From an uncultured Tateyamaria sp. (lineage in GTDB: Bacteria; Pseudomonadota; Alphaproteobacteria; Rhodobacterales; Rhodobacteraceae), in NCBI RefSeq assembly GCF_947503045.1, contig NZ_CANNCF010000001.1:1426001-1490000 (forward strand): a stretch of DNA of 64,000 nt. Reading direction: 5' to 3'. Positions 1 through 64,000 of the stretch are shown here, one piece after another (the stretch's first letter is position 1; each line of letters starts with the position of its first letter). The notes under the pieces were generated by a model. The model made no database searches and was not told where the DNA came from. It worked only from the letters and a program-made list of their open reading frames with translations. The translations under genes and the position numbers were made by a program.

Positions 1-264
1 AACCAGGTACGCGAACCGCGCAGCCCTTGGGCCAGCAACTCGGTTGCGCAACGGGTCGCCATCGGCGGAGTCGTCTATCAGGAAAGCTATACCGGCAAAT
101 GGACCAGCTATCAGCTCTCCGCCCGCTCCAAGGGCATGACCGGCTACCAGTTCCGCGCACCGGGCGAATGGTTCTCAGAACTCTACGCCGCCTATCATTC
201 CGGCAAGCTGAAGGACACGCACCCCGCTGCTGCGTGGCTCGAACGCCTTGATAAGCCGTCATAA
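1..264 (+). CDS. C-terminal end of an unknown protein (5' truncated by window)
   Basis: Frame 1 is open from the first base to the TAA at 262-264, giving the last 87 residues of a protein whose start lies outside the window. The fragment is rich in Tyr, Trp and Ser (for example WTSYQLSARSKG and EWFSELYAAYHSGKLK) and ends in a charged tail. I recognise no domain. The next gene begins 12 bp downstream on the same strand, so the two are probably cotranscribed with the CpXC protein and the Lys/Ala-rich protein after it. The aromatic tail could belong to a secreted or large surface protein, but that is a guess. Confidence 0.6.
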   Translation, partial: NQVREPRSPWASNSVAQRVAIGGVVYQESYTGKWTSYQLSARSKGMTGYQFRAPGEWFSELYAAYHSGKLKDTHPAAAWLERLDKPS

Positions 265-275
265 GGAATAATCGC

Positions 276-977
276 ATGTCCCTTTTCCATCCCCTCATCG
301 TCAAATGCCCCGATTGCGAGGCCGAAGTGACCGTCGAAGCGGTGGGCAGCGTCAATGCCGACCGCCGCCCGGACTTTCGCGACGCCATCCTTGCGGACAA
401 GTTTCAGGACGCGACCTGCGGGTCGTGTGAGCGCAGCTTTCGACTGCAGCCCGAGTTCAACTATCTCGATGCCGGGCGCGGCCAGTGGATCGCTGCGATG
501 CCGGCACCCGACATGCCCCGCTATATCGAGCTTGAAGATGTCGTGACCGACCTGTTCGAGCGCAGCTATGGCGCCAAGGCCCCCCAAGCCGCGCGCGACG
601 TGGGCGACAAGCTGGCGGTGCGCCTGACCTTCGGTTGGCCCTCCATTCGCGAAAAGCTGCTGCTGGCGAGCCATGATCTGGATGATGTCGTGCTTGAGAT
701 GATGAAGCTCGATTTGCTGCGCACCTTGCCCAAGGCCCCGATGGGCCCCGGGGTTGAGTTGCGCCTTGTCGATGTGACGGACGAAAACCTCGCCTTTTGC
801 TGGATGCGTTCGGACACCGAAGAGGGGATCGAGCAATTTGTCTGCCCGCATGGCTGGTATGACAGTATCAAGGACAATCCCGACCCGTGGGAGGCCATGC
901 GCGCGCGCCTCACGGACGGGGCGTTTGTCGACATACAAAAACTCTATATGGGCGCAGGTCGCGCCGCCGCTGAATAG
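276..977 (+). CDS. CpXC domain protein (zinc-finger type)
   Basis: The 233-aa product starts with an N-terminal region carrying C11-x2-C14 and C48-x2-C51. This pair of CxxC knuckles about 35 residues apart fits the CpXC family, which is presumed to bind zinc. The remaining ~170 residues are acidic and mixed alpha/beta with no further motif I recognise. No signal peptide or membrane segment is visible, so it is probably cytoplasmic. It sits 12 bp after the preceding truncated gene and 18 bp before the next one, which suggests a three-gene unit. The molecular function of CpXC proteins is not established. Confidence 0.7.
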   Translation: MSLFHPLIVKCPDCEAEVTVEAVGSVNADRRPDFRDAILADKFQDATCGSCERSFRLQPEFNYLDAGRGQWIAAMPAPDMPRYIELEDVVTDLFERSYGAKAPQAARDVGDKLAVRLTFGWPSIREKLLLASHDLDDVVLEMMKLDLLRTLPKAPMGPGVELRLVDVTDENLAFCWMRSDTEEGIEQFVCPHGWYDSIKDNPDPWEAMRARLTDGAFVDIQKLYMGAGRAAAE

Positions 978-995
978 ATCTGAAAGGACAAGGCC

Positions 996-1841
996 ATGGC
1001 CAAGAAACCAAGCCCCGCCGAACTAAAAAAGCAAGGCGAAGAGCTCTCGAAACAGATCGCCGACATCCGCAAGAAGGACCTGAACTTTGCCATGATCATG
1101 GGCAAGGATGCGCTGGCCTTTGTCACGGATCGCAAGAAAAACACCGACATCCTTTGGCGGCAGGCCAAGGGTGAGGTCGGCGGCTCCAAAGGCGCCAAGG
1201 GGGTCGTGTCGATGCGCGGCAAGATGCTGGTGCTCGATGCCGACGATCCCTCCTCGGTGCCGGGGCCAATGCTCAAGGCGGCGAAAAAGTACTTTTCCGA
1301 ACGCGGTGTGGCCCTGCGCATCGTGCTGAAAGGCGAGGAAGAGGCCGAAGCGGACGAGGATGAGGCAGACGCCAAGGCAGCCCCCGAAAAGGCCAAGAAA
1401 CCGGATGCAAAGGCCGACGAACAGGCCGCCAAACCGGCCAAGGCCGCTGCGGATGCACCGTCAGGCGACGATAAGAAGGCCGATGCCAAGGCCGAAGACG
1501 GCGGCGGTCAGGACGACCGCACAGACGCATTGCGCGAAAGCCTGATGCAGGATTTCAACGCGATGAAACCCGACCTCGACGTCTCTGCAAAAGCCGACGG
1601 TGGTGTTCACAAAAAGATCAACGGGCTGGCCCGCGTGTTCACCGACACGATCCAGACCGATGTGAAAAAGGCCCATTCGGTGATGGGCCTGCTGCAAACC
1701 ACGCTCAAGACCGCCAAGGACAAAGGTCAGCTTGATGCCAAGGGTGAAGGGGGGCCGAACCTCGCCGCCAGCTCTGCCCGGCGCAAGAAGCTGGCCGCGC
1801 TGGAGCGCGGTGTGGATAAGCTGCTGGAACGTCTGGGCTAG
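996..1841 (+). CDS. hypothetical Lys/Ala-rich three-part protein
   Basis: The 281-aa protein has three parts. Residues 1-114 look like a compact domain starting MAKKPSPAELKKQGEELSK. Residues ~115-175 are a low-complexity Ala/Lys/Asp/Glu linker. Residues ~176-281 are predicted helical, with many Lys and Leu. No signal peptide or transmembrane segment is visible. It is the last gene of the putative three-gene unit with the CpXC protein and is followed by a hairpin terminator. I do not recognise the family. The charged linker suggests two domains held apart, perhaps around a large assembly; this is inference only. Confidence 0.65.
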   Translation: MAKKPSPAELKKQGEELSKQIADIRKKDLNFAMIMGKDALAFVTDRKKNTDILWRQAKGEVGGSKGAKGVVSMRGKMLVLDADDPSSVPGPMLKAAKKYFSERGVALRIVLKGEEEAEADEDEADAKAAPEKAKKPDAKADEQAAKPAKAAADAPSGDDKKADAKAEDGGGQDDRTDALRESLMQDFNAMKPDLDVSAKADGGVHKKINGLARVFTDTIQTDVKKAHSVMGLLQTTLKTAKDKGQLDAKGEGGPNLAASSARRKKLAALERGVDKLLERLG

Positions 1842-1864
1842 CAGCCACCGAGACTTCGGAAGGT

Positions 1865-1919
1865 TCGACGTCACTTAAAGACGCGAAATCAAAGGCTTCG
1901 ACGTCTTAAGTGATGTCGA
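1865..1919. terminator. Imperfect long inverted repeat between convergent genes
   Basis: Arms at 1865-1883 and 1902-1919 pair with one bulge and one mismatch around an 18-nt loop. It lies between the convergent ends of the Lys/Ala-rich protein and the cupin gene, so it could terminate transcription in both directions. There is no strong U-run. Each arm begins with the palindrome TCGACGTC or its near match. Confidence 0.5.
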
Positions 1920-1946
1920 TTTGATCAGGCGCCCCGAGGCGGATGC

Positions 1947-2258
1947 CTAAAGAAAATCGTCCCTGCGCGGCGTGAACCCGTCGATCAGCGTGCCGGGCTC
2001 AAGGCAGACACAGCCATGCTCCATCTCGGACGGCACGACAAAACTGTCGCCGGGACCCACCTCGCGCGTCTCCGCCCCGAGGGTAAAGCGGAAGCGCCCG
2101 CTTTCCACATAGGTCGATTGCACATGCGGATGGTGATGCAGCATGCCCTCGGCCCCTTTGGCGGCAAAGCGAAAGGCCACCACCATCAGGTCCGGATGAT
2201 CCGACAGCACCTGCCGCGACACGTTCTCGCCGGTGGGCACAATGGGATAGTCGCTCAT
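1947..2258 (-). CDS. kdgF: KdgF-like cupin (unsaturated uronate conversion)
   Basis: This 103-aa single-domain cupin has a histidine cluster with H43, H45, Q47 and later H81 at cupin-type metal positions, and a C-terminal FTPRRDDF that resembles the end of KdgF proteins. KdgF speeds opening of 4,5-unsaturated uronates, released by pectate or alginate lyases, to a linear ketouronate. The length is normal for the family. It lies 23 bp downstream of a short-chain reductase and shares its operator with the divergent GntR regulator, and a TRAP transporter follows on the other side; this context favours uronate catabolism. A generic cupin of other function remains possible because small cupins are hard to separate by motif alone. 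Confidence 0.65.
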   Translation of the reverse strand: MSDYPIVPTGENVSRQVLSDHPDLMVVAFRFAAKGAEGMLHHHPHVQSTYVESGRFRFTLGAETREVGPGDSFVVPSEMEHGCVCLEPGTLIDGFTPRRDDFL

Positions 2259-2281
2259 GTCACTTCCTTCATATGCAAGGG

Positions 2282-3025
2282 TCAGGAAAACAGCATCCCG
2301 CCGTTGATGTCGATATTGGTGCCTGTTAGGAACGCCGAATCATCGCAGGCCAGAAACAGGATCAGGTTGGCAGTGTCATCCGTGTTGCCCTGCCGCTTGA
2401 CCGGGGCCGCCGCCTCATAGCCGCGTCGCCCGGCGTCGGGTGTGTGGACGTTGTGAAAATCGGTGTCGATCATGCCCGGGCACAGCGCGTTGACGCGTAT
2501 GTCGGGGCCCAGTTCCTTGGCCAGCGCGCGGGTCATGGTCATCACCGCCCCCTTGGACGTGGCATAGGCGACCGCACCGGGACCACCACCATCACGCCCC
2601 GCCTGGCTGGCCAGGTTGACGATTGTGCCGGAGGTCATGTGGGCAAGGGTCGCCTTGATCATCAAAAAGGTGCTGGTGAGGTTCAGATCCATCACCGTGG
2701 TCCAATGGGACAGGGGCATCTCGGCCACCGTCTTGCGGGCGACCAGACCGCCGGCATTGTTGACCAGCACGTCGATGCCGCCGAATTCGGCCACTGTTTT
2801 GGCGACCAGTGCGTCGACCTCCTCAGGCTTGGTCAGATCACCCTTCATCGCAAAGGCGCGCCCACCCGCATCCGTGATCTGTGCCACGGCGGCGTCGGCC
2901 CCCTCGCTGCTTGAGAAATAGTTGATGGCGACACTCGCGCCCTCGGCCGCCAGCTTCAGCGCAGCAGCCTGTCCGATATCGCGCCCACCCCCGGTGATGA
3001 TTGCGGTTTTTCCTGTCAGTTTCAT
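2282..3025 (-). CDS. SDR-family reductase, possible ketouronate (DEH) reductase
   Basis: This 247-aa classical short-chain dehydrogenase has a nucleotide-binding TGGGRDIG at residues 11-18, where the middle glycine of TGxxxGxG is Asp. It also has an NNAG motif, a catalytic Ser in NLASQAG and a YxxxK pair in YATSK. Such enzymes use NAD(P)H. Next to a KdgF-like cupin, the plausible substrate is the linear 4-deoxy-5-ketouronate reduced to 2-keto-3-deoxygluconate, as done by SDR-type DEH reductases. That assignment rests on context; the sequence alone says only FabG-like SDR. Two operator palindromes lie 27-60 bp upstream of the start codon. Confidence 0.7.
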   Translation of the reverse strand: MKLTGKTAIITGGGRDIGQAAALKLAAEGASVAINYFSSSEGADAAVAQITDAGGRAFAMKGDLTKPEEVDALVAKTVAEFGGIDVLVNNAGGLVARKTVAEMPLSHWTTVMDLNLTSTFLMIKATLAHMTSGTIVNLASQAGRDGGGPGAVAYATSKGAVMTMTRALAKELGPDIRVNALCPGMIDTDFHNVHTPDAGRRGYEAAAPVKRQGNTDDTANLILFLACDDSAFLTGTNIDINGGMLFS

Positions 3026-3051
3026 GTGCTGCTCCCTTTCTGAATGCTCGC

Positions 3052-3085
3052 ACTGGTATACTAGTCATTTAACTGGTATACCAGT
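3052..3085. promoter_or_regulatory. Tandem GntR-type operators in divergent SDR/gntR promoter
   Basis: Two 14-bp sites, ACTGGTATACTAGT at 3052-3065 and the perfect palindrome ACTGGTATACCAGT at 3072-3085, have centres exactly 20 bp apart, about two helical turns. They lie just upstream of the SDR-cupin operon and 135 bp before the divergent GntR gene. A third copy precedes the TRAP genes. GGTATACC cores are typical of FadR-subfamily GntR regulators of hexuronate genes. Confidence 0.75.
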
Positions 3086-3219
3086 CCCAACTGCTTCGAC
3101 AGAAGACTGCGCTGACGCCGAGGAACGACAAACGGCACTCAAGACCATCCTGTGCCGTTCTTTTTTGGCACGGACTTGGGTAAGAAGCGCAGGACAGACC
3201 TAAAGGTGGAGGCCGCGCA

Positions 3220-3906
3220 ATGGCGCAAGCGACACATATCAGCGAGCGGCGCACAAGTGTCGATGACATCTTTGACTATCTCCATGACGAGATTCTGTCA
3301 CTGCGGCTGCGGCCCGGTGACAAGATATCCGAAGCAGAGATCGCCGCGCAATTTGGCGTCTCACGCCAGCCCGTGCGCGACGCGTTCAGCCGTCTGGCCA
3401 CACGCGATCTGCTGCTGATCCGTCCGCAACGCGCGACCGAGGTCAAACGATTCTCGACCCGTGAAATCGCCAAAAGCCGCTTTGTCCGCGCCGCCATCGA
3501 ACAGGACGTGTTGCGCCGGGCCGCGCAGCATTGCGACGCCGACGGGGCCGCCGAACTTGATGCCGCGATCGCAGCACAGGAACAGACCATCCACAATGAC
3601 GATGTCGAGGCCTTCACCAAGCTCGATTACGAATTCCACAAATCCTTGTGCCGAATCGCGCTGGTCGATTTCGCCTTCGACGTGATCATGGCCGAAAAGT
3701 CCAAGGTGGACCGTCTGTGCACCCTAAGCCTGTCCAAGGTCGACCGGGTGCCCGAACTGATCGACGATCACCGCGCCATCGCCGAGGCGGTCAGGGCCCA
3801 TGACGGCGAACAGGCGGTGGTCTGCGGCATGCGCCACCTGTCGCGGCTTGACCGCACGATCGAACAGATCTCGGTCACCAACGCCAACTATTTCGAACCC
3901 GAATAA
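3220..3906 (+). CDS. GntR/FadR-family transcriptional regulator with FCD domain
   Basis: The 228-aa protein has an N-terminal winged helix-turn-helix (residues ~12-75, with the typical FGVSRQPVRDAFSRL recognition region). A C-terminal all-helical FCD ligand domain follows, in which D136, H140, H184 and H206 fit the usual metal and carboxylate-ligand site. It is divergent from the SDR-cupin operon and upstream of a redoxin and a TRAP transporter. Three matching GGTATAC palindromes in this island are its likely binding sites, so it probably represses both operons until a uronate-type acid binds. The ligand itself is inferred. Confidence 0.85.
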   Translation: MAQATHISERRTSVDDIFDYLHDEILSLRLRPGDKISEAEIAAQFGVSRQPVRDAFSRLATRDLLLIRPQRATEVKRFSTREIAKSRFVRAAIEQDVLRRAAQHCDADGAAELDAAIAAQEQTIHNDDVEAFTKLDYEFHKSLCRIALVDFAFDVIMAEKSKVDRLCTLSLSKVDRVPELIDDHRAIAEAVRAHDGEQAVVCGMRHLSRLDRTIEQISVTNANYFEPE

Positions 3907-3933
3907 CCCCAAGGCAGCCTGAACGGAGATCCC

Positions 3934-4449
3934 ATGTCCCATCCCAAACCCCGCGTCGGCGCACCGATTGGCGAAATGACCTGGGCCCTGATCGGCGGGG
4001 GCGAGGTCTCGGTCGGACAGGCCAAGGATCGCTGGACCATGCTGCTGGTCTATCGTGGCAAGCACTGCCCGCGCTGCAAACGGTTCCTGAACAAGCTCAA
4101 CGCCGCATTGCCCGCGTGGACGGCTGTGATGGACGTGGTGGTGGTATCGGCAGACAGTAAGGACAAGGCGCAGGCAGATATGGACGAGTTCGGCTGGGGT
4201 TTTGATCTGGCCTACGGGCTCAGCGAGGCGCAGATGCGCGCGCTTGGCCTTTATGTCTCTGACCCTTTGTCCGAGGCCGAGACAACGCACCGTTTTGCAG
4301 AACCGGGCGCCTTTGGCATCCGCCCCGACGGGTCGCTGATGCTGGTCAACATCTCCAACGGCCCCGCCGCACGCCCCGATCTCGACGAGCTGCTCGATGG
4401 CATGATTTTCAACATCGAAAACGACCGTCCCGTGCGCGGCACCGCCTGA
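3934..4449 (+). CDS. Redoxin / AhpC-TSA-like protein
   Basis: The 171-aa protein has a thioredoxin-fold start with a CPRC motif at C45-C48 after a beta strand (WTMLLVYRGKH), followed by helices and a GIRPDG strand-turn as in peroxiredoxin-like proteins. No signal peptide is seen, so it should be cytoplasmic. It is 27 bp after the GntR gene and ahead of the TRAP operator. A two-Cys CxxC active site suggests thiol-disulfide chemistry or peroxide reduction, but no partner reductase is nearby and its link to the uronate island is unclear. Confidence 0.6.
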   Translation: MSHPKPRVGAPIGEMTWALIGGGEVSVGQAKDRWTMLLVYRGKHCPRCKRFLNKLNAALPAWTAVMDVVVVSADSKDKAQADMDEFGWGFDLAYGLSEAQMRALGLYVSDPLSEAETTHRFAEPGAFGIRPDGSLMLVNISNGPAARPDLDELLDGMIFNIENDRPVRGTA

Positions 4450-4497
4450 CATCCGCGCGCCAAATCTGCACTCAATTGGCCATGCGTGAATTGGCAG

Positions 4498-4519
4498 TTG
4501 ACAATTCTGGTATACTAGT
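4498..4519 (+). promoter_or_regulatory. TRAP operon -35 element with overlapping GntR-type operator
   Basis: A consensus TTGACA (4498-4503) is followed four bases later by CTGGTATACTAG (4507-4518), identical in its core to the operators at 3052-3085. Binding here would sit in the promoter spacer and block transcription. No strong -10 hexamer is seen at 16-18 bp spacing. The site is 130 bp upstream of dctP. Confidence 0.65.
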
Positions 4520-4649
4520 CTTCTTTTGAATTGAGAAAAATGAGACGGCGCCCCGTCCAAGGCACTCCGGACCGGAGGATCTGCGTGCCCATCAGTCGGG
4601 CAGGGCGCGGTCGTAGAAGACTTCGACACTCAACATCAGGGAGGACATC

Positions 4650-5630
4650 ATGTTCAACAATCTCACCAAATCACTGGTCAGCGCCGTCGCGGTGACGGTT
4701 CTGGGGACAACGGCTTTTGCCGACAACTGGCGCGGCTGGAACATCCATGCCGACGGCTATCCAAACACCGTCGCTATGGACGCTTTTGCGGCCGCACTCG
4801 AGGAAAAGACAGGCGGCGAGATCACGCTGCAGATGTTCCACGGCGGCACATTGGGCAGCCAGCCCGACGCGGTCGAGCAGGTGCGCGCAGGCGCGCTTGA
4901 GATCGGCAACTTCAACCTTGGTCCCATCGGGCCCATCGTGCCTGCGGCCAACGTTGTGTCGCTGCCCTTCATCTTCAAGGACGTCCCGCACATGTTCCGC
5001 GTGCTCGACAGCGAAGGCGGGGCTGCCATCGCGGCTGGCATGGCCGAAAAGGGCCTTGTCCCTCTGGCATGGTATGATGCGGGCGCGCGGTCCTTCTACA
5101 ACGGTGACAAGGCAATCAATACGCCCGAGGATGTCGTCGGCATGAAGGTGCGGGTCATGAACAACGACCTGTTCACCGGCATGATCGCCGAACTGGGCGG
5201 CAACCCGTCCCCCATGGCCTTTGCCGAAGTCTATCAGGCGCTGAAAACTGGCGTTGTGGACGGGGCAGAGAACAACTGGCCGTCCTATGAATCGACCGGG
5301 CACTTCGAGGTTGCAGGCTACTACTCGCTGTCCCAGCACCTGATCATCCCCGAATGCATCTGCATCAACGCGGCCACCTATGAGGGTCTCTCGGACGAAA
5401 TGAAGGCCGCAGTGACCGAGGCCGCACAGGAATCAGCCCTGATGCAGCGCGATCTGTGGGCACAGCGTGAAGCCGCCAGCCGCAAAGCGGTCGAGGCCGC
5501 AGGGGTCGTGGTGAACGAAGTGGCCGACAAAGCGCCATTCCAGGCCGCAATGGGCCCGGTCTACGAGGCCTATTTCGGTTCAAATCCCGACCTCCGCCCG
5601 CTGGTCGAGCTTATTCAGGCCACCGAATAA
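4650..5630 (+). CDS. dctP: TRAP transporter periplasmic solute-binding protein (DctP)
   Basis: The 326-aa protein has a Sec signal peptide ending in AFA at residues 22-24, so the mature protein starts at Asp25 in the periplasm. It has the DctP-family layout, including a strand with MKVRVMNN, whose Arg is the usual carboxylate-binding position, followed by MAFAEVYQALKTGVVDG. It should deliver an organic acid to the DctQ-DctM membrane subunits. The operator upstream and the KdgF-like gene nearby suggest unsaturated or keto uronates as substrate; that is inference. A hairpin separates it from dctQ, a common way to keep binding protein in excess. Confidence 0.85.
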   Translation: MFNNLTKSLVSAVAVTVLGTTAFADNWRGWNIHADGYPNTVAMDAFAAALEEKTGGEITLQMFHGGTLGSQPDAVEQVRAGALEIGNFNLGPIGPIVPAANVVSLPFIFKDVPHMFRVLDSEGGAAIAAGMAEKGLVPLAWYDAGARSFYNGDKAINTPEDVVGMKVRVMNNDLFTGMIAELGGNPSPMAFAEVYQALKTGVVDGAENNWPSYESTGHFEVAGYYSLSQHLIIPECICINAATYEGLSDEMKAAVTEAAQESALMQRDLWAQREAASRKAVEAAGVVVNEVADKAPFQAAMGPVYEAYFGSNPDLRPLVELIQATE

Positions 5631-5650
5631 CGCGCGATTTGATGTAAGAC

Positions 5651-5691
5651 CAAAGCGTCCGGCCCCATCACGCAGGGACCGGGCGCTTTTT
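5651..5691 (+). terminator. Intercistronic hairpin with U-run between dctP and dctQ
   Basis: Arms 5652-5662 and 5679-5689 pair over 11 bp with one G-U pair, and a T-run follows. Its place between dctP and dctQ suggests partial termination or protection of the dctP mRNA 3' end, giving more binding protein than membrane subunits. Confidence 0.65.
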
Positions 5692-5707
5692 CGAGCGGAG
5701 ATTTCAG

Positions 5708-6235
5708 ATGAGCGATGCGCACAACACCCCCAAGTCCATAGTCAGGATGACCGCCGTGCTGGACAGCATCGCGCTGGTCTGCCGGGTGCTGACGGGTGTG
5801 TCACTGGTGGTGCTGACAGTGATCTTTGGCTGGCTGGTCTTTGGGCGCTACGTGCTCAACGCCACGCCCACATGGGTCGAACAGGTGGCCTTGCTGCTGG
5901 TCATGCTCATCGCCTTTGTGGGCGCTGCGGTGGGGGTGCATGAACATACGCACCTGTCTGTCACCATGTTGCGCACGGCAGTGCCCAAGCGCATCCGCAC
6001 CATCTTTGTGCTGATCACCGATCTGGCCATGGGCGGGTTTGGCGCGCTGATGCTGTGGTACGGCGCGCAACTGACCCTGTTCAAATGGGGCTCTCTCATC
6101 CCGCTGATCGACGTGCCCGAGGGCTTGCGCTCGCTGCCACTCACAGTAGGCGGCGCCCTGATCCTGCTCTTTTCCATTGGCCACCTCATCCGCCTGTTTC
6201 TCGGGCTGGACGAGCGGCTCGACAGTATCGAATAG
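5708..6235 (+). CDS. dctQ: TRAP transporter small permease (DctQ)
   Basis: The 175-aa protein has four hydrophobic segments, the usual topology of DctQ, with a conserved region around YVLNATPTWVEQVALLL and HEHTHLSVTML. It forms the small membrane subunit that pairs with DctM to import substrate using the sodium gradient. It starts 77 bp after dctP and ends 9 bp before dctM. The SD-like AGCGGAG lies before its ATG. Confidence 0.85.
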   Translation: MSDAHNTPKSIVRMTAVLDSIALVCRVLTGVSLVVLTVIFGWLVFGRYVLNATPTWVEQVALLLVMLIAFVGAAVGVHEHTHLSVTMLRTAVPKRIRTIFVLITDLAMGGFGALMLWYGAQLTLFKWGSLIPLIDVPEGLRSLPLTVGGALILLFSIGHLIRLFLGLDERLDSIE

Positions 6236-6244
6236 GAACCGGAT

Positions 6245-7528
6245 ATGGGGCTGCTTGTACTTCTGGGGGTCTTTGCCCTGTGCGTCGTGATTGGCGCGCC
6301 CGTGGCCTTTGCGCTGGGGATATCGGCCATCGCTGCCTTCTGGTTCGAAGGGCTGCCGCTGATGATCGGGTTCCAGCGGATCGTAAGCGGCATCAACGTC
6401 TTTGCTCTGATGGCGATCCCGTTCTTTATCTTTGCGGGCGAGCTGATGTTTCACGGCGGCATCGCTATGCGGCTGGTGCGCTTTGCCCAGGCCGCGGTCG
6501 GGGCTGTGCGCGGCGGGCTTGGCATCGTGAACGTGTTTTCGTCCATGCTCTTTGGTGGCATCTCGGGCTCGGCCATTGCCGACATCTCGGCGCTGGGATC
6601 GATCCTCGTGCCGGTGATGAAAGAAAAGGGGTACGACGCGGATTACGCCGTCAACGTCACCGTGACCTCATCCATTGCGGGCATCATCATCCCGCCCAGC
6701 CACAACATGATCATCTTTGCCATCGCCGCAGGCGGGGGCATCTCGATCTCGAAACTGTTTCTGGCCGGAGTCGTGCCCGGCGTGCTGATGTGCCTGTGCC
6801 TCGCTGTCGCCGCCTATCTGGTCGCGGTCAAACGCGGCTACGCGGCCGAGAAGTTTCCCGGCTGGACCGCACTGCTGATTGCTTTCTTCGGCGCGATCCC
6901 GGGCCTGCTGACCGCCGTCATCATCGTGGGCGGCGTGCTCTCGGGCATCTTTACGGTCACCGAATCCGGGGCGTTTGGGGCGATCTACGCCTTCCTCGTC
7001 ACGCTTCTGGTGTATCGCTCGATCACTTGGGAGAAGTTCCGCCTCGCCGTCGCGCAATCAGTGCGCACAACGGCAATGGTGATGATCCTGATCGCCTGCG
7101 CCGGGGCCTTCGCCTACATGCTCACCTTCTATAGGGTGCCGAACCTTACCGTGGCGTTCCTCACGGGCCTCACGGACAACCCGATCCTGATCCTGTTGAT
7201 GATCAACGTCGCGTTGCTGGTCTTGGGCATGATCATGGATATGGCGGCGCTCATCCTGATCTGCACGCCGATCTTCCTGCCCGTCGCCAACACGCTGGGG
7301 GTCGACCCGTATCAGTTCGGGATGATCCTGCTGGTGAACCTCGGTCTTGGCCTGTGCACGCCGCCTGTGGGTTCGTGCCTCTTCGTGGGCTGTGCCGTGG
7401 GCAAATTGCCGATGGAGCAAGCTGTGCGCACCATCTGGCCCTTTTACATCGCGATCTTTGCGGCGCTGATGCTCATCACCTTTGTGCCTGCGATATCACT
7501 GACACTTCCGGCGCTGGTGGGCGGTTAA
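6245..7528 (+). CDS. dctM: TRAP transporter large permease (DctM)
   Basis: The 427-aa protein is strongly hydrophobic throughout with about 12 membrane segments. Family hallmarks include GGISGSAIADISALGSI in the first half and the matching MDMAALILICTPIFLPVA with NLGLGLCTPPVG in the second half, the internal-repeat signature of ion-transporter subunits. Length is normal. It is the last gene of the TRAP operon, and its stop overlaps the stop of the convergent lipoprotein gene by 4 bp. Confidence 0.9.
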   Translation: MGLLVLLGVFALCVVIGAPVAFALGISAIAAFWFEGLPLMIGFQRIVSGINVFALMAIPFFIFAGELMFHGGIAMRLVRFAQAAVGAVRGGLGIVNVFSSMLFGGISGSAIADISALGSILVPVMKEKGYDADYAVNVTVTSSIAGIIIPPSHNMIIFAIAAGGGISISKLFLAGVVPGVLMCLCLAVAAYLVAVKRGYAAEKFPGWTALLIAFFGAIPGLLTAVIIVGGVLSGIFTVTESGAFGAIYAFLVTLLVYRSITWEKFRLAVAQSVRTTAMVMILIACAGAFAYMLTFYRVPNLTVAFLTGLTDNPILILLMINVALLVLGMIMDMAALILICTPIFLPVANTLGVDPYQFGMILLVNLGLGLCTPPVGSCLFVGCAVGKLPMEQAVRTIWPFYIAIFAALMLITFVPAISLTLPALVGG

Positions 7529-7986
7529 CGCACGTTGGTGGCCACGCCACCTGTGGCGGCCAGCAGCCGATCCATCAATTGATCCAGATCGCGCTGTTTG
7601 AAATAGATGCGCCGCGCCTTGCCGGACTTTTGCACCACCTCGGCAAAATAAGACAACTCGACGACGAAATTGTCCGCCTCCGAATCTGTTTCCTTTTGCA
7701 CAACGAGGGTGGGCGCCTGCAGCGCGCCATCATATTGCAGCACAAGAAACGCGGCGAGGTCCGGTGGTGGCAATATCCGGCACTGCACAACCGAGCGCGA
7801 GATCTGGCGCAATTCATCCCCCGGTGAGTCGCAAGACGAGCGGAATGCCAGATCAAGCGGCGCAGGCGTCTCTGCAAATACGGCACGTCGGACGGGCAGG
7901 TCTTGGTCCGATGTGGCAATCGTCTCTACATATTGTGGTGCACATGCGCCAAGGGCAGCCAACACTACAGCAAAAATGGGTCGCAT
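7525..7986 (-). CDS. Putative lipoprotein, unknown function
   Basis: The 153-aa protein begins with a short lipoprotein signal whose LGAC lipobox places the lipid anchor at Cys15. The mature part is mixed alpha/beta with two further Cys residues and no recognised domain. It is convergent with dctM, overlapping stop to stop, and divergent from nrdJ 540 bp away. Nothing ties it functionally to either neighbour. Confidence 0.65.
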   Translation of the reverse strand: MRPIFAVVLAALGACAPQYVETIATSDQDLPVRRAVFAETPAPLDLAFRSSCDSPGDELRQISRSVVQCRILPPPDLAAFLVLQYDGALQAPTLVVQKETDSEADNFVVELSYFAEVVQKSGKARRIYFKQRDLDQLMDRLLAATGGVATNVR

Positions 7987-8068
7987 CGGGTGCCTCGCTT
8001 TGGGGAATATCTGACAGGAACATATTTTCCGCAGCGCGGCAAAACCTTTCTACCTGCGCCGGCGTTAA

Positions 8069-8099
8069 CTGTGGATAACTTAACGTGAAGCATCCACAG
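8069..8099. promoter_or_regulatory. Inverted pair of DnaA-box-like sites upstream of nrdJ
   Basis: The segment reads CTGTGGAT at 8069-8076 and ATCCACAG at 8092-8099, a perfect 8-bp inverted repeat around 15 bp. On the minus strand 8070-8078 is exactly TTATCCACA, the consensus DnaA box; the right half gives GCATCCACA, 7 of 9. The flank is AT-rich with TTAAC on both sides of the first box. It is 430 bp before nrdJ, so it may link dNTP synthesis to replication. Confidence 0.5.
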
Positions 8100-8312
8100 C
8101 CTGACCTAAGTCAGCCGATATCTTGGTAAAATTCCGAAGAGTGCGGTGGAGCATATTTTGTCCGCTTCCTGTGGCGTTAATCTTTTGAATCAGGTGCGCG
8201 GTGTTCGCCCTGCAACACGTCTGATCGTCAAGAAAAAAGTTGTCAAAAAAGTTTTAAAATTGCGTTGACGGCGGTGGGTCAGATACGCCAGTTTGTGCGG
8301 GCCGGGTCGCTC

Positions 8313-8330
8313 ACCACAACATATAGTGGT
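8313..8330. promoter_or_regulatory. NrdR-box-like palindrome upstream of nrdJ
   Basis: ACCACAACATATAGTGGT has 5-bp outer arms and the CAC-N8-GTG spacing with an AT-rich centre expected of NrdR boxes. NrdR represses ribonucleotide reductase genes when dATP is high. Only one box is obvious here, while functional NrdR sites usually come in pairs, so the assignment is moderate. The 7987-8528 gap also contains an AT-rich patch near 8231-8260 and nothing else I can name. Confidence 0.55.
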
Positions 8331-8528
8331 CAACGCTATGGGAGGGCGACCGGGCACGAGGGACAGACAACACCACTCTTTCTCCGGGCTCAACCGGGGC
8401 GGAAAAAGTGCGCGGTTCACGCTGACGCATGCTGGAGACCTTTGTCATTTCGTGTCGGCACGCCACCGGGGCCCCCGCAACGTCGGGTCAGCCTGACATA
8501 GACACCAGCTGAATTAAGAGGCAGCGCG

Positions 8529-11500
8529 ATGAAAATTGAGAGACAATTCACCAAGGCCGGGCAGGACGCATACGCGGACCTGAATTTCGTGACCACAGCG
8601 TCCGAAATCCGCAACCCGGACGGAACCATCGTCTTTCGCCTGGACGAGGTCGAAGTGCCCGCCAAGTGGAGCCAGGTTGCCAGCGACGTCATCGCGCAGA
8701 AATACTTCCGCAAGGCCGGCGTGCCCTCGAAGTTGCAAAAGGTAAAAGAAGCCGACGTGCCCGAGTTCCTGTGGCGCTCCGAGGCCGCAGCCGGTGCCGA
8801 ATTGGGCGGCGAAACCTCCTCCAAGCAGGTGTTTGACCGCCTGGCAGGCGCCTGGGCCTACTGGGGCTGGAAAGGTGGCTACTTCACCACCGAAGAGGAC
8901 GCACGCGCCTATTACGATGAAATGCGCCACATGCTGGCGACCCAGCGCGCAGCCCCCAACTCGCCGCAGTGGTTCAACACCGGTCTGCACTGGGCCTATG
9001 GCATCGATGGCCCGGCCCAGGGCCACCACTATGTCGACTACAAAACCGGCAAGCTGACCAAATCCAAATCCTCTTACGAACACCCCCAGCCACATGCTTG
9101 CTTCATCCAGTCCGTATCCGACGATCTGGTCAACGACGGCGGCATCATGGACCTCTGGGTGCGCGAAGCACGCCTGTTCAAATACGGCTCCGGCACCGGC
9201 ACCAACTTCTCGTCCCTGCGCGGTGAAGGCGAAAAGCTCTCCGGCGGTGGCAAATCCTCCGGCCTCATGGGCTTCCTCAAGATCGGCGACCGCGCAGCAG
9301 GCGCGATTAAATCCGGTGGCACCACACGCCGCGCGGCCAAGATGGTCATCGTCGATGCGGATCACCCGGACATCGAGGACTTCATCAACTGGAAGGTCAT
9401 TGAAGAGCAGAAAGTGGCGTCCATCGTCGCAGGCTCCAAGATGCACGAGGAAAAACTCAACGGTCTCTTCGCCGCGATCAAGGCCTGGGACGGCGCAACA
9501 GAAGACGCCTATGATCCCAAGAAAAACAACGCACTAAAAGACGCGGTTAAAGCGGCCAAGCGCGTTGCGATCCCTGAAACCTACGTCAAGCGCGTGCTGG
9601 ACTATGCCCGTCAGGGTCACACCTCCATCGAATTCCCGACATACGACACCGACTGGGACTCCGAGGCCTACAATTCCGTCTCCGGCCAGAACTCCAACAA
9701 CTCGATCCGCGTCACCAACGCCTTCCTCACGGCTGTCGAAAAAGACGCCGATTGGGAACTGATCAGCCGCGTCAGTGGCAAAGTCGAAAAGACAATCAAG
9801 GCACGCGACCTCTGGGCGCAAGTTGGCCACGCCGCATGGGCCTGCGCCGACCCCGGCATCCAATACCACGACACCGTCAACGACTGGCACACATGTCCCG
9901 AAGACGGCGCAATCCGCGGCTCAAACCCTTGTTCCGAATACATGTTCCTCGACGACACGGCCTGTAACCTTGCGTCCATGAACCTGCTGACCTTCCTCAA
10001 GGACGGCAAGTTCCAGGTCGAGGACTACATGCACGCCGCGCGTCTGTGGACCGTGACGCTCGAAATCTCGGTGATGATGGCGCAGTTCCCATCCAAGGAA
10101 ATCGCGCAGCGCTCCTACGACTTCCGCACGCTGGGTCTGGGCTACGCCAATATCGGCGGCCTCTTGATGAACATGGGCCACGGCTATGACAGCGACGAGG
10201 GGCGGGCGCTTTGCGGCGCACTCACCGCGATCATGACCGGGGTCGCCTATGCAACCTCCGCCGAAATGGCGGGCGAGCTTGGCCCATTCCCCGGCTACAA
10301 GAAAAATGCCGACCACATGCTGCGGGTCATGCGCAACCACCGCGCCGCCGCCTATGGCAGCACCGAAGGCTACGAGGCGCTGGCCGTGAAACCGGTCGCG
10401 CTGGATCACGCCAACTGCCCCGATGCGCGTCTGATTGATGTGGCCATGTCCACATGGGACGAGGCGCTGAAACTGGGCGAGCAGCACGGTTATCGCAACG
10501 CGCAATCCACCGTGATCGCGCCCACCGGCACCATCGGTCTGGTCATGGACTGCGACACCACCGGGATCGAACCTGACTTTGCGCTGGTGAAGTTCAAAAA
10601 GCTCGCAGGCGGCGGGTACTTCAAGATCATCAACCGCTCGGTGCCAGCAGCGCTTGAAAACCTCGGCTATGGCTCTGCCCAGATCGAGGAAATCGTCAGC
10701 TACGCCGTGGGCCACGGCTCCATCGGCAACTCCCCGGCGATCAACCACACGTCGCTGGCGGGTCACGGCTTTGGCGCCAATGAATTGGCCAAGGTGGATG
10801 CCGCTCTGGAAAGTGCCTTCGACATCCGCTTTGTCTTCAACCAGTGGACGCTGGGCGAAGAATTCTGCACCGGTGTCCTCGGCATCCCGCAGGAAAAACT
10901 GAACGATCCAACCTTTGACCTGCTGAAATCGCTCGGCTTTTCCAAAGCTGACATTGACGCGGCCAACGATCATGTCTGCGGCACCATGACCCTCGAAGGG
11001 GCGCCGCACTTGCGCGAGGAGCACTATCACATCTTCGATTGCGCCAACCCCTGCGGCAAGAAAGGCAAGCGTTTCCTGAACGTTGACAGCCACATCACCA
11101 TGATGGCCGCGGCACAGTCCTTCATCTCGGGCGCGATCTCCAAAACGATCAACATGCCCAATGACGCGACCATCGAGGACTGCCAGAAGGCCTATGAACT
11201 CAGCTGGTCGCTGGGGGTGAAGGCCAACGCGCTCTATCGCGACGGCTCCAAACTCAGCCAACCTCTGGCCGCCTCGCTGGTCGAGGATGATGACGAGGCC
11301 GCAGAGACGCTGGAAAGCGGCACACCGGTCGAAAAGGCCGCCGTTCTGGCCGAAAAGATCGTCGAAAAGATCATCGTCAAGGAAATTGTCAAATCCCACC
11401 GCGAAAAGATGCCGCAACGCCGCAAAGGCTACACCCAAAAGGCCATCGTTGGTGGTCACAAGGTGTATCTGCGCACCGGTGAGTACGAAGACGGCAATCT

Positions 11501-12200
11501 AGGCGAAATCTTCATCGACATGCACAAGGAAGGTGCGGGCTTCCGCGCGATGATGAACAACTTTGCCATCGCCGTGTCCGTGGGTCTGCAATACGGCGTG
11601 CCACTCGAAGAGTTCGTCGATGCCTTTACCTTCACCAAGTTCGAACCCGCGGGCATGGTGCAGGGCAATGACAGCATCAAGAACGCGACATCCATTCTGG
11701 ATTACGTGTTCCGTGAGTTGGCTGTGTCCTATCTGGATCGCACCGATCTGGCCCATGTCAAACCCGAAGGCGCGACCTTTGACGACATCGGCCGCGGCGT
11801 GGACGAAGGGGTCGCCAACGTCTCTGAGTTGAGTGAAACAGCGGCCTCCAAGTCCTTGGAAGTGCTGAAACAAATCAGCTCGTCGGGTTACCTGCGCAAG
11901 CGTATGCCACAGGATCTCGTGGTGCTGCAGGGTGGCATGGCCGAAACCGCCGGGCTGGCTGTGGACGCCGAGGCGGCCTTGCAAACGCTGGTGCCCGAAG
12001 TGGCTGTGAACGGCGGTGTGGCGATGAGCACCACCACCACCGCCGTCGCCTCCGGCTCGATCAGCATGGATGCACGCACCAAGGCCAAGATGCAGGGTTA
12101 TGAAGGCGAAGCCTGCGGCGAATGCGGCAACTACACACTGGTGCGCAACGGCACCTGCATGAAGTGCAACACCTGCGGCGGGACGTCCGGGTGTAGCTAA
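8529..12200 (+). CDS. nrdJ: Adenosylcobalamin-dependent ribonucleotide reductase (class II)
   Basis: The 1223-aa protein reduces ribonucleotides to deoxyribonucleotides using adenosylcobalamin. The NPCSE motif holding the radical-accepting Cys and its Glu partner is visible, followed by [12 protein letters not shown]. The phosphate-binding region [14 protein letters not shown] lies further on. The long C-terminal extension ends in a Cys-rich tail ([14 protein letters not shown]) that is typical of this family and probably binds zinc and helps active-site re-reduction. Length fits the ~1200-aa alphaproteobacterial form. An AGAGG ribosome site precedes the ATG. It is monocistronic, with possible NrdR and DnaA control upstream and a chain of hairpins downstream. 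The cobalamin need agrees with cobK elsewhere in the window. Confidence 0.95.
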
Positions 12201-12211
12201 AAGAATACGCT

Positions 12212-12312
12212 CCCCGGAAATGGGGGGCGAGGGGGCCGGGTCGGCTACGGTTGATCCGGTCCCCGACGAGACGGGTGGGGCGGTACGTTACGTCCCCCCA
12301 CCTTTTCCGGGG
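12212..12312. repeat. Large inverted repeat just downstream of nrdJ
   Basis: A left arm at 12212-12227 (CCCCGGAAATGGGGGG) pairs with 12294-12312 apart from a 3-nt bulge. The ~66-nt interior holds a smaller CCGG-based hairpin. It begins 11 bp after the nrdJ stop. No T-run follows at once; the true terminators come ~75 and ~200 bp later. It may stabilise the nrdJ mRNA 3' end. Confidence 0.55.
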
Positions 12313-12383
12313 CGGATGCGTTCGCTCCTGACGACGTTCAGGCCGCAGGCAAAAAAGTACCGGGCGGTTAACATATTGAGCCT

Positions 12384-12424
12384 GAACGGCGAAACTGGAT
12401 GGGGGCTTCGGCCCCCATTTTTTT
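12384..12424 (+). terminator. Rho-independent terminator, copy 1 of a duplicated 43-bp unit
   Basis: A 6-bp GGGGGC/GCCCCC stem (7 with the flanking T-A pair) closed by a TTCG tetraloop is followed by seven T. The whole unit 12384-12426, including the 17 bp before the stem, recurs without change at 12512-12554. It would end nrdJ transcription. Confidence 0.85.
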
Positions 12425-12511
12425 GTTCGAGACATCTGGACGCTGACTCCACATCCGGCTGTGCCGGACGTTCTGTCAGAGGAGTGTGCGTTTGCGTTGC
12501 AAACACCCACG

Positions 12512-12552
12512 GAACGGCGAAACTGGATGGGGGCTTCGGCCCCCATTTTTTT
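12512..12552 (+). terminator. Rho-independent terminator, copy 2 of the 43-bp unit
   Basis: This is identical in stem, tetraloop and T-run to the terminator 128 bp upstream. The 85 bp between the units contain TCCGGC-TGT-GCCGGA and GTTTGC-GTT-GCAAAC hairpins. It either backs up nrdJ termination or ends a short structured RNA starting in between. Confidence 0.85.
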
Positions 12553-12677
12553 GTGCGGGAGATTGTCTCTATGCGGGCCAAAGTTCCGCACTGCAGAAAT
12601 AATATCTGACCCAGGCCCGCCGGGTGCTCTCTTGGCTGCGCCAATTCGCCCACCCACCGGCCCTGGCAGAAGTTCCC

Positions 12678-12864
12678 GCTTGGGGTTCACCAAGACAAAG
12701 CCCTTGTCTCGCATCCACCCTCGCATGATCTTTGGCGTGACAGACATACCTGTCTTTCCCAAGCACAATGGCCGTCTCCCGCAAGCGGGGCCCTCGGCAA
12801 TTCTGCTTGGCAAAGCCATGCCTGCCCGTCCCTTGGCGATCAGGCGACGGTGGCTCCGAGACAA
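12678..12864. repeat. 187-bp dispersed repeat, copy 1
   Basis: It matches 30275-30461 at 185 of 187 positions without gaps, in the same orientation. It contains a hairpin-rich core: CCAAGCA and TGCTTGG arms enclose a CCCGC-AA-GCGGG stem. Both strands are open for translation, but neither frame has a credible start, ribosome site or known domain, and the second copy has different flanks, so I treat it as non-coding. It lies between nrdJ and the convergent sigma-factor gene. The rest of 12555-12677 shows nothing I can name. Confidence 0.85.
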
Positions 12865-12872
12865 GGACTGCA

Positions 12873-13364
12873 TCACGCAGGTGGTGTGCCCTCGTCCGAC
12901 AGGGTCAGACGCAGGCGGGCACGGGCACGGGCGAGGCGGGACATCACTGTGCCCAGCGGCAGGCCCGTCGCCTTGGCCAGCGCCCGGGGCGAGGTTTCCC
13001 CGGCCACCACAAGGTCCATCAACTGGCGCTGCGGTTTGGACAATTGCGCAATGGCCTCAAGCGTGTCGGCACAATCCAGGCGGATCAGGGCGTCCGGCTC
13101 GATCACGGCGTGATCATCCTCGAGCTCATCCGTGGACTGCGCGCGCCAGCCGCGCCGGGCGCGGTTGGACAGAGTGCGCATCGCGTAAGCGGGTAGGTCT
13201 TCGATCCGGCTGCCATCCTCGATCCGCTGGCACAGGCTGAGCAACGTGTCCTGCACAAGGTCTTCGGCCTCTGCCGGGCTGCGCGTCAGGCGCCGAGCAC
13301 GGCGGTTCAGGATCGGGATCAGCGGCACAAGGCGCTGCGGGTTTGGGTGTTTGTGTTCCATCAT
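12873..13364 (-). CDS. ECF-type RNA polymerase sigma factor
   Basis: Starting at the double ATG (13364 or 13361) gives ~163 aa. Region 2 spans residues ~10-75 with RRARRLTRSPAEAEDLVQDT, and region 4 is a C-terminal helix-turn-helix with LPLGTVMSRLARARARLR. The length and lack of regions 1 and 3 are typical of ECF factors. The longer upstream open frame is Ala/Arg-rich and unlike sigma factors, so I reject the earlier start. No anti-sigma gene is adjacent. The divergent EF-hand gene 235 bp away is the obvious candidate target or signalling partner. The 3' end abuts the 187-bp repeat. Confidence 0.85.
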   Translation of the reverse strand: MMEHKHPNPQRLVPLIPILNRRARRLTRSPAEAEDLVQDTLLSLCQRIEDGSRIEDLPAYAMRTLSNRARRGWRAQSTDELEDDHAVIEPDALIRLDCADTLEAIAQLSKPQRQLMDLVVAGETSPRALAKATGLPLGTVMSRLARARARLRLTLSDEGTPPA

Positions 13365-13599
13365 GCCCCCAAGGTGGGGGGTGAGACGGGGCTTGAACAG
13401 CCCGGGGATTTTGGCCGATCGGGCCATTGCCCCCTTTTTGGGCAAGGCCCCGCCCATCGCCGGGGCCGGTATCGGCAGGGCGTTGCGCGCGCGCCCCACA
13501 GCGCACGACCGCGCGGATGCACAGGCCCTCTGCACGCTCATACACAGTGAGGGCGCCACTCACGGTCCCTCATAGTGGAAACGAAAACGGGAGTTACCC

Positions 13600-13848
13600 A
13601 TGAAGAAGTATGCGGCACTTACGGCCATTGCGGCCTTTGCCTTTCCAGCCCTGGCCATGGGTCAGAGCGCAGCGGATCTGGACACCAACGGCGATGGGGT
13701 ACTGACCATCGACGAAGTTCAGGCGAGCTTCCCAGAGGTGACATCAGATGCGTTCACCGCAATGGATCTCAACGCCGACGGCGCGCTGGACGGCGACGAG
13801 ATCACAGCCGCACAAGAAGCAGGATTGATGCCGGCAACGGACGGCTAA
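13600..13848 (+). CDS. Exported EF-hand protein
   Basis: The 82-aa protein has a signal peptide of about 20-22 residues (cut near ALA-MGQS) and two canonical EF-hand loops, D28-E39 (DTNGDGVLTIDE) and D56-E67 (DLNADGALDGDE). All calcium-ligating positions are acidic, Asn, or small as expected. It should bind calcium in the periplasm or outside the cell. It is divergent from an ECF sigma factor, which suggests an envelope stress or calcium-responsive pair; no direct evidence shows this. GGGAG lies just before the ATG. Confidence 0.8.
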   Translation: MKKYAALTAIAAFAFPALAMGQSAADLDTNGDGVLTIDEVQASFPEVTSDAFTAMDLNADGALDGDEITAAQEAGLMPATDG

Positions 13849-13915
13849 ATCCAGCTCGACCGCGGTTCTGAACGACCATAGAGCGAAGCAGTAGGTCGTC
13901 AGTTCGAATGCGGAG

Positions 13916-13951
13916 GTGAGGCCTGGTCTCCCCCCAGGGGCCGGGCCTCAC
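13916..13951 (+). terminator. Hairpin after the EF-hand gene
   Basis: GTGAGGCC (13916-13923) pairs with GGCCTCAC (13944-13951), with further partial pairing inside, forming a strong GC-rich stem. It lies 68 bp after the EF-hand stop. The T-run is poor. Confidence 0.5.
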
Positions 13952-13960
13952 TGTATCTAT

Positions 13961-13981
13961 GGCCCCGTTTTAAACGGGGCC
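13961..13981 (-). terminator. Perfect palindrome overlapping the mttB-like stop codon
   Basis: GGCCCCGTTT-T-AAACGGGGCC is a perfect 10-bp inverted repeat with a single-base centre. The stop codon of the minus-strand MttB-family gene lies inside it. Together with the neighbouring hairpin it separates two convergent genes. Confidence 0.55.
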
Positions 13982-15514
13982 CAGATGGATGTTGAACTTC
14001 GCGCGCAGCGCGGCATCCACATCCGCGGGCAGGACGGCAGCCGAGGTGCTGGCCAATATCTCTTCCTTGCGTGCAGTGGCCCGTGCAATCAGGTCAGGCT
14101 TGCCCAGTTCCACCCATTCCTTGGGCGAGGTGCGGCTGCCAAAACTTGGATAGACGCAATCGCTTTGCATCCGGCTCAGCGTCTGGTCGGTGCCCAGATA
14201 ATGGCCGGGGCCGTTCATGCACACATCCGCCATCTGATCGAGGGCAAGAGTTTCATCCGTCACTTCGATACCGCGCACACAGCGCAGGGCCTGCCCGATG
14301 ATGTCATCCCCCAGGATCAGGGATTCATGACAGAACCCCAACAGCGAGGCATGCATGCCTGCGGCCTCATAGACCATGTTCACCCCCGACAATCCCGCAG
14401 TCAGGTTGGAACACATCTGCTCCCATCCCGCCTGCATGTCCGGCAGCTTGCTGTCCGACGCGCCGCCTGCCGCTCCACCCGGCAGGTCGTAATGGCGATG
14501 CATCTGACCGCAGCCTGCTGTCAGCAGGGCCTGTTCGCCCGATCCGATCGACATCGCACCCGTGCGCAGATCTAGGCCAAAGGGCCATGTGCCAAAGATC
14601 GCAGGCGCGCCGGGCGAGACCGCGTTGACATAAACAAGGCCCGCAAGGCACTCGGCGGTGGCCTGCACGATGGCGCCTGCAATGGTGCTGGGCGCGGTGG
14701 CCCCCGACATCCCGGCCGACAAGAGCAGCACAGGCATACCCGCCTTGATGCACAGCTCCATCACTTGGCAGCTTTCGGTGGCGAATTTCATCGGCGGAAC
14801 AACAAAACAGTTGGAATTCGACACGAAAGGACGTTCGCGCCATTTGTCTTCGCCACCCGCCATCATATGCAGCATCTCGATGCCCGGGGCCACGCATTCC
14901 GGCGCGGAAAAGCTGGTGCCGATATGCTTGGTCGTGCCCGACACGCAGGCATAGATCGAGTTGTAATCCAACTCGGTCATGTCCTCGATATCGCGGCACA
15001 CCATGGGGCGCTGCAAAAAGTGGATATTGTCGAGCTGATCGGCAATGCGCGCGGCATCAAACAGGTCCTGCACGGTGGAATGGCGGTAGTTATTGCCATC
15101 AACTTCGACAAGGTTCACCGCCGCCCCGGCCGTGCCGTAATGCACGCGCGCACCCGAAAGATCGAGGTCATGGTCCGGACTGCGCCCATGCAGGGTCATC
15201 GAGCGATTGGCATTCGCAATCGTGTCTTCGACCAGCGCCCGGGGAAAGCGGATGCGCCCGTCATCGCCAAGGGTGGCACCGGCGCTGGTCAGGTATTCGA
15301 CACCGCTGGGCGGGGCATCGGCCAGACCGATGGTTTCCAGCGCATCGAGGGCAGCGCGGTGGATCTGTTCGACTTGTACGGGGGAAAGCGGGTTATAGGC
15401 CCCCCCTTCAAGACCGGCGCGGATCGGGCGCAGATGCTCGGCGAGCGGGGCAGCACGGGCAGCGCGGCGCGCAGCGCGACCACCGGAGCGGGATTTATTA
15501 GAAAGATCATTCAT
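13970..15514 (-). CDS. MttB-family corrinoid methyltransferase (non-pyrrolysine type)
   Basis: The 514-aa protein matches the trimethylamine methyltransferase (MttB) superfamily in length and in its glycine-rich barrel strands, including GTWPFGLDLRTGAMSIGSGE. No in-frame TAG is present, so it lacks the pyrrolysine of archaeal MttB. Non-Pyl members demethylate quaternary amines such as glycine betaine or carnitine and pass the methyl to a corrinoid protein. No corrinoid protein, activator or methyltetrahydrofolate partner is adjacent, so the substrate is open. The N-terminal ~25 residues are Arg/Ala-rich and may be disordered. Confidence 0.8.
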   Translation of the reverse strand: MNDLSNKSRSGGRAARRAARAAPLAEHLRPIRAGLEGGAYNPLSPVQVEQIHRAALDALETIGLADAPPSGVEYLTSAGATLGDDGRIRFPRALVEDTIANANRSMTLHGRSPDHDLDLSGARVHYGTAGAAVNLVEVDGNNYRHSTVQDLFDAARIADQLDNIHFLQRPMVCRDIEDMTELDYNSIYACVSGTTKHIGTSFSAPECVAPGIEMLHMMAGGEDKWRERPFVSNSNCFVVPPMKFATESCQVMELCIKAGMPVLLLSAGMSGATAPSTIAGAIVQATAECLAGLVYVNAVSPGAPAIFGTWPFGLDLRTGAMSIGSGEQALLTAGCGQMHRHYDLPGGAAGGASDSKLPDMQAGWEQMCSNLTAGLSGVNMVYEAAGMHASLLGFCHESLILGDDIIGQALRCVRGIEVTDETLALDQMADVCMNGPGHYLGTDQTLSRMQSDCVYPSFGSRTSPKEWVELGKPDLIARATARKEEILASTSAAVLPADVDAALRAKFNIHLGPV

Positions 15515-15900
15515 GTCTGTTCTGTCCGGATGTTGGGGCAGGGAAAAAGGGGGTCAGCGAACGCAGCATCCGGGCCGCCCGCGCGCGGCGCGTCCGCGCT
15601 CTGCCCCGATGGTGCGGGTGATCAGAGCGATCTTGCTGCGACATGCCTGCACCCCAAGCCTCCCTGCTTCGCGCGAAAAACATCCGATGCCACCAGCCTG
15701 ATGCGCCAATTCACGCCTGTCTGTCCTGTTTGCGACCTGCCTCAAGCGGCCCGTCGCGCATGTATTGAAGGCTTTGGGGCAAGGCTTTGCTCACCTGGGG
15801 CCGCGCACGGCTTCGTGTCTGGAAAGGAACCGATCTCTTACCCACGTGTTGGGGCGTGCGGCGCGCATCTGCGCCGTGAATGAATGGACAGGAGCAGACC
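15515..15900. other. Gene-free gap between divergent genes
   Basis: This 386-bp divergent intergenic region separates the MttB-family gene and the outer-membrane barrel gene. It should contain both promoters, but I see no clear -35/-10 pair, palindrome or repeat. The only notable feature is a GC-rich patch near 15575-15605. A good ribosome site (GGAG) precedes the barrel gene start at 15901. Confidence 0.4.
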
Positions 15901-16500
15901 ATGAAACAGTATTTTCTTCGCACCACCCTTGCCGCGAGCCTTGCCGCTGCGACGGCGCTGCCTGCGGTTGCAGGTTCTCTCGACACGCCCGTGGCTGACC
16001 CGATCCCACCCGCGGCCCCCGCGCCAGCCCCTGTCATCGCGCAAGGCGGCGAGTGGACGGGCGGCTATGCCGGTATTCAGCTCGGTTATGGCGACGTGAA
16101 CGGAACCGGCGCGGCGGATGGGGATGATTTCCTCTACGGTGTGCACTTGGGCTATGACTACGACTTTGGCACTTTCGTGCTCGGGGGCGAGATCGACTAT
16201 GACGCCACCGACATCGACCTGAACGGTGCCGCGACCGTGGACAGCGTCGCACGGCTCAAGCTGCGGGCCGGTTACGACTTTGGCCGCACGCTTGGCTATT
16301 TCACCGCCGGTGTGGCCGAGGTGGACACGTCGCTGGGGTCTGAATCCGGTGAGTTCTACGGCATCGGCGCGGTCTACCAGATCAGCGACCGCTACACCGT
16401 GGGGGCCGAGCTGCTCGAACACAACTTCGATGACATCTCGGGCACGGGAGTGGATGCGGATGCAACCACTCTGACCTTGCGCGGCTCGATCCGCTTCTGA
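15901..16500 (+). CDS. Outer-membrane beta-barrel protein (Omp25/RopB-like)
   Basis: The start at 15901 (MKQYFLRTT) is chosen because GGAG lies 8 bp upstream; an ATG 21 bp earlier lacks one. The 199-aa protein has a signal peptide ending near AVAG and a Pro/Ala-rich linker. Alternating hydrophobic strands of an 8-stranded barrel follow (GGYAGIQLGYG, YGVHLGYDYDF). It ends in a C-terminal Phe (LRGSIRF), the usual outer-membrane assembly signal. Such proteins are abundant structural porin-like barrels in alphaproteobacteria. Confidence 0.8.
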   Translation: MKQYFLRTTLAASLAAATALPAVAGSLDTPVADPIPPAAPAPAPVIAQGGEWTGGYAGIQLGYGDVNGTGAADGDDFLYGVHLGYDYDFGTFVLGGEIDYDATDIDLNGAATVDSVARLKLRAGYDFGRTLGYFTAGVAEVDTSLGSESGEFYGIGAVYQISDRYTVGAELLEHNFDDISGTGVDADATTLTLRGSIRF

Positions 16501-16509
16501 GGACTGGGG

Positions 16510-16528
16510 CGGGGCGTATGTCGCCCCG
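16510..16528. terminator. Short hairpin between convergent genes
   Basis: CGGGGCG and CGCCCCG form a perfect 7-bp stem around TATGT. It lies between the convergent stops of the barrel and TPM genes. There is no T-run. Confidence 0.4.
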
Positions 16529-16530
16529 TC

Positions 16531-17406
16531 CTACCACCGCCCCGACGCGCCACCGCCGCCCGAGCGGCCGCCGCCAAAGCCGCCGCCAAAGCCGCTTCCC
16601 GAGCTGCTGGATGAATGGTCCGATGCACTGCTGCGCCTCGGCAAATAGATCGTGCTCAAGTCGTGGTAGTCGCAGGCCGTGCACGTCACGGTGCGTTCGG
16701 CCGATCCGGGCGTCATGGAGGATGCGTGAACGATCGTGCGCCGCGTGGCACGCAAGGTGCCCTTGCGCCCACATTGCGGACAGGTGCGGAAGCGCACGAC
16801 AAAGTCACCCATGACATTGCGCAGCATGATCCCCAAAAAGATGACACCGAAGATCAGCACCATATACCAGGGCTGACCCTCATCTGTCTTGGCGGGCCCC
16901 GTTTTCCCGGCGAGAAAGGGCACGACGATGGTGTCAATCACCGCAGCCGACCCGCTGGAAATGCCGCTCTGATAGTCACCCTCGCGGAAATGCGGCAGGA
17001 ATTCATTGCCAACCACACGCGCGGCCTCATCGTTCCAATCCTGCGCATAACCCGCACCCAGCTCGACCCGCATCGCGCGGTCATCCCGCAGCACCAGCAC
17101 CAGAACCCCGTCATTGCGGCTCGCATCGCCGATGCCCCAACTGTTGAACAGACCGGTCGCAAAGGCTTCAAGGCTCAGGTTCGGGGCAAAATCCTTCTGC
17201 GTGGCCAGGGTGACTACGGTCATCTCGACGCCCGTCGCCTGGCGCAAGTTGACCAGCCGTGTGCGCAGCGTGTCGCGGACCTCGGCATCCACCAGCAGAC
17301 CGGCAAAGTCATTGATGTCGGTGCTGGTGGGGTCGGGATAGGTCTGCGCGCTGGCCAAAACCGGCATCAGACACAGGCAAAACGGGCAAACAATACGGCG
17401 CAACAT
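16531..17406 (-). CDS. TPM domain membrane protein (YgcG-like)
   Basis: Starting at the second Met (MLRRIVCPF) gives 291 aa. Order: signal peptide ending near ASA; a periplasmic TPM domain (about residues 30-165, with DDRAMRVELGAGY); one transmembrane segment (WYMVLIFGVIFLGIML); a cytoplasmic region with two Cys pairs (CPQC and CTAC) that look like a zinc ribbon; then a Ser tract and a Gly-rich tail. TPM proteins occur in photosystem II repair and in bacterial envelopes; the bacterial role is poorly defined. The zinc ribbon between membrane segment and glycine tail is an extra feature. Confidence 0.75.
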   Translation of the reverse strand: MLRRIVCPFCLCLMPVLASAQTYPDPTSTDINDFAGLLVDAEVRDTLRTRLVNLRQATGVEMTVVTLATQKDFAPNLSLEAFATGLFNSWGIGDASRNDGVLVLVLRDDRAMRVELGAGYAQDWNDEAARVVGNEFLPHFREGDYQSGISSGSAAVIDTIVVPFLAGKTGPAKTDEGQPWYMVLIFGVIFLGIMLRNVMGDFVVRFRTCPQCGRKGTLRATRRTIVHASSMTPGSAERTVTCTACDYHDLSTIYLPRRSSASDHSSSSSGSGFGGGFGGGRSGGGGASGRW

Positions 17407-17460
17407 GGGATCAGCTTTCAATCAAACCTCAACCCAGCCTAGCGCATCGCAGACAAGCTG

Positions 17461-18633
17461 TCAGGCCGCGCGCGCCTCGGCAAAGCGACACAGCGTCACC
17501 AGCGCCGCCTCAAAAGCCGCGTCCTCAATCGTCATCGCCACCCGCAAATGCCCGGCTGCGGCGGCCCCAAAACTCTCGCCCGGCATCACCGCGATATGCT
17601 CGGCCTCCAGCAGCGCATCGGCGAAATCATCGCCACTCATCCCCGTCGCGCGGATGTCGAGCATCAGGTACATCGCCCCCTGCGCCGGGATCTGACCCAC
17701 CGTGTTCTGCCCCGCCAGTACCCGTTGGGCGATGGCGCGGCGGCGGGCAAAGGGGGCGCCAATCTCGGCCTCGAAGGCAGTGCCGCGCGACAGCGCAAAA
17801 GCGCTGGCATCCTGCACGAACCCCGGCACCCCATATGTCGTGTGGGTGGCAAAAGTGATCAGATTGGCAATCGCCGCCTCGGGCCCGATCAGCCAGCCGC
17901 AGCGCGATCCGGTCATCGCGTGGCTCTTGGACATGGAACCGACAACAAATGTCCGCTCGGCCATGCCGGGCAGGGCGCGCGGGCTGATATGCTGCCCCTC
18001 CCAGACCTGAGTGTCGTAAACCTCATCCGAAATCAGCCACAGATCTCGGGACGTGCAAACCTCGGCTATCCCGTCGAGGGTGGCGCGGGAATAGACGGTG
18101 CCGGTGGGGTTGTTGGGCGAGTTGATCAGCAAAGATGTCGCGCCCTCCGCGACAACCGCGATATCCGCCGCACGGGGTTGAAACGCATCCTCGGCACGGG
18201 TCTGAATGCTGCGCGGCACCGCCGACACACCCCGGATCGTGCCGGGATAGGTGGCGTAATAGGGATCAATGAACAGCGCGATATCACCCGGATCGCAGGC
18301 GGCGGCATGGGCGGCAAACAGGGCGGACTGACCGCCGGGGGTGATAAGAACATTATCGCGGGTGGTGGGCACGCCCGTCCGCTCACTCGTGCGCAGTGCA
18401 ACCGCATCGCGCAGCGCATCCGTGCCCGGAACCATCGCATAGCCTGTATGCCCGCCCATCGCGCTTGCGTGCATCTCCTGCAGGATCGGGGCGGCAGTGC
18501 GAATGTCATGCTCGCCAATGGTCAACTCGGTCACAGGGGTGCCAGCGGCAATCATCTCGCGTGCTTTCAGGAACAGGTCCCACCCGTCAGACCCGCCCCC
18601 GGTCAGCGTCGTGATACGTTGTGAAAGGGCCAT
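17461..18633 (-). CDS. Class I/II PLP-dependent aminotransferase
   Basis: The 390-aa protein has fold-type I motifs: GGQSALFAAH for the cofactor phosphate, NSPNNPTGTVYS, DEVYD, and SMSKSHAMTGSRCGW with the PLP-binding Lys. The Met at 18633 is preferred over an earlier start because the 55 upstream residues are unlike aminotransferases. It belongs with aspartate/aromatic aminotransferases, but substrate cannot be read from sequence. It lies downstream of an MmcQ/YjbR gene on the same strand, with a repeat-like motif between them. Confidence 0.85.
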   Translation of the reverse strand: MALSQRITTLTGGGSDGWDLFLKAREMIAAGTPVTELTIGEHDIRTAAPILQEMHASAMGGHTGYAMVPGTDALRDAVALRTSERTGVPTTRDNVLITPGGQSALFAAHAAACDPGDIALFIDPYYATYPGTIRGVSAVPRSIQTRAEDAFQPRAADIAVVAEGATSLLINSPNNPTGTVYSRATLDGIAEVCTSRDLWLISDEVYDTQVWEGQHISPRALPGMAERTFVVGSMSKSHAMTGSRCGWLIGPEAAIANLITFATHTTYGVPGFVQDASAFALSRGTAFEAEIGAPFARRRAIAQRVLAGQNTVGQIPAQGAMYLMLDIRATGMSGDDFADALLEAEHIAVMPGESFGAAAAGHLRVAMTIEDAAFEAALVTLCRFAEARAA

Positions 18634-18697
18634 GGCGCGTCCTCGATCCGTTTGCAGCAAGGGGGCAGAGCGCTGCGCGGATGTCAACAGATGCAAT

Positions 18698-18752
18698 GGG
18701 GGCCAGCCCCCGTCCTTCGGACTCCCCCGGGATTTTTTGAAATCAGAGAAGG
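18698..18752. repeat. Short dispersed motif, copy A
   Basis: It has a GGGGG...CCCCC mini-hairpin, then GACTCCCCC, GGATTTTT and AAATCAGAGAAGG in fixed order. A variant in the same order is at 62456-62515. Here it lies between the MmcQ/YjbR gene and the aminotransferase. Confidence 0.6.
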
Positions 18753-18843
18753 AACAAGCGTCCCGGAAACGCGCCGGTGGAGCGTTTCTCCTGCGCATGG
18801 GCGAAACCCCTGACCGTACTGGGTGGAACGCTCTTTTCGCGCA

Positions 18844-19209
18844 TCACTGCCGGGCGACGGTGGCAGGCCACGGCGCGAGGAGGCCTTGCGTCTTTTTCGG
18901 CAAAGCCGCACGGATCAGCCCGTAAGAGGCGTGAATGCGGTCGCGGAATTCCTCTGCATCCTTGCCATCAAAGGGCACCCGCACCCAGGAGCGGTGGAAA
19001 TATTTTGCCTTTTCTGCCGCCCCGATCTCGATCAGGAACCGGGCCGCCTCGACATCGGCGCATTTCACCGACACGCCGTCATTTGCCATGCCGATACAGG
19101 CAAACATCTTGTCCCCGACTTTCCATGCATCAAGGCCACCTTCATGATGGCTGGCCCAATGGGCACCGGGCAGGGCGGAACAGATGCTGTCTACGATCTC
19201 ACGGCTCAT
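18844..19209 (-). CDS. MmcQ/YjbR family protein
   Basis: The 121-aa form starts at 19209 (MSREIVDSICSALPGA), the usual family start; the longer open frame upstream is low-complexity. MmcQ/YjbR proteins are small alpha/beta folds likened to CyaY-type double-wing DNA-binding proteins. Visible are the WKVGDKMFACIG strand and a C-terminal SYGLIRAALPKK helix typical of the family. No specific function is known. Confidence 0.75.
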   Translation of the reverse strand: MSREIVDSICSALPGAHWASHHEGGLDAWKVGDKMFACIGMANDGVSVKCADVEAARFLIEIGAAEKAKYFHRSWVRVPFDGKDAEEFRDRIHASYGLIRAALPKKTQGLLAPWPATVARQ

Positions 19210-19411
19210 GCCCCGTATGCTGCACCGGCGCAGGCCCGCAAACAAGGCTTGACCCCTTGGCGCGCCTTCGACTACCAATGGCCCATGACCCGGACCATTT
19301 GCATCATTGCTTGCATTATCTGCTGAGACTTCTCTCGCGGGCCGGTTCTTTGTTTCCATGACATTCCAGAATTGCTAGGCCCGCGCCATCCCCTTGCGCG
19401 AGACTGCCCCT

Positions 19412-20905
19412 ATGACCATCACGCTTTACAACACCGCCACGCGCCGCAAAGAGGCCTTTGCCCCGCTCGACCCGAACAATGTGCGGATGTACCTGTGCGG
19501 GCCCACCGTCTATGACCGCGCCCATCTGGGCAATGCGCGCCCCGTGCTGGTGTTTGATGTTTTGTATCGACTGCTGCGCCACACCTACGGGGCCGAGCAT
19601 GTGACCTATGTGCGCAATTTCACGGATGTGGATGACAAGATCAACGCCACCGCTCTGGCGCGCAAAGAGGCGGGGGCGGCAGGCACAATCGAAGAGTTGG
19701 TGCGCGCCCGCTCGGACGAAACCATCAGCTGGTATCACGCCGATATGGATGCGCTTGGCGCCATGCGCCCCGATCACGAGCCCCGCGCGACCGAATATAT
19801 CGCCCAGATGGTGGAGATGATTTCGGGCCTGATCGCGGATGGCTATGCCTATGAAAACGACGGCCACGTGCTGTTCCGCGTGCGCAAATACGCCGAATAC
19901 GGCGCGCTGTCGGGCCGTTCGGTCGATGACATGATCGCAGGCGCCCGGGTCGAGGTTGCGCCCTACAAAGAGGACCCGATGGACTTTGTCCTCTGGAAGC
20001 CCTCGGATGAAGTATTGCCGGGGTGGGAGTCACCTTGGGGGCGCGGGCGACCGGGCTGGCATATCGAATGCTCGGCCATGGCCTATGCCTTGCTGGGGGC
20101 CGAGTTCGACATCCACGGCGGCGGCAACGATCTGCAATTCCCGCACCACGAAAACGAGATCGCGCAATCGCGTTGCGCCGGTCACGACTTTGCGCGCGTG
20201 TGGATGCACAACGAGATGCTGCAGGTCGAGGGCAAGAAGATGTCCAAGAGCTTGGGGAACTTCTTTACGGTGCGGGATTTGTTGGATCAGGGGGTGCCGG
20301 GGGAGGTGATCCGGTTTGTGATGTTGAGTACGCATTACCGCAAGCCGATGGATTGGACGGAGAAGAAGCGGGCGGAGGCGGAGAAGACATTGAGGAAGTG
20401 GGCAGCGTTTTTGGCCGATCGAAATGTCTGGTCGCACAATGGATACGTTGGCGGAAAATTTGTTCCTCCACCGGCTGAGTTTTTGGCCGCAATGTCTGAT
20501 GATCTCAACACCTCTCTCGCACTAAAACTGATGCGAGACTTTGCGTCCAACCTAAAAAAGGGCGCGCTTATTTCTTCACTTATTCTTCTCGGCTTCGATC
20601 CAAAGGGTTTGGTGCGAACCTTTCACAAATTTCATTTCCATGCCGTGGAAGATGACCGTGGTTCCAGCAGTGGCTACAAATCATGGGGCGACGACGGTCA
20701 TGAGGCTGCAAAACTGATTCATCAGTTGGGAATTGCTTTCGACGAACTGAGAAAAACTGCGAAACAGACTAAGGACTTCTCTGCAGTCGACCAGATGAAG
20801 GCGCAGCTTTTGGAAGCCGGTGTCGAAGTGCGCATGTCAAAAGAAGGAGTCGAGCTGTTGCCGTCTCCGGAGTTCGACAGGTCCAAATTGGAAGGTTTGC
20901 TGTGA
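19412..20905 (+). CDS. cysS: Cysteinyl-tRNA synthetase
   Basis: Started at MTITLYNTA (19412), the 497-aa enzyme attaches cysteine to tRNA-Cys. The class I signature HLGN is at residues 38-41 after the zinc-ligand C29 in CGPTVYD. C220 and the HHENE segment supply further zinc ligands, and KMSKS is at 276-280. It is somewhat longer than the usual ~460 aa, and the extra length lies in the C-terminal third. That part (20461-20880) counts at about 50% GC against ~65% near the gene start and uses different codons, which suggests recombination or import of the 3' segment. A long GC-rich hairpin follows the stop. Confidence 0.93.
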
Positions 20906-20920
20906 CCCACAATAACCAAA

Positions 20921-20983
20921 GGCCAACCCCCGACCGCGGGTGGGGGTGTAGCCCCCGCCCGGGGGGGCGGTCGGGGGCTGGCC
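20921..20983 (+). terminator. Long GC-rich hairpin after cysS
   Basis: GGCCA at 20921-20925 pairs with TGGCC at 20979-20983. The pairing continues inward through CCCCCGACCG/CGGTCGGGGG and a further GGGGG/CCCCC stem, giving about 25 bp. It lacks a T-run, so it may act in mRNA stability or a Rho-dependent end. It sits 15 bp after the cysS stop. Confidence 0.6.
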
Positions 20984-21119
20984 GTGACGCAAGCGCCACG
21001 GCTGGACAGAGCGAAAAACGCCAAGCGCCATCCACACCAAACGTAAACAAAGCATTAAACCCCCTCTGTAACCCATTGAATTTTCACGGACGCCCTTCTG
21101 TCCCAGCGTGGGACACACC

Positions 21120-22736
21120 ATGACCCGAGAACGCCTCTCCCTTTTCGACACCACCCTGCGCGACGGGCAGCAGACCCAAGGGGTGCAGTTCTCGACCAGC
21201 GACAAGATGCAGATCGCCAAGGCGCTGGATTCGCTCGGCATCGACTACATCGAAGGTGGCTGGCCCGGCGCCAACCCCACCGACAGCGCCTTTTTCGACG
21301 ACGCTCCCAAAACGCGGGCCAAGATGACCGCCTTTGGCATGACCAAGCGGGCCGGGATCAGCGCCGAAAACGACGACGTGCTGGCCGCCGTCCTGAACGC
21401 GAACACCCCCGCCGTCTGTCTGGTCGGCAAGACCCACGTGTTCCACGTCAAGACCGCGCTGGGCATCTCTCTGGAGGAAAATACCGCCAATATCTCCGCC
21501 AGTTTCGCCCACCTCGCAGCCCAAGGGCGCGAGGCGATTTTCGATGCCGAACACTTCTTTGACGGCTATGCCTCCAACCCCGACTACGCCCTGCAGGCCA
21601 TCCACGCGGCCTATGACGCGGGCGCGCGCTGGATTGCCCTGTGCGACACCAATGGCGGCACGCTGCCCAGCGACATCGGGCGGATCACGAAGGCAGTGAT
21701 CGACAGCGGCATCTCAGGCGACCGCCTCGGCATCCACACCCACAACGACACCGAACAGGCGGTGGCCGGATCGCTGGCGGCCGTCGATGCGGGCGCGCGC
21801 CAGATCCAGGGCACGCTGAATGGGCTGGGCGAGCGTTGCGGCAACGCCAACCTCACGACGCTGATCCCCATCCTGCTGCTGAAAGAACCCTATGCCAGCC
21901 AGTTCGAGACCGGTGTCAGCCTTGACGCGCTCGAAGGGCTGACCCGCACCTCCCGCATGCTTGACGACATCCTGAACCGGGTGCCGCAGAAACAGGCGGC
22001 TTTTGTCGGCGCCTCGGCCTTTGCCCACAAGGCGGGGCTGCATGCCAGCGCGATCCTGAAGGACCCGACCACGTACGAGCATATTGACCCCGGCACGGTC
22101 GGCAATGCACGCATCATCCCGATGTCCAATCAGGCGGGCCAGTCCAACCTGCGCAAGCGTCTGACCGAGATGGGACTGGAGGTCGCGCCCAAGGACCCGG
22201 CGCTCGCCCGCATCCTCGACCAGATCAAGGCGCGCGAGGCGCTGGGCTACAGCTATGATGTGGCGCAAGCCTCGTTCGAGTTGCTGGCCCGCAATGAGCT
22301 GGGCCTGCTGCCCGAATTTTTCGAGGTCAAACGCTATCGCGTGAGCATCGAGCGGCGCAAGAACAAGCGCAACAGGATGGTGTCCCTGTCCGAGGCCGTT
22401 GTGGTGGTCAAGGTGGATGGGAAAAAGATGCTGTCGGTCAGCGAATCCATGGACGAGAACGGCACGGATCGTGGCCCGGTCAATGCGCTCTCCAAGGCCC
22501 TGGCCAAGGATCTGGGCCGCTTTCAGGAATATGTCGAGGATATACGCCTCGTCGATTTCAAGGTCCGCATCACCCAGGGCGGGACCGAGGCCGTGACCCG
22601 CGTCATCATCGACAGCGAAGACGGGAAGGGGCGGCGCTGGTCCACTGTCGGCGTGTCGGCCAACATAGTCGATGCGAGTTTTGAGGCGCTGCTTGATGCG
22701 ATCCGCTGGAAACTGGTGCAGGACGGTGTGACATGA
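21120..22736 (+). CDS. cimA: (R)-citramalate synthase
   Basis: The 538-aa protein from ATG 21120 has the HMGL/isopropylmalate-synthase TIM barrel with DTTLRDGQQT, the HTHND metal motif and LNGLGERCGNANL, followed by a C-terminal LeuA-type regulatory domain. The overall pattern and length fit CimA, which joins acetyl-CoA and pyruvate for the threonine-independent route to isoleucine, more than LeuA. The start at 21120 has GGGA upstream. Its stop overlaps the next start by 4 bp, so it is translationally coupled to a methyltransferase. Confidence 0.88.
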   Translation: MTRERLSLFDTTLRDGQQTQGVQFSTSDKMQIAKALDSLGIDYIEGGWPGANPTDSAFFDDAPKTRAKMTAFGMTKRAGISAENDDVLAAVLNANTPAVCLVGKTHVFHVKTALGISLEENTANISASFAHLAAQGREAIFDAEHFFDGYASNPDYALQAIHAAYDAGARWIALCDTNGGTLPSDIGRITKAVIDSGISGDRLGIHTHNDTEQAVAGSLAAVDAGARQIQGTLNGLGERCGNANLTTLIPILLLKEPYASQFETGVSLDALEGLTRTSRMLDDILNRVPQKQAAFVGASAFAHKAGLHASAILKDPTTYEHIDPGTVGNARIIPMSNQAGQSNLRKRLTEMGLEVAPKDPALARILDQIKAREALGYSYDVAQASFELLARNELGLLPEFFEVKRYRVSIERRKNKRNRMVSLSEAVVVVKVDGKKMLSVSESMDENGTDRGPVNALSKALAKDLGRFQEYVEDIRLVDFKVRITQGGTEAVTRVIIDSEDGKGRRWSTVGVSANIVDASFEALLDAIRWKLVQDGVT

Positions 22737-23461
22737 CCCCCGAAGAGATAGAGGCCTTTTTCAACATCCACCGCGACCTGCCCCGCGAAGGTCCGGGCGA
22801 GGCGGCGGATGTGCATTGGGCCGTGGAACAGTTGGGACTGAAGGGCCCGCTTGATGTGCTGGATGCCGCCTGCGGTCCCGGCGCGGACACGCTGGTGCTT
22901 GCCGAGGCGCTGCCGGAGGCAACCATCACGGCGATGGAAAAGACGCCGCAATTCGTGACCGAAGCCCGAGCCCGCATTGCCCATCTGGACCCGCGTGTTC
23001 GGGCGGTCGAGGGCGATATGGCAAAGCCGGGTGGCCGCTATGATCTGATCTGGTGTGCAGGTGCGCTCTATTTCCTTGGCGTGACGGCGGGGCTGCAAGG
23101 GTGGCGGGATGCGCTCAAACCGGGCGGCGCGGTGGCGTTTTCCGAACCCGTGCTTCTGGAAACGCCGCCAAGCGATCCGGCGCGCGCGTTTTGGGAAGAG
23201 TATCCGCAGATCACCGACCTTGCCGGGATCACCGCGCAGGTCACAGCTGCGGGGTACAGCGTGCAGGCCCATCGCATGATCGTCGGCGCGCCGTGGGAGA
23301 CCTATTACGCGCCGATGCAGGCCCGCATCGATATGTTGCGCGGGCAAGGCCCGAATGACGTGTTGTCCGCGGCACTTGATGAAAACCAGCTTGAGATCGA
23401 CCGCTGGCGCGCGGGCCGTGATCAGATCGCCTATGCGCTGCTGATCGTCAACTCTGCATGA
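22733..23461 (+). CDS. Class I SAM-dependent methyltransferase
   Basis: The 242-aa protein carries SAM motif I as LDAACGPGADTLVLA and an acidic residue at the end of the second strand (MEKTPQF). DLIWCAGALYFLG forms motif IV. No target-recognition domain is visible, so substrate is unknown. ATGA overlaps at both ends couple it to cimA and to the NDUFAF6-like gene. Confidence 0.8.
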   Translation: MTPEEIEAFFNIHRDLPREGPGEAADVHWAVEQLGLKGPLDVLDAACGPGADTLVLAEALPEATITAMEKTPQFVTEARARIAHLDPRVRAVEGDMAKPGGRYDLIWCAGALYFLGVTAGLQGWRDALKPGGAVAFSEPVLLETPPSDPARAFWEEYPQITDLAGITAQVTAAGYSVQAHRMIVGAPWETYYAPMQARIDMLRGQGPNDVLSAALDENQLEIDRWRAGRDQIAYALLIVNSA

Positions 23462-24225
23462 GCCTCGCGGCAGAGATCATTCCCTGCGCCCAGACCGTTG
23501 AAAAGGGCGACCCGGACCGCTTTCGCACCGTGATGGCCGCGCCTGTGGCGGCCCGGGCGGTGCTGTTCCCGCTTTATGCGCTCAACGTCGAAGTGTCGCG
23601 CGCGCCGTGGGTGACACAAGAGGCGATGATCGCCGAGATGCGGCTGCAATGGTGGCGCGATGCGCTGGAGGAGATTGCCGGGGCACGCGAGGTGCGCAAG
23701 CACGAGGTGACAACTCCACTGGCCGGGATCTTGTCGGCCGCGCAGGCGCAGCGGCTGGATGAAAGCGTCGCCGCACGGCGCTGGGATATCTACAAGGATG
23801 CGTTCGAGGATGTCGCCCATATGGACGCCTATATCGACCAGACGGCGGGGCACCTGATGTGGACGGCTTGTGCGCTGCTTGGGGCGGAACCTCCGGATGA
23901 GGTTGCGGTGCGGGATCTTGCCTATGGTGCCGGAACGGCGGCCTTTTTGCGCGCGGTGCCGGGGCTGGCGGCGGCGGGACGCATTCCGCTTCTGGATGGC
24001 ACGGATGCGGGGGTGGTGGCCCTTGCACAGCGGGCCAGGGACCGCCTTGCGCGACCAAACGTGGGCAAAGCGGCGCAACCCGCACTTTGGCCCGCGATTG
24101 GGGCTGCAAAGACGCTTGATCAGGTGATCCGTGACCCCGGGGCTGTGGCCGAGGCGCGCCTTGATCCCGGCATCACGCCATTCCGGCTGGCGCGCACTGC
24201 GCTGACGGGGCGTCTGGCGCTTTAG
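23458..24225 (+). CDS. Squalene/phytoene synthase-fold protein, NDUFAF6-like
   Basis: The 255-aa protein matches the trans-isoprenyl synthase fold, with LFPLYALNVEVSRAP and MRLQWWRDALEE. The Asp-rich metal sites needed for prenyl diphosphate chemistry are not intact. That pattern and size fit the alphaproteobacterial relatives of NDUFAF6, the mitochondrial complex I assembly factor, rather than a carotenoid or hopanoid enzyme. It is the last gene of the cimA operon and overlaps the convergent MFS gene by 4 bp. Function in bacteria is inferred. Confidence 0.7.
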   Translation: MSLAAEIIPCAQTVEKGDPDRFRTVMAAPVAARAVLFPLYALNVEVSRAPWVTQEAMIAEMRLQWWRDALEEIAGAREVRKHEVTTPLAGILSAAQAQRLDESVAARRWDIYKDAFEDVAHMDAYIDQTAGHLMWTACALLGAEPPDEVAVRDLAYGAGTAAFLRAVPGLAAAGRIPLLDGTDAGVVALAQRARDRLARPNVGKAAQPALWPAIGAAKTLDQVIRDPGAVAEARLDPGITPFRLARTALTGRLAL

Positions 24226-25445
24226 GCGGTGGCGGTGCGGTTGCGCAGCACCAGCCAGATCAGCGACCCGCCTGCGAGCACCAGAAACGGCACCATCGCG
24301 ATGTTGACTGCGGCCCAGCCACTGACCGGATCGCCGCCGATGCAGTTCATCAAACCACCCGAGGCGAGCGAGGCCAACGTCACGCCGCCAAAGACGATCA
24401 GGTCGTTCATACCCTGCATCCGGCCCCGCTCTTGTGGGGTGTGGGCACCGGCCAGCATGGTGGTGGCCCCAATAAACCCAAAGTTCCACCCAAGACCCAG
24501 CAAGAACAACGCGCCGTAAAAGTTCATCAGATCAACGCCTTGCAGCGCGACCATGCCTGCGACGCCGAGAATCGCGAGGCCAAGCCCCATGATCCGCTCG
24601 ACCCCAAAACGGCTGATCAGGTGACCTGTGAAAAAGGAGGGCGCGAACATCGCCAGCACGTGCACCGTGACCACATTGGCGGCATCTGGCTCTCCGAATC
24701 CGCAGCCTACGACAGCCAGCGGAGTCGACGTCATCACAAGGTTCATCAGCGCATAGGATACCGCCGCGCAGATTACGGCGACAAGGATGCGCGGGCTGGC
24801 CAGCAGCTCACGCCGAGAGCGGCCCAGACCATCCGTGGCGGACGGTGCGGGCGGTTTCGGGATGTCGAGAAACAGGAACAGCGCCATGCCCATCACGTTG
24901 AAGGCCATTGCCCAGTAATAGATCGGGATATAGCGTGCGACGGTCGCATCGGCTGTGTTGGCGGTGACATAGGCCACGACCTGCGGCCCGATGATGGCCG
25001 ACAACAATCCGCCCGCCATCACGTAGGAAATCGCCTTTGGCCGAAACGCCTCGGAGGCCGTGTCCGCGGCGGCAAATCGGTAAAACCCCTGCGCTGACAT
25101 ATAGATGCCGGTCATATAACTGCCCACAAGGAACAGCCAGAAGCTGGAGACGGACAGCGCATAGGCCCCGATGGCGGCCCCGACCAGCCCGCCAAAAGCG
25201 CCAAGGAAAAAGCCCGTCCTGCGCCCGAACCGCTGCATGACATTGGACAACCAGGGCGCTGTGGTCATCGAGCCGAACACGATCAGCGAGATCGGCAATG
25301 TGGCAAGGCAGGCAAAGGGCGTGATCTGTTGCCCGGCCAGCCCTGCGACCACAAACATCATGGTGATCTGGCTGCCCAGAAAGGCTTGCGCGGCGACCAG
25401 AACGGCCACATTGCGCTTGGCGCGGGTATCGTCAACTTGGGTCAT
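24222..25445 (-). CDS. MFS transporter
   Basis: The 407-aa integral membrane protein has about 12 hydrophobic segments and the MFS loop 2-3 motif in MQRFGRRTGF. The middle loop after the sixth segment is Pro/Ser-rich. No substrate-specific motif is seen. It is convergent with the NDUFAF6-like gene and divergent from cobK, 101 bp away. Confidence 0.8.
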   Translation of the reverse strand: MTQVDDTRAKRNVAVLVAAQAFLGSQITMMFVVAGLAGQQITPFACLATLPISLIVFGSMTTAPWLSNVMQRFGRRTGFFLGAFGGLVGAAIGAYALSVSSFWLFLVGSYMTGIYMSAQGFYRFAAADTASEAFRPKAISYVMAGGLLSAIIGPQVVAYVTANTADATVARYIPIYYWAMAFNVMGMALFLFLDIPKPPAPSATDGLGRSRRELLASPRILVAVICAAVSYALMNLVMTSTPLAVVGCGFGEPDAANVVTVHVLAMFAPSFFTGHLISRFGVERIMGLGLAILGVAGMVALQGVDLMNFYGALFLLGLGWNFGFIGATTMLAGAHTPQERGRMQGMNDLIVFGGVTLASLASGGLMNCIGGDPVSGWAAVNIAMVPFLVLAGGSLIWLVLRNRTATA

Positions 25446-25546
25446 TTTGACTGCCTACGCCCGTTGTCCGGGATCGGCAAGCAGTGGTAACGCGCGGCAT
25501 TGCACAGGTGGTTGCGCAAGGCGCAGGGGCGGCTAGGGTGGCGGCC

Positions 25547-26239
25547 ATGACGGAGCGAACCCTTATCGCGCTTTTGGCAGGCGCGCGCGAAACGCAGGCG
25601 GCGGCAGAGTGGCTGGCGCAGACCCCTGCATCGGGCGTCGTGATCTGGGCGGAGGGGTCGGAACGCGTTGATCTGGACCTGCCCGAACGGGATGCGGTGC
25701 CCGGTGATGCGGTGGGCATTCTGGACGTTACCCATGCCTTTGACACCCGCACGCGGGAACGTGCGGTCGCCGCGGCACCGGGCGCGACCTATGCCCGCAT
25801 TTCCCGCGATCCATGGCAGGCCGAAGCGGGCGATCAATGGGCCGAGGCCGACACAATCGAAGAGGCGGTGCATGCGCTGCCGTCTGGTGCCCGGGTCTTT
25901 GCGGCCACGGGGCGGGCCAGCCTGCCAGCTCTTGCGCGCCATGACGGGCCGGTGTTCCTGCGCCAGCTCAACAGGCATGACCAGCCAACGGGCTATCCCA
26001 ATTGCACATATGTCTTTGGCGTGGCCCCCTTTGATCCCGAGGGCGAGGCCCACCTGCTGACACAGTTGAAGATCGACGTGGTTCTGGCGCGCAATATCGG
26101 CGGCGCGGGCAGCTTTCCCAAGCTTGCAGCGGCGCGCAAGCTGGGCCTGCCGGTTGTGCTGCTGCGCCCGCCTGCGGTGCCAGTCGGCGCGCAGCTGCGC
26201 AATGCGGCGGACGTGCTGGCCTGGGTGCGCAGCCTATGA
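25547..26239 (+). CDS. cobK: Precorrin-6A reductase
   Basis: The 230-aa protein from ATG 25547 has the CobK/CbiJ fold ending with NIGGAGSFPKLAAARKLGLP and VVLLRPP, the conserved C-terminal signature. It reduces precorrin-6A with NADPH in aerobic cobalamin synthesis. An earlier in-frame start at 25484 gives an Ala-rich extension without ribosome site and is rejected. It heads a run of five genes, not other cob genes. The cell's need for B12 is shown by nrdJ. Confidence 0.8.
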   Translation: MTERTLIALLAGARETQAAAEWLAQTPASGVVIWAEGSERVDLDLPERDAVPGDAVGILDVTHAFDTRTRERAVAAAPGATYARISRDPWQAEAGDQWAEADTIEEAVHALPSGARVFAATGRASLPALARHDGPVFLRQLNRHDQPTGYPNCTYVFGVAPFDPEGEAHLLTQLKIDVVLARNIGGAGSFPKLAAARKLGLPVVLLRPPAVPVGAQLRNAADVLAWVRSL

Positions 26240-26868
26240 CCCCCGGTCGACTTATCGAGACGGACGCGGATGTCGCGGAAGGGGCCGCGTGGCTTGCCGC
26301 GCGTGACCCCGCACTGGCGCACGCGCTGGAACAGGCGGGGCCTTTGCCACTGCGCCGCAGACCAGACGGGTTTGCGGCCCTGTTCAATGCGATCATCGGC
26401 CAGCAAGTGTCGACTGCATCGGCAGGGGCCATCTGGGCGCGCCTCGATCAGGGCGGCATGACAAGCCCCGCATCCGTGATCGCTGCCGGAGAGGATGGGC
26501 TGCGCGCCGCAGGTCTCAGCCGTCAAAAGATCGCCTATGCATTGGCGCTGGCCGAGGCGGGCATCGACTATGACGCATTGCGCACAGCGCCTGATGCCGA
26601 CGTCATTGCGACTCTGACAGCCGTGAAAGGCATCGGTGTCTGGACGGCAGAGATATATGCGATGTTCGCGCTGGGACGCGCGGATGTGTTTGCGCCGGGG
26701 GATCTGGCCTTGCAGGAGGCCGCCAGACTGATTTTTGAGCTACCGGAGCGGCCCCGCGAAAGGGCATTGCGCACAATGGCCGAGGACTGGAGCCCGTGGC
26801 GGGCAGTTGCCGCGCGCCTGTTCTTTACATATTACCGCGTGGCAAAGGGGCGTGAGGGGGTGACATGA
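26236..26868 (+). CDS. HhH-GPD DNA glycosylase (3-methyladenine glycosylase II type)
   Basis: The 210-aa protein has a helix-hairpin-helix (LTAVKGIGVWTAEIY, residues ~127-141) and the catalytic Asp156 in FAPGDLAL. FNAIIGQQVST lies at ~50-60. This matches AlkA-like enzymes that remove alkylated purines. It lacks the N-terminal AlkA domain and the FeS cluster of EndoIII/MutY. It overlaps cobK by 4 bp. Confidence 0.85.
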   Translation: MTPGRLIETDADVAEGAAWLAARDPALAHALEQAGPLPLRRRPDGFAALFNAIIGQQVSTASAGAIWARLDQGGMTSPASVIAAGEDGLRAAGLSRQKIAYALALAEAGIDYDALRTAPDADVIATLTAVKGIGVWTAEIYAMFALGRADVFAPGDLALQEAARLIFELPERPRERALRTMAEDWSPWRAVAARLFFTYYRVAKGREGVT

Positions 26869-27269
26869 GGCGATTTGCAGCGGCGGCCGCCATGGCCATG
26901 CTCACACTTGTGCCGGGGGGACCTGCGGGTGCGGCGGGCTTTGACAGTGACACGACCTGCGTCGGGCGGATGATCTTTCCCAACTCCGACGGCAGCGCGG
27001 AAACCTACGACATGGAGTTGAGGTTTGACGCCGCCGGCTATCGCATCGAGACCACCAGCGTCGAACGGCAGGAAACCACAACCGACGAAGGTACCTGCAC
27101 GACCTATCTGGGCGGCATCTGTCGCCACGATCTGGCGGTCTATGGCGAGCGGGTGAATGACTATTACGAATTCGGGCTGCGGGCGATGACACAGTCCAAT
27201 TATGCCTATCAGGAAACATGGAAAGACGGGGCAACAGGGCGCACGATCCTGACCTGTCAGCCGGGCTGA
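26865..27269 (+). CDS. Exported hypothetical protein
   Basis: The 134-aa protein has an Ala-rich signal peptide ending near AGAA and four Cys in the mature part, which could form two disulfides in the periplasm. No domain is recognised. It overlaps the glycosylase gene by 4 bp and precedes the esterase by 24 bp. Confidence 0.6.
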   Translation: MRRFAAAAAMAMLTLVPGGPAGAAGFDSDTTCVGRMIFPNSDGSAETYDMELRFDAAGYRIETTSVERQETTTDEGTCTTYLGGICRHDLAVYGERVNDYYEFGLRAMTQSNYAYQETWKDGATGRTILTCQPG

Positions 27270-27293
27270 GCCGATCACAATGGAAAGGGACAC

Positions 27294-27959
27294 ATGACAC
27301 GCGTTTTGAAATCCGAGCGGCGGGCGCCGCACTCCGGCGAGCTGCGCTCGATTGTCGTGTTTCTGCACGGCTACGGGGCCAATGCCGCCGACCTGATGGG
27401 GCTGGCCGACCCGCTGGCCGAACATCTGCCTGATACGCTGTTCGTAGCCCCCAACGCCCCCGAGGAAATCCCGGGCTTTCCGGGTGGATATCAGTGGTTC
27501 CCGATTCCGTGGATTGATGGCTCAAGCGAGGAAGAAGCCGAGCGTGGGTTGATCGCGGCCAGCGCTGATCTGAATGCCTTTCTCGATGCGCTGATGGTGG
27601 ATGAGGACGTGATGCCCGAACAGGTGGTCCTGTTCGGCTTTTCCCAAGGCACGATGATGGCGCTGCATGTGGCGCCGCGACGCGAGGACGAAGTGGCCGG
27701 GATCGTCGCCTTTTCCGGGCGGCTCCTGAACCCCGAAAGCCTCGCCGATGAGGTGATAAGCCGCCCGCCGATCCTGCTGGTGCATGGCGATCAGGACGAT
27801 GTCGTTCCGCCCCAATCGCTGCCGCAGGCGGCCGAGGCCTTGCAGGAAGCGGGCTGGAAAGACGTCTATGCGCATGTGATGGAAGGTACGGCACACGGGA
27901 TTGCCCAGGATGGGCTGAGCGTGGCGCTGGCCTTTATGCGGGACAAACTGGGTTTGTAA
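27294..27959 (+). CDS. Alpha/beta hydrolase, carboxylesterase/acyl-protein thioesterase type
   Basis: The 221-aa protein has an HGYGANAADL oxyanion region, the nucleophile Ser117 in GFSQG, Asp168 in HGDQDDVVP and His201 in GTAHGI. This arrangement and length match the small phospholipase/carboxylesterase family. No signal peptide is present, so it acts in the cytoplasm. Substrate is unknown. Confidence 0.85.
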   Translation: MTRVLKSERRAPHSGELRSIVVFLHGYGANAADLMGLADPLAEHLPDTLFVAPNAPEEIPGFPGGYQWFPIPWIDGSSEEEAERGLIAASADLNAFLDALMVDEDVMPEQVVLFGFSQGTMMALHVAPRREDEVAGIVAFSGRLLNPESLADEVISRPPILLVHGDQDDVVPPQSLPQAAEALQEAGWKDVYAHVMEGTAHGIAQDGLSVALAFMRDKLGL

Positions 27960-27963
27960 CGCC

Positions 27964-28605
27964 ATGCGGATGCTGGTGATGATCGGCGGTTTTCTGTTTG
28001 CGCTTCTGGGCGTGGCTTTTGCCATGACCGTGTGGCGCGACGCATCCCCAACCGTTGCCAGCAGTCCGGCACCCGTGGTCGAGACATCTGCATTGCAATC
28101 GCTTGAAGACCGGTTGGGCCGGTCCATCGTGATGTATGTGGACGGGGCGGTGCCTGCCGACTTTTCGACCGCCTTGCAGGCGCTGGACGCGAAAGTTGGT
28201 GCGCTGGCCAACCCGGCAGAGATCCGCACGTTGATGGATCTGGATGTCTACGTGATGCTGCGAGACAGCTGGGATGTCTATCGCGCGCTTGAAAATCACG
28301 ACCTGAGCGCGCTGATCCGCGCGCAGGCGCAGAACAAGAGTGCCGAGGCTGGCGTTGCGTGGTTCGAGGCAGCGCTGGGCGGGCAGGATGACGCAAAGCG
28401 GGACGTGCTGGTCATTCTGGCCGCACAAACGGGGTTGGCAGAGGTCAGCGCATTCTGTTTCGCGCTGACTATCTATGACGTGGCGCGCTATGCGGGCAAC
28501 GGGGCCGCCTTTCTTGAGGCGACCGAGGGTGATGGATCACAGTGGAGATATTGCCGCGCCAAGGGGTGGACCAGCGTCGCCGATATGGGATCGAACGACG
28601 GCTGA
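27964..28605 (+). CDS. Hypothetical membrane-anchored protein
   Basis: The 213-aa protein has an N-terminal hydrophobic segment (residues ~3-22), either an anchor or an uncleaved signal, and a helical soluble part. No motif is recognised. It follows the esterase by 4 bp and ends the cobK operon. Confidence 0.55.
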   Translation: MRMLVMIGGFLFALLGVAFAMTVWRDASPTVASSPAPVVETSALQSLEDRLGRSIVMYVDGAVPADFSTALQALDAKVGALANPAEIRTLMDLDVYVMLRDSWDVYRALENHDLSALIRAQAQNKSAEAGVAWFEAALGGQDDAKRDVLVILAAQTGLAEVSAFCFALTIYDVARYAGNGAAFLEATEGDGSQWRYCRAKGWTSVADMGSNDG

Positions 28606-28623
28606 GGACCGCCCCCAGGGCGA

Positions 28624-29289
28624 TCAGCAGATCGCTTCGAACCCGACGGGGCTGCGCGGGGCCACAACCACACCTTGATGTCCAGGTGTCGCGATATGCG
28701 AGCGCACCCAGGCGGCGTGAATGACAAAGCCGACGCTGGGCTCGATCTTCATCATGTTTGCCGCCGTGCGCCCCGAAACGGTGCGTTTTCCACCCAGACC
28801 GAGGATGGCCATCATGGTCTTGAACAGGGTCGCACGCAGTGGCACGCGCCGGGCATCTTCTGCCGTGACATCAAAGGCCACGGCCCCGCTGCGCAGATCG
28901 GCGGCAAGCCGTTCGATATGGGCCCAGCGGCGATTGAGATCGGCCTGTGCGCCAAGGGCGACGGTTGCATGTTCGATTGCCTCGAACGGGTCGGCGCATT
29001 GGGCGTGATAGACGGGGGCGTCGCCTTCGGGGGCGACGTACCACAACAGATCGCCGGTTGTGGTGATCGCGCGGAAGGCCGTCATGCCACCGCATTTGGA
29101 GCGGATCGCGTGGGCCGGATCATACCACAGGGTCACCCATGTGCGGTCCACAAAGGTGAAGGCGCTGGCATCCGCGATCGCTTCCTTTTCGCCCGCAGAC
29201 AGTGTCTTGCGTTCGCTTGCCAGCTTTTGAAACAGCGCGCCGGGGCGCTGTGGGGCAGGGGCGGGGGCGTAAGTTTGCTCGGCGGACAT
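28624..29289 (-). CDS. Conserved-looking hypothetical protein
   Basis: The 221-aa protein starts at 29289, where AGGAG lies 8-12 bp upstream; a longer open frame lacks such a site. The N-terminal ~20 residues are Pro/Ala-rich. The rest is mixed alpha/beta and Ala-rich, with no signal peptide, membrane segment or family I know. Strong codon bias and a clean ribosome site support it as real. A palindrome just upstream may be its operator. Confidence 0.6.
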   Translation of the reverse strand: MSAEQTYAPAPAPQRPGALFQKLASERKTLSAGEKEAIADASAFTFVDRTWVTLWYDPAHAIRSKCGGMTAFRAITTTGDLLWYVAPEGDAPVYHAQCADPFEAIEHATVALGAQADLNRRWAHIERLAADLRSGAVAFDVTAEDARRVPLRATLFKTMMAILGLGGKRTVSGRTAANMMKIEPSVGFVIHAAWVRSHIATPGHQGVVVAPRSPVGFEAIC

Positions 29290-29307
29290 TGCGTGGCTCC
29301 TGACGTG

Positions 29308-29323
29308 GAAACGTGTTCGTTTC
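29308..29323. promoter_or_regulatory. Palindrome, candidate operator
   Basis: GAAACGTGTTCGTTTC has perfect 6-bp arms around TGTT and lies 19 bp upstream of the 29289 start. A second TTCGA-CTTT-TCGAA repeat lies about 20 bp further up. Either could bind a TetR- or GntR-like repressor. The rest of the 29290-29631 divergent gap shows no repeat or clear promoter. Confidence 0.4.
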
Positions 29324-29631
29324 ATTGGCGGGCCCGAATTGGCCCTTTCGACTTTTCGAATATGTATTGAATGTGGGGGACGCAGCCGCCGACGTCGAGT
29401 GATGTATTCCTTACCTTTGCGCATGGAAACGCGCCAAGCTGACGCAGGGTCGCGCAGGGGGGCCATGTCATATACCAGTCACAAATCCGGCCCATTAAGC
29501 TTGCGACATCCTGTGGTGATCTGAGGCCTTGCAGAACGATTTCCACAAGATATAGTCATTTGAAAATGACCGGGGCGGGTTCCCCGCTCTGGTGCCAGAG
29601 GGCAGACAGGGCCAGGACGGGTGCAGGTGTG

Positions 29632-30216
29632 ATGAACGGTGACTTCAGGACGGAATTCGTGCGCAGCCCGTCTGCGCTGAAACACCACCCGGCGTTGGTG
29701 TTGAATGCCGATTATCGCCCGCTCAGTTACTATCCCCTGTCGCTGTGGCCCTGGCAGGAAGCGGTCAAGGCGGCCTGGCTCGACCGGGTGGATATCGTGG
29801 CCGAATATGACGAGGTGGTGCGCAGTCCGAGTACCGAGATCAGGATACCCTCGGTGGTTGTTCTCAAGGACTATGTCAAACCTCAAAAGCGCGTGGCCTT
29901 CACGCGCTTTAATTTATTTCTGAGGGACGAATTTCGGTGTCAATATTGCGGGGCCAAGGGGGATCTGACCTTTGATCACGTGGTGCCGCGCGCCAGTGGC
30001 GGCGTGACCAGCTGGCAGAACGTTGTGGCCGCCTGCAGCCCGTGCAACCTGCGCAAAGGCTCCAAAGCGCTGCATCGCACCGGGATGAATCTGCGCAAAC
30101 CCCCGCGCCAACCGGGTGCGGAAGAGTTGCGCAATATGGGCCGGAAGTTCCCGCCGAACCATCTGCATGACAGCTGGATGGACTTTTTGTACTGGGATGC
30201 GGAGTTGCAGGCCTAG
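29632..30216 (+). CDS. HNH endonuclease
   Basis: The 194-aa protein starts at 29632 after an AGGTG site. The HNH core contains C103-x2-C106, D115-H116 (FDHVVPRASGG), N130 and C135-x2-C138, so both zinc-binding Cys pairs and the catalytic His are intact. The N-terminal half (LNADYRPLSYYPLSLWPWQEA) is shared by a widespread chromosomal HNH family in proteobacteria rather than by homing or phage enzymes. Its biological role is unknown. The second 187-bp repeat starts 59 bp after its stop. Confidence 0.85.
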   Translation: MNGDFRTEFVRSPSALKHHPALVLNADYRPLSYYPLSLWPWQEAVKAAWLDRVDIVAEYDEVVRSPSTEIRIPSVVVLKDYVKPQKRVAFTRFNLFLRDEFRCQYCGAKGDLTFDHVVPRASGGVTSWQNVVAACSPCNLRKGSKALHRTGMNLRKPPRQPGAEELRNMGRKFPPNHLHDSWMDFLYWDAELQA

Positions 30217-30274
30217 TCGTCGGGCTGGTCTGTTTGCCTGACGGCAAAGGCGCCCGCCCGCCGACCCAAGTTCA

Positions 30275-30461
30275 GCTTGGGGTTCACCAAGACAAAGCCT
30301 TTGTCTCGCATCCACCCTCGCATGATCTTTGGCGTGACAGACATACCTGTCTTTCCCAAGCACAATGGCCGTCTCCCGCAAGCGGGGCCCTCGGCAATTC
30401 TGCTTGGCAAAGCCATGCCTGCCCGTCCCTTGGCGATCAGGCGACGATGGCTCCGAGACAA
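30275..30461. repeat. 187-bp dispersed repeat, copy 2
   Basis: It differs from 12678-12864 at only two positions, with no gaps and in the same orientation. Flanking sequence is unrelated beyond the 187 bp, so the borders are sharp. As with copy 1 it sits at the meeting point of convergent genes, here the HNH nuclease and xthA. No target-site duplication or terminal inverted repeat is obvious. Confidence 0.85.
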
Positions 30462-30484
30462 AGATGCGTTGGAGAGGTGGGTGC

Positions 30485-31267
30485 TCAGGCGGCGAGGTCG
30501 ACCCAGACGGGCACGTGGTCTGACGGTTTTTCCTCGCCCCGCACCTGTTTGTCGATCTGACAGTCCGTCATCATGTCCGCGCAAGCTGGCGACATCAGGA
30601 AATGGTCAATGCGGATCCCGTCATCGCGATTCCACGCGCCTGCCTGATAGTCCCAGAACGAATAGTGGCCCGGCCCGAACGTGCGGGCGCGAAAGCCCTC
30701 GGTCAGGCCGAGGTTGAGCAGGCGGCGATAGGCGGCGCGGGACTCGAGGCGAAACAGCGCATCTTCGCGCCATGCATCCGGACGTTTGGCATCTTCGGCG
30801 TGTGGTATGATGTTGTAATCCCCGGCCATCAGAAACGGCATCTCTTCGGACAGGAGTGCAATGGCGCGTTGGCGCAGACGTTCCATCCAGGCCAGCTTGT
30901 AGTCGTATTTCGGCCCCGGGCAGGGGTTGCCGTTGGGCAGGTACAATCCGCACAGGCGCACAGCTTCGCGTTCGCCCATCACCGTTGCCTCGATATAGCG
31001 GGCCTGTTCGTCGGTCTCGTCACCCGGCAGACCGCGCGTGACATCCTCAAGCGGCAGCTTTGACAGGATCGCGACCCCGTTGAATGACTTTTGGCCGTGC
31101 GTTTCGACGTTGTAACCGCGGTCCTCGAACAGATCGCGGGGGAAGTTTTTGTCGATGGACTTGATCTCTTGCAACAGGACCACGTCGGGCGTGGCGGCAT
31201 CAAGCCAGCGGGGCAGGGCATCGATCCGGGCCTTGATCCCGTTGATGTTGAAGGTGGCGATTTTCAT
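30485..31267 (-). CDS. xthA: Exodeoxyribonuclease III
   Basis: The 260-aa enzyme starts with MKIATFNINGIKAR. It has the metal-binding Glu34 in LQEIKS, the DYN motif (AGDYNIIP) and the RIDHF and SDHVPV ends of the active site, all intact. It cuts abasic sites and degrades 3' ends in base-excision repair. The 57 bp of longer open frame upstream are rejected because this start is conserved. Its promoter must share the 31268-31615 gap with the divergent repeat-protein gene. Confidence 0.92.
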   Translation of the reverse strand: MKIATFNINGIKARIDALPRWLDAATPDVVLLQEIKSIDKNFPRDLFEDRGYNVETHGQKSFNGVAILSKLPLEDVTRGLPGDETDEQARYIEATVMGEREAVRLCGLYLPNGNPCPGPKYDYKLAWMERLRQRAIALLSEEMPFLMAGDYNIIPHAEDAKRPDAWREDALFRLESRAAYRRLLNLGLTEGFRARTFGPGHYSFWDYQAGAWNRDDGIRIDHFLMSPACADMMTDCQIDKQVRGEEKPSDHVPVWVDLAA

Positions 31268-31347
31268 GACGGACCCCCGAATGTAGCGCATATCAGATGT
31301 GACCGATGCACAGCGCGACTGCAAGAGGGCGCTGCGTACGGTGAATT

Positions 31348-31362
31348 AACTATTTCTTAACC
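31348..31362. promoter_or_regulatory. Perfect CtrA-type binding site
   Basis: TTAA at 31348-31351, seven bases, then TTAA at 31359-31362 matches the full CtrA consensus TTAA-N7-TTAA. A GATTC (GANTC, CcrM-type) lies a few bases later near 31369. It is in the divergent gap of xthA and the FSSGS repeat gene, 254 bp before the latter's start and 81 bp before xthA. Confidence 0.6.
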
Positions 31363-31394
31363 AATCGATTCGGGGTATCTTGTCTCCAGTGACC

Positions 31395-31563
31395 TGTGTT
31401 TTGCGAGAAAACACAATAAAATCATGCCTGTTGATAAGTTTTTTTTGACGTATCCTCAACGCTAATTTGAGGAGCTACGTCAAGCCCTTCTGTTGCTTTC
31501 CTTATGTGGATTTTTTGGGCGCCGCTGACCCGGCGCCAGAAATTGTCTTTGCGAAAACAATTT
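31395..31563 (+). promoter_or_regulatory. Highly structured leader with four perfect hairpins
   Basis: Four inverted repeats follow one another. (1) TGTGTTTT/AAAACACA, 31395-31415. (2) TTGACGTA/TACGTCAA with an inner CCTCAA/TTGAGG, 31445-31483. (3) GGCGCCG/CGGCGCC, 31518-31537. (4) AAATTGT/ACAATTT, 31540-31563. By count the region 31321-31610 is about 44% GC, well below its surroundings. It ends 52 bp before the start of the repeat-protein gene, so it is probably its 5' untranslated region, or partly an operator (hairpin 2 is a long palindrome). Confidence 0.6.
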
Positions 31564-31615
31564 TAACGAGCATTGCTAAAAGGACCACAACCCAAGGATG
31601 AAAAGGGACTTTCCA

Positions 31616-32017
31616 ATGACCGCTCAACGTAAAATCGACCTTACTCTGGCTGCCTCCGACATCAGCGCGCTGCACAGCGGCGACGCGGTTGAAATGTTCT
31701 CTTCGGGCAGTATTGCAGCGCAGACCGACATGCTGTCGGGTGATGCCACTGCGATGTTCTCCTCAGGCTCGGCACCCATGGCCACGGCCCACAGCGACGC
31801 AGGCGATGCAGTCGAGATGTTCTCCTCAGGCTCCGCTCCGACGCGCAGCGACCTGAGCACGGGCGACGCGGTTCACATGTTCTCTTCGGGCTCTGCGCCA
31901 TCGGGCACGGCGACCGCGTCAGGCGATGCCACCGAAATGTTCTCCTCCGGCTCGGCGCCGACAACGGGCAAGATCACCGAAGGCGCCGTCACGGGCCTGT
32001 TTTCCTCCGGTTCGTAA
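31616..32017 (+). CDS. Six-fold repeat protein ending in FSSGS motifs
   Basis: The 133-aa protein starts at ATG 31616, where AAAGGGA lies 8 bp upstream; an ATG 18 bp earlier has no proper site. A 20-residue leader (MTAQRKIDLTLAASDISALH) is followed by six units of 20-21 residues, each with GDA-V/T-x-MFSSGS, at residues 22-32, 42-52, 63-73, 83-93, 103-113 and 123-133. The last is degenerate (GAVTGLFSSGS) and ends the protein. Repeat codons differ by synonymous changes (tct/tcc/tca/tcg), so the peptide, not the DNA, is conserved. There is no Cys, signal peptide or membrane segment. It may belong to a Rhodobacterales domain of unknown function (perhaps DUF6749; from memory, unchecked). It resembles a multi-core modified-peptide precursor; role unknown. 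Confidence 0.85.
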   Translation: MTAQRKIDLTLAASDISALHSGDAVEMFSSGSIAAQTDMLSGDATAMFSSGSAPMATAHSDAGDAVEMFSSGSAPTRSDLSTGDAVHMFSSGSAPSGTATASGDATEMFSSGSAPTTGKITEGAVTGLFSSGS

Positions 32018-32067
32018 ACCCGGCTGCGGCGGGACGTTTACCAATTTGATTTGAAAGGACAGACCCC

Positions 32068-33132
32068 ATGTCGAACATCATCGCCCTGAACGCCCCGCCG
32101 CGCCGCCAACGCCTGTCTGAACGGACGGCTGCGCTGATCGAGTGTTTTGCCCGTCAGCGTCGCATCCCGGATGATGTGTTCTGGCTCAAGGAAAACGCCG
32201 AACTGCTCAACATTCTGGAGTGTACCGGGCAACAGCTGACCCAGGATGATCTGGAACCGCAGCGCGCCTTTTACGAGGAATTGCCGGAACGGCTGGGGTT
32301 TTTCCCGCAATATTACCGGTTTCTGCTGTCCATCGGCCTCGATCTCGAAGACCTCGGGATGGAGGGCGTACAGATGGAACGGCTTTGCACCTGGACGGCG
32401 GCCCAGGGCCTGCCCGACGCCGAACTTAGCGATCTGCAGCGCGCCGAGGCCCGCCGCCTGCTGGCACGGCGCGGGGTGCATATGGGTGCCGCCGACCTCG
32501 GTCTGGATGACCGCCTGCGCGCCTTCATCAACCGCCCAGAAACCTTTGCGCTGCCCAACAAGAAAGCGGCCTATGAGCTGACGCATATCGTCTTTTACCT
32601 GTCCGAATATGGACGTTGTGATCCGAAACTGGGCACCGCGGCGCTCACCAGCCTCGAATACGCCGGCATCCTTGCCTATCTGGACCAGAACATGGACCTG
32701 CTGGCCGAGATTTGCGTGGCCTTGCGCCAGGCCGGGCGGACACCCAGTGCCATCTGGGAAGGGACAGTGCGCGCCAACCTGTCGACTTTTTACGTCGTTG
32801 CAGATGATCAGACGCCTTTTGCGGATCACTACCACGAATATCTGGTCTCGACCTGGGCGATGGCGGTGTTGGGGGCGGATGACAGCGGGGCGGCCTTGCC
32901 CGTGGGCCGCTGCCTGTTCCGGCGGCCGGAAAACCTCGCCTCTGCCTTGCGTCCCATGTCAGCAGCACTGATGTCCTTTGGCGCGTCACGCTCGGGCGAT
33001 TGGGGCAAGATGGAACAGGGCGTGCTTGGCCTGTTGGAAGAAGACGCGGCATGCACGCTACAGGCCACCGTCGCCTCAAGCGCTGTCTATCCGCAATTCT
33101 TCGAGGCCTTTGCCCGCGCCACCAGACTGTAA
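32068..33132 (+). CDS. Helical protein of unknown function paired with repeat protein
   Basis: The 354-aa soluble protein lies 50 bp after the FSSGS repeat gene, with GAAAGGA before its ATG. It is predicted nearly all helical. Notable stretches are KKAAYELTHIVFYLSEYG near the middle and FADHYHEYLVSTWAM in the C-terminal half, whose His, Glu and Tyr residues could form a site. No known catalytic motif, signal peptide or membrane segment is found. It may correspond to DUF6902 (from memory, unchecked). Tight linkage suggests it binds, modifies or exports the repeat protein, but the sequence does not prove an enzyme. Confidence 0.75.
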   Translation: MSNIIALNAPPRRQRLSERTAALIECFARQRRIPDDVFWLKENAELLNILECTGQQLTQDDLEPQRAFYEELPERLGFFPQYYRFLLSIGLDLEDLGMEGVQMERLCTWTAAQGLPDAELSDLQRAEARRLLARRGVHMGAADLGLDDRLRAFINRPETFALPNKKAAYELTHIVFYLSEYGRCDPKLGTAALTSLEYAGILAYLDQNMDLLAEICVALRQAGRTPSAIWEGTVRANLSTFYVVADDQTPFADHYHEYLVSTWAMAVLGADDSGAALPVGRCLFRRPENLASALRPMSAALMSFGASRSGDWGKMEQGVLGLLEEDAACTLQATVASSAVYPQFFEAFARATRL

Positions 33133-33153
33133 ATCGACGCGAGCGCGCCGCGT

Positions 33154-33477
33154 TCACATGGAAAAGGACGTCCCGCAACCACAGGAACTGGTGGCATTCG
33201 GGTTTTCGATGACGAAACGCGCGCCGATCAACTCTTCGGAAAAGTCGATAACGGCGTTTGACAGGAACGGCAGGCTGACGGAATCCACGACCACCTTTTG
33301 GCCGGACCCTTCCAGCACCAGATCGTCGTCCTTGGGCGCATCCAGCGCAATCTCGTACTGAAAGCCCGAGCATCCGCCACCCTCGACAGCCACACGGAGG
33401 GCCTGACCGTCCTTGGCCGCACCGATTTCCGCAAGACGCTCAAAGGCGCGGGGGGTCACTGTGGGGGGCAATTGCAT
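33154..33477 (-). CDS. erpA: A-type iron-sulfur carrier (ErpA/IscA family)
   Basis: The 107-aa protein has the three conserved cluster ligands C36 (GGGCSGFQY), C99 and C101 (SCGCGTSF). It delivers Fe-S clusters to target proteins. The family assignment is firm; choice between ErpA and IscA/SufA is less so, and no isc or suf operon is adjacent. It is convergent with the helical unknown protein and divergent from dgt. Confidence 0.88.
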   Translation of the reverse strand: MQLPPTVTPRAFERLAEIGAAKDGQALRVAVEGGGCSGFQYEIALDAPKDDDLVLEGSGQKVVVDSVSLPFLSNAVIDFSEELIGARFVIENPNATSSCGCGTSFSM

Positions 33478-33561
33478 CTTCAACTCTCCGAAATGGCGCG
33501 TTTCAACTCCGGCCTGATTGCAATATATGGGGCCCATGTTCCGGCGACAAGGATAAGGCAG

Positions 33562-34725
33562 ATGTCCGCGCCCTTTGCTTCTGATCCAGCCCGCGCCCGG
33601 GGACGGCGGTGGCCGGAGGACGAATCCCCCTTTCGTTCGTGCTTTCAGCGCGACCGGGACAGGATCATCCATGCTTCGGCCTTTCGCCGCCTCAAGCACA
33701 AGACGCAGGTCTTCGTCGAACATGAGGGCGATTATTTCCGCACGCGCCTGACCCATTCCATCGAAGTGGCGCAGGTGGCGCGCACGATCGCGAGTGCGCT
33801 CAATCTGAACGAAGAGTTGACCGAAGCCGTGGCACTCGCCCACGACCTGGGTCATCCGCCCTTTGGGCACACGGGCGAGGATGCGTTGCAGGCGCTGATG
33901 GCGCCCTATGGCGGCTTTGATCACAACGCGCAGGCGGTCAAGATCGTGACTCGTCTTGAGTGTCACTATGCGGCGTTTGATGGGTTGAACCTCACCTGGG
34001 AAACCCTTGAAGGCATTGCAAAACATAATGGTCCAGTGATCGGGGAATTGCCCTTTGCACTGGCTGACTATAACGCCGAGCACGATCTGGAACTGCACAC
34101 CCATGCCAGTGCCGAAGCACAAGTGGCGGCCCTCTCCGATGACATCGCTTATAACAATCACGACCTGCATGACGGGTTGCGCGCAGGCCTCTTGAACGAG
34201 GATGACGTGGCCAACCTGCCCATCGCGCGCGACGCTTATGCCGAGGTCGATGCAAAATACCCCGGCCTTGATCCGTTCCGCCGCCGTCACGAGGCGCTGC
34301 GGCAGGTGTTCGGTGCGATGGTCAGCGATGTGATCATCACCTCGCGCGCCATATTGGCCGAGAGCGGCGCACAGTCCGTCGAAGAGATTCGCCATCTGGG
34401 CCGTCCCGTCATCCGCTTTTCGGATGCGATGTGGGCCGACCTGCAGGTGATCCGCGCCTACCTGTTCAAGAACATGTATCGCGCGCCCTCGGTCATGGCC
34501 AAACGCGAAGAGGTGACAAAGGTGGTGCATGACCTGTTTCCGGCCCTTCTGGCCCAGCCCGAGCTGTTGCCCAAACACTGGCATGACGCAACCAAAGGTG
34601 CCGAAGGGGACCAGACCGCCCTTGCACGGCTCACAGCCGACTACATCGCGGGCATGACCGATCGCTTTGCCTTGCAGGAACACGCGCGCTTGGTGCCGGA
34701 AGGTGAGGCGCGCGCCAAATGTTAG
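33562..34725 (+). CDS. dgt: dGTP triphosphohydrolase-like protein
   Basis: The 387-aa protein has an HD domain with FRRLKHKTQVF, RLTHSIEVAQ and HDLGHPPFGHTGED, the complete metal site of dNTP triphosphohydrolases. It splits dNTPs to nucleosides and triphosphate, regulating dNTP pools. The start at 33562 (MSAPFASDP) has AAGG upstream; the open frame extends further 5' over erpA antisense and is not used. Length fits the type 2 Dgt-like subfamily. Confidence 0.9.
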   Translation: MSAPFASDPARARGRRWPEDESPFRSCFQRDRDRIIHASAFRRLKHKTQVFVEHEGDYFRTRLTHSIEVAQVARTIASALNLNEELTEAVALAHDLGHPPFGHTGEDALQALMAPYGGFDHNAQAVKIVTRLECHYAAFDGLNLTWETLEGIAKHNGPVIGELPFALADYNAEHDLELHTHASAEAQVAALSDDIAYNNHDLHDGLRAGLLNEDDVANLPIARDAYAEVDAKYPGLDPFRRRHEALRQVFGAMVSDVIITSRAILAESGAQSVEEIRHLGRPVIRFSDAMWADLQVIRAYLFKNMYRAPSVMAKREEVTKVVHDLFPALLAQPELLPKHWHDATKGAEGDQTALARLTADYIAGMTDRFALQEHARLVPEGEARAKC

Positions 34726-34741
34726 CGCGCGCCCGCTGGGG

Positions 34742-35173
34742 TCAGGTGGCCCCGATCATCCGCAAGTGCAGCACCCTTTGTCCGCTGGGTTCATGCACAC
34801 TCACGTCGCTGCCTTCAAAGCCGTAGGCGGCATAAAACCGCCGCCCGATGGCGTTTTGTTCAAACACCTCGACGCTCAGCGGCCCGGTCTGGGCGACGGC
34901 TGCATCAACCAGTGCGCGCCCGTGGCCTTTGCCATGCAGGGCAGGGTCCAGAAACAGACCCGCAAGGGCGTTTTCCACAACGGCGGCAAAACCCACCACG
35001 CGGCCTTCGACCTCGATCACCCAAGTGCGGGCGAATTTCAGGTAGACGCTGCGCAGGTTTTCCGCCTCCGCCTCGATAAAGGCGGGGGGCAGAAACGGGT
35101 GCGCAAGGGCGGAGGCCCTCCGCCAGATGGCGACAAGCGTTTCGGTATCATTGGTGTCAAAGTCTCTGATCAT
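34742..35173 (-). CDS. GNAT family N-acetyltransferase
   Basis: The 143-aa protein shows the acetyl-CoA binding motif A as [16 protein letters not shown] and motif B as [13 protein letters not shown]. Substrate is unknown. It is convergent with dgt and divergent from argS. The 280-bp gap to the argS start shows TTGACC near 35400 but no clear -10. Confidence 0.82.
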
Positions 35174-35453
35174 TGTCAGACATGTCCTTTGTTTGGCCGC
35201 AACGCCTCGCGCGCGGCCTGAGATTTGGAATGTGTTGGGGACAAACGAAACAATTCGGCGCCTAATGCGGCGCGCGGGGGCATCGTTTCAGTTTGAAAGG
35301 GCGCGCATCATGCGGCCCGCAGCAATCAGGACATCAAATCTCCATGTCTGGCACTGGTATGGCATGATGCGCATGCTGTCTCAAGCGGTACGGACGGTTG
35401 ACCCGGCCCTTGGGCATGATAGACCGCGCCAAACACTCCGAAAGACCCCGACA

Positions 35454-37196
35454 ATGAACCTGTTTGCCGATATCCGTGCCCTTGTGCTGTCCAACCTCGC
35501 CGCCATGGTCGAGGCCGGGGACCTGCCCGAGGGGCTGGCCTTTGACAACGTGACCGTTGAGCCGCCGCGCGATGCGGCACATGGGGATATGGCGACCAAC
35601 GCGGCGATGGTGCTGGCCAAGCCTGCGGGCCTCAAACCCCGCGACATTGCCGAGACGCTGGCGGCACGGCTCACCAACGATCCGCGCATCACCAGCGCCG
35701 AGGTTGCAGGCCCCGGCTTCCTGAACCTGCGGCTGGCGCCGGGCGAATGGCAGCGCGTTGTGGCGGCCGTTTTGGGTGCGGGCAATGGTTTTGGCCGTTC
35801 TGACATGGGTGCGGGCAAGAAGGTGAACGTCGAATATGTTTCGGCCAACCCGACGGGGCCGCTGCATGTGGGCCACACGCGCGGTGCGGTCTTTGGCGAT
35901 GCGCTGGCCTCGCTGCTGGATTTCGCAGGCTTTGAAGTCACGCGCGAATATTACATCAACGATGGCGGCGCGCAGGTCGATGTGCTCGCCCGGTCTGTTT
36001 ACCTGCGTTATCTCGAAGCGCACGGGCAAGAGGTTGCCTTTCCCGACGGAACCTATCCCGGTGACTATCTGGTCGCCGTGGGCGAGGCGCTGAAGGCCAA
36101 GGTGGGTGACGCCTTTGTCGATAAGGGCGAACAGTTCTGGCTGGCCGAGGTGCGCGATTTCGCCACAGAGGCCATGATGGACCTGATCCGCGCCGATCTC
36201 GCAGCACTCGGGGTCGAGATGGACCTGTTTTACTCCGAAAAGTCGCTCTACGGCACTGGCCGGATCGAGGCGGCGATCGAGGATCTGAAATCCAAGGGCC
36301 TGATCTATGAGGGCACGCTTGAGCCGCCCAAGGGCAAGGTGCCCGAGAACTGGGAAGCGCGTGAACAGACGCTGTTCAAATCCACCGAACATGGCGACGA
36401 TGTGGATCGCCCGGTGATGAAATCGGATGGCGGCTGGACCTATTTCGCGCCCGACATCGCCTATCACTATGACAAGGTGCAACGCGGCTATGATGCGCTG
36501 ATCGACGTGTTCGGGGCCGATCACGGTGGCTATGTCAAACGGATGAAGGCCGCCGTCAGCGCGCTGTCCGGGGGCACCGTGCCGCTCGACATCAAGCTGT
36601 GCCAGCTCGTCAAACTCTACAAGAACGGCGAACCGTTCAAGATGTCCAAGCGGGCAGGGACCTTTGTGACCTTGCGCGATGTGGTGGATCAGGTCGGCGC
36701 GGACGTCACCCGCTTTCACATGCTGACGCGCAAGAACGACGCGCCGCTCGATTTCGATTTCGACAAGGTGCTGGAACAGAGCCGCGACAACCCTGTGTTT
36801 TACGTTCAATACGCCCATGCGCGGGTGGCATCCGTGCTGCGCAAGGCGGTCGAGGCGGGCGTGGCCGTGGATGACGCGACACTGGCGGCGGCGGACCTTT
36901 CGCTGCTTGATCACGAGGCGGAACTGGCGCTGGCGGGCAAGCTGGCCGAATGGCCCCGCATGGTCGAAACCGCCGCGCGCAGCAATGAACCCCACCGGGT
37001 GGCCTTCTACCTCAATGATCTTGCCAGCACCTTCCATGGCCTCTGGAACCGGGGCAACGACGTGCCGGGTTTGCGCTTTGTGCAGGACGATGCAGGCACC
37101 ACGCAGGCAAAAATCGCGCTTGCACGCGCCTGCGGCGTTGTAATTGCGGCAGGCCTTGGTATTCTCGGCGTGAAGCCAGCCGAAGAGCTGCGTTAA
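35454..37196 (+). CDS. argS: Arginyl-tRNA synthetase
   Basis: The 580-aa class I enzyme starts at [11 protein letters not shown]. It has the N-terminal Add1 domain, the HVGHTRG signature (HIGH) preceded by [12 protein letters not shown], a MSKRAG motif in the KMSKS position and a C-terminal DALR anticodon-binding domain. It charges tRNA-Arg. An open frame extends 327 bp further 5' but lacks homology. The SPOR-domain gene follows after 111 bp. Confidence 0.94.
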
Positions 37197-37307
37197 GCCC
37201 ACCAAACGGGCAACACAGGCACGATTCCCAAACGCACCCGGGCCACGGGCGCACCACAATCAGATGATCTGCGCCGGCACGTATCGGCGCGGACGCATGA
37301 GGCAAAG

Positions 37308-38282
37308 ATGGCAGATATGCACTATACCCACAATATGGGTCATGTGGGGTATGCGACCCCCGAGACGACTTCAACTCCGCCCTCCAACCGGTTCAAAAAT
37401 ATGGCAAACCTGACCGGAGCCATGACGTCGCTGGCCTTGATTGCAGGGGTTGCGGTCTGGGGCTATCAGCTGATCGTGCGGGACGTCTCTGGCATTCCGG
37501 TCGTGCGGGCCACCGAAGGCGAAATGCGCATCCGCCCCGAAGAACCCGGCGGTCAGCTGGCCCAGAACACCGGCCTTGCCGTGAACGAAGTGGCCGCCGC
37601 TGGCGAGGCGACCGGCCCTGTCGACAGCGTCACGCTGGCCCCCCGACCCGTCGATCTGTTGGAAGAAGATCAGCCGATCCCTGCCGAAACGGTGGCACCT
37701 GTGCAACAACCCGCCCCTCTGGACGTGGCCGCGAGCTTCGAGGCGACGCCCATCGACGTCTCTGCCGTGCTGCAGGACGGCGAAGTGGATGAGATCGTGC
37801 GCCAGTTGACCCAAGGGGTCACCGCCATCGACTCACCCGCCGATGAAACCACGCCTGTGCTGGCCAGTATCTCGATTCCCGAGGTTGAGGCCGCCCCCGT
37901 TGTGACCGGCCCGGGCCCCAAGCAATCCAGCCGCCCGCAACTGCGCCCGCGCACTGCCCCGGCGGTTGTTGTCCCCGCATCGGCCCCGGCCCCCGAAACG
38001 GTCAAGGATATTGATGCCGGATCGATTCCCGCAGGCACCCGCCTTGTCCAGCTTGGCGCCTTTGATACGCCCGAAATCGCGCGCGCCCAGTGGGACAAGA
38101 TGCAGGGCAGGTTCGGCGACTACCTGAAAGGCAAGGACCGCATCGTGCAAACCGCGGAAAGCGGCGGGCGCACGTTCTACCGTCTGCGCGCACACGGGTT
38201 CAGCGACCTCAGCGACGCGCGCCGGTTCTGCTCGGCCCTTGTGGCCGAAGGGGCCGACTGTATCCCGGTTGTGACGCGGTGA
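37308..38282 (+). CDS. SPOR domain protein
   Basis: The 324-aa protein has one transmembrane segment (residues ~38-57), a long Pro/Ala/Glu-rich periplasmic linker (~75-235) and a C-terminal SPOR domain (~245-322, with TRLVQLGAFDTPEIARAQW). SPOR domains bind denuded glycan at the division septum, so it probably acts in cell division. It overlaps the nagZ start by 4 bp (GTGA), which ties it to peptidoglycan recycling. Confidence 0.88.
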   Translation: MADMHYTHNMGHVGYATPETTSTPPSNRFKNMANLTGAMTSLALIAGVAVWGYQLIVRDVSGIPVVRATEGEMRIRPEEPGGQLAQNTGLAVNEVAAAGEATGPVDSVTLAPRPVDLLEEDQPIPAETVAPVQQPAPLDVAASFEATPIDVSAVLQDGEVDEIVRQLTQGVTAIDSPADETTPVLASISIPEVEAAPVVTGPGPKQSSRPQLRPRTAPAVVVPASAPAPETVKDIDAGSIPAGTRLVQLGAFDTPEIARAQWDKMQGRFGDYLKGKDRIVQTAESGGRTFYRLRAHGFSDLSDARRFCSALVAEGADCIPVVTR

Positions 38283-39283
38283 CATTTGGCGCCACGATCC
38301 TCGACGCGGACGGCCTGCGGCTGAGCAAGGATGAGGCCGCGTTCTTTCGCGAGGCAGACCCATTCGGGTTCATCCTGTTTGCCCGCAATATCGACACACC
38401 TGATCAGGTCTATGGCTTATGTTCCGAATTCCGCGAAGCGGTGGGGCGCGAGGCCCCAATCACCATCGATCAGGAAGGTGGACGGGTGCAGCGCCTGCGC
38501 GGGCCCACGTGGACGGATTGGGCGCCGCCGCTGGACTTCATTCGAGCCGCCGGGGATGCGGCGGAACGCGCAATGTATTTGCGTTACAGATATATAGCGC
38601 ACGAACTTAAAGCGCTAACCATCGACAGCAACTGTGCCCCGATGGTCGATCTGATCGTGAAAGAGACCCACACATTCTTGCGCAACCGTTGCTATGGGAC
38701 GTCGCCGGGCGATGTCGCCGCCCTTGGGCGCGCGGCCGCTGACGGTATGCTGGATGGAGGTGTCTTGCCCGTGCTCAAGCACATCCCCGGCCACGGGCGC
38801 ACGGACCTTGACAGCCACTTCGATCTGCCCCGCGTCGGCACCGACCTTGATGAGCTGAAAGAGACCGATTTCGCGCCCTTCCGCGCGCTGAACGATCTGC
38901 CAATGGGGATGACCGCGCATGTGGTCTATGACGATGTGGATGATGCGCCGGCAACGCTGTCGCGCGATATGATGCAGCTGGTGCGGGACGAGATCGGCTT
39001 TGACGGGCTGATCATGACCGATGATATCGGGATGAAAGCGTTGAGCGGTACGGTCCCGCAGAACGCACGCGGTGCGCTGGATGCGGGCTGTGACGTGGTG
39101 TTGCACTGCAATGCCCCGCTGAAGGACCGCATCGCCTGCGCCAATGCCGCTGGGCAAATGACCGCAGCGGCCCAAACCCGCGCCGAGGCGGCATTGGCCG
39201 CGCGTCGCACCCCTGATGACATTGACATTGCCGAGCTGACAGCGGAACTTGAGACGCTGTTGAGCGGGCGACCATATGGCTGA
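38279..39283 (+). CDS. nagZ: Beta-N-acetylhexosaminidase NagZ (GH3)
   Basis: The GTG start at 38279 overlaps the SPOR stop. The 334-aa enzyme has the GH3 motifs ITIDQEGGRVQRL, KHIPGHGRTDLDSH with the catalytic His/Asp loop, and MTDDIGM with the nucleophile Asp. It removes GlcNAc from muropeptides in the cytoplasm. ScpA starts 8 bp inside its 3' end. Confidence 0.92.
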   Translation: MTFGATILDADGLRLSKDEAAFFREADPFGFILFARNIDTPDQVYGLCSEFREAVGREAPITIDQEGGRVQRLRGPTWTDWAPPLDFIRAAGDAAERAMYLRYRYIAHELKALTIDSNCAPMVDLIVKETHTFLRNRCYGTSPGDVAALGRAAADGMLDGGVLPVLKHIPGHGRTDLDSHFDLPRVGTDLDELKETDFAPFRALNDLPMGMTAHVVYDDVDDAPATLSRDMMQLVRDEIGFDGLIMTDDIGMKALSGTVPQNARGALDAGCDVVLHCNAPLKDRIACANAAGQMTAAAQTRAEAALAARRTPDDIDIAELTAELETLLSGRPYG

Positions 39284-40079
39284 CGACACATTCGAAGAAG
39301 ACACGATGTCCGTGGCCGACCGCCTTGCGGCGGAGGCGTTGATCATCGACGTCGACGGCTATGAAGGGCCGCTCGATCTGCTGCTGACGCTCAGCCGCAC
39401 CCAAAAGGTCGACCTGCGCAAGATTTCCGTGTTGCAACTCGCCCGCCAATACCTTGCTTTTGTTGAGAAAGCCAAGGCGCTGAGGCTGGAACTGGCTGCC
39501 GACTATCTTGTGATGGCGGCCTGGCTCGCCTTTCTTAAATCGCGTCTGCTGCTGCCGCCTGATCCGGCCGAAGACGGGCCATCCGGCGAGGAACTGGCCG
39601 CCCATCTTGCCTTTCAGCTCGAACGCTTGCAGGCCATGCGCGATGCGGCTGCCAAACTGATGGCGCGCGACCGGCTGGGGCGCGATTTCTTTGCCCGTGG
39701 GCAATCCGAAATGGTGACGCGGGTGCGCAAGGTGACCTATTCCGCGACCCTGCTTGATCTGATGCAGGGCTATGCCCGCATCCGCACCCGCGACGAATTC
39801 CGCCCCTTCATCATGGACCGCGACGCGGTGTTCACGATGGAACAGGCGCTGGAACGGATGCGCGGGCTGATCGGCTATGCAGGTGAGTGGACCGACATCC
39901 TGTCCTATCTGCCCGAGGGGTGGGAGATGGACCCGGGCAAGCGCCGTTCGGCCACCGCCGCGACCTTTGCCGCCAGCCTCGAACTGGTCAAGGAAGGCCA
40001 TCTGGAGATCAGACAATCCGAAAACTTCGCGCCCATCCAGCTGCGCAAACGAGATGAGCCCCGTGACAGAACAAGTTGA
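39276..40079 (+). CDS. scpA: Segregation and condensation protein A
   Basis: The 267-aa kleisin subunit of the SMC-ScpAB complex has YEGPLDLLLTLSRTQKVDLRKI near its start, the family signature, and a winged-helix C-terminus. It bridges SMC heads in chromosome segregation. It overlaps nagZ by 8 bp and scpB by 26 bp. Confidence 0.9.
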   Translation: MADDTFEEDTMSVADRLAAEALIIDVDGYEGPLDLLLTLSRTQKVDLRKISVLQLARQYLAFVEKAKALRLELAADYLVMAAWLAFLKSRLLLPPDPAEDGPSGEELAAHLAFQLERLQAMRDAAAKLMARDRLGRDFFARGQSEMVTRVRKVTYSATLLDLMQGYARIRTRDEFRPFIMDRDAVFTMEQALERMRGLIGYAGEWTDILSYLPEGWEMDPGKRRSATAATFAASLELVKEGHLEIRQSENFAPIQLRKRDEPRDRTS

Positions 40080-40719
40080 AGAAAAAGAAGAAAGCCTGTT
40101 CGAGGCTCCTCCAATGGCGGAACAGGAACGGATGGTCGAGGCGATCCTCTTTGCCACTGCCGAACCGATCACAGTGCGCGAGCTGGAATCGCGCATGCCG
40201 CATGGCTGTGACCCTGCCGAGGCGTTGGTTTACCTGCGCAAACGCTATGAGGGGCGCGGTGTGCAGGTGATGAAGATCGGTGATGCCTGGGCGATCCGCA
40301 CGGCTGCTGACCTTGGGTTCCTGATGCAGAAAGAGACGGTCGAGACCCGCAAACTGTCCCGCGCCGCCATCGAAACCCTCGCCATCATCGCCTATCACCA
40401 GCCCGTCACCCGCGCCGAGATCGAGGAAATTCGCGGTGTGAGTGTCAGCCGGGGCACCGTTGATCAACTGCTGGAGCTGGAATGGATCCGCTTTGGGCGG
40501 CGCAAGATGACACCGGGGCGGCCAGTGACTTTTGTCGTGACCCAATCTTTCCTCGATCACTTTGGCCTTGAAAATGCCCGTGATTTGCCGGGCCTCAAGG
40601 AATTGCGCGCAGCGGGCCTGCTGGAAAACCGGCCCGCGCCGGGCCTGTCCCTTGGCAGCGAAAGCGAGGATGAGGACGAGGAAGAGGCCGAAGGTCAGAC
40701 CGAGCTTTTTGAAGACTGA
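40054..40719 (+). CDS. scpB: Segregation and condensation protein B
   Basis: The 221-aa protein has two winged helices with VEAILFATAEPITVREL and LAIIAYHQPVTRAEIEEIRG, diagnostic of ScpB, and an acidic C-terminal tail (EDEDEEEAEG). The start at 40054 lies within scpA, so translation is coupled. It completes the SMC-ScpAB condensin. Confidence 0.9.
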   Translation: MSPVTEQVEEKEESLFEAPPMAEQERMVEAILFATAEPITVRELESRMPHGCDPAEALVYLRKRYEGRGVQVMKIGDAWAIRTAADLGFLMQKETVETRKLSRAAIETLAIIAYHQPVTRAEIEEIRGVSVSRGTVDQLLELEWIRFGRRKMTPGRPVTFVVTQSFLDHFGLENARDLPGLKELRAAGLLENRPAPGLSLGSESEDEDEEEAEGQTELFED

Positions 40720-40780
40720 CCTGAAAATCGCCGTATTTTACCTTATATTGCGCTGAAACCATCAGGCAGGAGCAGTCCTT

Positions 40781-41044
40781 ATGAATGGCAGTCAGATCCT
40801 CAACATGATCATCCGCACGATCATGCGCAAAGCAATCAATGGCGGCATCAATGCCGGAATGAAACGCATGTCTGGCGGGGGTGCCAAGCAACCGCCACCG
40901 CGCCCGCAGCCCGAAGCTGCCTATACGCCACCCCCTGAGCCCCAGGCGCCCGCCAAAGAGCTCGGCCCGCACGAGGCCAAGATACAGCGCAAACTGGCCG
41001 CCAAACGCGCCGCCCGTGCGGCAGAGCGGGAAAGTCGCGGATAG
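40781..41044 (+). CDS. Small hypothetical protein
   Basis: The 87-aa protein starts with an amphipathic helix (MNGSQILNMIIRTIMRKAINGGINAG), then a Pro-rich middle and a basic Ala/Arg/Lys helix. CAGGAG precedes the ATG. It follows scpB by 61 bp. No family is recognised; the N-terminal helix could touch membrane. Confidence 0.6.
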   Translation: MNGSQILNMIIRTIMRKAINGGINAGMKRMSGGGAKQPPPRPQPEAAYTPPPEPQAPAKELGPHEAKIQRKLAAKRAARAAERESRG

Positions 41045-41226
41045 GGGTCAGGAAATCCACCGTTGATCGCGCATAAGTAGTGCCCTAGCGTAAACCCATT
41101 GATTGAAGCGGTTTGGGAAAAGCTTGAGAAATCAATTGTCACTGAAAGCGTTTGAGCCAAATTCGACAGGCCGCGACGCCGTGATGCAGCAATGTCCCAA
41201 GGCGCCATAGGATGGGAAATTGGGCC

Positions 41227-42471
41227 ATGGCTGATCCGAAACTCGCTATTCGCGCGTCATCTGTGTCGCTGGGGATCACCGTTATCCTGCTCTACGCAAT
41301 CTTTGTGTCGATGGTCACTTTTGGTTTCGGCACCTATATTTTCCGCACCACATGGCAGTCCAACCCGCCCATCGTCGTGGCCGATCAGGACGAGGCCGAG
41401 GTTGACACTGATATCGACAACAACGTCTTTCTGTTGCGCCGGGAAAAGGCGATTGAAAATGACAAGCTGCTGGTGGCCGCCGAAATCCGGGAGTTGCGCC
41501 AACAACTGGCTGACAATGAGGCGGCGGTCAAAGTCTCGTTCGGCCCTATAGCGCGCGAGCGTGAAGAGATGCGCCTGCTGGTCAATCGCACCATTCTTGA
41601 TCTTCAGGACTACCAATATGCGCTGGTGGGGCTCGACCGGTTGAAATACGAAACCGTGCTCAATGACAACTCGCTCCAGCCCTTTGCCAAGCTGACAGAG
41701 CTGTTTAGCGTGCTGGATGCCGGGGTCGAGACGGCCGATATGGATGAAGAGGCGCGTGCCGCATATCTCGACATGAGCAATGCAGCCAAGGTCGCGTTGC
41801 AAGAGGCGCTGAGTGATGTCGAGGCCGCCAACGCCGCCTCGCACAAGGTTCAGCAGGAAGGGCAGCTGATCTCGGACAATATCGCGGCCCGCACCGAGCG
41901 CATCCGCATGAATGACGAAAGCATTGCGGCCCTCAGACGTGTGTTGCCGCTGGAGTCCGTGATCCGCGCCCGGCTGTCATCGCTGTCGCTGGAAATACCG
42001 ATTGCGCCGGACCTGTTGCTGCGTCTGGTCAGCTTTCCCACGATTTTCCTGACGCTGATCGTGACCATCGCTTCCGGTGCGCTTGGCACGGTGGTCGCCT
42101 TTTCGCGCCGCTACTATTCGGCCAAAAGCTCAGAAGAGCTGACCCTGTCCCGCCTGTTTGTGAACGTGGGCGAGGGGATCGCGGCGGCCATCGCCATCTT
42201 CCTGTTTTCCGGGGCGGGCATGCTTGCGCTGACCCAGGGCGGCGGCGGGGCCGAGAACAATGTCGAACTCAGCCCGTATACGGTGGCGTTCATCGCCTTC
42301 CTGTCCGGGTTCATGGCCGAAGACGCCTTTGCCTCGATCCAGGCGGCCGGCAAACGTATATTCAAGACCGAAGAGCCAAACGGCAACACCAACGGCACGA
42401 CGACCAACCTGCCGGCCGTCATCCCCGAGGGCGAAGATCTGCCCGCCACGACCGCACCGCCGAGCAGCTAA
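41227..42471 (+). CDS. Coiled-coil membrane protein of unknown function
   Basis: The 414-aa protein from ATG 41227 has one N-terminal transmembrane segment (~residues 10-35), a long helical coiled-coil part (~55-245), two strong membrane segments (~265-290 and ~315-340) and a weaker hydrophobic stretch (~355-375), then a Thr/Pro-rich tail. An upstream ATG at 41212 is possible. The layout with a large coiled-coil loop between membrane segments recalls chemoreceptor-like or envelope scaffold proteins, but no signalling motif is found. It is convergent with dcd, ending 1 bp before its stop. Confidence 0.65.
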   Translation: MADPKLAIRASSVSLGITVILLYAIFVSMVTFGFGTYIFRTTWQSNPPIVVADQDEAEVDTDIDNNVFLLRREKAIENDKLLVAAEIRELRQQLADNEAAVKVSFGPIAREREEMRLLVNRTILDLQDYQYALVGLDRLKYETVLNDNSLQPFAKLTELFSVLDAGVETADMDEEARAAYLDMSNAAKVALQEALSDVEAANAASHKVQQEGQLISDNIAARTERIRMNDESIAALRRVLPLESVIRARLSSLSLEIPIAPDLLLRLVSFPTIFLTLIVTIASGALGTVVAFSRRYYSAKSSEELTLSRLFVNVGEGIAAAIAIFLFSGAGMLALTQGGGGAENNVELSPYTVAFIAFLSGFMAEDAFASIQAAGKRIFKTEEPNGNTNGTTTNLPAVIPEGEDLPATTAPPSS

Positions 42472-42472
42472 C

Positions 42473-43552
42473 TCAGGCGGGTGCGGCGAAGTGTTTGCTG
42501 AGTTTCAGGCCCTGACCCTGATAGTTCGACGCAATCCCCGACCCGTATAGCTGTGCGGGGCGCTCGGCCATGCGTTCATAGATCAACCGACCCACAATCT
42601 GCCCGTGTTCCAGCACAAAGGGCGCTTCGTGGCAGCGCACCTCAAGCACCCCGCGCGAGCCGAGCCCACCTGCAGCGTCATGGCCAAAGCCGGGATCGAA
42701 AAAGCCTGCGTAATGCACCCGAAACTCGCCGACCATCGCAAGGTAGGGCGCCATTTCGGCGGCATAGTCGGGCGGGATATGCACCGCCTCGCGGCTCACC
42801 AGAATATAGAATGCGCCGGGGTCGAGGATGATGTGCCCGTCGCTGGCATGCACCTCTTCCCAGAACTCGGCCGGGTTGTAATGCCCGATATTGTCCAGAT
42901 CGATGACGCCGGTATGCGGCTTGGCGCGGTAGCCGACAAGGGTTGACCCCGGCAGGCGTAGATCGACGGAAAAACCGAGGCCATCGTCGATCACCGCATC
43001 CCCGTCCACCAACGGCATCTGGCCATGCAGGGCATTGAGTTCATTGTCACTCAGCACCGCCTGACCCGCGCGAAAGCGGATCTGGTTCAGCCGCATGCCG
43101 GGGCGCACAAGGACAGAAAACGAGCGCGGGCAAATCTCGGCGTATAGAGGGCCGTCATAGCCCGGCACGATACGGTCAAACTCAGTGCCACCATCGCAGA
43201 TCGTGCGCGTGAGCAGATCAAGCCGCCCGGTCGAGCTTTTGGCATTGGCCACGGCCTGCACACCAGCGGGCAGGGACAGGCGCTCCATCAGGGGCACGAC
43301 ATAGACGCAGCCCTTTTCCAGCACGGCACCATCACTGAGGTCGACGCGGTGCATTTCGAACTCTACGAGCCGGTCCGAGACGCTGCGTCCGTGACCGGCC
43401 AGAAACGAGGCGCGCACGCGGTAGGCAACCTGCCCAAGGCGCAGATCAAGGCTGGCGGGCTGGATTTGCGCAGCCGTCACAGCCGGACGTGCAGAAATCT
43501 CGCCGCGCGCGATCATGTCCTTCAGCTGGCTGTCTGCAAGTACACCGGTCAT
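42473..43552 (-). CDS. dcd: dCTP deaminase, long two-domain form
   Basis: At 359 aa this is about twice the size of classical Dcd (~190 aa) and contains two dUTPase-like halves. The first has ANAKSSTGRLDLLTRTICDGG and the second VHYAGFFDPGFGH with EVRCHEAPFVLEHGQIVG. This long form is usual in alphaproteobacteria. It deaminates dCTP to dUTP for thymidylate synthesis. The window's dgt and nrdJ act on the same dNTP pools, though far apart. Confidence 0.85.
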   Translation of the reverse strand: MTGVLADSQLKDMIARGEISARPAVTAAQIQPASLDLRLGQVAYRVRASFLAGHGRSVSDRLVEFEMHRVDLSDGAVLEKGCVYVVPLMERLSLPAGVQAVANAKSSTGRLDLLTRTICDGGTEFDRIVPGYDGPLYAEICPRSFSVLVRPGMRLNQIRFRAGQAVLSDNELNALHGQMPLVDGDAVIDDGLGFSVDLRLPGSTLVGYRAKPHTGVIDLDNIGHYNPAEFWEEVHASDGHIILDPGAFYILVSREAVHIPPDYAAEMAPYLAMVGEFRVHYAGFFDPGFGHDAAGGLGSRGVLEVRCHEAPFVLEHGQIVGRLIYERMAERPAQLYGSGIASNYQGQGLKLSKHFAAPA

Positions 43553-43625
43553 CCTGTCCCTCCGGGGGTGTTGCTGATCAAAGCGGAGAGCAGGTGAGGC
43601 CCCGTAGCGCTGGGGCGGGTGTTGT

Positions 43626-43702
43626 TGGTCGGGCTAGCAGGACTCGAACCTGCGACCTTCCGTCCCCCAGACGGACGCGCTACCAGGCTGCGCCATAGCC
43701 CG
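43626..43702 (-). tRNA. tRNA-Pro(GGG)
   Basis: The 77-nt gene folds into a full cloverleaf. The acceptor stem is CGGGCTA/TAGCCCG and the D-stem GCGC/GCGC. The anticodon stem TCCGT/ACGGA holds loop CTGGGGG, giving anticodon GGG, and the T-arm is GCAGG-TTCGAGT-CCTGC. The discriminator A and CCA end are encoded. It lies between dcd and the MerR gene. Confidence 0.95.
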
Positions 43703-43769
43703 ACGTGAGGGGTGTCATACCCGATTTGTGCGTCGAGGCAAGGGTGAATGCGCACCGAATGCAGTCTCT

Positions 43770-44924
43770 TTATCGCGGATCGTGCCGGGCGCGGGCCATC
43801 TGGTCCCTGAGGGCGGTCAATTGGGCCACGAGCGGGCGCAAACCGTCGCGTTGGGCCGGGGTCAGACTACGCAACATGACGGCCTTGGTCAGAGCAGAGG
43901 GCGCGATGTCGTCTGACTCCAGATCAACGTCGTCAGGTGCGTCGACGATGCGTGGACGTGGCGTGGGTGCCGCGGCGACCTCGGGTTCCGGTGCGGGTTC
44001 GGGGACAGGGCTGCGCGAAAACATCGGCAGCGGCTCGTGCTCGGGCTCTGGTGCAGGTTCCGGTGCTGGCTCGGCTGCGGGGACGTCTTCGATTGGCTGT
44101 GCAGGAGCAGCTTCGAACTCAGGTTCTGGCGCTGCCTCTGCCACAGGTTCGGGCTCAGCCACAGGATCGGGTGCTGGGGCCGGGGGCATCTCTTGGACCG
44201 GCTCCGGCTCGGGGGCGCTGGCCTCCACCGGCTGCTGCACGGGTTCGGGGGGCGTTTGATCCGGTGCAGGCGTGTCTTCCCACATATCAACCGTCTCGGG
44301 TGGTTCCGTGGCGCTGAGCGGCTCGGCGGGGGCGTCTTCGGTGGGATCAGCCTGCGCAGGCGCGCTTTCTACGGGTACGAAATCGGAGGTCAGCGTGGGC
44401 ACATCCGGTTCGCGCGGCACGGGCGGGGCATCGAGGGATGGCGCAGGTTCTTCGGCGCGCATGAACGAGGGCAGGGCGCTTTTGGTCTCCAATGGGGCCG
44501 CGTCCGCTGCGTCGGCCTGTTTCTCAGGCTGCGGCGGGATCGGCGCGTGATCGATACCATCTGGTGCATCATCACCGCCCACCGAAAGGGCGATATCATC
44601 ACCGGCAGGCGCTGCCAGATCGCTGTCGAGCTTGGCTGTGGTGTCCTCATCCAGCGGCGGCGACAGGTCAGCCACATGGGCGACACCCTCTTCGCGCAGG
44701 ATCTTTTGCACGCCTTTGATGGTCAGCCCATCATCGTGCAGCAATTTGCGAATCCCGCCCAGCAGCAGCATGTCGGCAGGGCGGTAATAGCGCCGCCCGC
44801 CCGCGCGTTTGACCGGCTTGACCTGGGTGAACTTACTTTCCCAGAACCGCAGGACGTGGCTTTGAACGCCCAGCCAGTCGGCCACTTCGGAAATGGTGCG
44901 AAAGGCGTCAGCGGATTTTGCCAT
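43770..44924 (-). CDS. MerR-family regulator with long acidic Pro/Glu-rich tail
   Basis: The 384-aa protein begins with a MerR winged helix (residues ~8-80: [35 protein letters not shown]). The next ~220 residues are an Ala/Pro/Glu low-complexity region and the last ~60 form a short helical domain. MerR proteins of this position, directly after ihfA, are common in Rhodobacterales. The effector is unknown. The tail is far longer than in ligand-binding MerR members and is unlikely to bind a metal. Confidence 0.85.
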
Positions 44925-44930
44925 CTTCGC

Positions 44931-45233
44931 TTACGACTTGTTGCCGCTCGCGACGCGGTCTTTCATCAGATGAGAGGGGCGGAAGGTCAGAACCCTGCGC
45001 GGATTGATCGGCACTTCTTCGCCGGTCTTGGGGTTGCGGCCCACGCGGGCCGACTTGTCGCGCACCGAAAACGTGCCGAACGAGGAAATCTTGACCTGCT
45101 CGCCGCGCGCCAGCGCGTCGGACATGTGATCCAGCACACTTTCTACAAGCTGCGCACTTTCGTTACGCGACAACCCGACCTCGCGAAATACCGCTTCACT
45201 CAGGTCCATACGCGTCAGAGTCTTGTCAGTCAT
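44931..45233 (-). CDS. ihfA: Integration host factor subunit alpha
   Basis: The 100-aa HU/IHF-fold protein has [20 protein letters not shown] and [14 protein letters not shown], matching IhfA. With IhfB it bends DNA at promoters and recombination sites. An ATG 24 bp further 5' exists, but MTDKTLTR is the conserved start. It lies 6 bp before the MerR gene and 127 bp after fabH. Confidence 0.92.
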
Positions 45234-45360
45234 AATCACTCCCCTTTGACAAACCATAAGTGGAGGGGAAATTCCGAGTCAATATCAATGGCTTGCGCAA
45301 AGGCGGGAATCTGCAACCAAAGCGGGTGTTTCTGCCAATTGCACGATAATGCGCAACAAC

Positions 45361-46332
45361 TCACCAGCGCAGAACGACGGCACCCCAGGCCAAACCACCG
45401 CCAATGGCCTCTGTGACAACCAGATCGCCGTCCTTGATCTGGCCACGCGCGCGGCCAACGGACAAGGCGAGGGGAATCGATGCAGCCGACGTGTTACCGT
45501 GATCCTGCACGGTCACGACCACCCGGTCCATCGGCACACCCATCTTGCGCGCGGTGCCCTGAATGATCCGGATGTTCGCCTGATGCGGCACGATCCAGTC
45601 CACGTCGTCGGCTGTCACGCCTGCGGCGTCCATCGCCGTATGGGCGGTCGAGGCCAGTTTTTCCACCGCGTGGCGGAACACCTGATTGCCCTGCATGCGC
45701 AGATAGCCGCTGGTGCCCGTGCTGACGCCGCCATCCACATACAAAAGATCGCGCAAATTGCCGTCGGAATTTAGGTCCGTCGCCAGAATTCCGCGATCAC
45801 TTGCATCACCGGTGCCGGTCTGCGCCTCAAGCACAACGGCCCCCGCACCGTCACCGAACAGCACGCAGGTGCTTCGGTCGGTCCAGTCCATGATCTTGGA
45901 AAATGTCTCGGCCCCGATGACCAGCGCCCGCTTGGCCTGACCCGAGACGATCAGCGCATTGGCATTGGCCAGCGCATAGACAAAACCCGCACAAACCGCC
46001 TGAATGTCAAAGGCAAAGCCGCGGGTCATGCCCAGTTGGGACTGCACCATCGTGGCCGCCGAGGGAAAGGTCAGATCAGCTGTCGAGGTGGCCACAACAA
46101 TGGCGTCGATGTCGTCAGGTTCAAGACCGGCATCGGCAAGAGCCGCCTGTGCCGCCGCGCAGGCCATCGAAGACGTTGTGTCCTCATCCGTGGCAAAATG
46201 GCGCCGTTCGATGCCAGAGCGGGATTTGATCCACTCATCGGTTGTATCGAGCGTCGCCTCGAACTCGGCGTTCTCGACCACACGGGCCGGCAGATAATGC
46301 CCGGCCCCCCGGATGACGGCACGCACGCTCAT
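45361..46332 (-). CDS. fabH: 3-oxoacyl-ACP synthase III
   Basis: The 323-aa enzyme starts fatty acid synthesis by condensing acetyl-CoA with malonyl-ACP. Its triad is visible as the Cys in QAVCAGFVYALA, the His in VPHQANIRI and the Asn in DHGNTSAASIP. It overlaps plsX by 4 bp in the conserved rpmF-plsX-fabH-ihfA-merR cluster. Confidence 0.94.
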   Translation of the reverse strand: MSVRAVIRGAGHYLPARVVENAEFEATLDTTDEWIKSRSGIERRHFATDEDTTSSMACAAAQAALADAGLEPDDIDAIVVATSTADLTFPSAATMVQSQLGMTRGFAFDIQAVCAGFVYALANANALIVSGQAKRALVIGAETFSKIMDWTDRSTCVLFGDGAGAVVLEAQTGTGDASDRGILATDLNSDGNLRDLLYVDGGVSTGTSGYLRMQGNQVFRHAVEKLASTAHTAMDAAGVTADDVDWIVPHQANIRIIQGTARKMGVPMDRVVVTVQDHGNTSAASIPLALSVGRARGQIKDGDLVVTEAIGGGLAWGAVVLRW

Positions 46333-47420
46333 GTTTCGCTCTTCTCGCTGCTCGGACCGGCGGCCGCCACACGCGCTGCCAGTTTGTCATTGAAACGCAA
46401 CTCGGCCAGTTGCGCGGCCAATTTCAGGGCGGCAGAGACACCGGTGGCATCTGCGCTGCCATGGGATTTCACCACGGTGCCGTTCAGGCCCAGAAACACG
46501 CCGCCATTGTTGCGGCGCGGGTCGATCCGCTTTTTCAGGCGGTTCATCGAGGTGAATGCCAAAAGGTAGGCAAGGCGGGACAGAGGGCTGAACCGGAACG
46601 CCTCGCGCAGCAGATCGCCAATCAGGCTGGCGGTGCCTTCGCCGGTCTTGATGGCCACGTTGCCGGTGAATCCATCTGTCACGATCACATCCGCCACATT
46701 GCCCGGAATGTCGCCGCCTTCGACAAAGCCGACGAAATCGAAATCCGCCGCCTCTGCGTGATCGCCAATAAGTTCATAGGCCTCTTTCAACTCCGTGCGG
46801 CCCTTGTGCTCTTCGGTGCCGACGTTCAGCAGGCCGATGCGCGGGCGGGCCAGATCCATGCCGTTGCGGGCATAGGATGCACCCATAAGCGCAAAGCGCA
46901 ACAGGTCATCGGCATCCGCGCGCACATCTGCGCCCACATCCAGCATCACGTTAAAGCCTTGCGGATTGCGCGAAGGCCAAAGGACGGCGATGGCGGGGCG
47001 GTTGACGCCGGGCAGCTTGCGCAGGCGGATCATCGACACGGCCATCAGCGCGCCCGTGTTACCGCAGCTTACGGCCACCGTCGCTTCGCCTGCGCGCACG
47101 GATTCGACGGCCGACCACATCGAGGTGTCCTTGCCGTTGCGCACGATATGGCTGGGTTTGTCTTCCATGGTCACAACGCCGGTGGCATTGCGAATCTCGC
47201 AGCGCTCGGCCAGACCCTTGCGGCGCGCGACCAGCCGTTCCAGCTCGTCCGCCGGACCATGAAGGATAAATCCGAGGTCGCGGTTCTTTTTGGCCGAGAT
47301 GGCGCAGCCCCCAACAACAGCAGCGGGGCCCTGGTCCCCGCCCATGGTGTCTACAGAAAGAATGATAGGAAACGCGAGAGCGGCGTTCTTGTCGGCCTGT
47401 TTGGATATGGGGGCCGTCAT
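46329..47420 (-). CDS. plsX: Phosphate acyltransferase PlsX
   Basis: The 363-aa enzyme makes acyl-phosphate from acyl-ACP for phospholipid synthesis. Typical strands include SVDTMGGDQGPAAVVGGC at the N-terminus, CGNTGALMA and DGFTGNVAIKTGEG. Length is normal. It follows rpmF by 38 bp and overlaps fabH. Confidence 0.94.
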   Translation of the reverse strand: MTAPISKQADKNAALAFPIILSVDTMGGDQGPAAVVGGCAISAKKNRDLGFILHGPADELERLVARRKGLAERCEIRNATGVVTMEDKPSHIVRNGKDTSMWSAVESVRAGEATVAVSCGNTGALMAVSMIRLRKLPGVNRPAIAVLWPSRNPQGFNVMLDVGADVRADADDLLRFALMGASYARNGMDLARPRIGLLNVGTEEHKGRTELKEAYELIGDHAEAADFDFVGFVEGGDIPGNVADVIVTDGFTGNVAIKTGEGTASLIGDLLREAFRFSPLSRLAYLLAFTSMNRLKKRIDPRRNNGGVFLGLNGTVVKSHGSADATGVSAALKLAAQLAELRFNDKLAARVAAAGPSSEKSET

Positions 47421-47458
47421 GTGATGCTGTCTAGCCTACCGCCTGCGATTGCCCTTGC

Positions 47459-47665
47459 TTACGCCGCGTCGTCTTCCAGATCAACTTCTTCGGTCATCGC
47501 GACGATCTCGTTGTCGTCATAGTGACCGCAAGCCGCACAAATGTGATGCGGGCGCTTCAGCTCGCCACAGTTGGGGCATTCGTTGGGATTCGCGGGCGTC
47601 AGGCTGTCGTGGGCGCGGCGGTTGTTGCGGCGCGATTTCGACACTTTGTTCTGTTGCACAGCCAT
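47459..47665 (-). CDS. rpmF: Ribosomal protein L32
   Basis: The 68-aa basic protein starts with [19 protein letters not shown] and carries [17 protein letters not shown], a four-Cys zinc ribbon. It is a 50S subunit protein. It heads the plsX-fabH operon. The 264-bp gap between it and yceD holds its promoter; no clear element is seen. Confidence 0.95.
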
Positions 47666-47929
47666 TGGAATGGGCCTTTGCGTTTCGGGCAGAGCCGCGT
47701 GGGGCGGATGCGTGTTTCAAATTGCCCGTGCTCGGGCGTGGTTTCGGCGGTCGCCCGGGGGTCGGGCATGTATCAAGCACCCGGGGTAAGGCGCAAATTC
47801 GGTCGTCCTGTTTCAGGCGTGACGTGCGTTTAGGCAATGGCCTAGCCCATGTCCAACCCAAAATGACGTGAAGCGCGGAAAATACGCATATCCGCGCCAT
47901 GCGCAAGGCCAAATCACGGCCCCCTTCGC

Positions 47930-48487
47930 CTATTCGCCCGCGTCCTTGTCCAGCTTGGCCTTGAGGTCCGCAAGACCAGCAAAGGGGCGCACCGCCTCGT
48001 CCGTCAGGGGCGCCTTGCCCGGCTCGGTCAGTACCGTCTCGCCCAGGGCCACACCTTCGGCGCGCGGATAGTCGGGGACGGCCAGGCTCAGCGCCTCGGT
48101 CAGCACCGCCTCCGGGTCGATCCAGGGTCCAAGAGCCTCGACCTCGTCATCTTCGGGCATTTCCACTTCGGGATCGTCGAAGTCATCACTGAAATCGCGC
48201 AGGTAGACGCGGCGCACAGGCACATCGATGCGTGTTGTGACCGGGGCCAGCGTCACGCCGCAAGGCTGGGTCACCGTGGCGCCCAACTTGCCGCTCAGCA
48301 GCCAGTCCGCTGCCCCTTGGGCGCGTACCTCGCCGACAAAGCGCACCTTGCGCAGGCCGGTGAGGTCCAGCATCTCGGCCATGGCCTTCAATGCCGCCGC
48401 ATCGGGCACAATTTCGAACCCGGTGCCCGCATTCTGGGCAAGGTCAGCAACCCGCAAAGCGGTGCGTGAGGGCGGTGTCATGGCCAT
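47930..48487 (-). CDS. YceD (DUF177) family protein
   Basis: The 185-aa protein starts at 48487 or, two codons on, 48481. It has the conserved Cys in TQPCGVTLAPV and an acidic C-terminal half typical of YceD, which in many bacteria precedes rpmF and is linked to 23S rRNA or ribosome assembly. The longer upstream frame overlaps divergent bamE and is rejected. Confidence 0.82.
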   Translation of the reverse strand: MAMTPPSRTALRVADLAQNAGTGFEIVPDAAALKAMAEMLDLTGLRKVRFVGEVRAQGAADWLLSGKLGATVTQPCGVTLAPVTTRIDVPVRRVYLRDFSDDFDDPEVEMPEDDEVEALGPWIDPEAVLTEALSLAVPDYPRAEGVALGETVLTEPGKAPLTDEAVRPFAGLADLKAKLDKDAGE

Positions 48488-48590
48488 GGCTTTTGCTTTC
48501 GTTTCTTGAACAGCGGGCAAACCTTGAGTAAGTCGAGATAAAAGCACGAGCCTCAGCAAGCAAGGGGCGGCGCAAAAAAGGGGGGCCGGT

Positions 48591-49034
48591 ATGCGGACCT
48601 TGGCATTTCTGACACTGACGATGGTCACGCTGGCCATGGCCGGGTGCACACCGACATTCCGCAACCACGGCTATATCCCACCCGAAGAAGATTTGCAGGA
48701 ACTGGTTGTAGGCATCGACACCCGCGCCAGCGTCGAGGATGTGGTCGGATCCCCCACCGCAGGCGGCGTGCTGGAAGGCGGCAATTTCTTTTATGTGCGC
48801 AGCACGGTCAAAACGTTTGGCCCCCGTCGCCCCGAAGTGGTCGACCGTCAGGTGCTTGCCATTTCCTTTGATGAGGCCGGAGTGCTCAGCAATATCGAAA
48901 GCTTTGGCCTCGAGGATGGCCGCGTCGTGACCCTGTCGCGCCGCGTCACCGACAGCAACATCACCAATGTCAGCTTCCTGCGTCAGCTTCTGGGCAATAT
49001 CGGGCGGGTCGGTCCCGACTTTGGCGGCGGGTGA
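48591..49034 (+). CDS. bamE: Outer membrane assembly lipoprotein BamE
   Basis: The 147-aa protein has a lipoprotein signal with lipobox MAGC (Cys19) and a SmpA/OmlA domain with the helix DTRASVEDVVGSPTAGG and following strands. It is part of the BAM complex that inserts outer-membrane barrels. It is divergent from yceD across ~100 bp. The ~30-residue extension after the domain is Gly/Val-rich. Confidence 0.88.
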   Translation: MRTLAFLTLTMVTLAMAGCTPTFRNHGYIPPEEDLQELVVGIDTRASVEDVVGSPTAGGVLEGGNFFYVRSTVKTFGPRRPEVVDRQVLAISFDEAGVLSNIESFGLEDGRVVTLSRRVTDSNITNVSFLRQLLGNIGRVGPDFGGG

Positions 49035-49101
49035 GGCGTCACGGCCCTGTCATGGGACATGTGCTAACCGCCCGATGCAGCAGATTGCGAGGGCATAGCG
49101 C

Positions 49102-49824
49102 ATGATTGCAATGAACAAGGGCCGCTATCGCGCCTGCCAGGCGCAGGGCCCACATGACATCGCTGCCGCCCAGGGCCTGCGCGCCCGCTGCTTTGGTCTT
49201 GCCCAAGACACTGATCCCTTTGATCCGCTCTGCACCCACATCCTGATCCGGCGCGTCAATGACGAAGCCCTTGTGTGCTGTTTTCGGATGATGCCCCTGT
49301 CTGGGGCGGAAATCTCGCGCAGCTATTCGGCGCAATATTACGAGTTGGACGCCTTGTCTGGTTTTGCAGGCAACATGGTCGAGATGGGCCGTTTTTGCAT
49401 TGATCCCGAGTTGAACGATCCCGACATCCTGCGTGTGGCGTGGGGGGCGGTGACCTCTTATGTGGATGCCAACGGGGTCGAGTTGCTGTTTGGCTGTTCG
49501 TCCTTTGCGGGCACCGAAACGGCGGACTATCTGGACGCGTTTGCGATGCTCAAGGCCCGCCATCTGGCCCCGAAACGCTGGCTGCCACGGGTCAAGGCGC
49601 CCCATGTGTTCCGCTTTGCCGCGCGTCTGCGCCGCAAGCCGGATGCGAAAAAGGCGATGGTGCGCATGCCACCTTTGCTGCGCACCTATCTGATGATGGG
49701 CGGTTGGGTCAGCGATCACGCCGTTGTGGATCGCCACATGAACACGCTGCACGTGTTCACTGGGGTCGAGATCGGTGCGATCCCGCCCGCGCGCAAACGG
49801 TTGCTGCGTTCGGTTGCCGGTTAG
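49102..49824 (+). CDS. GNAT-type N-acyltransferase, OlsB-like
   Basis: The 240-aa protein resembles ornithine N-acyltransferases, with LRARCFGL, a MPLSGAEISRSYSAQYYELDAL segment split by variable residues, and MVEMGRFCIDPE. OlsB transfers a hydroxyacyl chain from ACP to ornithine, the first step of ornithine lipid synthesis. The expected partner OlsA is not adjacent, so a related acyl-homoserine or other amino-acid acyltransferase is possible. Its stop overlaps that of the convergent VPLPA-CTERM gene. Confidence 0.7.
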   Translation: MIAMNKGRYRACQAQGPHDIAAAQGLRARCFGLAQDTDPFDPLCTHILIRRVNDEALVCCFRMMPLSGAEISRSYSAQYYELDALSGFAGNMVEMGRFCIDPELNDPDILRVAWGAVTSYVDANGVELLFGCSSFAGTETADYLDAFAMLKARHLAPKRWLPRVKAPHVFRFAARLRRKPDAKKAMVRMPPLLRTYLMMGGWVSDHAVVDRHMNTLHVFTGVEIGAIPPARKRLLRSVAG

Positions 49825-50414
49825 GCCCGGCTGCGCGCCTTGCGCCAGCGCAGACCGGCGAACAGGCCGATCCCGACCGCCAACAGGGGCAAACCTGCAG
49901 GCAGCGGCACGGGCGCAACCGGCGCAACCGGCGCAACCTGCGCAAGCGTGAATGGGGTGGTGATGTTTTCGAACGCGGTGTTCGGCACTGTGGGATTGGT
50001 CGGCGCGCGAAAGCCGAGCTGCGTGGTCGTCAGGCGCAGGTTTTCTCTTGTGTTATTGGTTGCGACATCTGCGGCCAGAAACAAGGTGGCGAGTGCCAGT
50101 CGATTTGTTTCGGACGTGGATAGGATAATATCGGTTGCGCTGACGGTGATCGTGGTCCCTGTTCCAGGGCCAAAGGTGCTGTTTGTTTCTGTAAAGGTGA
50201 AGGGGTTCGTCCCGTCGGTAGTTGCTGTGATGGAATAGCCCGTCACGACAGCGTCAAAACCTGCCGGATCAAAGCTACCGGTTGTTGAGATGTCGATCGT
50301 ACCACTCAGGTCAACGAAGCTGCCATCGAAACTGATATTGTATGTGGCCGCATAAGCCGGTGCGGCGAGTGCTGTACAAAAGGCCGCTGCGCAAAGCGCT
50401 TTAACGAAATCCAT
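49821..50414 (-). CDS. VPLPA-CTERM sorted exported protein
   Basis: Started at 50414, the 197-aa protein has a signal peptide ending near AYA, a Thr/Ser/Asn-rich beta-strand body with no Cys in the mature part, and a C-terminal VPLPAG followed by a hydrophobic helix and the basic RWRKARSRA. This is the VPLPA form of the PEP-CTERM signal, cut by an exosortase/rhombosortase-like system. It should be attached to the surface or released. A triple VAP repeat from 9-bp DNA units precedes the motif. No sorting enzyme is nearby. Confidence 0.82.
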   Translation of the reverse strand: MDFVKALCAAAFCTALAAPAYAATYNISFDGSFVDLSGTIDISTTGSFDPAGFDAVVTGYSITATTDGTNPFTFTETNSTFGPGTGTTITVSATDIILSTSETNRLALATLFLAADVATNNTRENLRLTTTQLGFRAPTNPTVPNTAFENITTPFTLAQVAPVAPVAPVPLPAGLPLLAVGIGLFAGLRWRKARSRA

Positions 50415-50628
50415 AGTGAAAATCCTCTGGGGAAAATGAAACACGATGAGAATGTTAGCAGGCTTTGTGGTGTTGGCAACACACGTTTCATTCGCCCAAC
50501 CGTGGCCCTCTGTATGAGAGACCAGCCACTCGGTGCACCAGCGATTTGATTGGCGAAGAGAAGCTGCAGCCCGGATCGACCGTCCGGGGGCTGTTGACGG
50601 GGTGCGTGCAAGCCACTAGCTGGCGCTC

Positions 50629-52437
50629 ATGGCCCGTGTACCCCTTCTTCAACTCTCTGATATCTCGCTGACCTTTGGCGGCGATCCTGTCTTTGATAAC
50701 CTGTCCCTCGTGATTCAGCCAGGGGACCGTGTTGCCCTTGTAGGGCGCAACGGGTCGGGTAAATCCACGCTGATGAAGGTGATGGCCGGGCTGGTTGAGG
50801 CCGACAAGGGCGAGGTGGTAGCAGGCCCGGGCATTTCGGTCGGCTATATGGAGCAGGACCCGGATATGGCGGGTTTTGCCACGTTGGGCGATTTCGCCAT
50901 GTATGGGCTGGGGCCTGCCGATCTCTACAAGGTCGAGCGCGCGGGCGAGGGGCTGAAATTCGATCCTGCCCGCCCTGTGTCTACGGCCTCGGGTGGAGAG
51001 CGGCGGCGTGCCGCGCTGGCGCGGCTGATGGCAGAATCCCCGGATCTGATGCTGCTGGACGAGCCAACCAACCATCTGGACATCGAGGCCATTGGCTGGC
51101 TCGAATCCGAGCTGAAGGCCACCCGGGCCGGGTTTGTGTTGATCAGCCACGACCGAGCATTCTTGCGTGAACTTGCGCGCGCAACCCTCTGGATTGACCG
51201 CGGAATGGTGCGTCGGCAGGAGAAAGGCTTTGATGCGTTCGAGGCCTGGCGCGATACCACCTGGGACGAGGAAGACACCCAGCGTCACAAGCTGAACCGC
51301 AAGATCAAGGCCGAGGCCCGCTGGGCAGTCGAGGGCATTTCGGCACGGCGCAAGCGCAATCAGGGCCGAGTGCGTGCGCTGCAGGAATTGCGCGCCGAAC
51401 GCTCCGCCCAGATCAAACGGCAGGGCACCGCCGCCATGGCGTTCGAGCAGGGCCCCAAGTCCGGGCGCAAGGTGATCGAAGCGCGCGAAATCACCAAGGC
51501 CTTTGACGACAAGACCATTGTCGAACCGTTCTCGCTGACCATCCAACGCGGGGACCGCATCGCCTTTGTCGGACCCAACGGGGTGGGCAAGACGACGTTG
51601 CTCAACATCCTTGTGGGGCGTGAGGCACCGGATTCGGGCTCTGTGACCCTTGGCACCAATCTTGAAATCGCTCTGTTTGACCAATCACGTGCGCAACTGG
51701 ACCCGAACATGACCCTTTGGGACAGCCTGACCGGGGACCCGGACATGCGGGTAAGCGGCAAGGCCGATCAGGTCATGGTGCGTGGTGCCCCCAAACATGT
51801 GGTCGGCTACCTCAAGGAGTTCCTCTTTGACGAAGCGCAGGCCCGCGCGCCGATCCGTTCACTCTCGGGTGGGGAAAAGGCGCGATTGCTGCTGGCCAAG
51901 ATCATGGCCAAGCCGTCCAACCTTTTGGTGCTCGATGAGCCGACCAACGATCTGGACGTGGAAACGCTGGACCTTTTGCAGGACCTGATCGACCAATATG
52001 ATGGCACCGTCATGCTCGTCAGCCATGACCGCGATTTTCTGGACCGTGTGACCGTCACCACCATCGCGATGGAAGGGGACGGCAAGGCCACGGTCTATGC
52101 AGGCGGGTGGAGCGACTACCAATCCCAGCGTCGCCCCAAGCCGAGCAAGGAAGAAGTAGCCAAAGCAAAGGCTTCGGAGGCGAAGTCAAAGCAGAAGGAC
52201 GCGCCGAAAACTGCCCTGACCTTTACCGAAAAGCACCGGCTTGAGGCTTTGCCTGCCGAGATGGAGCGTCTGGAGGCCGAGATCGTCAAGCTGCAAGAGT
52301 TGATGAGCGATCCGGACCTGTTCACCGAGAACCCGGTGAAGTTTCAAAAGGCCACGGATGCATTGATTGAGCGGCAGGAGCGCCTTGATGAGGCCGAAGA
52401 GGAATGGCTGACGCTTGAGGAAAAGGCGAGCGCCTGA
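50629..52437 (+). CDS. ABC-F family ATPase (Uup-like)
   Basis: The 602-aa soluble protein has two ATPase domains: Walker A GRNGSGKSTL and GPNGVGKTTL, signatures SGGERRRAALARL and SGGEKARLLLAKI, and Walker B LLDEPTNHLD and VLDEPTNDLD. It lacks membrane segments, so it is an ABC-F protein acting on ribosomes. The C-terminal ~85 residues form a charged coiled coil, as in Uup. It is convergent with the acetyltransferase gene, 4 bp apart. Confidence 0.88.
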   Translation: MARVPLLQLSDISLTFGGDPVFDNLSLVIQPGDRVALVGRNGSGKSTLMKVMAGLVEADKGEVVAGPGISVGYMEQDPDMAGFATLGDFAMYGLGPADLYKVERAGEGLKFDPARPVSTASGGERRRAALARLMAESPDLMLLDEPTNHLDIEAIGWLESELKATRAGFVLISHDRAFLRELARATLWIDRGMVRRQEKGFDAFEAWRDTTWDEEDTQRHKLNRKIKAEARWAVEGISARRKRNQGRVRALQELRAERSAQIKRQGTAAMAFEQGPKSGRKVIEAREITKAFDDKTIVEPFSLTIQRGDRIAFVGPNGVGKTTLLNILVGREAPDSGSVTLGTNLEIALFDQSRAQLDPNMTLWDSLTGDPDMRVSGKADQVMVRGAPKHVVGYLKEFLFDEAQARAPIRSLSGGEKARLLLAKIMAKPSNLLVLDEPTNDLDVETLDLLQDLIDQYDGTVMLVSHDRDFLDRVTVTTIAMEGDGKATVYAGGWSDYQSQRRPKPSKEEVAKAKASEAKSKQKDAPKTALTFTEKHRLEALPAEMERLEAEIVKLQELMSDPDLFTENPVKFQKATDALIERQERLDEAEEEWLTLEEKASA

Positions 52438-52441
52438 CGCC

Positions 52442-52993
52442 TCAGCGCGCCACTGCGCGGGCCGGATTGCCGACCACTGTTGTGTCTGCTGCCACGTCGC
52501 GCGTCACGACGCTGCCTGCCCCGACAATCGACCGATCCCCGATGGTCACACCCGGCAGGATGATCGCGCCCGCGCCGATCCAGACATTTTCGCCCAGGGT
52601 GACGGGCAGGGCCCGTTCGATCCCGGCGCGCCGTTTGACGGGGTCGCGGTGGTGATCGGCGCAGAGGATCTGTGCCCCGGTCCCGATCATCGTCCCACTG
52701 CCAATCCGCACGGGCGCGCTGTCGAGGATCACGCAATTTGCGTTGATAAAGACCTCATCGCCCAGATGGGTGTTGATGCCGTAGGAACAGTGAAACGGTG
52801 CCTCCACCAGGCAATCCGCGCCGACGCTTGCAAAGAGGCTACGCAAGGGTGCGCTCAAGGTCCGTCGTTCCGTCGGAGGCAGGTGGTTGTGGGCATGCAC
52901 GGCCTCAAGTGTTGTGACCCGCAGGGCCTCAAGCGTGTCATCAAGGCAGCTATACCATTCACCGGCCTCCATTTTGTCTTGCTCGCTGGTCAT
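52442..52993 (-). CDS. Maltose/galactoside O-acetyltransferase-like (hexapeptide)
   Basis: The 183-aa protein has an N-terminal Mac domain (DKMEAGEWYSC) and a left-handed beta-helix of hexapeptide repeats, with the active His in CADHHRDPVKR. It transfers acetyl groups from acetyl-CoA to sugars. It overlaps the MOSC gene by 4 bp. Confidence 0.85.
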   Translation of the reverse strand: MTSEQDKMEAGEWYSCLDDTLEALRVTTLEAVHAHNHLPPTERRTLSAPLRSLFASVGADCLVEAPFHCSYGINTHLGDEVFINANCVILDSAPVRIGSGTMIGTGAQILCADHHRDPVKRRAGIERALPVTLGENVWIGAGAIILPGVTIGDRSIVGAGSVVTRDVAADTTVVGNPARAVAR

Positions 52994-53457
52994 TCCAGAC
53001 AAATCGAATCGCCGGGCTGAATGGTTCCACTCGCAATGATCCGACAATTGAGGCCCGAACGATGTTCGAGCAGATCGCAGATCGTCTTTTTCGTGATCAT
53101 GTCGATATATCGGCAGGGTGTGTTCAGCCGTCCGCCCTCCAGCACCACATCCCCGACGCGAAATCGACGCCCGACCAGATGGTTCAGCGGCACGTCGCGG
53201 GTGGTCAAGTTGCGCCTGTGCTCAACCGCATCCAGCGTGATGTCGTGATCGCGCGCCAGTGCCTCAATCGTTTCGACCTCGATCAGTGTGACCTCGCGGA
53301 TGTCAGGCTGTGCGGAATAGGTGCCGGTGTCGATTCCCTTGGCATAGCGGTCCCCTTCGATGCCGACGCCCGCGATCAGAGTCGCCTTGCTCTGTTCGAC
53401 CATGGGCGCGCGGGCATTTGGGGTGATGTGGATGCTCAACAGCGTGCCTTGCCACAT
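52990..53457 (-). CDS. MOSC domain protein
   Basis: The 155-aa single MOSC domain has GIEGDRYAKG, RRNLTTRDVPLNHLVGRRFRVG and NTPCRYID, with the Cys likely to hold the sulfur or molybdenum ligand. Such small MOSC proteins are molybdenum cofactor sulfurtransferase-like. It is between an SDR gene (1 bp away) and the acetyltransferase. Confidence 0.85.
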   Translation of the reverse strand: MWQGTLLSIHITPNARAPMVEQSKATLIAGVGIEGDRYAKGIDTGTYSAQPDIREVTLIEVETIEALARDHDITLDAVEHRRNLTTRDVPLNHLVGRRFRVGDVVLEGGRLNTPCRYIDMITKKTICDLLEHRSGLNCRIIASGTIQPGDSICLE

Positions 53458-53458
53458 C

Positions 53459-54214
53459 TCAGCGCATCCTCAGCGCGCCGTCGAGGCGGATCACCTCGCC
53501 GTTGAGATACCCCATCTCGACGATGAAACCGGCCAGCCGCGCATATTCCTGCGGATCGCCAAGGCGGGCCGGGTTGGGCACGTCTGCGGCCAATGCGGCC
53601 TGCACATCGTCCGGCAGACCTGCCAGCATCGGGGTTTTGAAGATCCCCGGCGCGATGGTCATCACCCGGATGCCGTCCTTGGCCAGATCGCGCGCCATCG
53701 GCAGAGTCATCCCCACGATCCCGCCTTTGGAGGCCGCATAAGCCGCTTGCCCCTTTTGCCCGTCAAAGGCGGCGATGGAGGCGGTGTTGATGATCACCCC
53801 GCGTGCGCCATCCGGTTCGGGGTCGTTCGCGCCCATGGCCAAGGCGGCAAGGCGGGCGACGTTGAAGCTGCCCACCAGATTGATGTCGATGGTCTTTTGA
53901 AAGGCGGGTAGGGGGTGGGGGCCGTCGCGGCCCACCGTCTTGATGCCGAGGGCGATGCCTGCGCAGTTCACCGCCGCGCTGATCCCACCCATCTTGGCGC
54001 CGCCCAGATCGATTGCTGCCTGAACCGAGGCTTCGTCCGTCACATCCGTTTGTGCGAAATGCCCCCCAATCTCGTCGGCCACGGCTGTCCCACGCTCCGC
54101 ATCGCGATCAAGCAGCGTCACCTGCGCGCCCTGACTTGCGAAATAGCGCGCTGTCGCCTCGCCAAGGCCTGACGCACCTCCGGTCACGATGGCTTTGGTT
54201 GTGGCAAGTTTCAT
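53459..54214 (-). CDS. SDR dehydrogenase, 3-hydroxyacyl-CoA dehydrogenase type II-like
   Basis: The 251-aa protein has TGGASGLG, an Asp (LLDRD) at the end of strand 2 suggesting NAD, and [31 protein letters not shown] and the DGALRM end resemble HSD17B10-type enzymes acting on 2-methyl-3-hydroxybutyryl-CoA in isoleucine and fatty acid breakdown. It heads a three-gene minus-strand operon. The assignment to that substrate is by resemblance only. Confidence 0.75.
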
Positions 54215-54285
54215 GGGGCACCTTCGTGTTGCGCGGAACTGGGGTGCAGATAAGCGCAAGGCGTCGCGCGGGGCAAGGCGCGCCC

Positions 54286-55425
54286 TTATCCCTTGTGGAT
54301 CCACCCACCGCCAAAGATTCGGCTGGAATCGCGATCATAGAACACGCAGGCCTGCCCGGGGGACACGCCCGCCTCGGCAGCAACCAGTTCCACGGTCGCT
54401 TCGGTCGCACTGATCGGGCGAATCACCGCATCCGTCGGGGGCCGGGTCGAGCGGACCTTGACCGCCACATGCCATTCAGATCGGGCATTGAACGGTTCAT
54501 CCCCCAGCCAATTGACCTCGCGCACGGGAACAGTGCGCGTGGCCAGCATGTCCTTGGGGCCGACGATCACACGGGCGTTGTCGGCATCCAGTTTCACCAC
54601 GTAAAGAGGGTCTGCGAGCCCGCCAATCCCAAGGCCCCGGCGCTGCCCGATGGTGTAGTTGATCACGCCGTCATGGCGCGCCAGTACGCGCCCTTCGGTG
54701 TCGACGATATCACCGGGGGCCGCCGCCTCGGGGCGCAGCGTGCGGATCACGGCGGCATAGTCACCGTTGGGCACGAAACAGATGTCCTGACTGTCGGGCT
54801 TGTCCGCCACGCTCAGCCCGTATTTTGCGGCCAGCGCGCGGGTGTCATCCTTGGACGGCAAATGGCCCAGCGGAAAGCGTAAGTAATCGAGTTGCGCAGG
54901 CGTCGTCGAGAACAGGAAATAGGACTGGTCGCGGTTCGCATCGGCCGCACTGTGCAGTTCGGGGCCCGCGTCGCCCATCTTGCGCTGGATGTAGTGACCG
55001 GTAGCCATGCAGTCGGCCTCAAGATCCTTTGCGGTTTCCAGCAGGTCCTTGAATTTCACCCGCTCGTTGCAGCGGATACAAGGCACCGGAGTGGCGCCGC
55101 CCAGGTAGCTGTCGGCAAATTCGTCGATCACCGCGTCCTTGAAAACGTTCTCGTAATCAAGGACGTAGTGGGGAAACCCCATCTCTTCGGCCACGCGGCG
55201 CGCGTCATGAATGTCGATGCCTGCACAGCACGCACCTTTCTTGGCCAGGGCCGCCCCATGATCATAAAGCTGCAGCGTCACCCCCACCACGTCATAGCCC
55301 TGCGCCTTCAGCTCAGCCGCCACAACAGAGCTGTCCACGCCGCCGGACATGGCCACGACAACACGCGTGTCTTCCGGGGCTTTGGCAAAGCCCAATGAAT
55401 TGAGCGGACCGGACTGGTCAAGCAT
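54286..55425 (-). CDS. mnmA: tRNA-specific 2-thiouridylase MnmA
   Basis: The 379-aa enzyme has the PP-loop [14 protein letters not shown] and the catalytic Cys pair in [11 protein letters not shown] and [10 protein letters not shown]. It makes 2-thiouridine at position 34 of Lys, Glu and Gln tRNAs. It is divergent from sciP by 123 bp. Confidence 0.94.
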
Positions 55426-55489
55426 GTCACGTCTCCTTGGGGGTATCGGCGCATATATATGAAAATGCGAAATAGTCTCAAGGGCAGGT

Positions 55490-55504
55490 TTAACCCGCCA
55501 TTAG
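55490..55504. promoter_or_regulatory. CtrA-type site upstream of sciP
   Basis: TTAA-N7-TTAG at 55490-55504 matches seven of the eight CtrA consensus bases and lies 45 bp before sciP. Control of sciP by CtrA is known in Caulobacter. The gap before ctrA (55828-55921) carries TTAG-N4-TTAA near 55826 and TTAA-N4-TTAG near 55864, which lack the N7 spacing. Confidence 0.55.
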
Positions 55505-55548
55505 GGTCGCCGGGGCATGGTGCACGCGAAGCAGAAAAGAGCAGTGCA

Positions 55549-55827
55549 ATGTATTTGAAAAAAGTCGATGGGCCCCGCGCGGTCACCTTGCCGGATGGCA
55601 CGGTGCTGACTCGGGCCGACTTGCCGCCCCCATCCACTCGCCGTTGGGTTGCATCGCGCAAGGCGGCGGTCGTGCGGGGGGTGATTTACGGATTGCTGAC
55701 ACAGGCAGACGCGCTCGAACGCTATTCCCTAAGCGAAGAAGAGTTTTTGGCCTGGGTCAAGGCCGTTTCCGACCATGGTGAAGAGGCGCTGAAGGCGACT
55801 GCTGTGCAAAGGTATAGACAACTTTAG
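55549..55827 (+). CDS. sciP: CtrA inhibitor SciP (DUF1153)
   Basis: The 92-aa protein starts at 55549 (MYLKKVDGPRAVTLPDG), the conserved start. It has a helix-turn-helix with RWVASRKAAVVRGVIYGLLT and LERYSLSEEEFLAWVKAV, the DUF1153/SciP signature. SciP binds CtrA and blocks its activation of promoters. It lies 94 bp upstream of ctrA, forming a regulator-target pair. Confidence 0.92.
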   Translation: MYLKKVDGPRAVTLPDGTVLTRADLPPPSTRRWVASRKAAVVRGVIYGLLTQADALERYSLSEEEFLAWVKAVSDHGEEALKATAVQRYRQL

Positions 55828-55921
55828 GTTGTTAAGCTATATTTCCCACAGGAGTAACGTGTGGTTAACTATTTAGGTTCACGTTTAGTTCAACACCGAC
55901 ACCCATAGTGGAGACTATTGA

Positions 55922-61132
<5,211 letters not shown>

Positions 61133-61164
61133 CACCAAATGTGCTAAAAAGTTCGCAAATGTTC

Positions 61165-61190
61165 TTAAAAAGTTCTTTACGAAGCGTTAA
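61165..61190. promoter_or_regulatory. Two overlapping CtrA-like sites before a small-protein gene
   Basis: TTAA-N7-TTTA (61165-61179) and TTTA-N7-TTAA (61176-61190) share the central TTTA. Each matches seven of eight consensus bases. They lie 46 bp before the 42-aa protein start. Confidence 0.4.
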
Positions 61191-61235
61191 GGATATGAGA
61201 ACAAAGGGGCAACTCCAGAGACGAAAGGCACTGAC

Positions 61236-61364
61236 ATGACCACGCTTCGCACACTGAAAGATGTCGCAACCCGCGCTGAGGCCACGCTGCTTCAGGATAT
61301 GCTGGGTGCCGGGGCATTGGCAGTGATGCTGGTGGTTGCGCTGTACCTTCCGTCCTTGTTCTGA
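61236..61364 (+). CDS. 42-aa single-pass membrane protein
   Basis: A short frame of 42 codons starts after AAAGG with 8-bp spacing. The N-terminal half is charged (TTLRTLKDVATRAEATLLQ) and the rest is one hydrophobic helix (LGAGALAVMLVVALYLPSLF). It is followed by a clear terminator, so it is likely a real one-gene unit. Function unknown. Overlapping CtrA-like sites lie upstream. Confidence 0.65.
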   Translation: MTTLRTLKDVATRAEATLLQDMLGAGALAVMLVVALYLPSLF

Positions 61365-61506
61365 GTTTCTGCCTGCGATCTTGCTGTGATCCCACATTTG
61401 CGCCCGTCCCAATTGGCGTCTTCACATGCGGCTCTGCCTGCCGCCTCGTGACCCTGTTTGCCGCAGGGGTTATCGGATCCGTCCCCCGCAAGACACGCTT
61501 ACCTTG

Positions 61507-61541
61507 CGCCGCCATCCCTTTGGATGTGCGGCGTTTTTTTT
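61507..61541 (+). terminator. Rho-independent terminator after the 42-aa gene
   Basis: CGCCGC (61507-61512) pairs with GCGGCG (61528-61533), with inner ATCC/GGAT pairing, and eight T follow. Confidence 0.8.
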
Positions 61542-61563
61542 GGTTTTCAGTCGGGAGGGGCGG

Positions 61564-62016
61564 TCAGGCGCAGTCGGATTGCAGTGCCTGTTCCATCGCT
61601 TCTGCCGTCGCTTCGATGGCCAGCAGGATCGAGGCGTGGCGGTTCTTGAACTCGCGCGCGGGTTCAAGCACTTCGAACCCGTCAAAGGGGGCGGAGGGCA
61701 CAGGGCCATTCGATTTCAGCATCGCGCGCAATTCATCGCGTGCGCGTTGCACTTCGGCCAGCGACCGGCCGACAACCGCATGTCCGGTCACGGCCGCTGC
61801 CGCCTGACCCAGCGCGCAGGCCTTCACGTCCTGCCCATAACCCGCGATCCGCCCGTCCTGAACGGACACATCCACCGTCACGGTGGAGCCGCAAAGCGGC
61901 GAGCGTTTCTTGACGCTTGCATGGGGATCGGCCAGCCGCGCGGTGTGTGGCATGTCGGCTGCCAGCGCGAGAATGCGGGTCGAATAGAGTTTGATCAGGT
62001 CGGTATCGGCGGGCAT
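61564..62016 (-). CDS. NifU/SufU-like iron-sulfur scaffold domain protein
   Basis: The 150-aa protein has Cys42 (SPLCGSTVTV), Cys67 (VKACALGQAAA) and a third Cys near the C-terminus, positions matching NifU-N/IscU-type scaffolds. The usual first Asp-Cys motif differs, so cluster assembly is probable but not certain. It is divergent from hisI. Confidence 0.75.
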   Translation of the reverse strand: MPADTDLIKLYSTRILALAADMPHTARLADPHASVKKRSPLCGSTVTVDVSVQDGRIAGYGQDVKACALGQAAAAVTGHAVVGRSLAEVQRARDELRAMLKSNGPVPSAPFDGFEVLEPAREFKNRHASILLAIEATAEAMEQALQSDCA

Positions 62017-62093
62017 GTCCCCTCCGGCTCTGGTGTCTGGTGTCGTTGTGTCCTACATAATCGCCTGCCCGCCAGATGCAAAAAGGTTTTGCC

Positions 62094-62465
62094 ATGACGC
62101 CCGCCTTTGATCCCGCAACTTTGCGTTACAACGCGCAGGGCTTGGTCCCCGCCATCGCGCAGGATGTCGCAAGCCACGAGGTGCTGATGCTGGCGTGGAT
62201 GAATGCCGAAGCCGTGGCGCAGACGCTGGAAACGGGTCGCGTGACCTATTGGTCGCGTTCGCGTCAGGCGTTCTGGATCAAGGGCGAGACCTCTGGAAAC
62301 GTGCAGGAACTGGTGTCGCTGCGTGTCGATTGCGACCGCGATTGCCTGATCATGCAGGTGCGCCAGACCGGGCCAGCCTGCCATACAGGGCGTCGTACGT
62401 GCTTTTACACAGACGTGACGGATGGGTCCGAAGTTGAGTTGATGGCACCGATGCAGGGGGGATAG
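62094..62465 (+). CDS. hisI: Phosphoribosyl-AMP cyclohydrolase
   Basis: The 123-aa HisI domain has RVTYWSRSRQAFWIKGETSG, DCDRDCLIMQV and CHTGRRTCFY with the zinc-binding Cys residues and Mg Asp residues intact. It opens the ring of PR-AMP in histidine synthesis. It is separate from HisE, as usual here. The dispersed motif copy B overlaps its 3' end. Confidence 0.92.
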   Translation: MTPAFDPATLRYNAQGLVPAIAQDVASHEVLMLAWMNAEAVAQTLETGRVTYWSRSRQAFWIKGETSGNVQELVSLRVDCDRDCLIMQVRQTGPACHTGRRTCFYTDVTDGSEVELMAPMQGG

Positions 62466-62515
62466 CCCCCCGTCGCTGTGCGACTCCCCCCAGGATTTTT
62501 CTAAATCAGAGAAGG
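62456..62515. repeat. Short dispersed motif, copy B
   Basis: It has the same order of parts as 18698-18752 with small differences: a GGGGGG/CCCCCC hairpin, GACTCCCCC, GGATTTTT and AAATCAGAGAAGG. It spans the ends of convergent hisI and gluQ, and its end encodes the last residues of GluQ. Confidence 0.6.
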
Positions 62516-63361
62516 GGACAACCCCAGCATTTGGCGTATGTCGGCGGGCGTTGCACCTTCTGCGCGGTATTTTGCGATGGCACGCGCATCATCCCGTTTG
62601 GCGAGCCGTTTGCCCGCATCGTCGCGGATCAGGCGGTGGTGGTGGTAGATTGGTGTGGGCAGGCACAGCAGGTGTTGCAGGATCACATGGATTTGCGTGG
62701 CTTCGGCCAGATCCGCGCCGCGTATCACGTGGGTGATGTCTTGGGCGGCGTCGTCGATGACGACCGAAAGGTGATAGGACGTGCCCATGTCCCGCCGTGC
62801 CAGAACGATATCGCCGGTTGTAGTCGGCATGTCCATGATTGCGATCTCGCCCGCGTCCATGCCGGTTTCGGTGTAAGAGAGTGCGCCGGAGATTGTCGCC
62901 AGTGCCGTAGCCATGTCGAGGCGCAGTGCAACATTCTTTGGGCGTGGCCCTGTGCGCGGATGTTTTGCGCGGCAAGTGCCGGGATAGATCAGACCGTCCG
63001 GGCCGTGGCTGGGCACCCCTTCCTGTGGTGCGTTTGCGGCCTCTTCGATGTCGCGGCGGGTGCAATCGCATTGATAGAGAAGGTTATTTTCCCACAAATT
63101 ATCAAGGGATTGTGCGTACGCCTTCATGTTATCTGATTGCCGCAACACCGGTTCAGGCCAGTTGAGCCCAAGCCATGCCAGATCGTCAAATATCTGCGCT
63201 TCCCATTGCGGGCGTGCGCGGGACTGATCAATGTCCTCGATCCGCAACAGGAACGTCCCACCGGCGCGCTGCGCCAGGTCAAAGGCCAGCATCGCCGAAT
63301 AGGCGTGGCCCAGATGCAGAGGTCCCGTCGGGGATGGCGCAAAACGAGTGGTGAATGTCAC
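62501..63361 (-). CDS. gluQ: Glutamyl-Q tRNA(Asp) synthetase
   Basis: The 286-aa protein is a GluRS catalytic core without anticodon domain. It has the HIGH-type PSPTGPLHLGHAYSA, zinc-binding Cys residues in CDCTRRDIEEA and YPGTCRA, and AKRDDARA in the KMSKS position. It adds Glu to queuosine in tRNA-Asp. Its start overlaps the methyltransferase stop by 4 bp. Confidence 0.9.
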   Translation of the reverse strand: MTFTTRFAPSPTGPLHLGHAYSAMLAFDLAQRAGGTFLLRIEDIDQSRARPQWEAQIFDDLAWLGLNWPEPVLRQSDNMKAYAQSLDNLWENNLLYQCDCTRRDIEEAANAPQEGVPSHGPDGLIYPGTCRAKHPRTGPRPKNVALRLDMATALATISGALSYTETGMDAGEIAIMDMPTTTGDIVLARRDMGTSYHLSVVIDDAAQDITHVIRGADLAEATQIHVILQHLLCLPTPIYHHHRLIRDDAGKRLAKRDDARAIAKYRAEGATPADIRQMLGLSPSLI

Positions 63362-63963
63362 GCTTTTTCAAGCACGTAGACGTTCGCGTTCAACCCGATT
63401 CCGGGCAGGTGCGGACCGTGTTCTTTGAACAGCAGACGGGCCGCGCCGCAATCGGTCCACTCGGCGATCCCGGCCTCGTTGCTCGGGTCCTCAAGCGCGT
63501 GATCGTTAAAGGAAAACACCAGCTTTCCGTCCCGCGGCAGCGCACGCATCAACATGTGCAGGACTGAAATGGGGGCAGCACCGGCGCCGATCACGCCAAT
63601 GGCGGTACAAAGCGGATAATCCTTGCGCGGCAGGTCGTCGCCGGCCTCGATCTGCTCAAGATGGCGGTAAACACCCTTGGTCCGCGCGCCTTCGAGCATC
63701 TCGGCCGAGAGGTCGAGGCCATCGATCGTTTCAAACCCGGCCAGCTTGAGCGCTAGGCCGGACAAGCCCGTGCCACAGCCAAAATCCAGGACAGGCGCGC
63801 TCAGATCGTCGGCGTAGGATTTCAAAGCGTCCGCGCAGCGCTGCGGCGTGGCATAGCCGTTTTCGCCGATTTCGGCCTCGTAGCTTGCCGCCCAACTGTC
63901 ATAGAGGCTGCGTGTCGACCCCGCGTCGCGGGCCTGATAGGCCTTGTCCAGAAATCCGGTCAT
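63358..63963 (-). CDS. Class I SAM-dependent methyltransferase
   Basis: The 201-aa protein has motif I as LDFGCGTGLSGLALK followed by DLSAEML at strand 2, and CTAIGVIGAG as motif IV. Its N-terminal DAGSTRSLYDSWAASYEAEI resembles small-molecule methyltransferases. It is translationally coupled to gluQ. Substrate unknown. Confidence 0.82.
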   Translation of the reverse strand: MTGFLDKAYQARDAGSTRSLYDSWAASYEAEIGENGYATPQRCADALKSYADDLSAPVLDFGCGTGLSGLALKLAGFETIDGLDLSAEMLEGARTKGVYRHLEQIEAGDDLPRKDYPLCTAIGVIGAGAAPISVLHMLMRALPRDGKLVFSFNDHALEDPSNEAGIAEWTDCGAARLLFKEHGPHLPGIGLNANVYVLEKA

Positions 63964-64000
63964 GGCGGCAGTTTAACGCCTCGGGTCCCAGCGTCCAGAG

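Follow-up and report, generated by a model that had tools for sequence, protein, structure and literature searches.

Cyanobactins and the fungal dikaritins are multi-core RiPPs, in which a leader, recurring recognition elements and near-identical tandem cores are combined. Curli-type amyloids are likewise repetitive, with repeats of about 20 residues. The lasso-peptide epimerase MslH is described as having two His/Asp dyads and a calcineurin-like fold with Ca(II) (PMC10406935), and the DUF6895 family is called a lasso-peptide epimerase family in the title of a 2026 paper (ACS Catal., doi 10.1021/acscatal.5c08590; reference 371 of PMC13352647). No published description of a DUF6902 protein and its precursor was found in openly licensed PMC papers.

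The locus described here lies in a 64,000-nucleotide stretch of a contig from an uncultured Tateyamaria sp. (the window, meaning that whole stretch), and encodes a repeat protein followed, 50 bases downstream, by a DUF6902 protein (Table 1). Like the precursors of cyanobactins and dikaritins, proteins of this type have a leader, recurring recognition elements and near-identical tandem cores; they differ in that DUF6902 is the sole constant partner found here, the comparison being one of precursor layout rather than of hallmark enzymes. The resemblance to curli-type amyloids lies in the repeat of about 20 residues, whereas the window protein has no hydrophobic signal, relatives occur with 2 units, and the cores differ block-wise between close relatives. 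Upstream is a gene that we take to be exonuclease III-like, and further downstream are presumably an IscA-like gene and a dGTPase gene.

The repeat protein begins with the ATG at 31616, a place matching the M[TSN]AxxK start of many homologues, and its stop codon occupies 32015-32017. It had been described in an earlier note, made from the letters alone, as an FSSGS repeat protein with a leader and six units of 20-21 residues, and the positions, the spacing and shuffling all bear this out. The FSSGS cores begin at residues 28, 48, 69, 89, 109 and 129 (spacing 20, 21, 20, 20, 20), and the last directly precedes the stop codon, so that the sixth unit does end at the exact C-terminus. As the commonest 5-mer of the protein occurs six times and no 5-mer exceeds three copies in 10,000 shuffles, the six FSSGS copies are not due to chance. 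Cys is absent from the window precursor, as had been stated. Two details required correction: 21 rather than 20 residues precede the first unit, and the pattern GDA-V/T-x-MFSSGS, ascribed to all six units, fits units 1-5 but not the sixth, which reads GAVTGLFSSGS. A protein query at E≤1 of the organism's own genome returned no second copy, the window locus being the only match. A gene-encoded leader and core precursor, as is characteristic of RiPPs, is thus present, with six cores in the window protein and homologues built alike.

Table 1. Features of the window locus and small peptide genes near DUF6895 genes at other loci (L numbers); window positions count from its first nucleotide.
Feature	Position	Strand	Basis
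Probable ribosome-binding site AAAAGGGA, 7 nt 5' of ATG 31616	31601..31608	+	read from sequence
Precursor gene, leader and six repeat units, 133 aa and stop	31616..32017	+	read from sequence
Leader MTAQRKIDLTLAASDISALHS, 21 aa	31616..31678	+	read from sequence
Unit 1, GDAVEM-FSSGS	31679..31711	+	read from sequence
Unit 2, GDATAM-FSSGS	31739..31771	+	read from sequence
Unit 3, GDAVEM-FSSGS	31802..31834	+	read from sequence
Unit 4, GDAVHM-FSSGS	31862..31894	+	read from sequence
Unit 5, GDATEM-FSSGS	31922..31954	+	read from sequence
Unit 6, GAVTGL-FSSGS, C-terminus of the protein	31982..32014	+	read from sequence
DUF6902 protein, 354 aa, putative core-modifying enzyme	32068..33132	+	PF21843 E 2.1e-151
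Small peptide gene near DUF6895	L169 5708-5905		
Small peptide gene near DUF6895	L170 5398-5658		
Small peptide gene near DUF6895	L171 5329-5685		
Small peptide gene near DUF6895	L087 4104-4703		
Small peptide gene near DUF6895	L088 4134-4565 of turned-round sequence	reverse	motif by eye, outside alignment

Compared unit against unit, the core codons of the window protein give a pS of 0.62 and a pN of 0.07 (ratio 0.11), and the spacer codons 0.57 for both (ratio 1.00). Since the differences in the cores are mostly synonymous, it is the peptide rather than the DNA that is conserved there, which upholds the earlier argument for selection from synonymous codons. Over 88 precursors (the window's own, those of 80 loci and seven drawn from more remote ones), with V-hits outside L136 and L161 left out of the codon counts, pN/pS is 0.11 for cores and 0.65 for spacers; core codons are under purifying selection and spacers much less so. 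A functionless low-complexity protein, expanding by slippage, might be expected from the widely varying number of units and the near-identical adjoining units of some arrays (L112, L115), but so low a core ratio between diverged units, together with the co-occurrence with DUF6902 described below, largely refutes such an origin, which we regard as extremely improbable.

Cores in the homologues were recognised by a regular expression that demands G at position -6 or V/T at -3 and restricts core positions 2 and 3 to certain letter classes. They were kept only if three of their five letters were common to another core in the same precursor; tallies by position and identity within a precursor are therefore partly built in. 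The 88 precursors hold 2-15 units each, 603 by script (607 before the V-hits of L099 and L103, four in all and spurious, were removed), the numbers for L104, L124 and L161, which are cut at the contig start, being lower bounds. The prevailing layout, partly imposed by the expression, is G-x-x-[VT]-x-[MLA] and then the five-residue core, mostly followed by xP. Successive cores are 20 or 21 residues apart in 470 of 515 cases and 8 residues apart in 21. The start is MTA, MSA or MNA in 71 of the 85 precursors with an assigned start (window included), and the end coincides exactly with core residue 5 in 76 of 88, the other 12 having tails of 4-5 residues (ten), 2 residues (one) and 9 residues (one).

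It had been proposed that homologues be searched for variation in repeat number around a constant FSSGS. The number does vary, and a single core fills all units in 59 of the 88 precursors, a uniformity to which the sharing filter contributes (the script counted 61, but the filter had discarded a genuine unit from both L128 and L168, which are in fact mixed); about a third hold more than one core sequence. Between lineages, however, the core is not constant. There are 25 main core types among the 88 precursors and at least 32 changes of type on the DUF6902 tree, as against a single change at core position 1; L154 was kept in this tree at 39% filled and left out of the residue alignment and the transporter count. 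The closely related L106 and L112 (DUF6902 distance 0.04) differ by S versus T at core position 2 in every unit, among them the first, second and last, which can be recognised as counterparts. An exploratory comparison of DUF6902 columns with core type, over 35 near pairs of which 11 have different cores, gave no clear columns, and the pairs with different cores were the more distant in DUF6902 (mean 0.39 versus 0.30).

Mixed arrays combine, for example, FSSGS with FSTSC, or FTSGS with FTTSC. Two core types per precursor were observed in L121, L113, L133, L126, L128, L168 and L110, in some cases with FSTSC flanked by terminal FSSGS units, an arrangement that may point to a pair of products or to an array in transition.

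That the protein might instead be structural or adhesive had also been raised at the outset. In a beta-solenoid or functional amyloid the cores would stack in register, with DUF6902 as a chaperone, modifier or secretion helper; the regular 20-21-residue period fits such a structure, uniform cores within a protein would suit an in-register ladder, and the AlphaFold model of the repeat protein places a short strand in each unit. The confidence of that model is low, however (pLDDT 55.7, pTM 0.40), and several observations are difficult to reconcile with a stacked fold: six of the 88 precursors (L077, L085, L086, L144, L149, L152) are complete with only 2-3 units, as are the divergent precursors of genomes G691, G444, G506 and G607; the 8-residue spacings break the period; the divergent cores LMPTSN and LALSPSC contain proline; and core identity differs block-wise between close relatives. 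A 19-residue Kyte-Doolittle scan of the window precursor peaks at 0.77, with no Sec-type hydrophobic stretch. This alternative is therefore disfavoured, and we judge it unlikely. The multi-core modified-peptide precursor of the earlier note is well supported, by the homologues and by the co-occurring DUF6902, which now provides it with a specific partner, cleavage and modification being presumed.

A strong match to the repeat protein (E≤8.3e-8) is present in 26 of 101 related genomes, all 26 of which also have DUF6902, itself over the cut-off in 28 of the 101. Of 395 family genomes sampled separately, 111 contain DUF6902 and 99 the precursor (E≤1e-5), every one of the 99 falling within the 111 (Fisher p 2e-80, a value that ignores the kinship of the genomes). 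A scan of a genome collection yielded 361 DUF6902 relatives, and in the best 80, a selection biased to close relatives for which the family sample is the fairer counterpart, a precursor ORF lies upstream of DUF6902 in 80 of 80 loci (78 by script; L108, with FCSAS, and L130, with FMSGS, by reading). Twelve of the 111 genomes gave no profile match to a precursor. Eight of these hold divergent repeat precursors, with the cores YIAGL (G060 and G712), MAQSFSAP (G691), LMPTSN (G664), LALSPSC (G597), YTTSC/FTTSC (G506), FSSTC/YSSTC/VSSTC (G607) and MMCCS (G444); in one (G479) the DUF6902 gene is cut by the contig end; and in three (G058, G710, G602) no precursor was seen in the 900 bases read upstream or in a whole-genome profile search, although divergent cores missed by the profile could lie elsewhere in these genomes. 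A genetically linked maturation protein, another hallmark of RiPPs, was thus found in 99 of 99 precursor genomes, in the form of a presumed enzyme, and the precursor and DUF6902 very probably constitute an enzyme-substrate pair.

The window protein belongs clearly to DUF6902 (504.3 bits against PF21843, curated cut-off 27). Among the 80 best of the 361 relatives, the named ones nearest to it come from Tateyamaria (64-73% identity), and it falls in a 17-row clade of Tateyamaria rows on the DUF6902 tree. It is only distantly related to DUF6895 (PF21836, E 2.7e-20, 73.4 bits, cut-off 23.8). Four residues, H173, D210, E214 and H256 in window numbering, are found in 96 of 96 DUF6902 rows (all rows except the three without a precursor) and in 8 of 8 DUF6895-type rows, one of which, L078, is a weak DUF6902 match; they are thus invariant in all 104 aligned rows. 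In the three precursor-less genomes the corresponding residues are Q/L/R/T (L076, from G058), R/I/R/M (L220, from G710) and R/S/E/H (L221, from G602), the last being a partial loss in which E214 and H256 are kept. As L076 and L220 belong to one genus, these represent about two independent losses rather than three. The pattern ties the four residues, which are putatively catalytic, to the presence of a precursor.

Two minor observations concern single loci. L076 and L220 retain a DUF6902 homologue although no precursor is visible and the four residues are gone; this protein may have been repurposed or be decaying. At L154, in Roseovarius litorisediminis, the DUF6902 frame that begins at 4001 stops after 140 aa, with the precursor (FTSSM cores) still open.

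The predicted model of the DUF6902 protein is almost all-helical (pLDDT 92.4), with a fold predicted to be an alpha/alpha toroid that resembles terpene cyclases and prenyltransferases, at VIA-align Z values within the chance range of helical models; a Foldseek search of the PDB found nothing at E≤0.001. The two His/Asp dyads of MslH may be set beside the two His and two acidic residues in DUF6902, by analogy only, and the folds differ, the calcineurin-like architecture having no counterpart in an almost all-helical prediction. The same four residues could alternatively hold a metal in a processing peptidase that cuts each unit and leaves the peptides otherwise unmodified. Cutting needs no particular core side chain, and the G-x-x-[VT]-x-[ML] element preceding the core in most units (partly a product of the regular expression) could be expected of such an enzyme, as could the invariance of the two His and two acidic residues. 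However, no Pfam peptidase is found among the matches of the DUF6902 protein at E≤1, the related DUF6895 is an epimerase family by the title cited above, and the predicted likeness is to terpene cyclases and prenyltransferases, so a peptidase has only a small probability.

The chemistry of a modifying DUF6902 is constrained by the variety of the cores. Sequences such as FSSGS, FTNWC, FMQSV, MMCCS, LMPTSN, LALSPSC and YIAGL have no side chain common to all, hence reactions dependent on Cys, Ser/Thr, Asp/Glu or an aromatic residue would not serve every core, and a change to the backbone is the best fit; of the sites of modification suggested earlier (Ser, Met, backbone), only the last is retained. 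By this argument from variety, all cores could be served by epimerisation, by a cut in the backbone or by some other alteration of it. L-to-D epimerisation appears the likeliest, because no core side chain is shared and because DUF6895 is called an epimerase family, as far as a title conveys; even so, we give it slightly less than an even chance of being the DUF6902 reaction. Another reaction on the core, for example prenylation, hydroxylation, lyase chemistry or a C-terminal change, is improbable. Overall, the repeat protein is rather probably a multi-core RiPP-like precursor whose cores are modified by DUF6902, with epimerisation as the leading candidate chemistry.

In the mechanism that we envisage, DUF6902 would bind the G-x-x-[VT]-x-[ML] element of each unit and act on the core behind it, with the His pair and the acidic pair of the predicted toroid at work; the backbone would be altered, most likely by L-to-D epimerisation. 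Peptides ending at the fifth core residue would next be freed by a protease of the host, and the DMT (EamA) transporter, next in the operon of many relatives, may export them. That the cores are both modified and released as small peptides is moderately likely, and for proteolytic release the 76 precursors ending at core residue 5 are only suggestive; neither a protease nor a receptor was found within the conserved gene unit, of which DUF6902 is the only constant partner. Of 86 assessable loci, 52 have a DMT-family transporter gene directly after DUF6902 (the L167 copy was identified as EamA, PF00892), and in 48 of 53 matches over all loci this gene starts 4 nt before the DUF6902 end. It is absent beside DUF6902 in the Tateyamaria rows, the clade of the window, so export by this transporter cannot be general; elsewhere in the window's genome, the top match reaches only 33% identity.

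If this reading is true, about 28% of the sampled family genomes (111/395) carry a multi-core peptide pathway that has not been described before, and DUF6902 gains a substrate and a likely chemistry. Cores that are uniform within and variable between precursors would form a natural library, and one small enzyme family accepting FSSGS, LMPTSN, MMCCS and YIAGL would be a tolerant peptide-backbone tool. A testable prediction for roseobacter chemical communication would also follow. More speculatively, and on balance doubtfully, roseobacters may possess a peptide system for signalling or for private natural products, widespread and diversified by lineage. Each lineage would make one short core in many copies, which would receive D-residues through DUF6902, be released with a defined C-terminus and be exported. 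The concerted core changes would then mark pheromone-like shifts in the specificity of a partner (receptor, enzyme or target), and DUF6902 and DUF6895 would form a toroid-fold class of peptide epimerases that occurs in several phyla and works with a different leader family in each setting.

Within the phylum DUF6895 is sparse: 299 sampled genomes gave 8 matches at E≤0.001, 6 of them over the cut-off. In addition to homology and the shared H/D/E/H residues, it resembles DUF6902 in having a small peptide ORF nearby, as found in G203 and G281 (more distant genomes of the same phylum), Kitasatospora, Streptomyces and Pseudalkalibacillus plasmids. Six peptides from five DUF6895-type loci (including the weak DUF6902 locus L078) share only one invariant column when aligned; by eye, a leader motif [SA]G[LI]x[DN] recurs in them, and the end is often aromatic-V-L-like. 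These peptides mostly have one core region, whereas precursors of the window type are tandem multi-core and lack the [SA]G[LI]x[DN] leader. Together, this suggests that the DUF6902/DUF6895 superfamily generally works on small peptides.

The small genes listed beside DUF6895 in Table 1, from several phyla, encode peptides whose leader motif resembles [SA]G[LI]x[DN], and may represent an undescribed precursor family of their own. At L172 (3833-7688, Streptomyces fungicidicus plasmid p1), two adjoining DUF6895-like genes, a 62-residue peptide gene without this motif and a serine hydrolase gene form one run.
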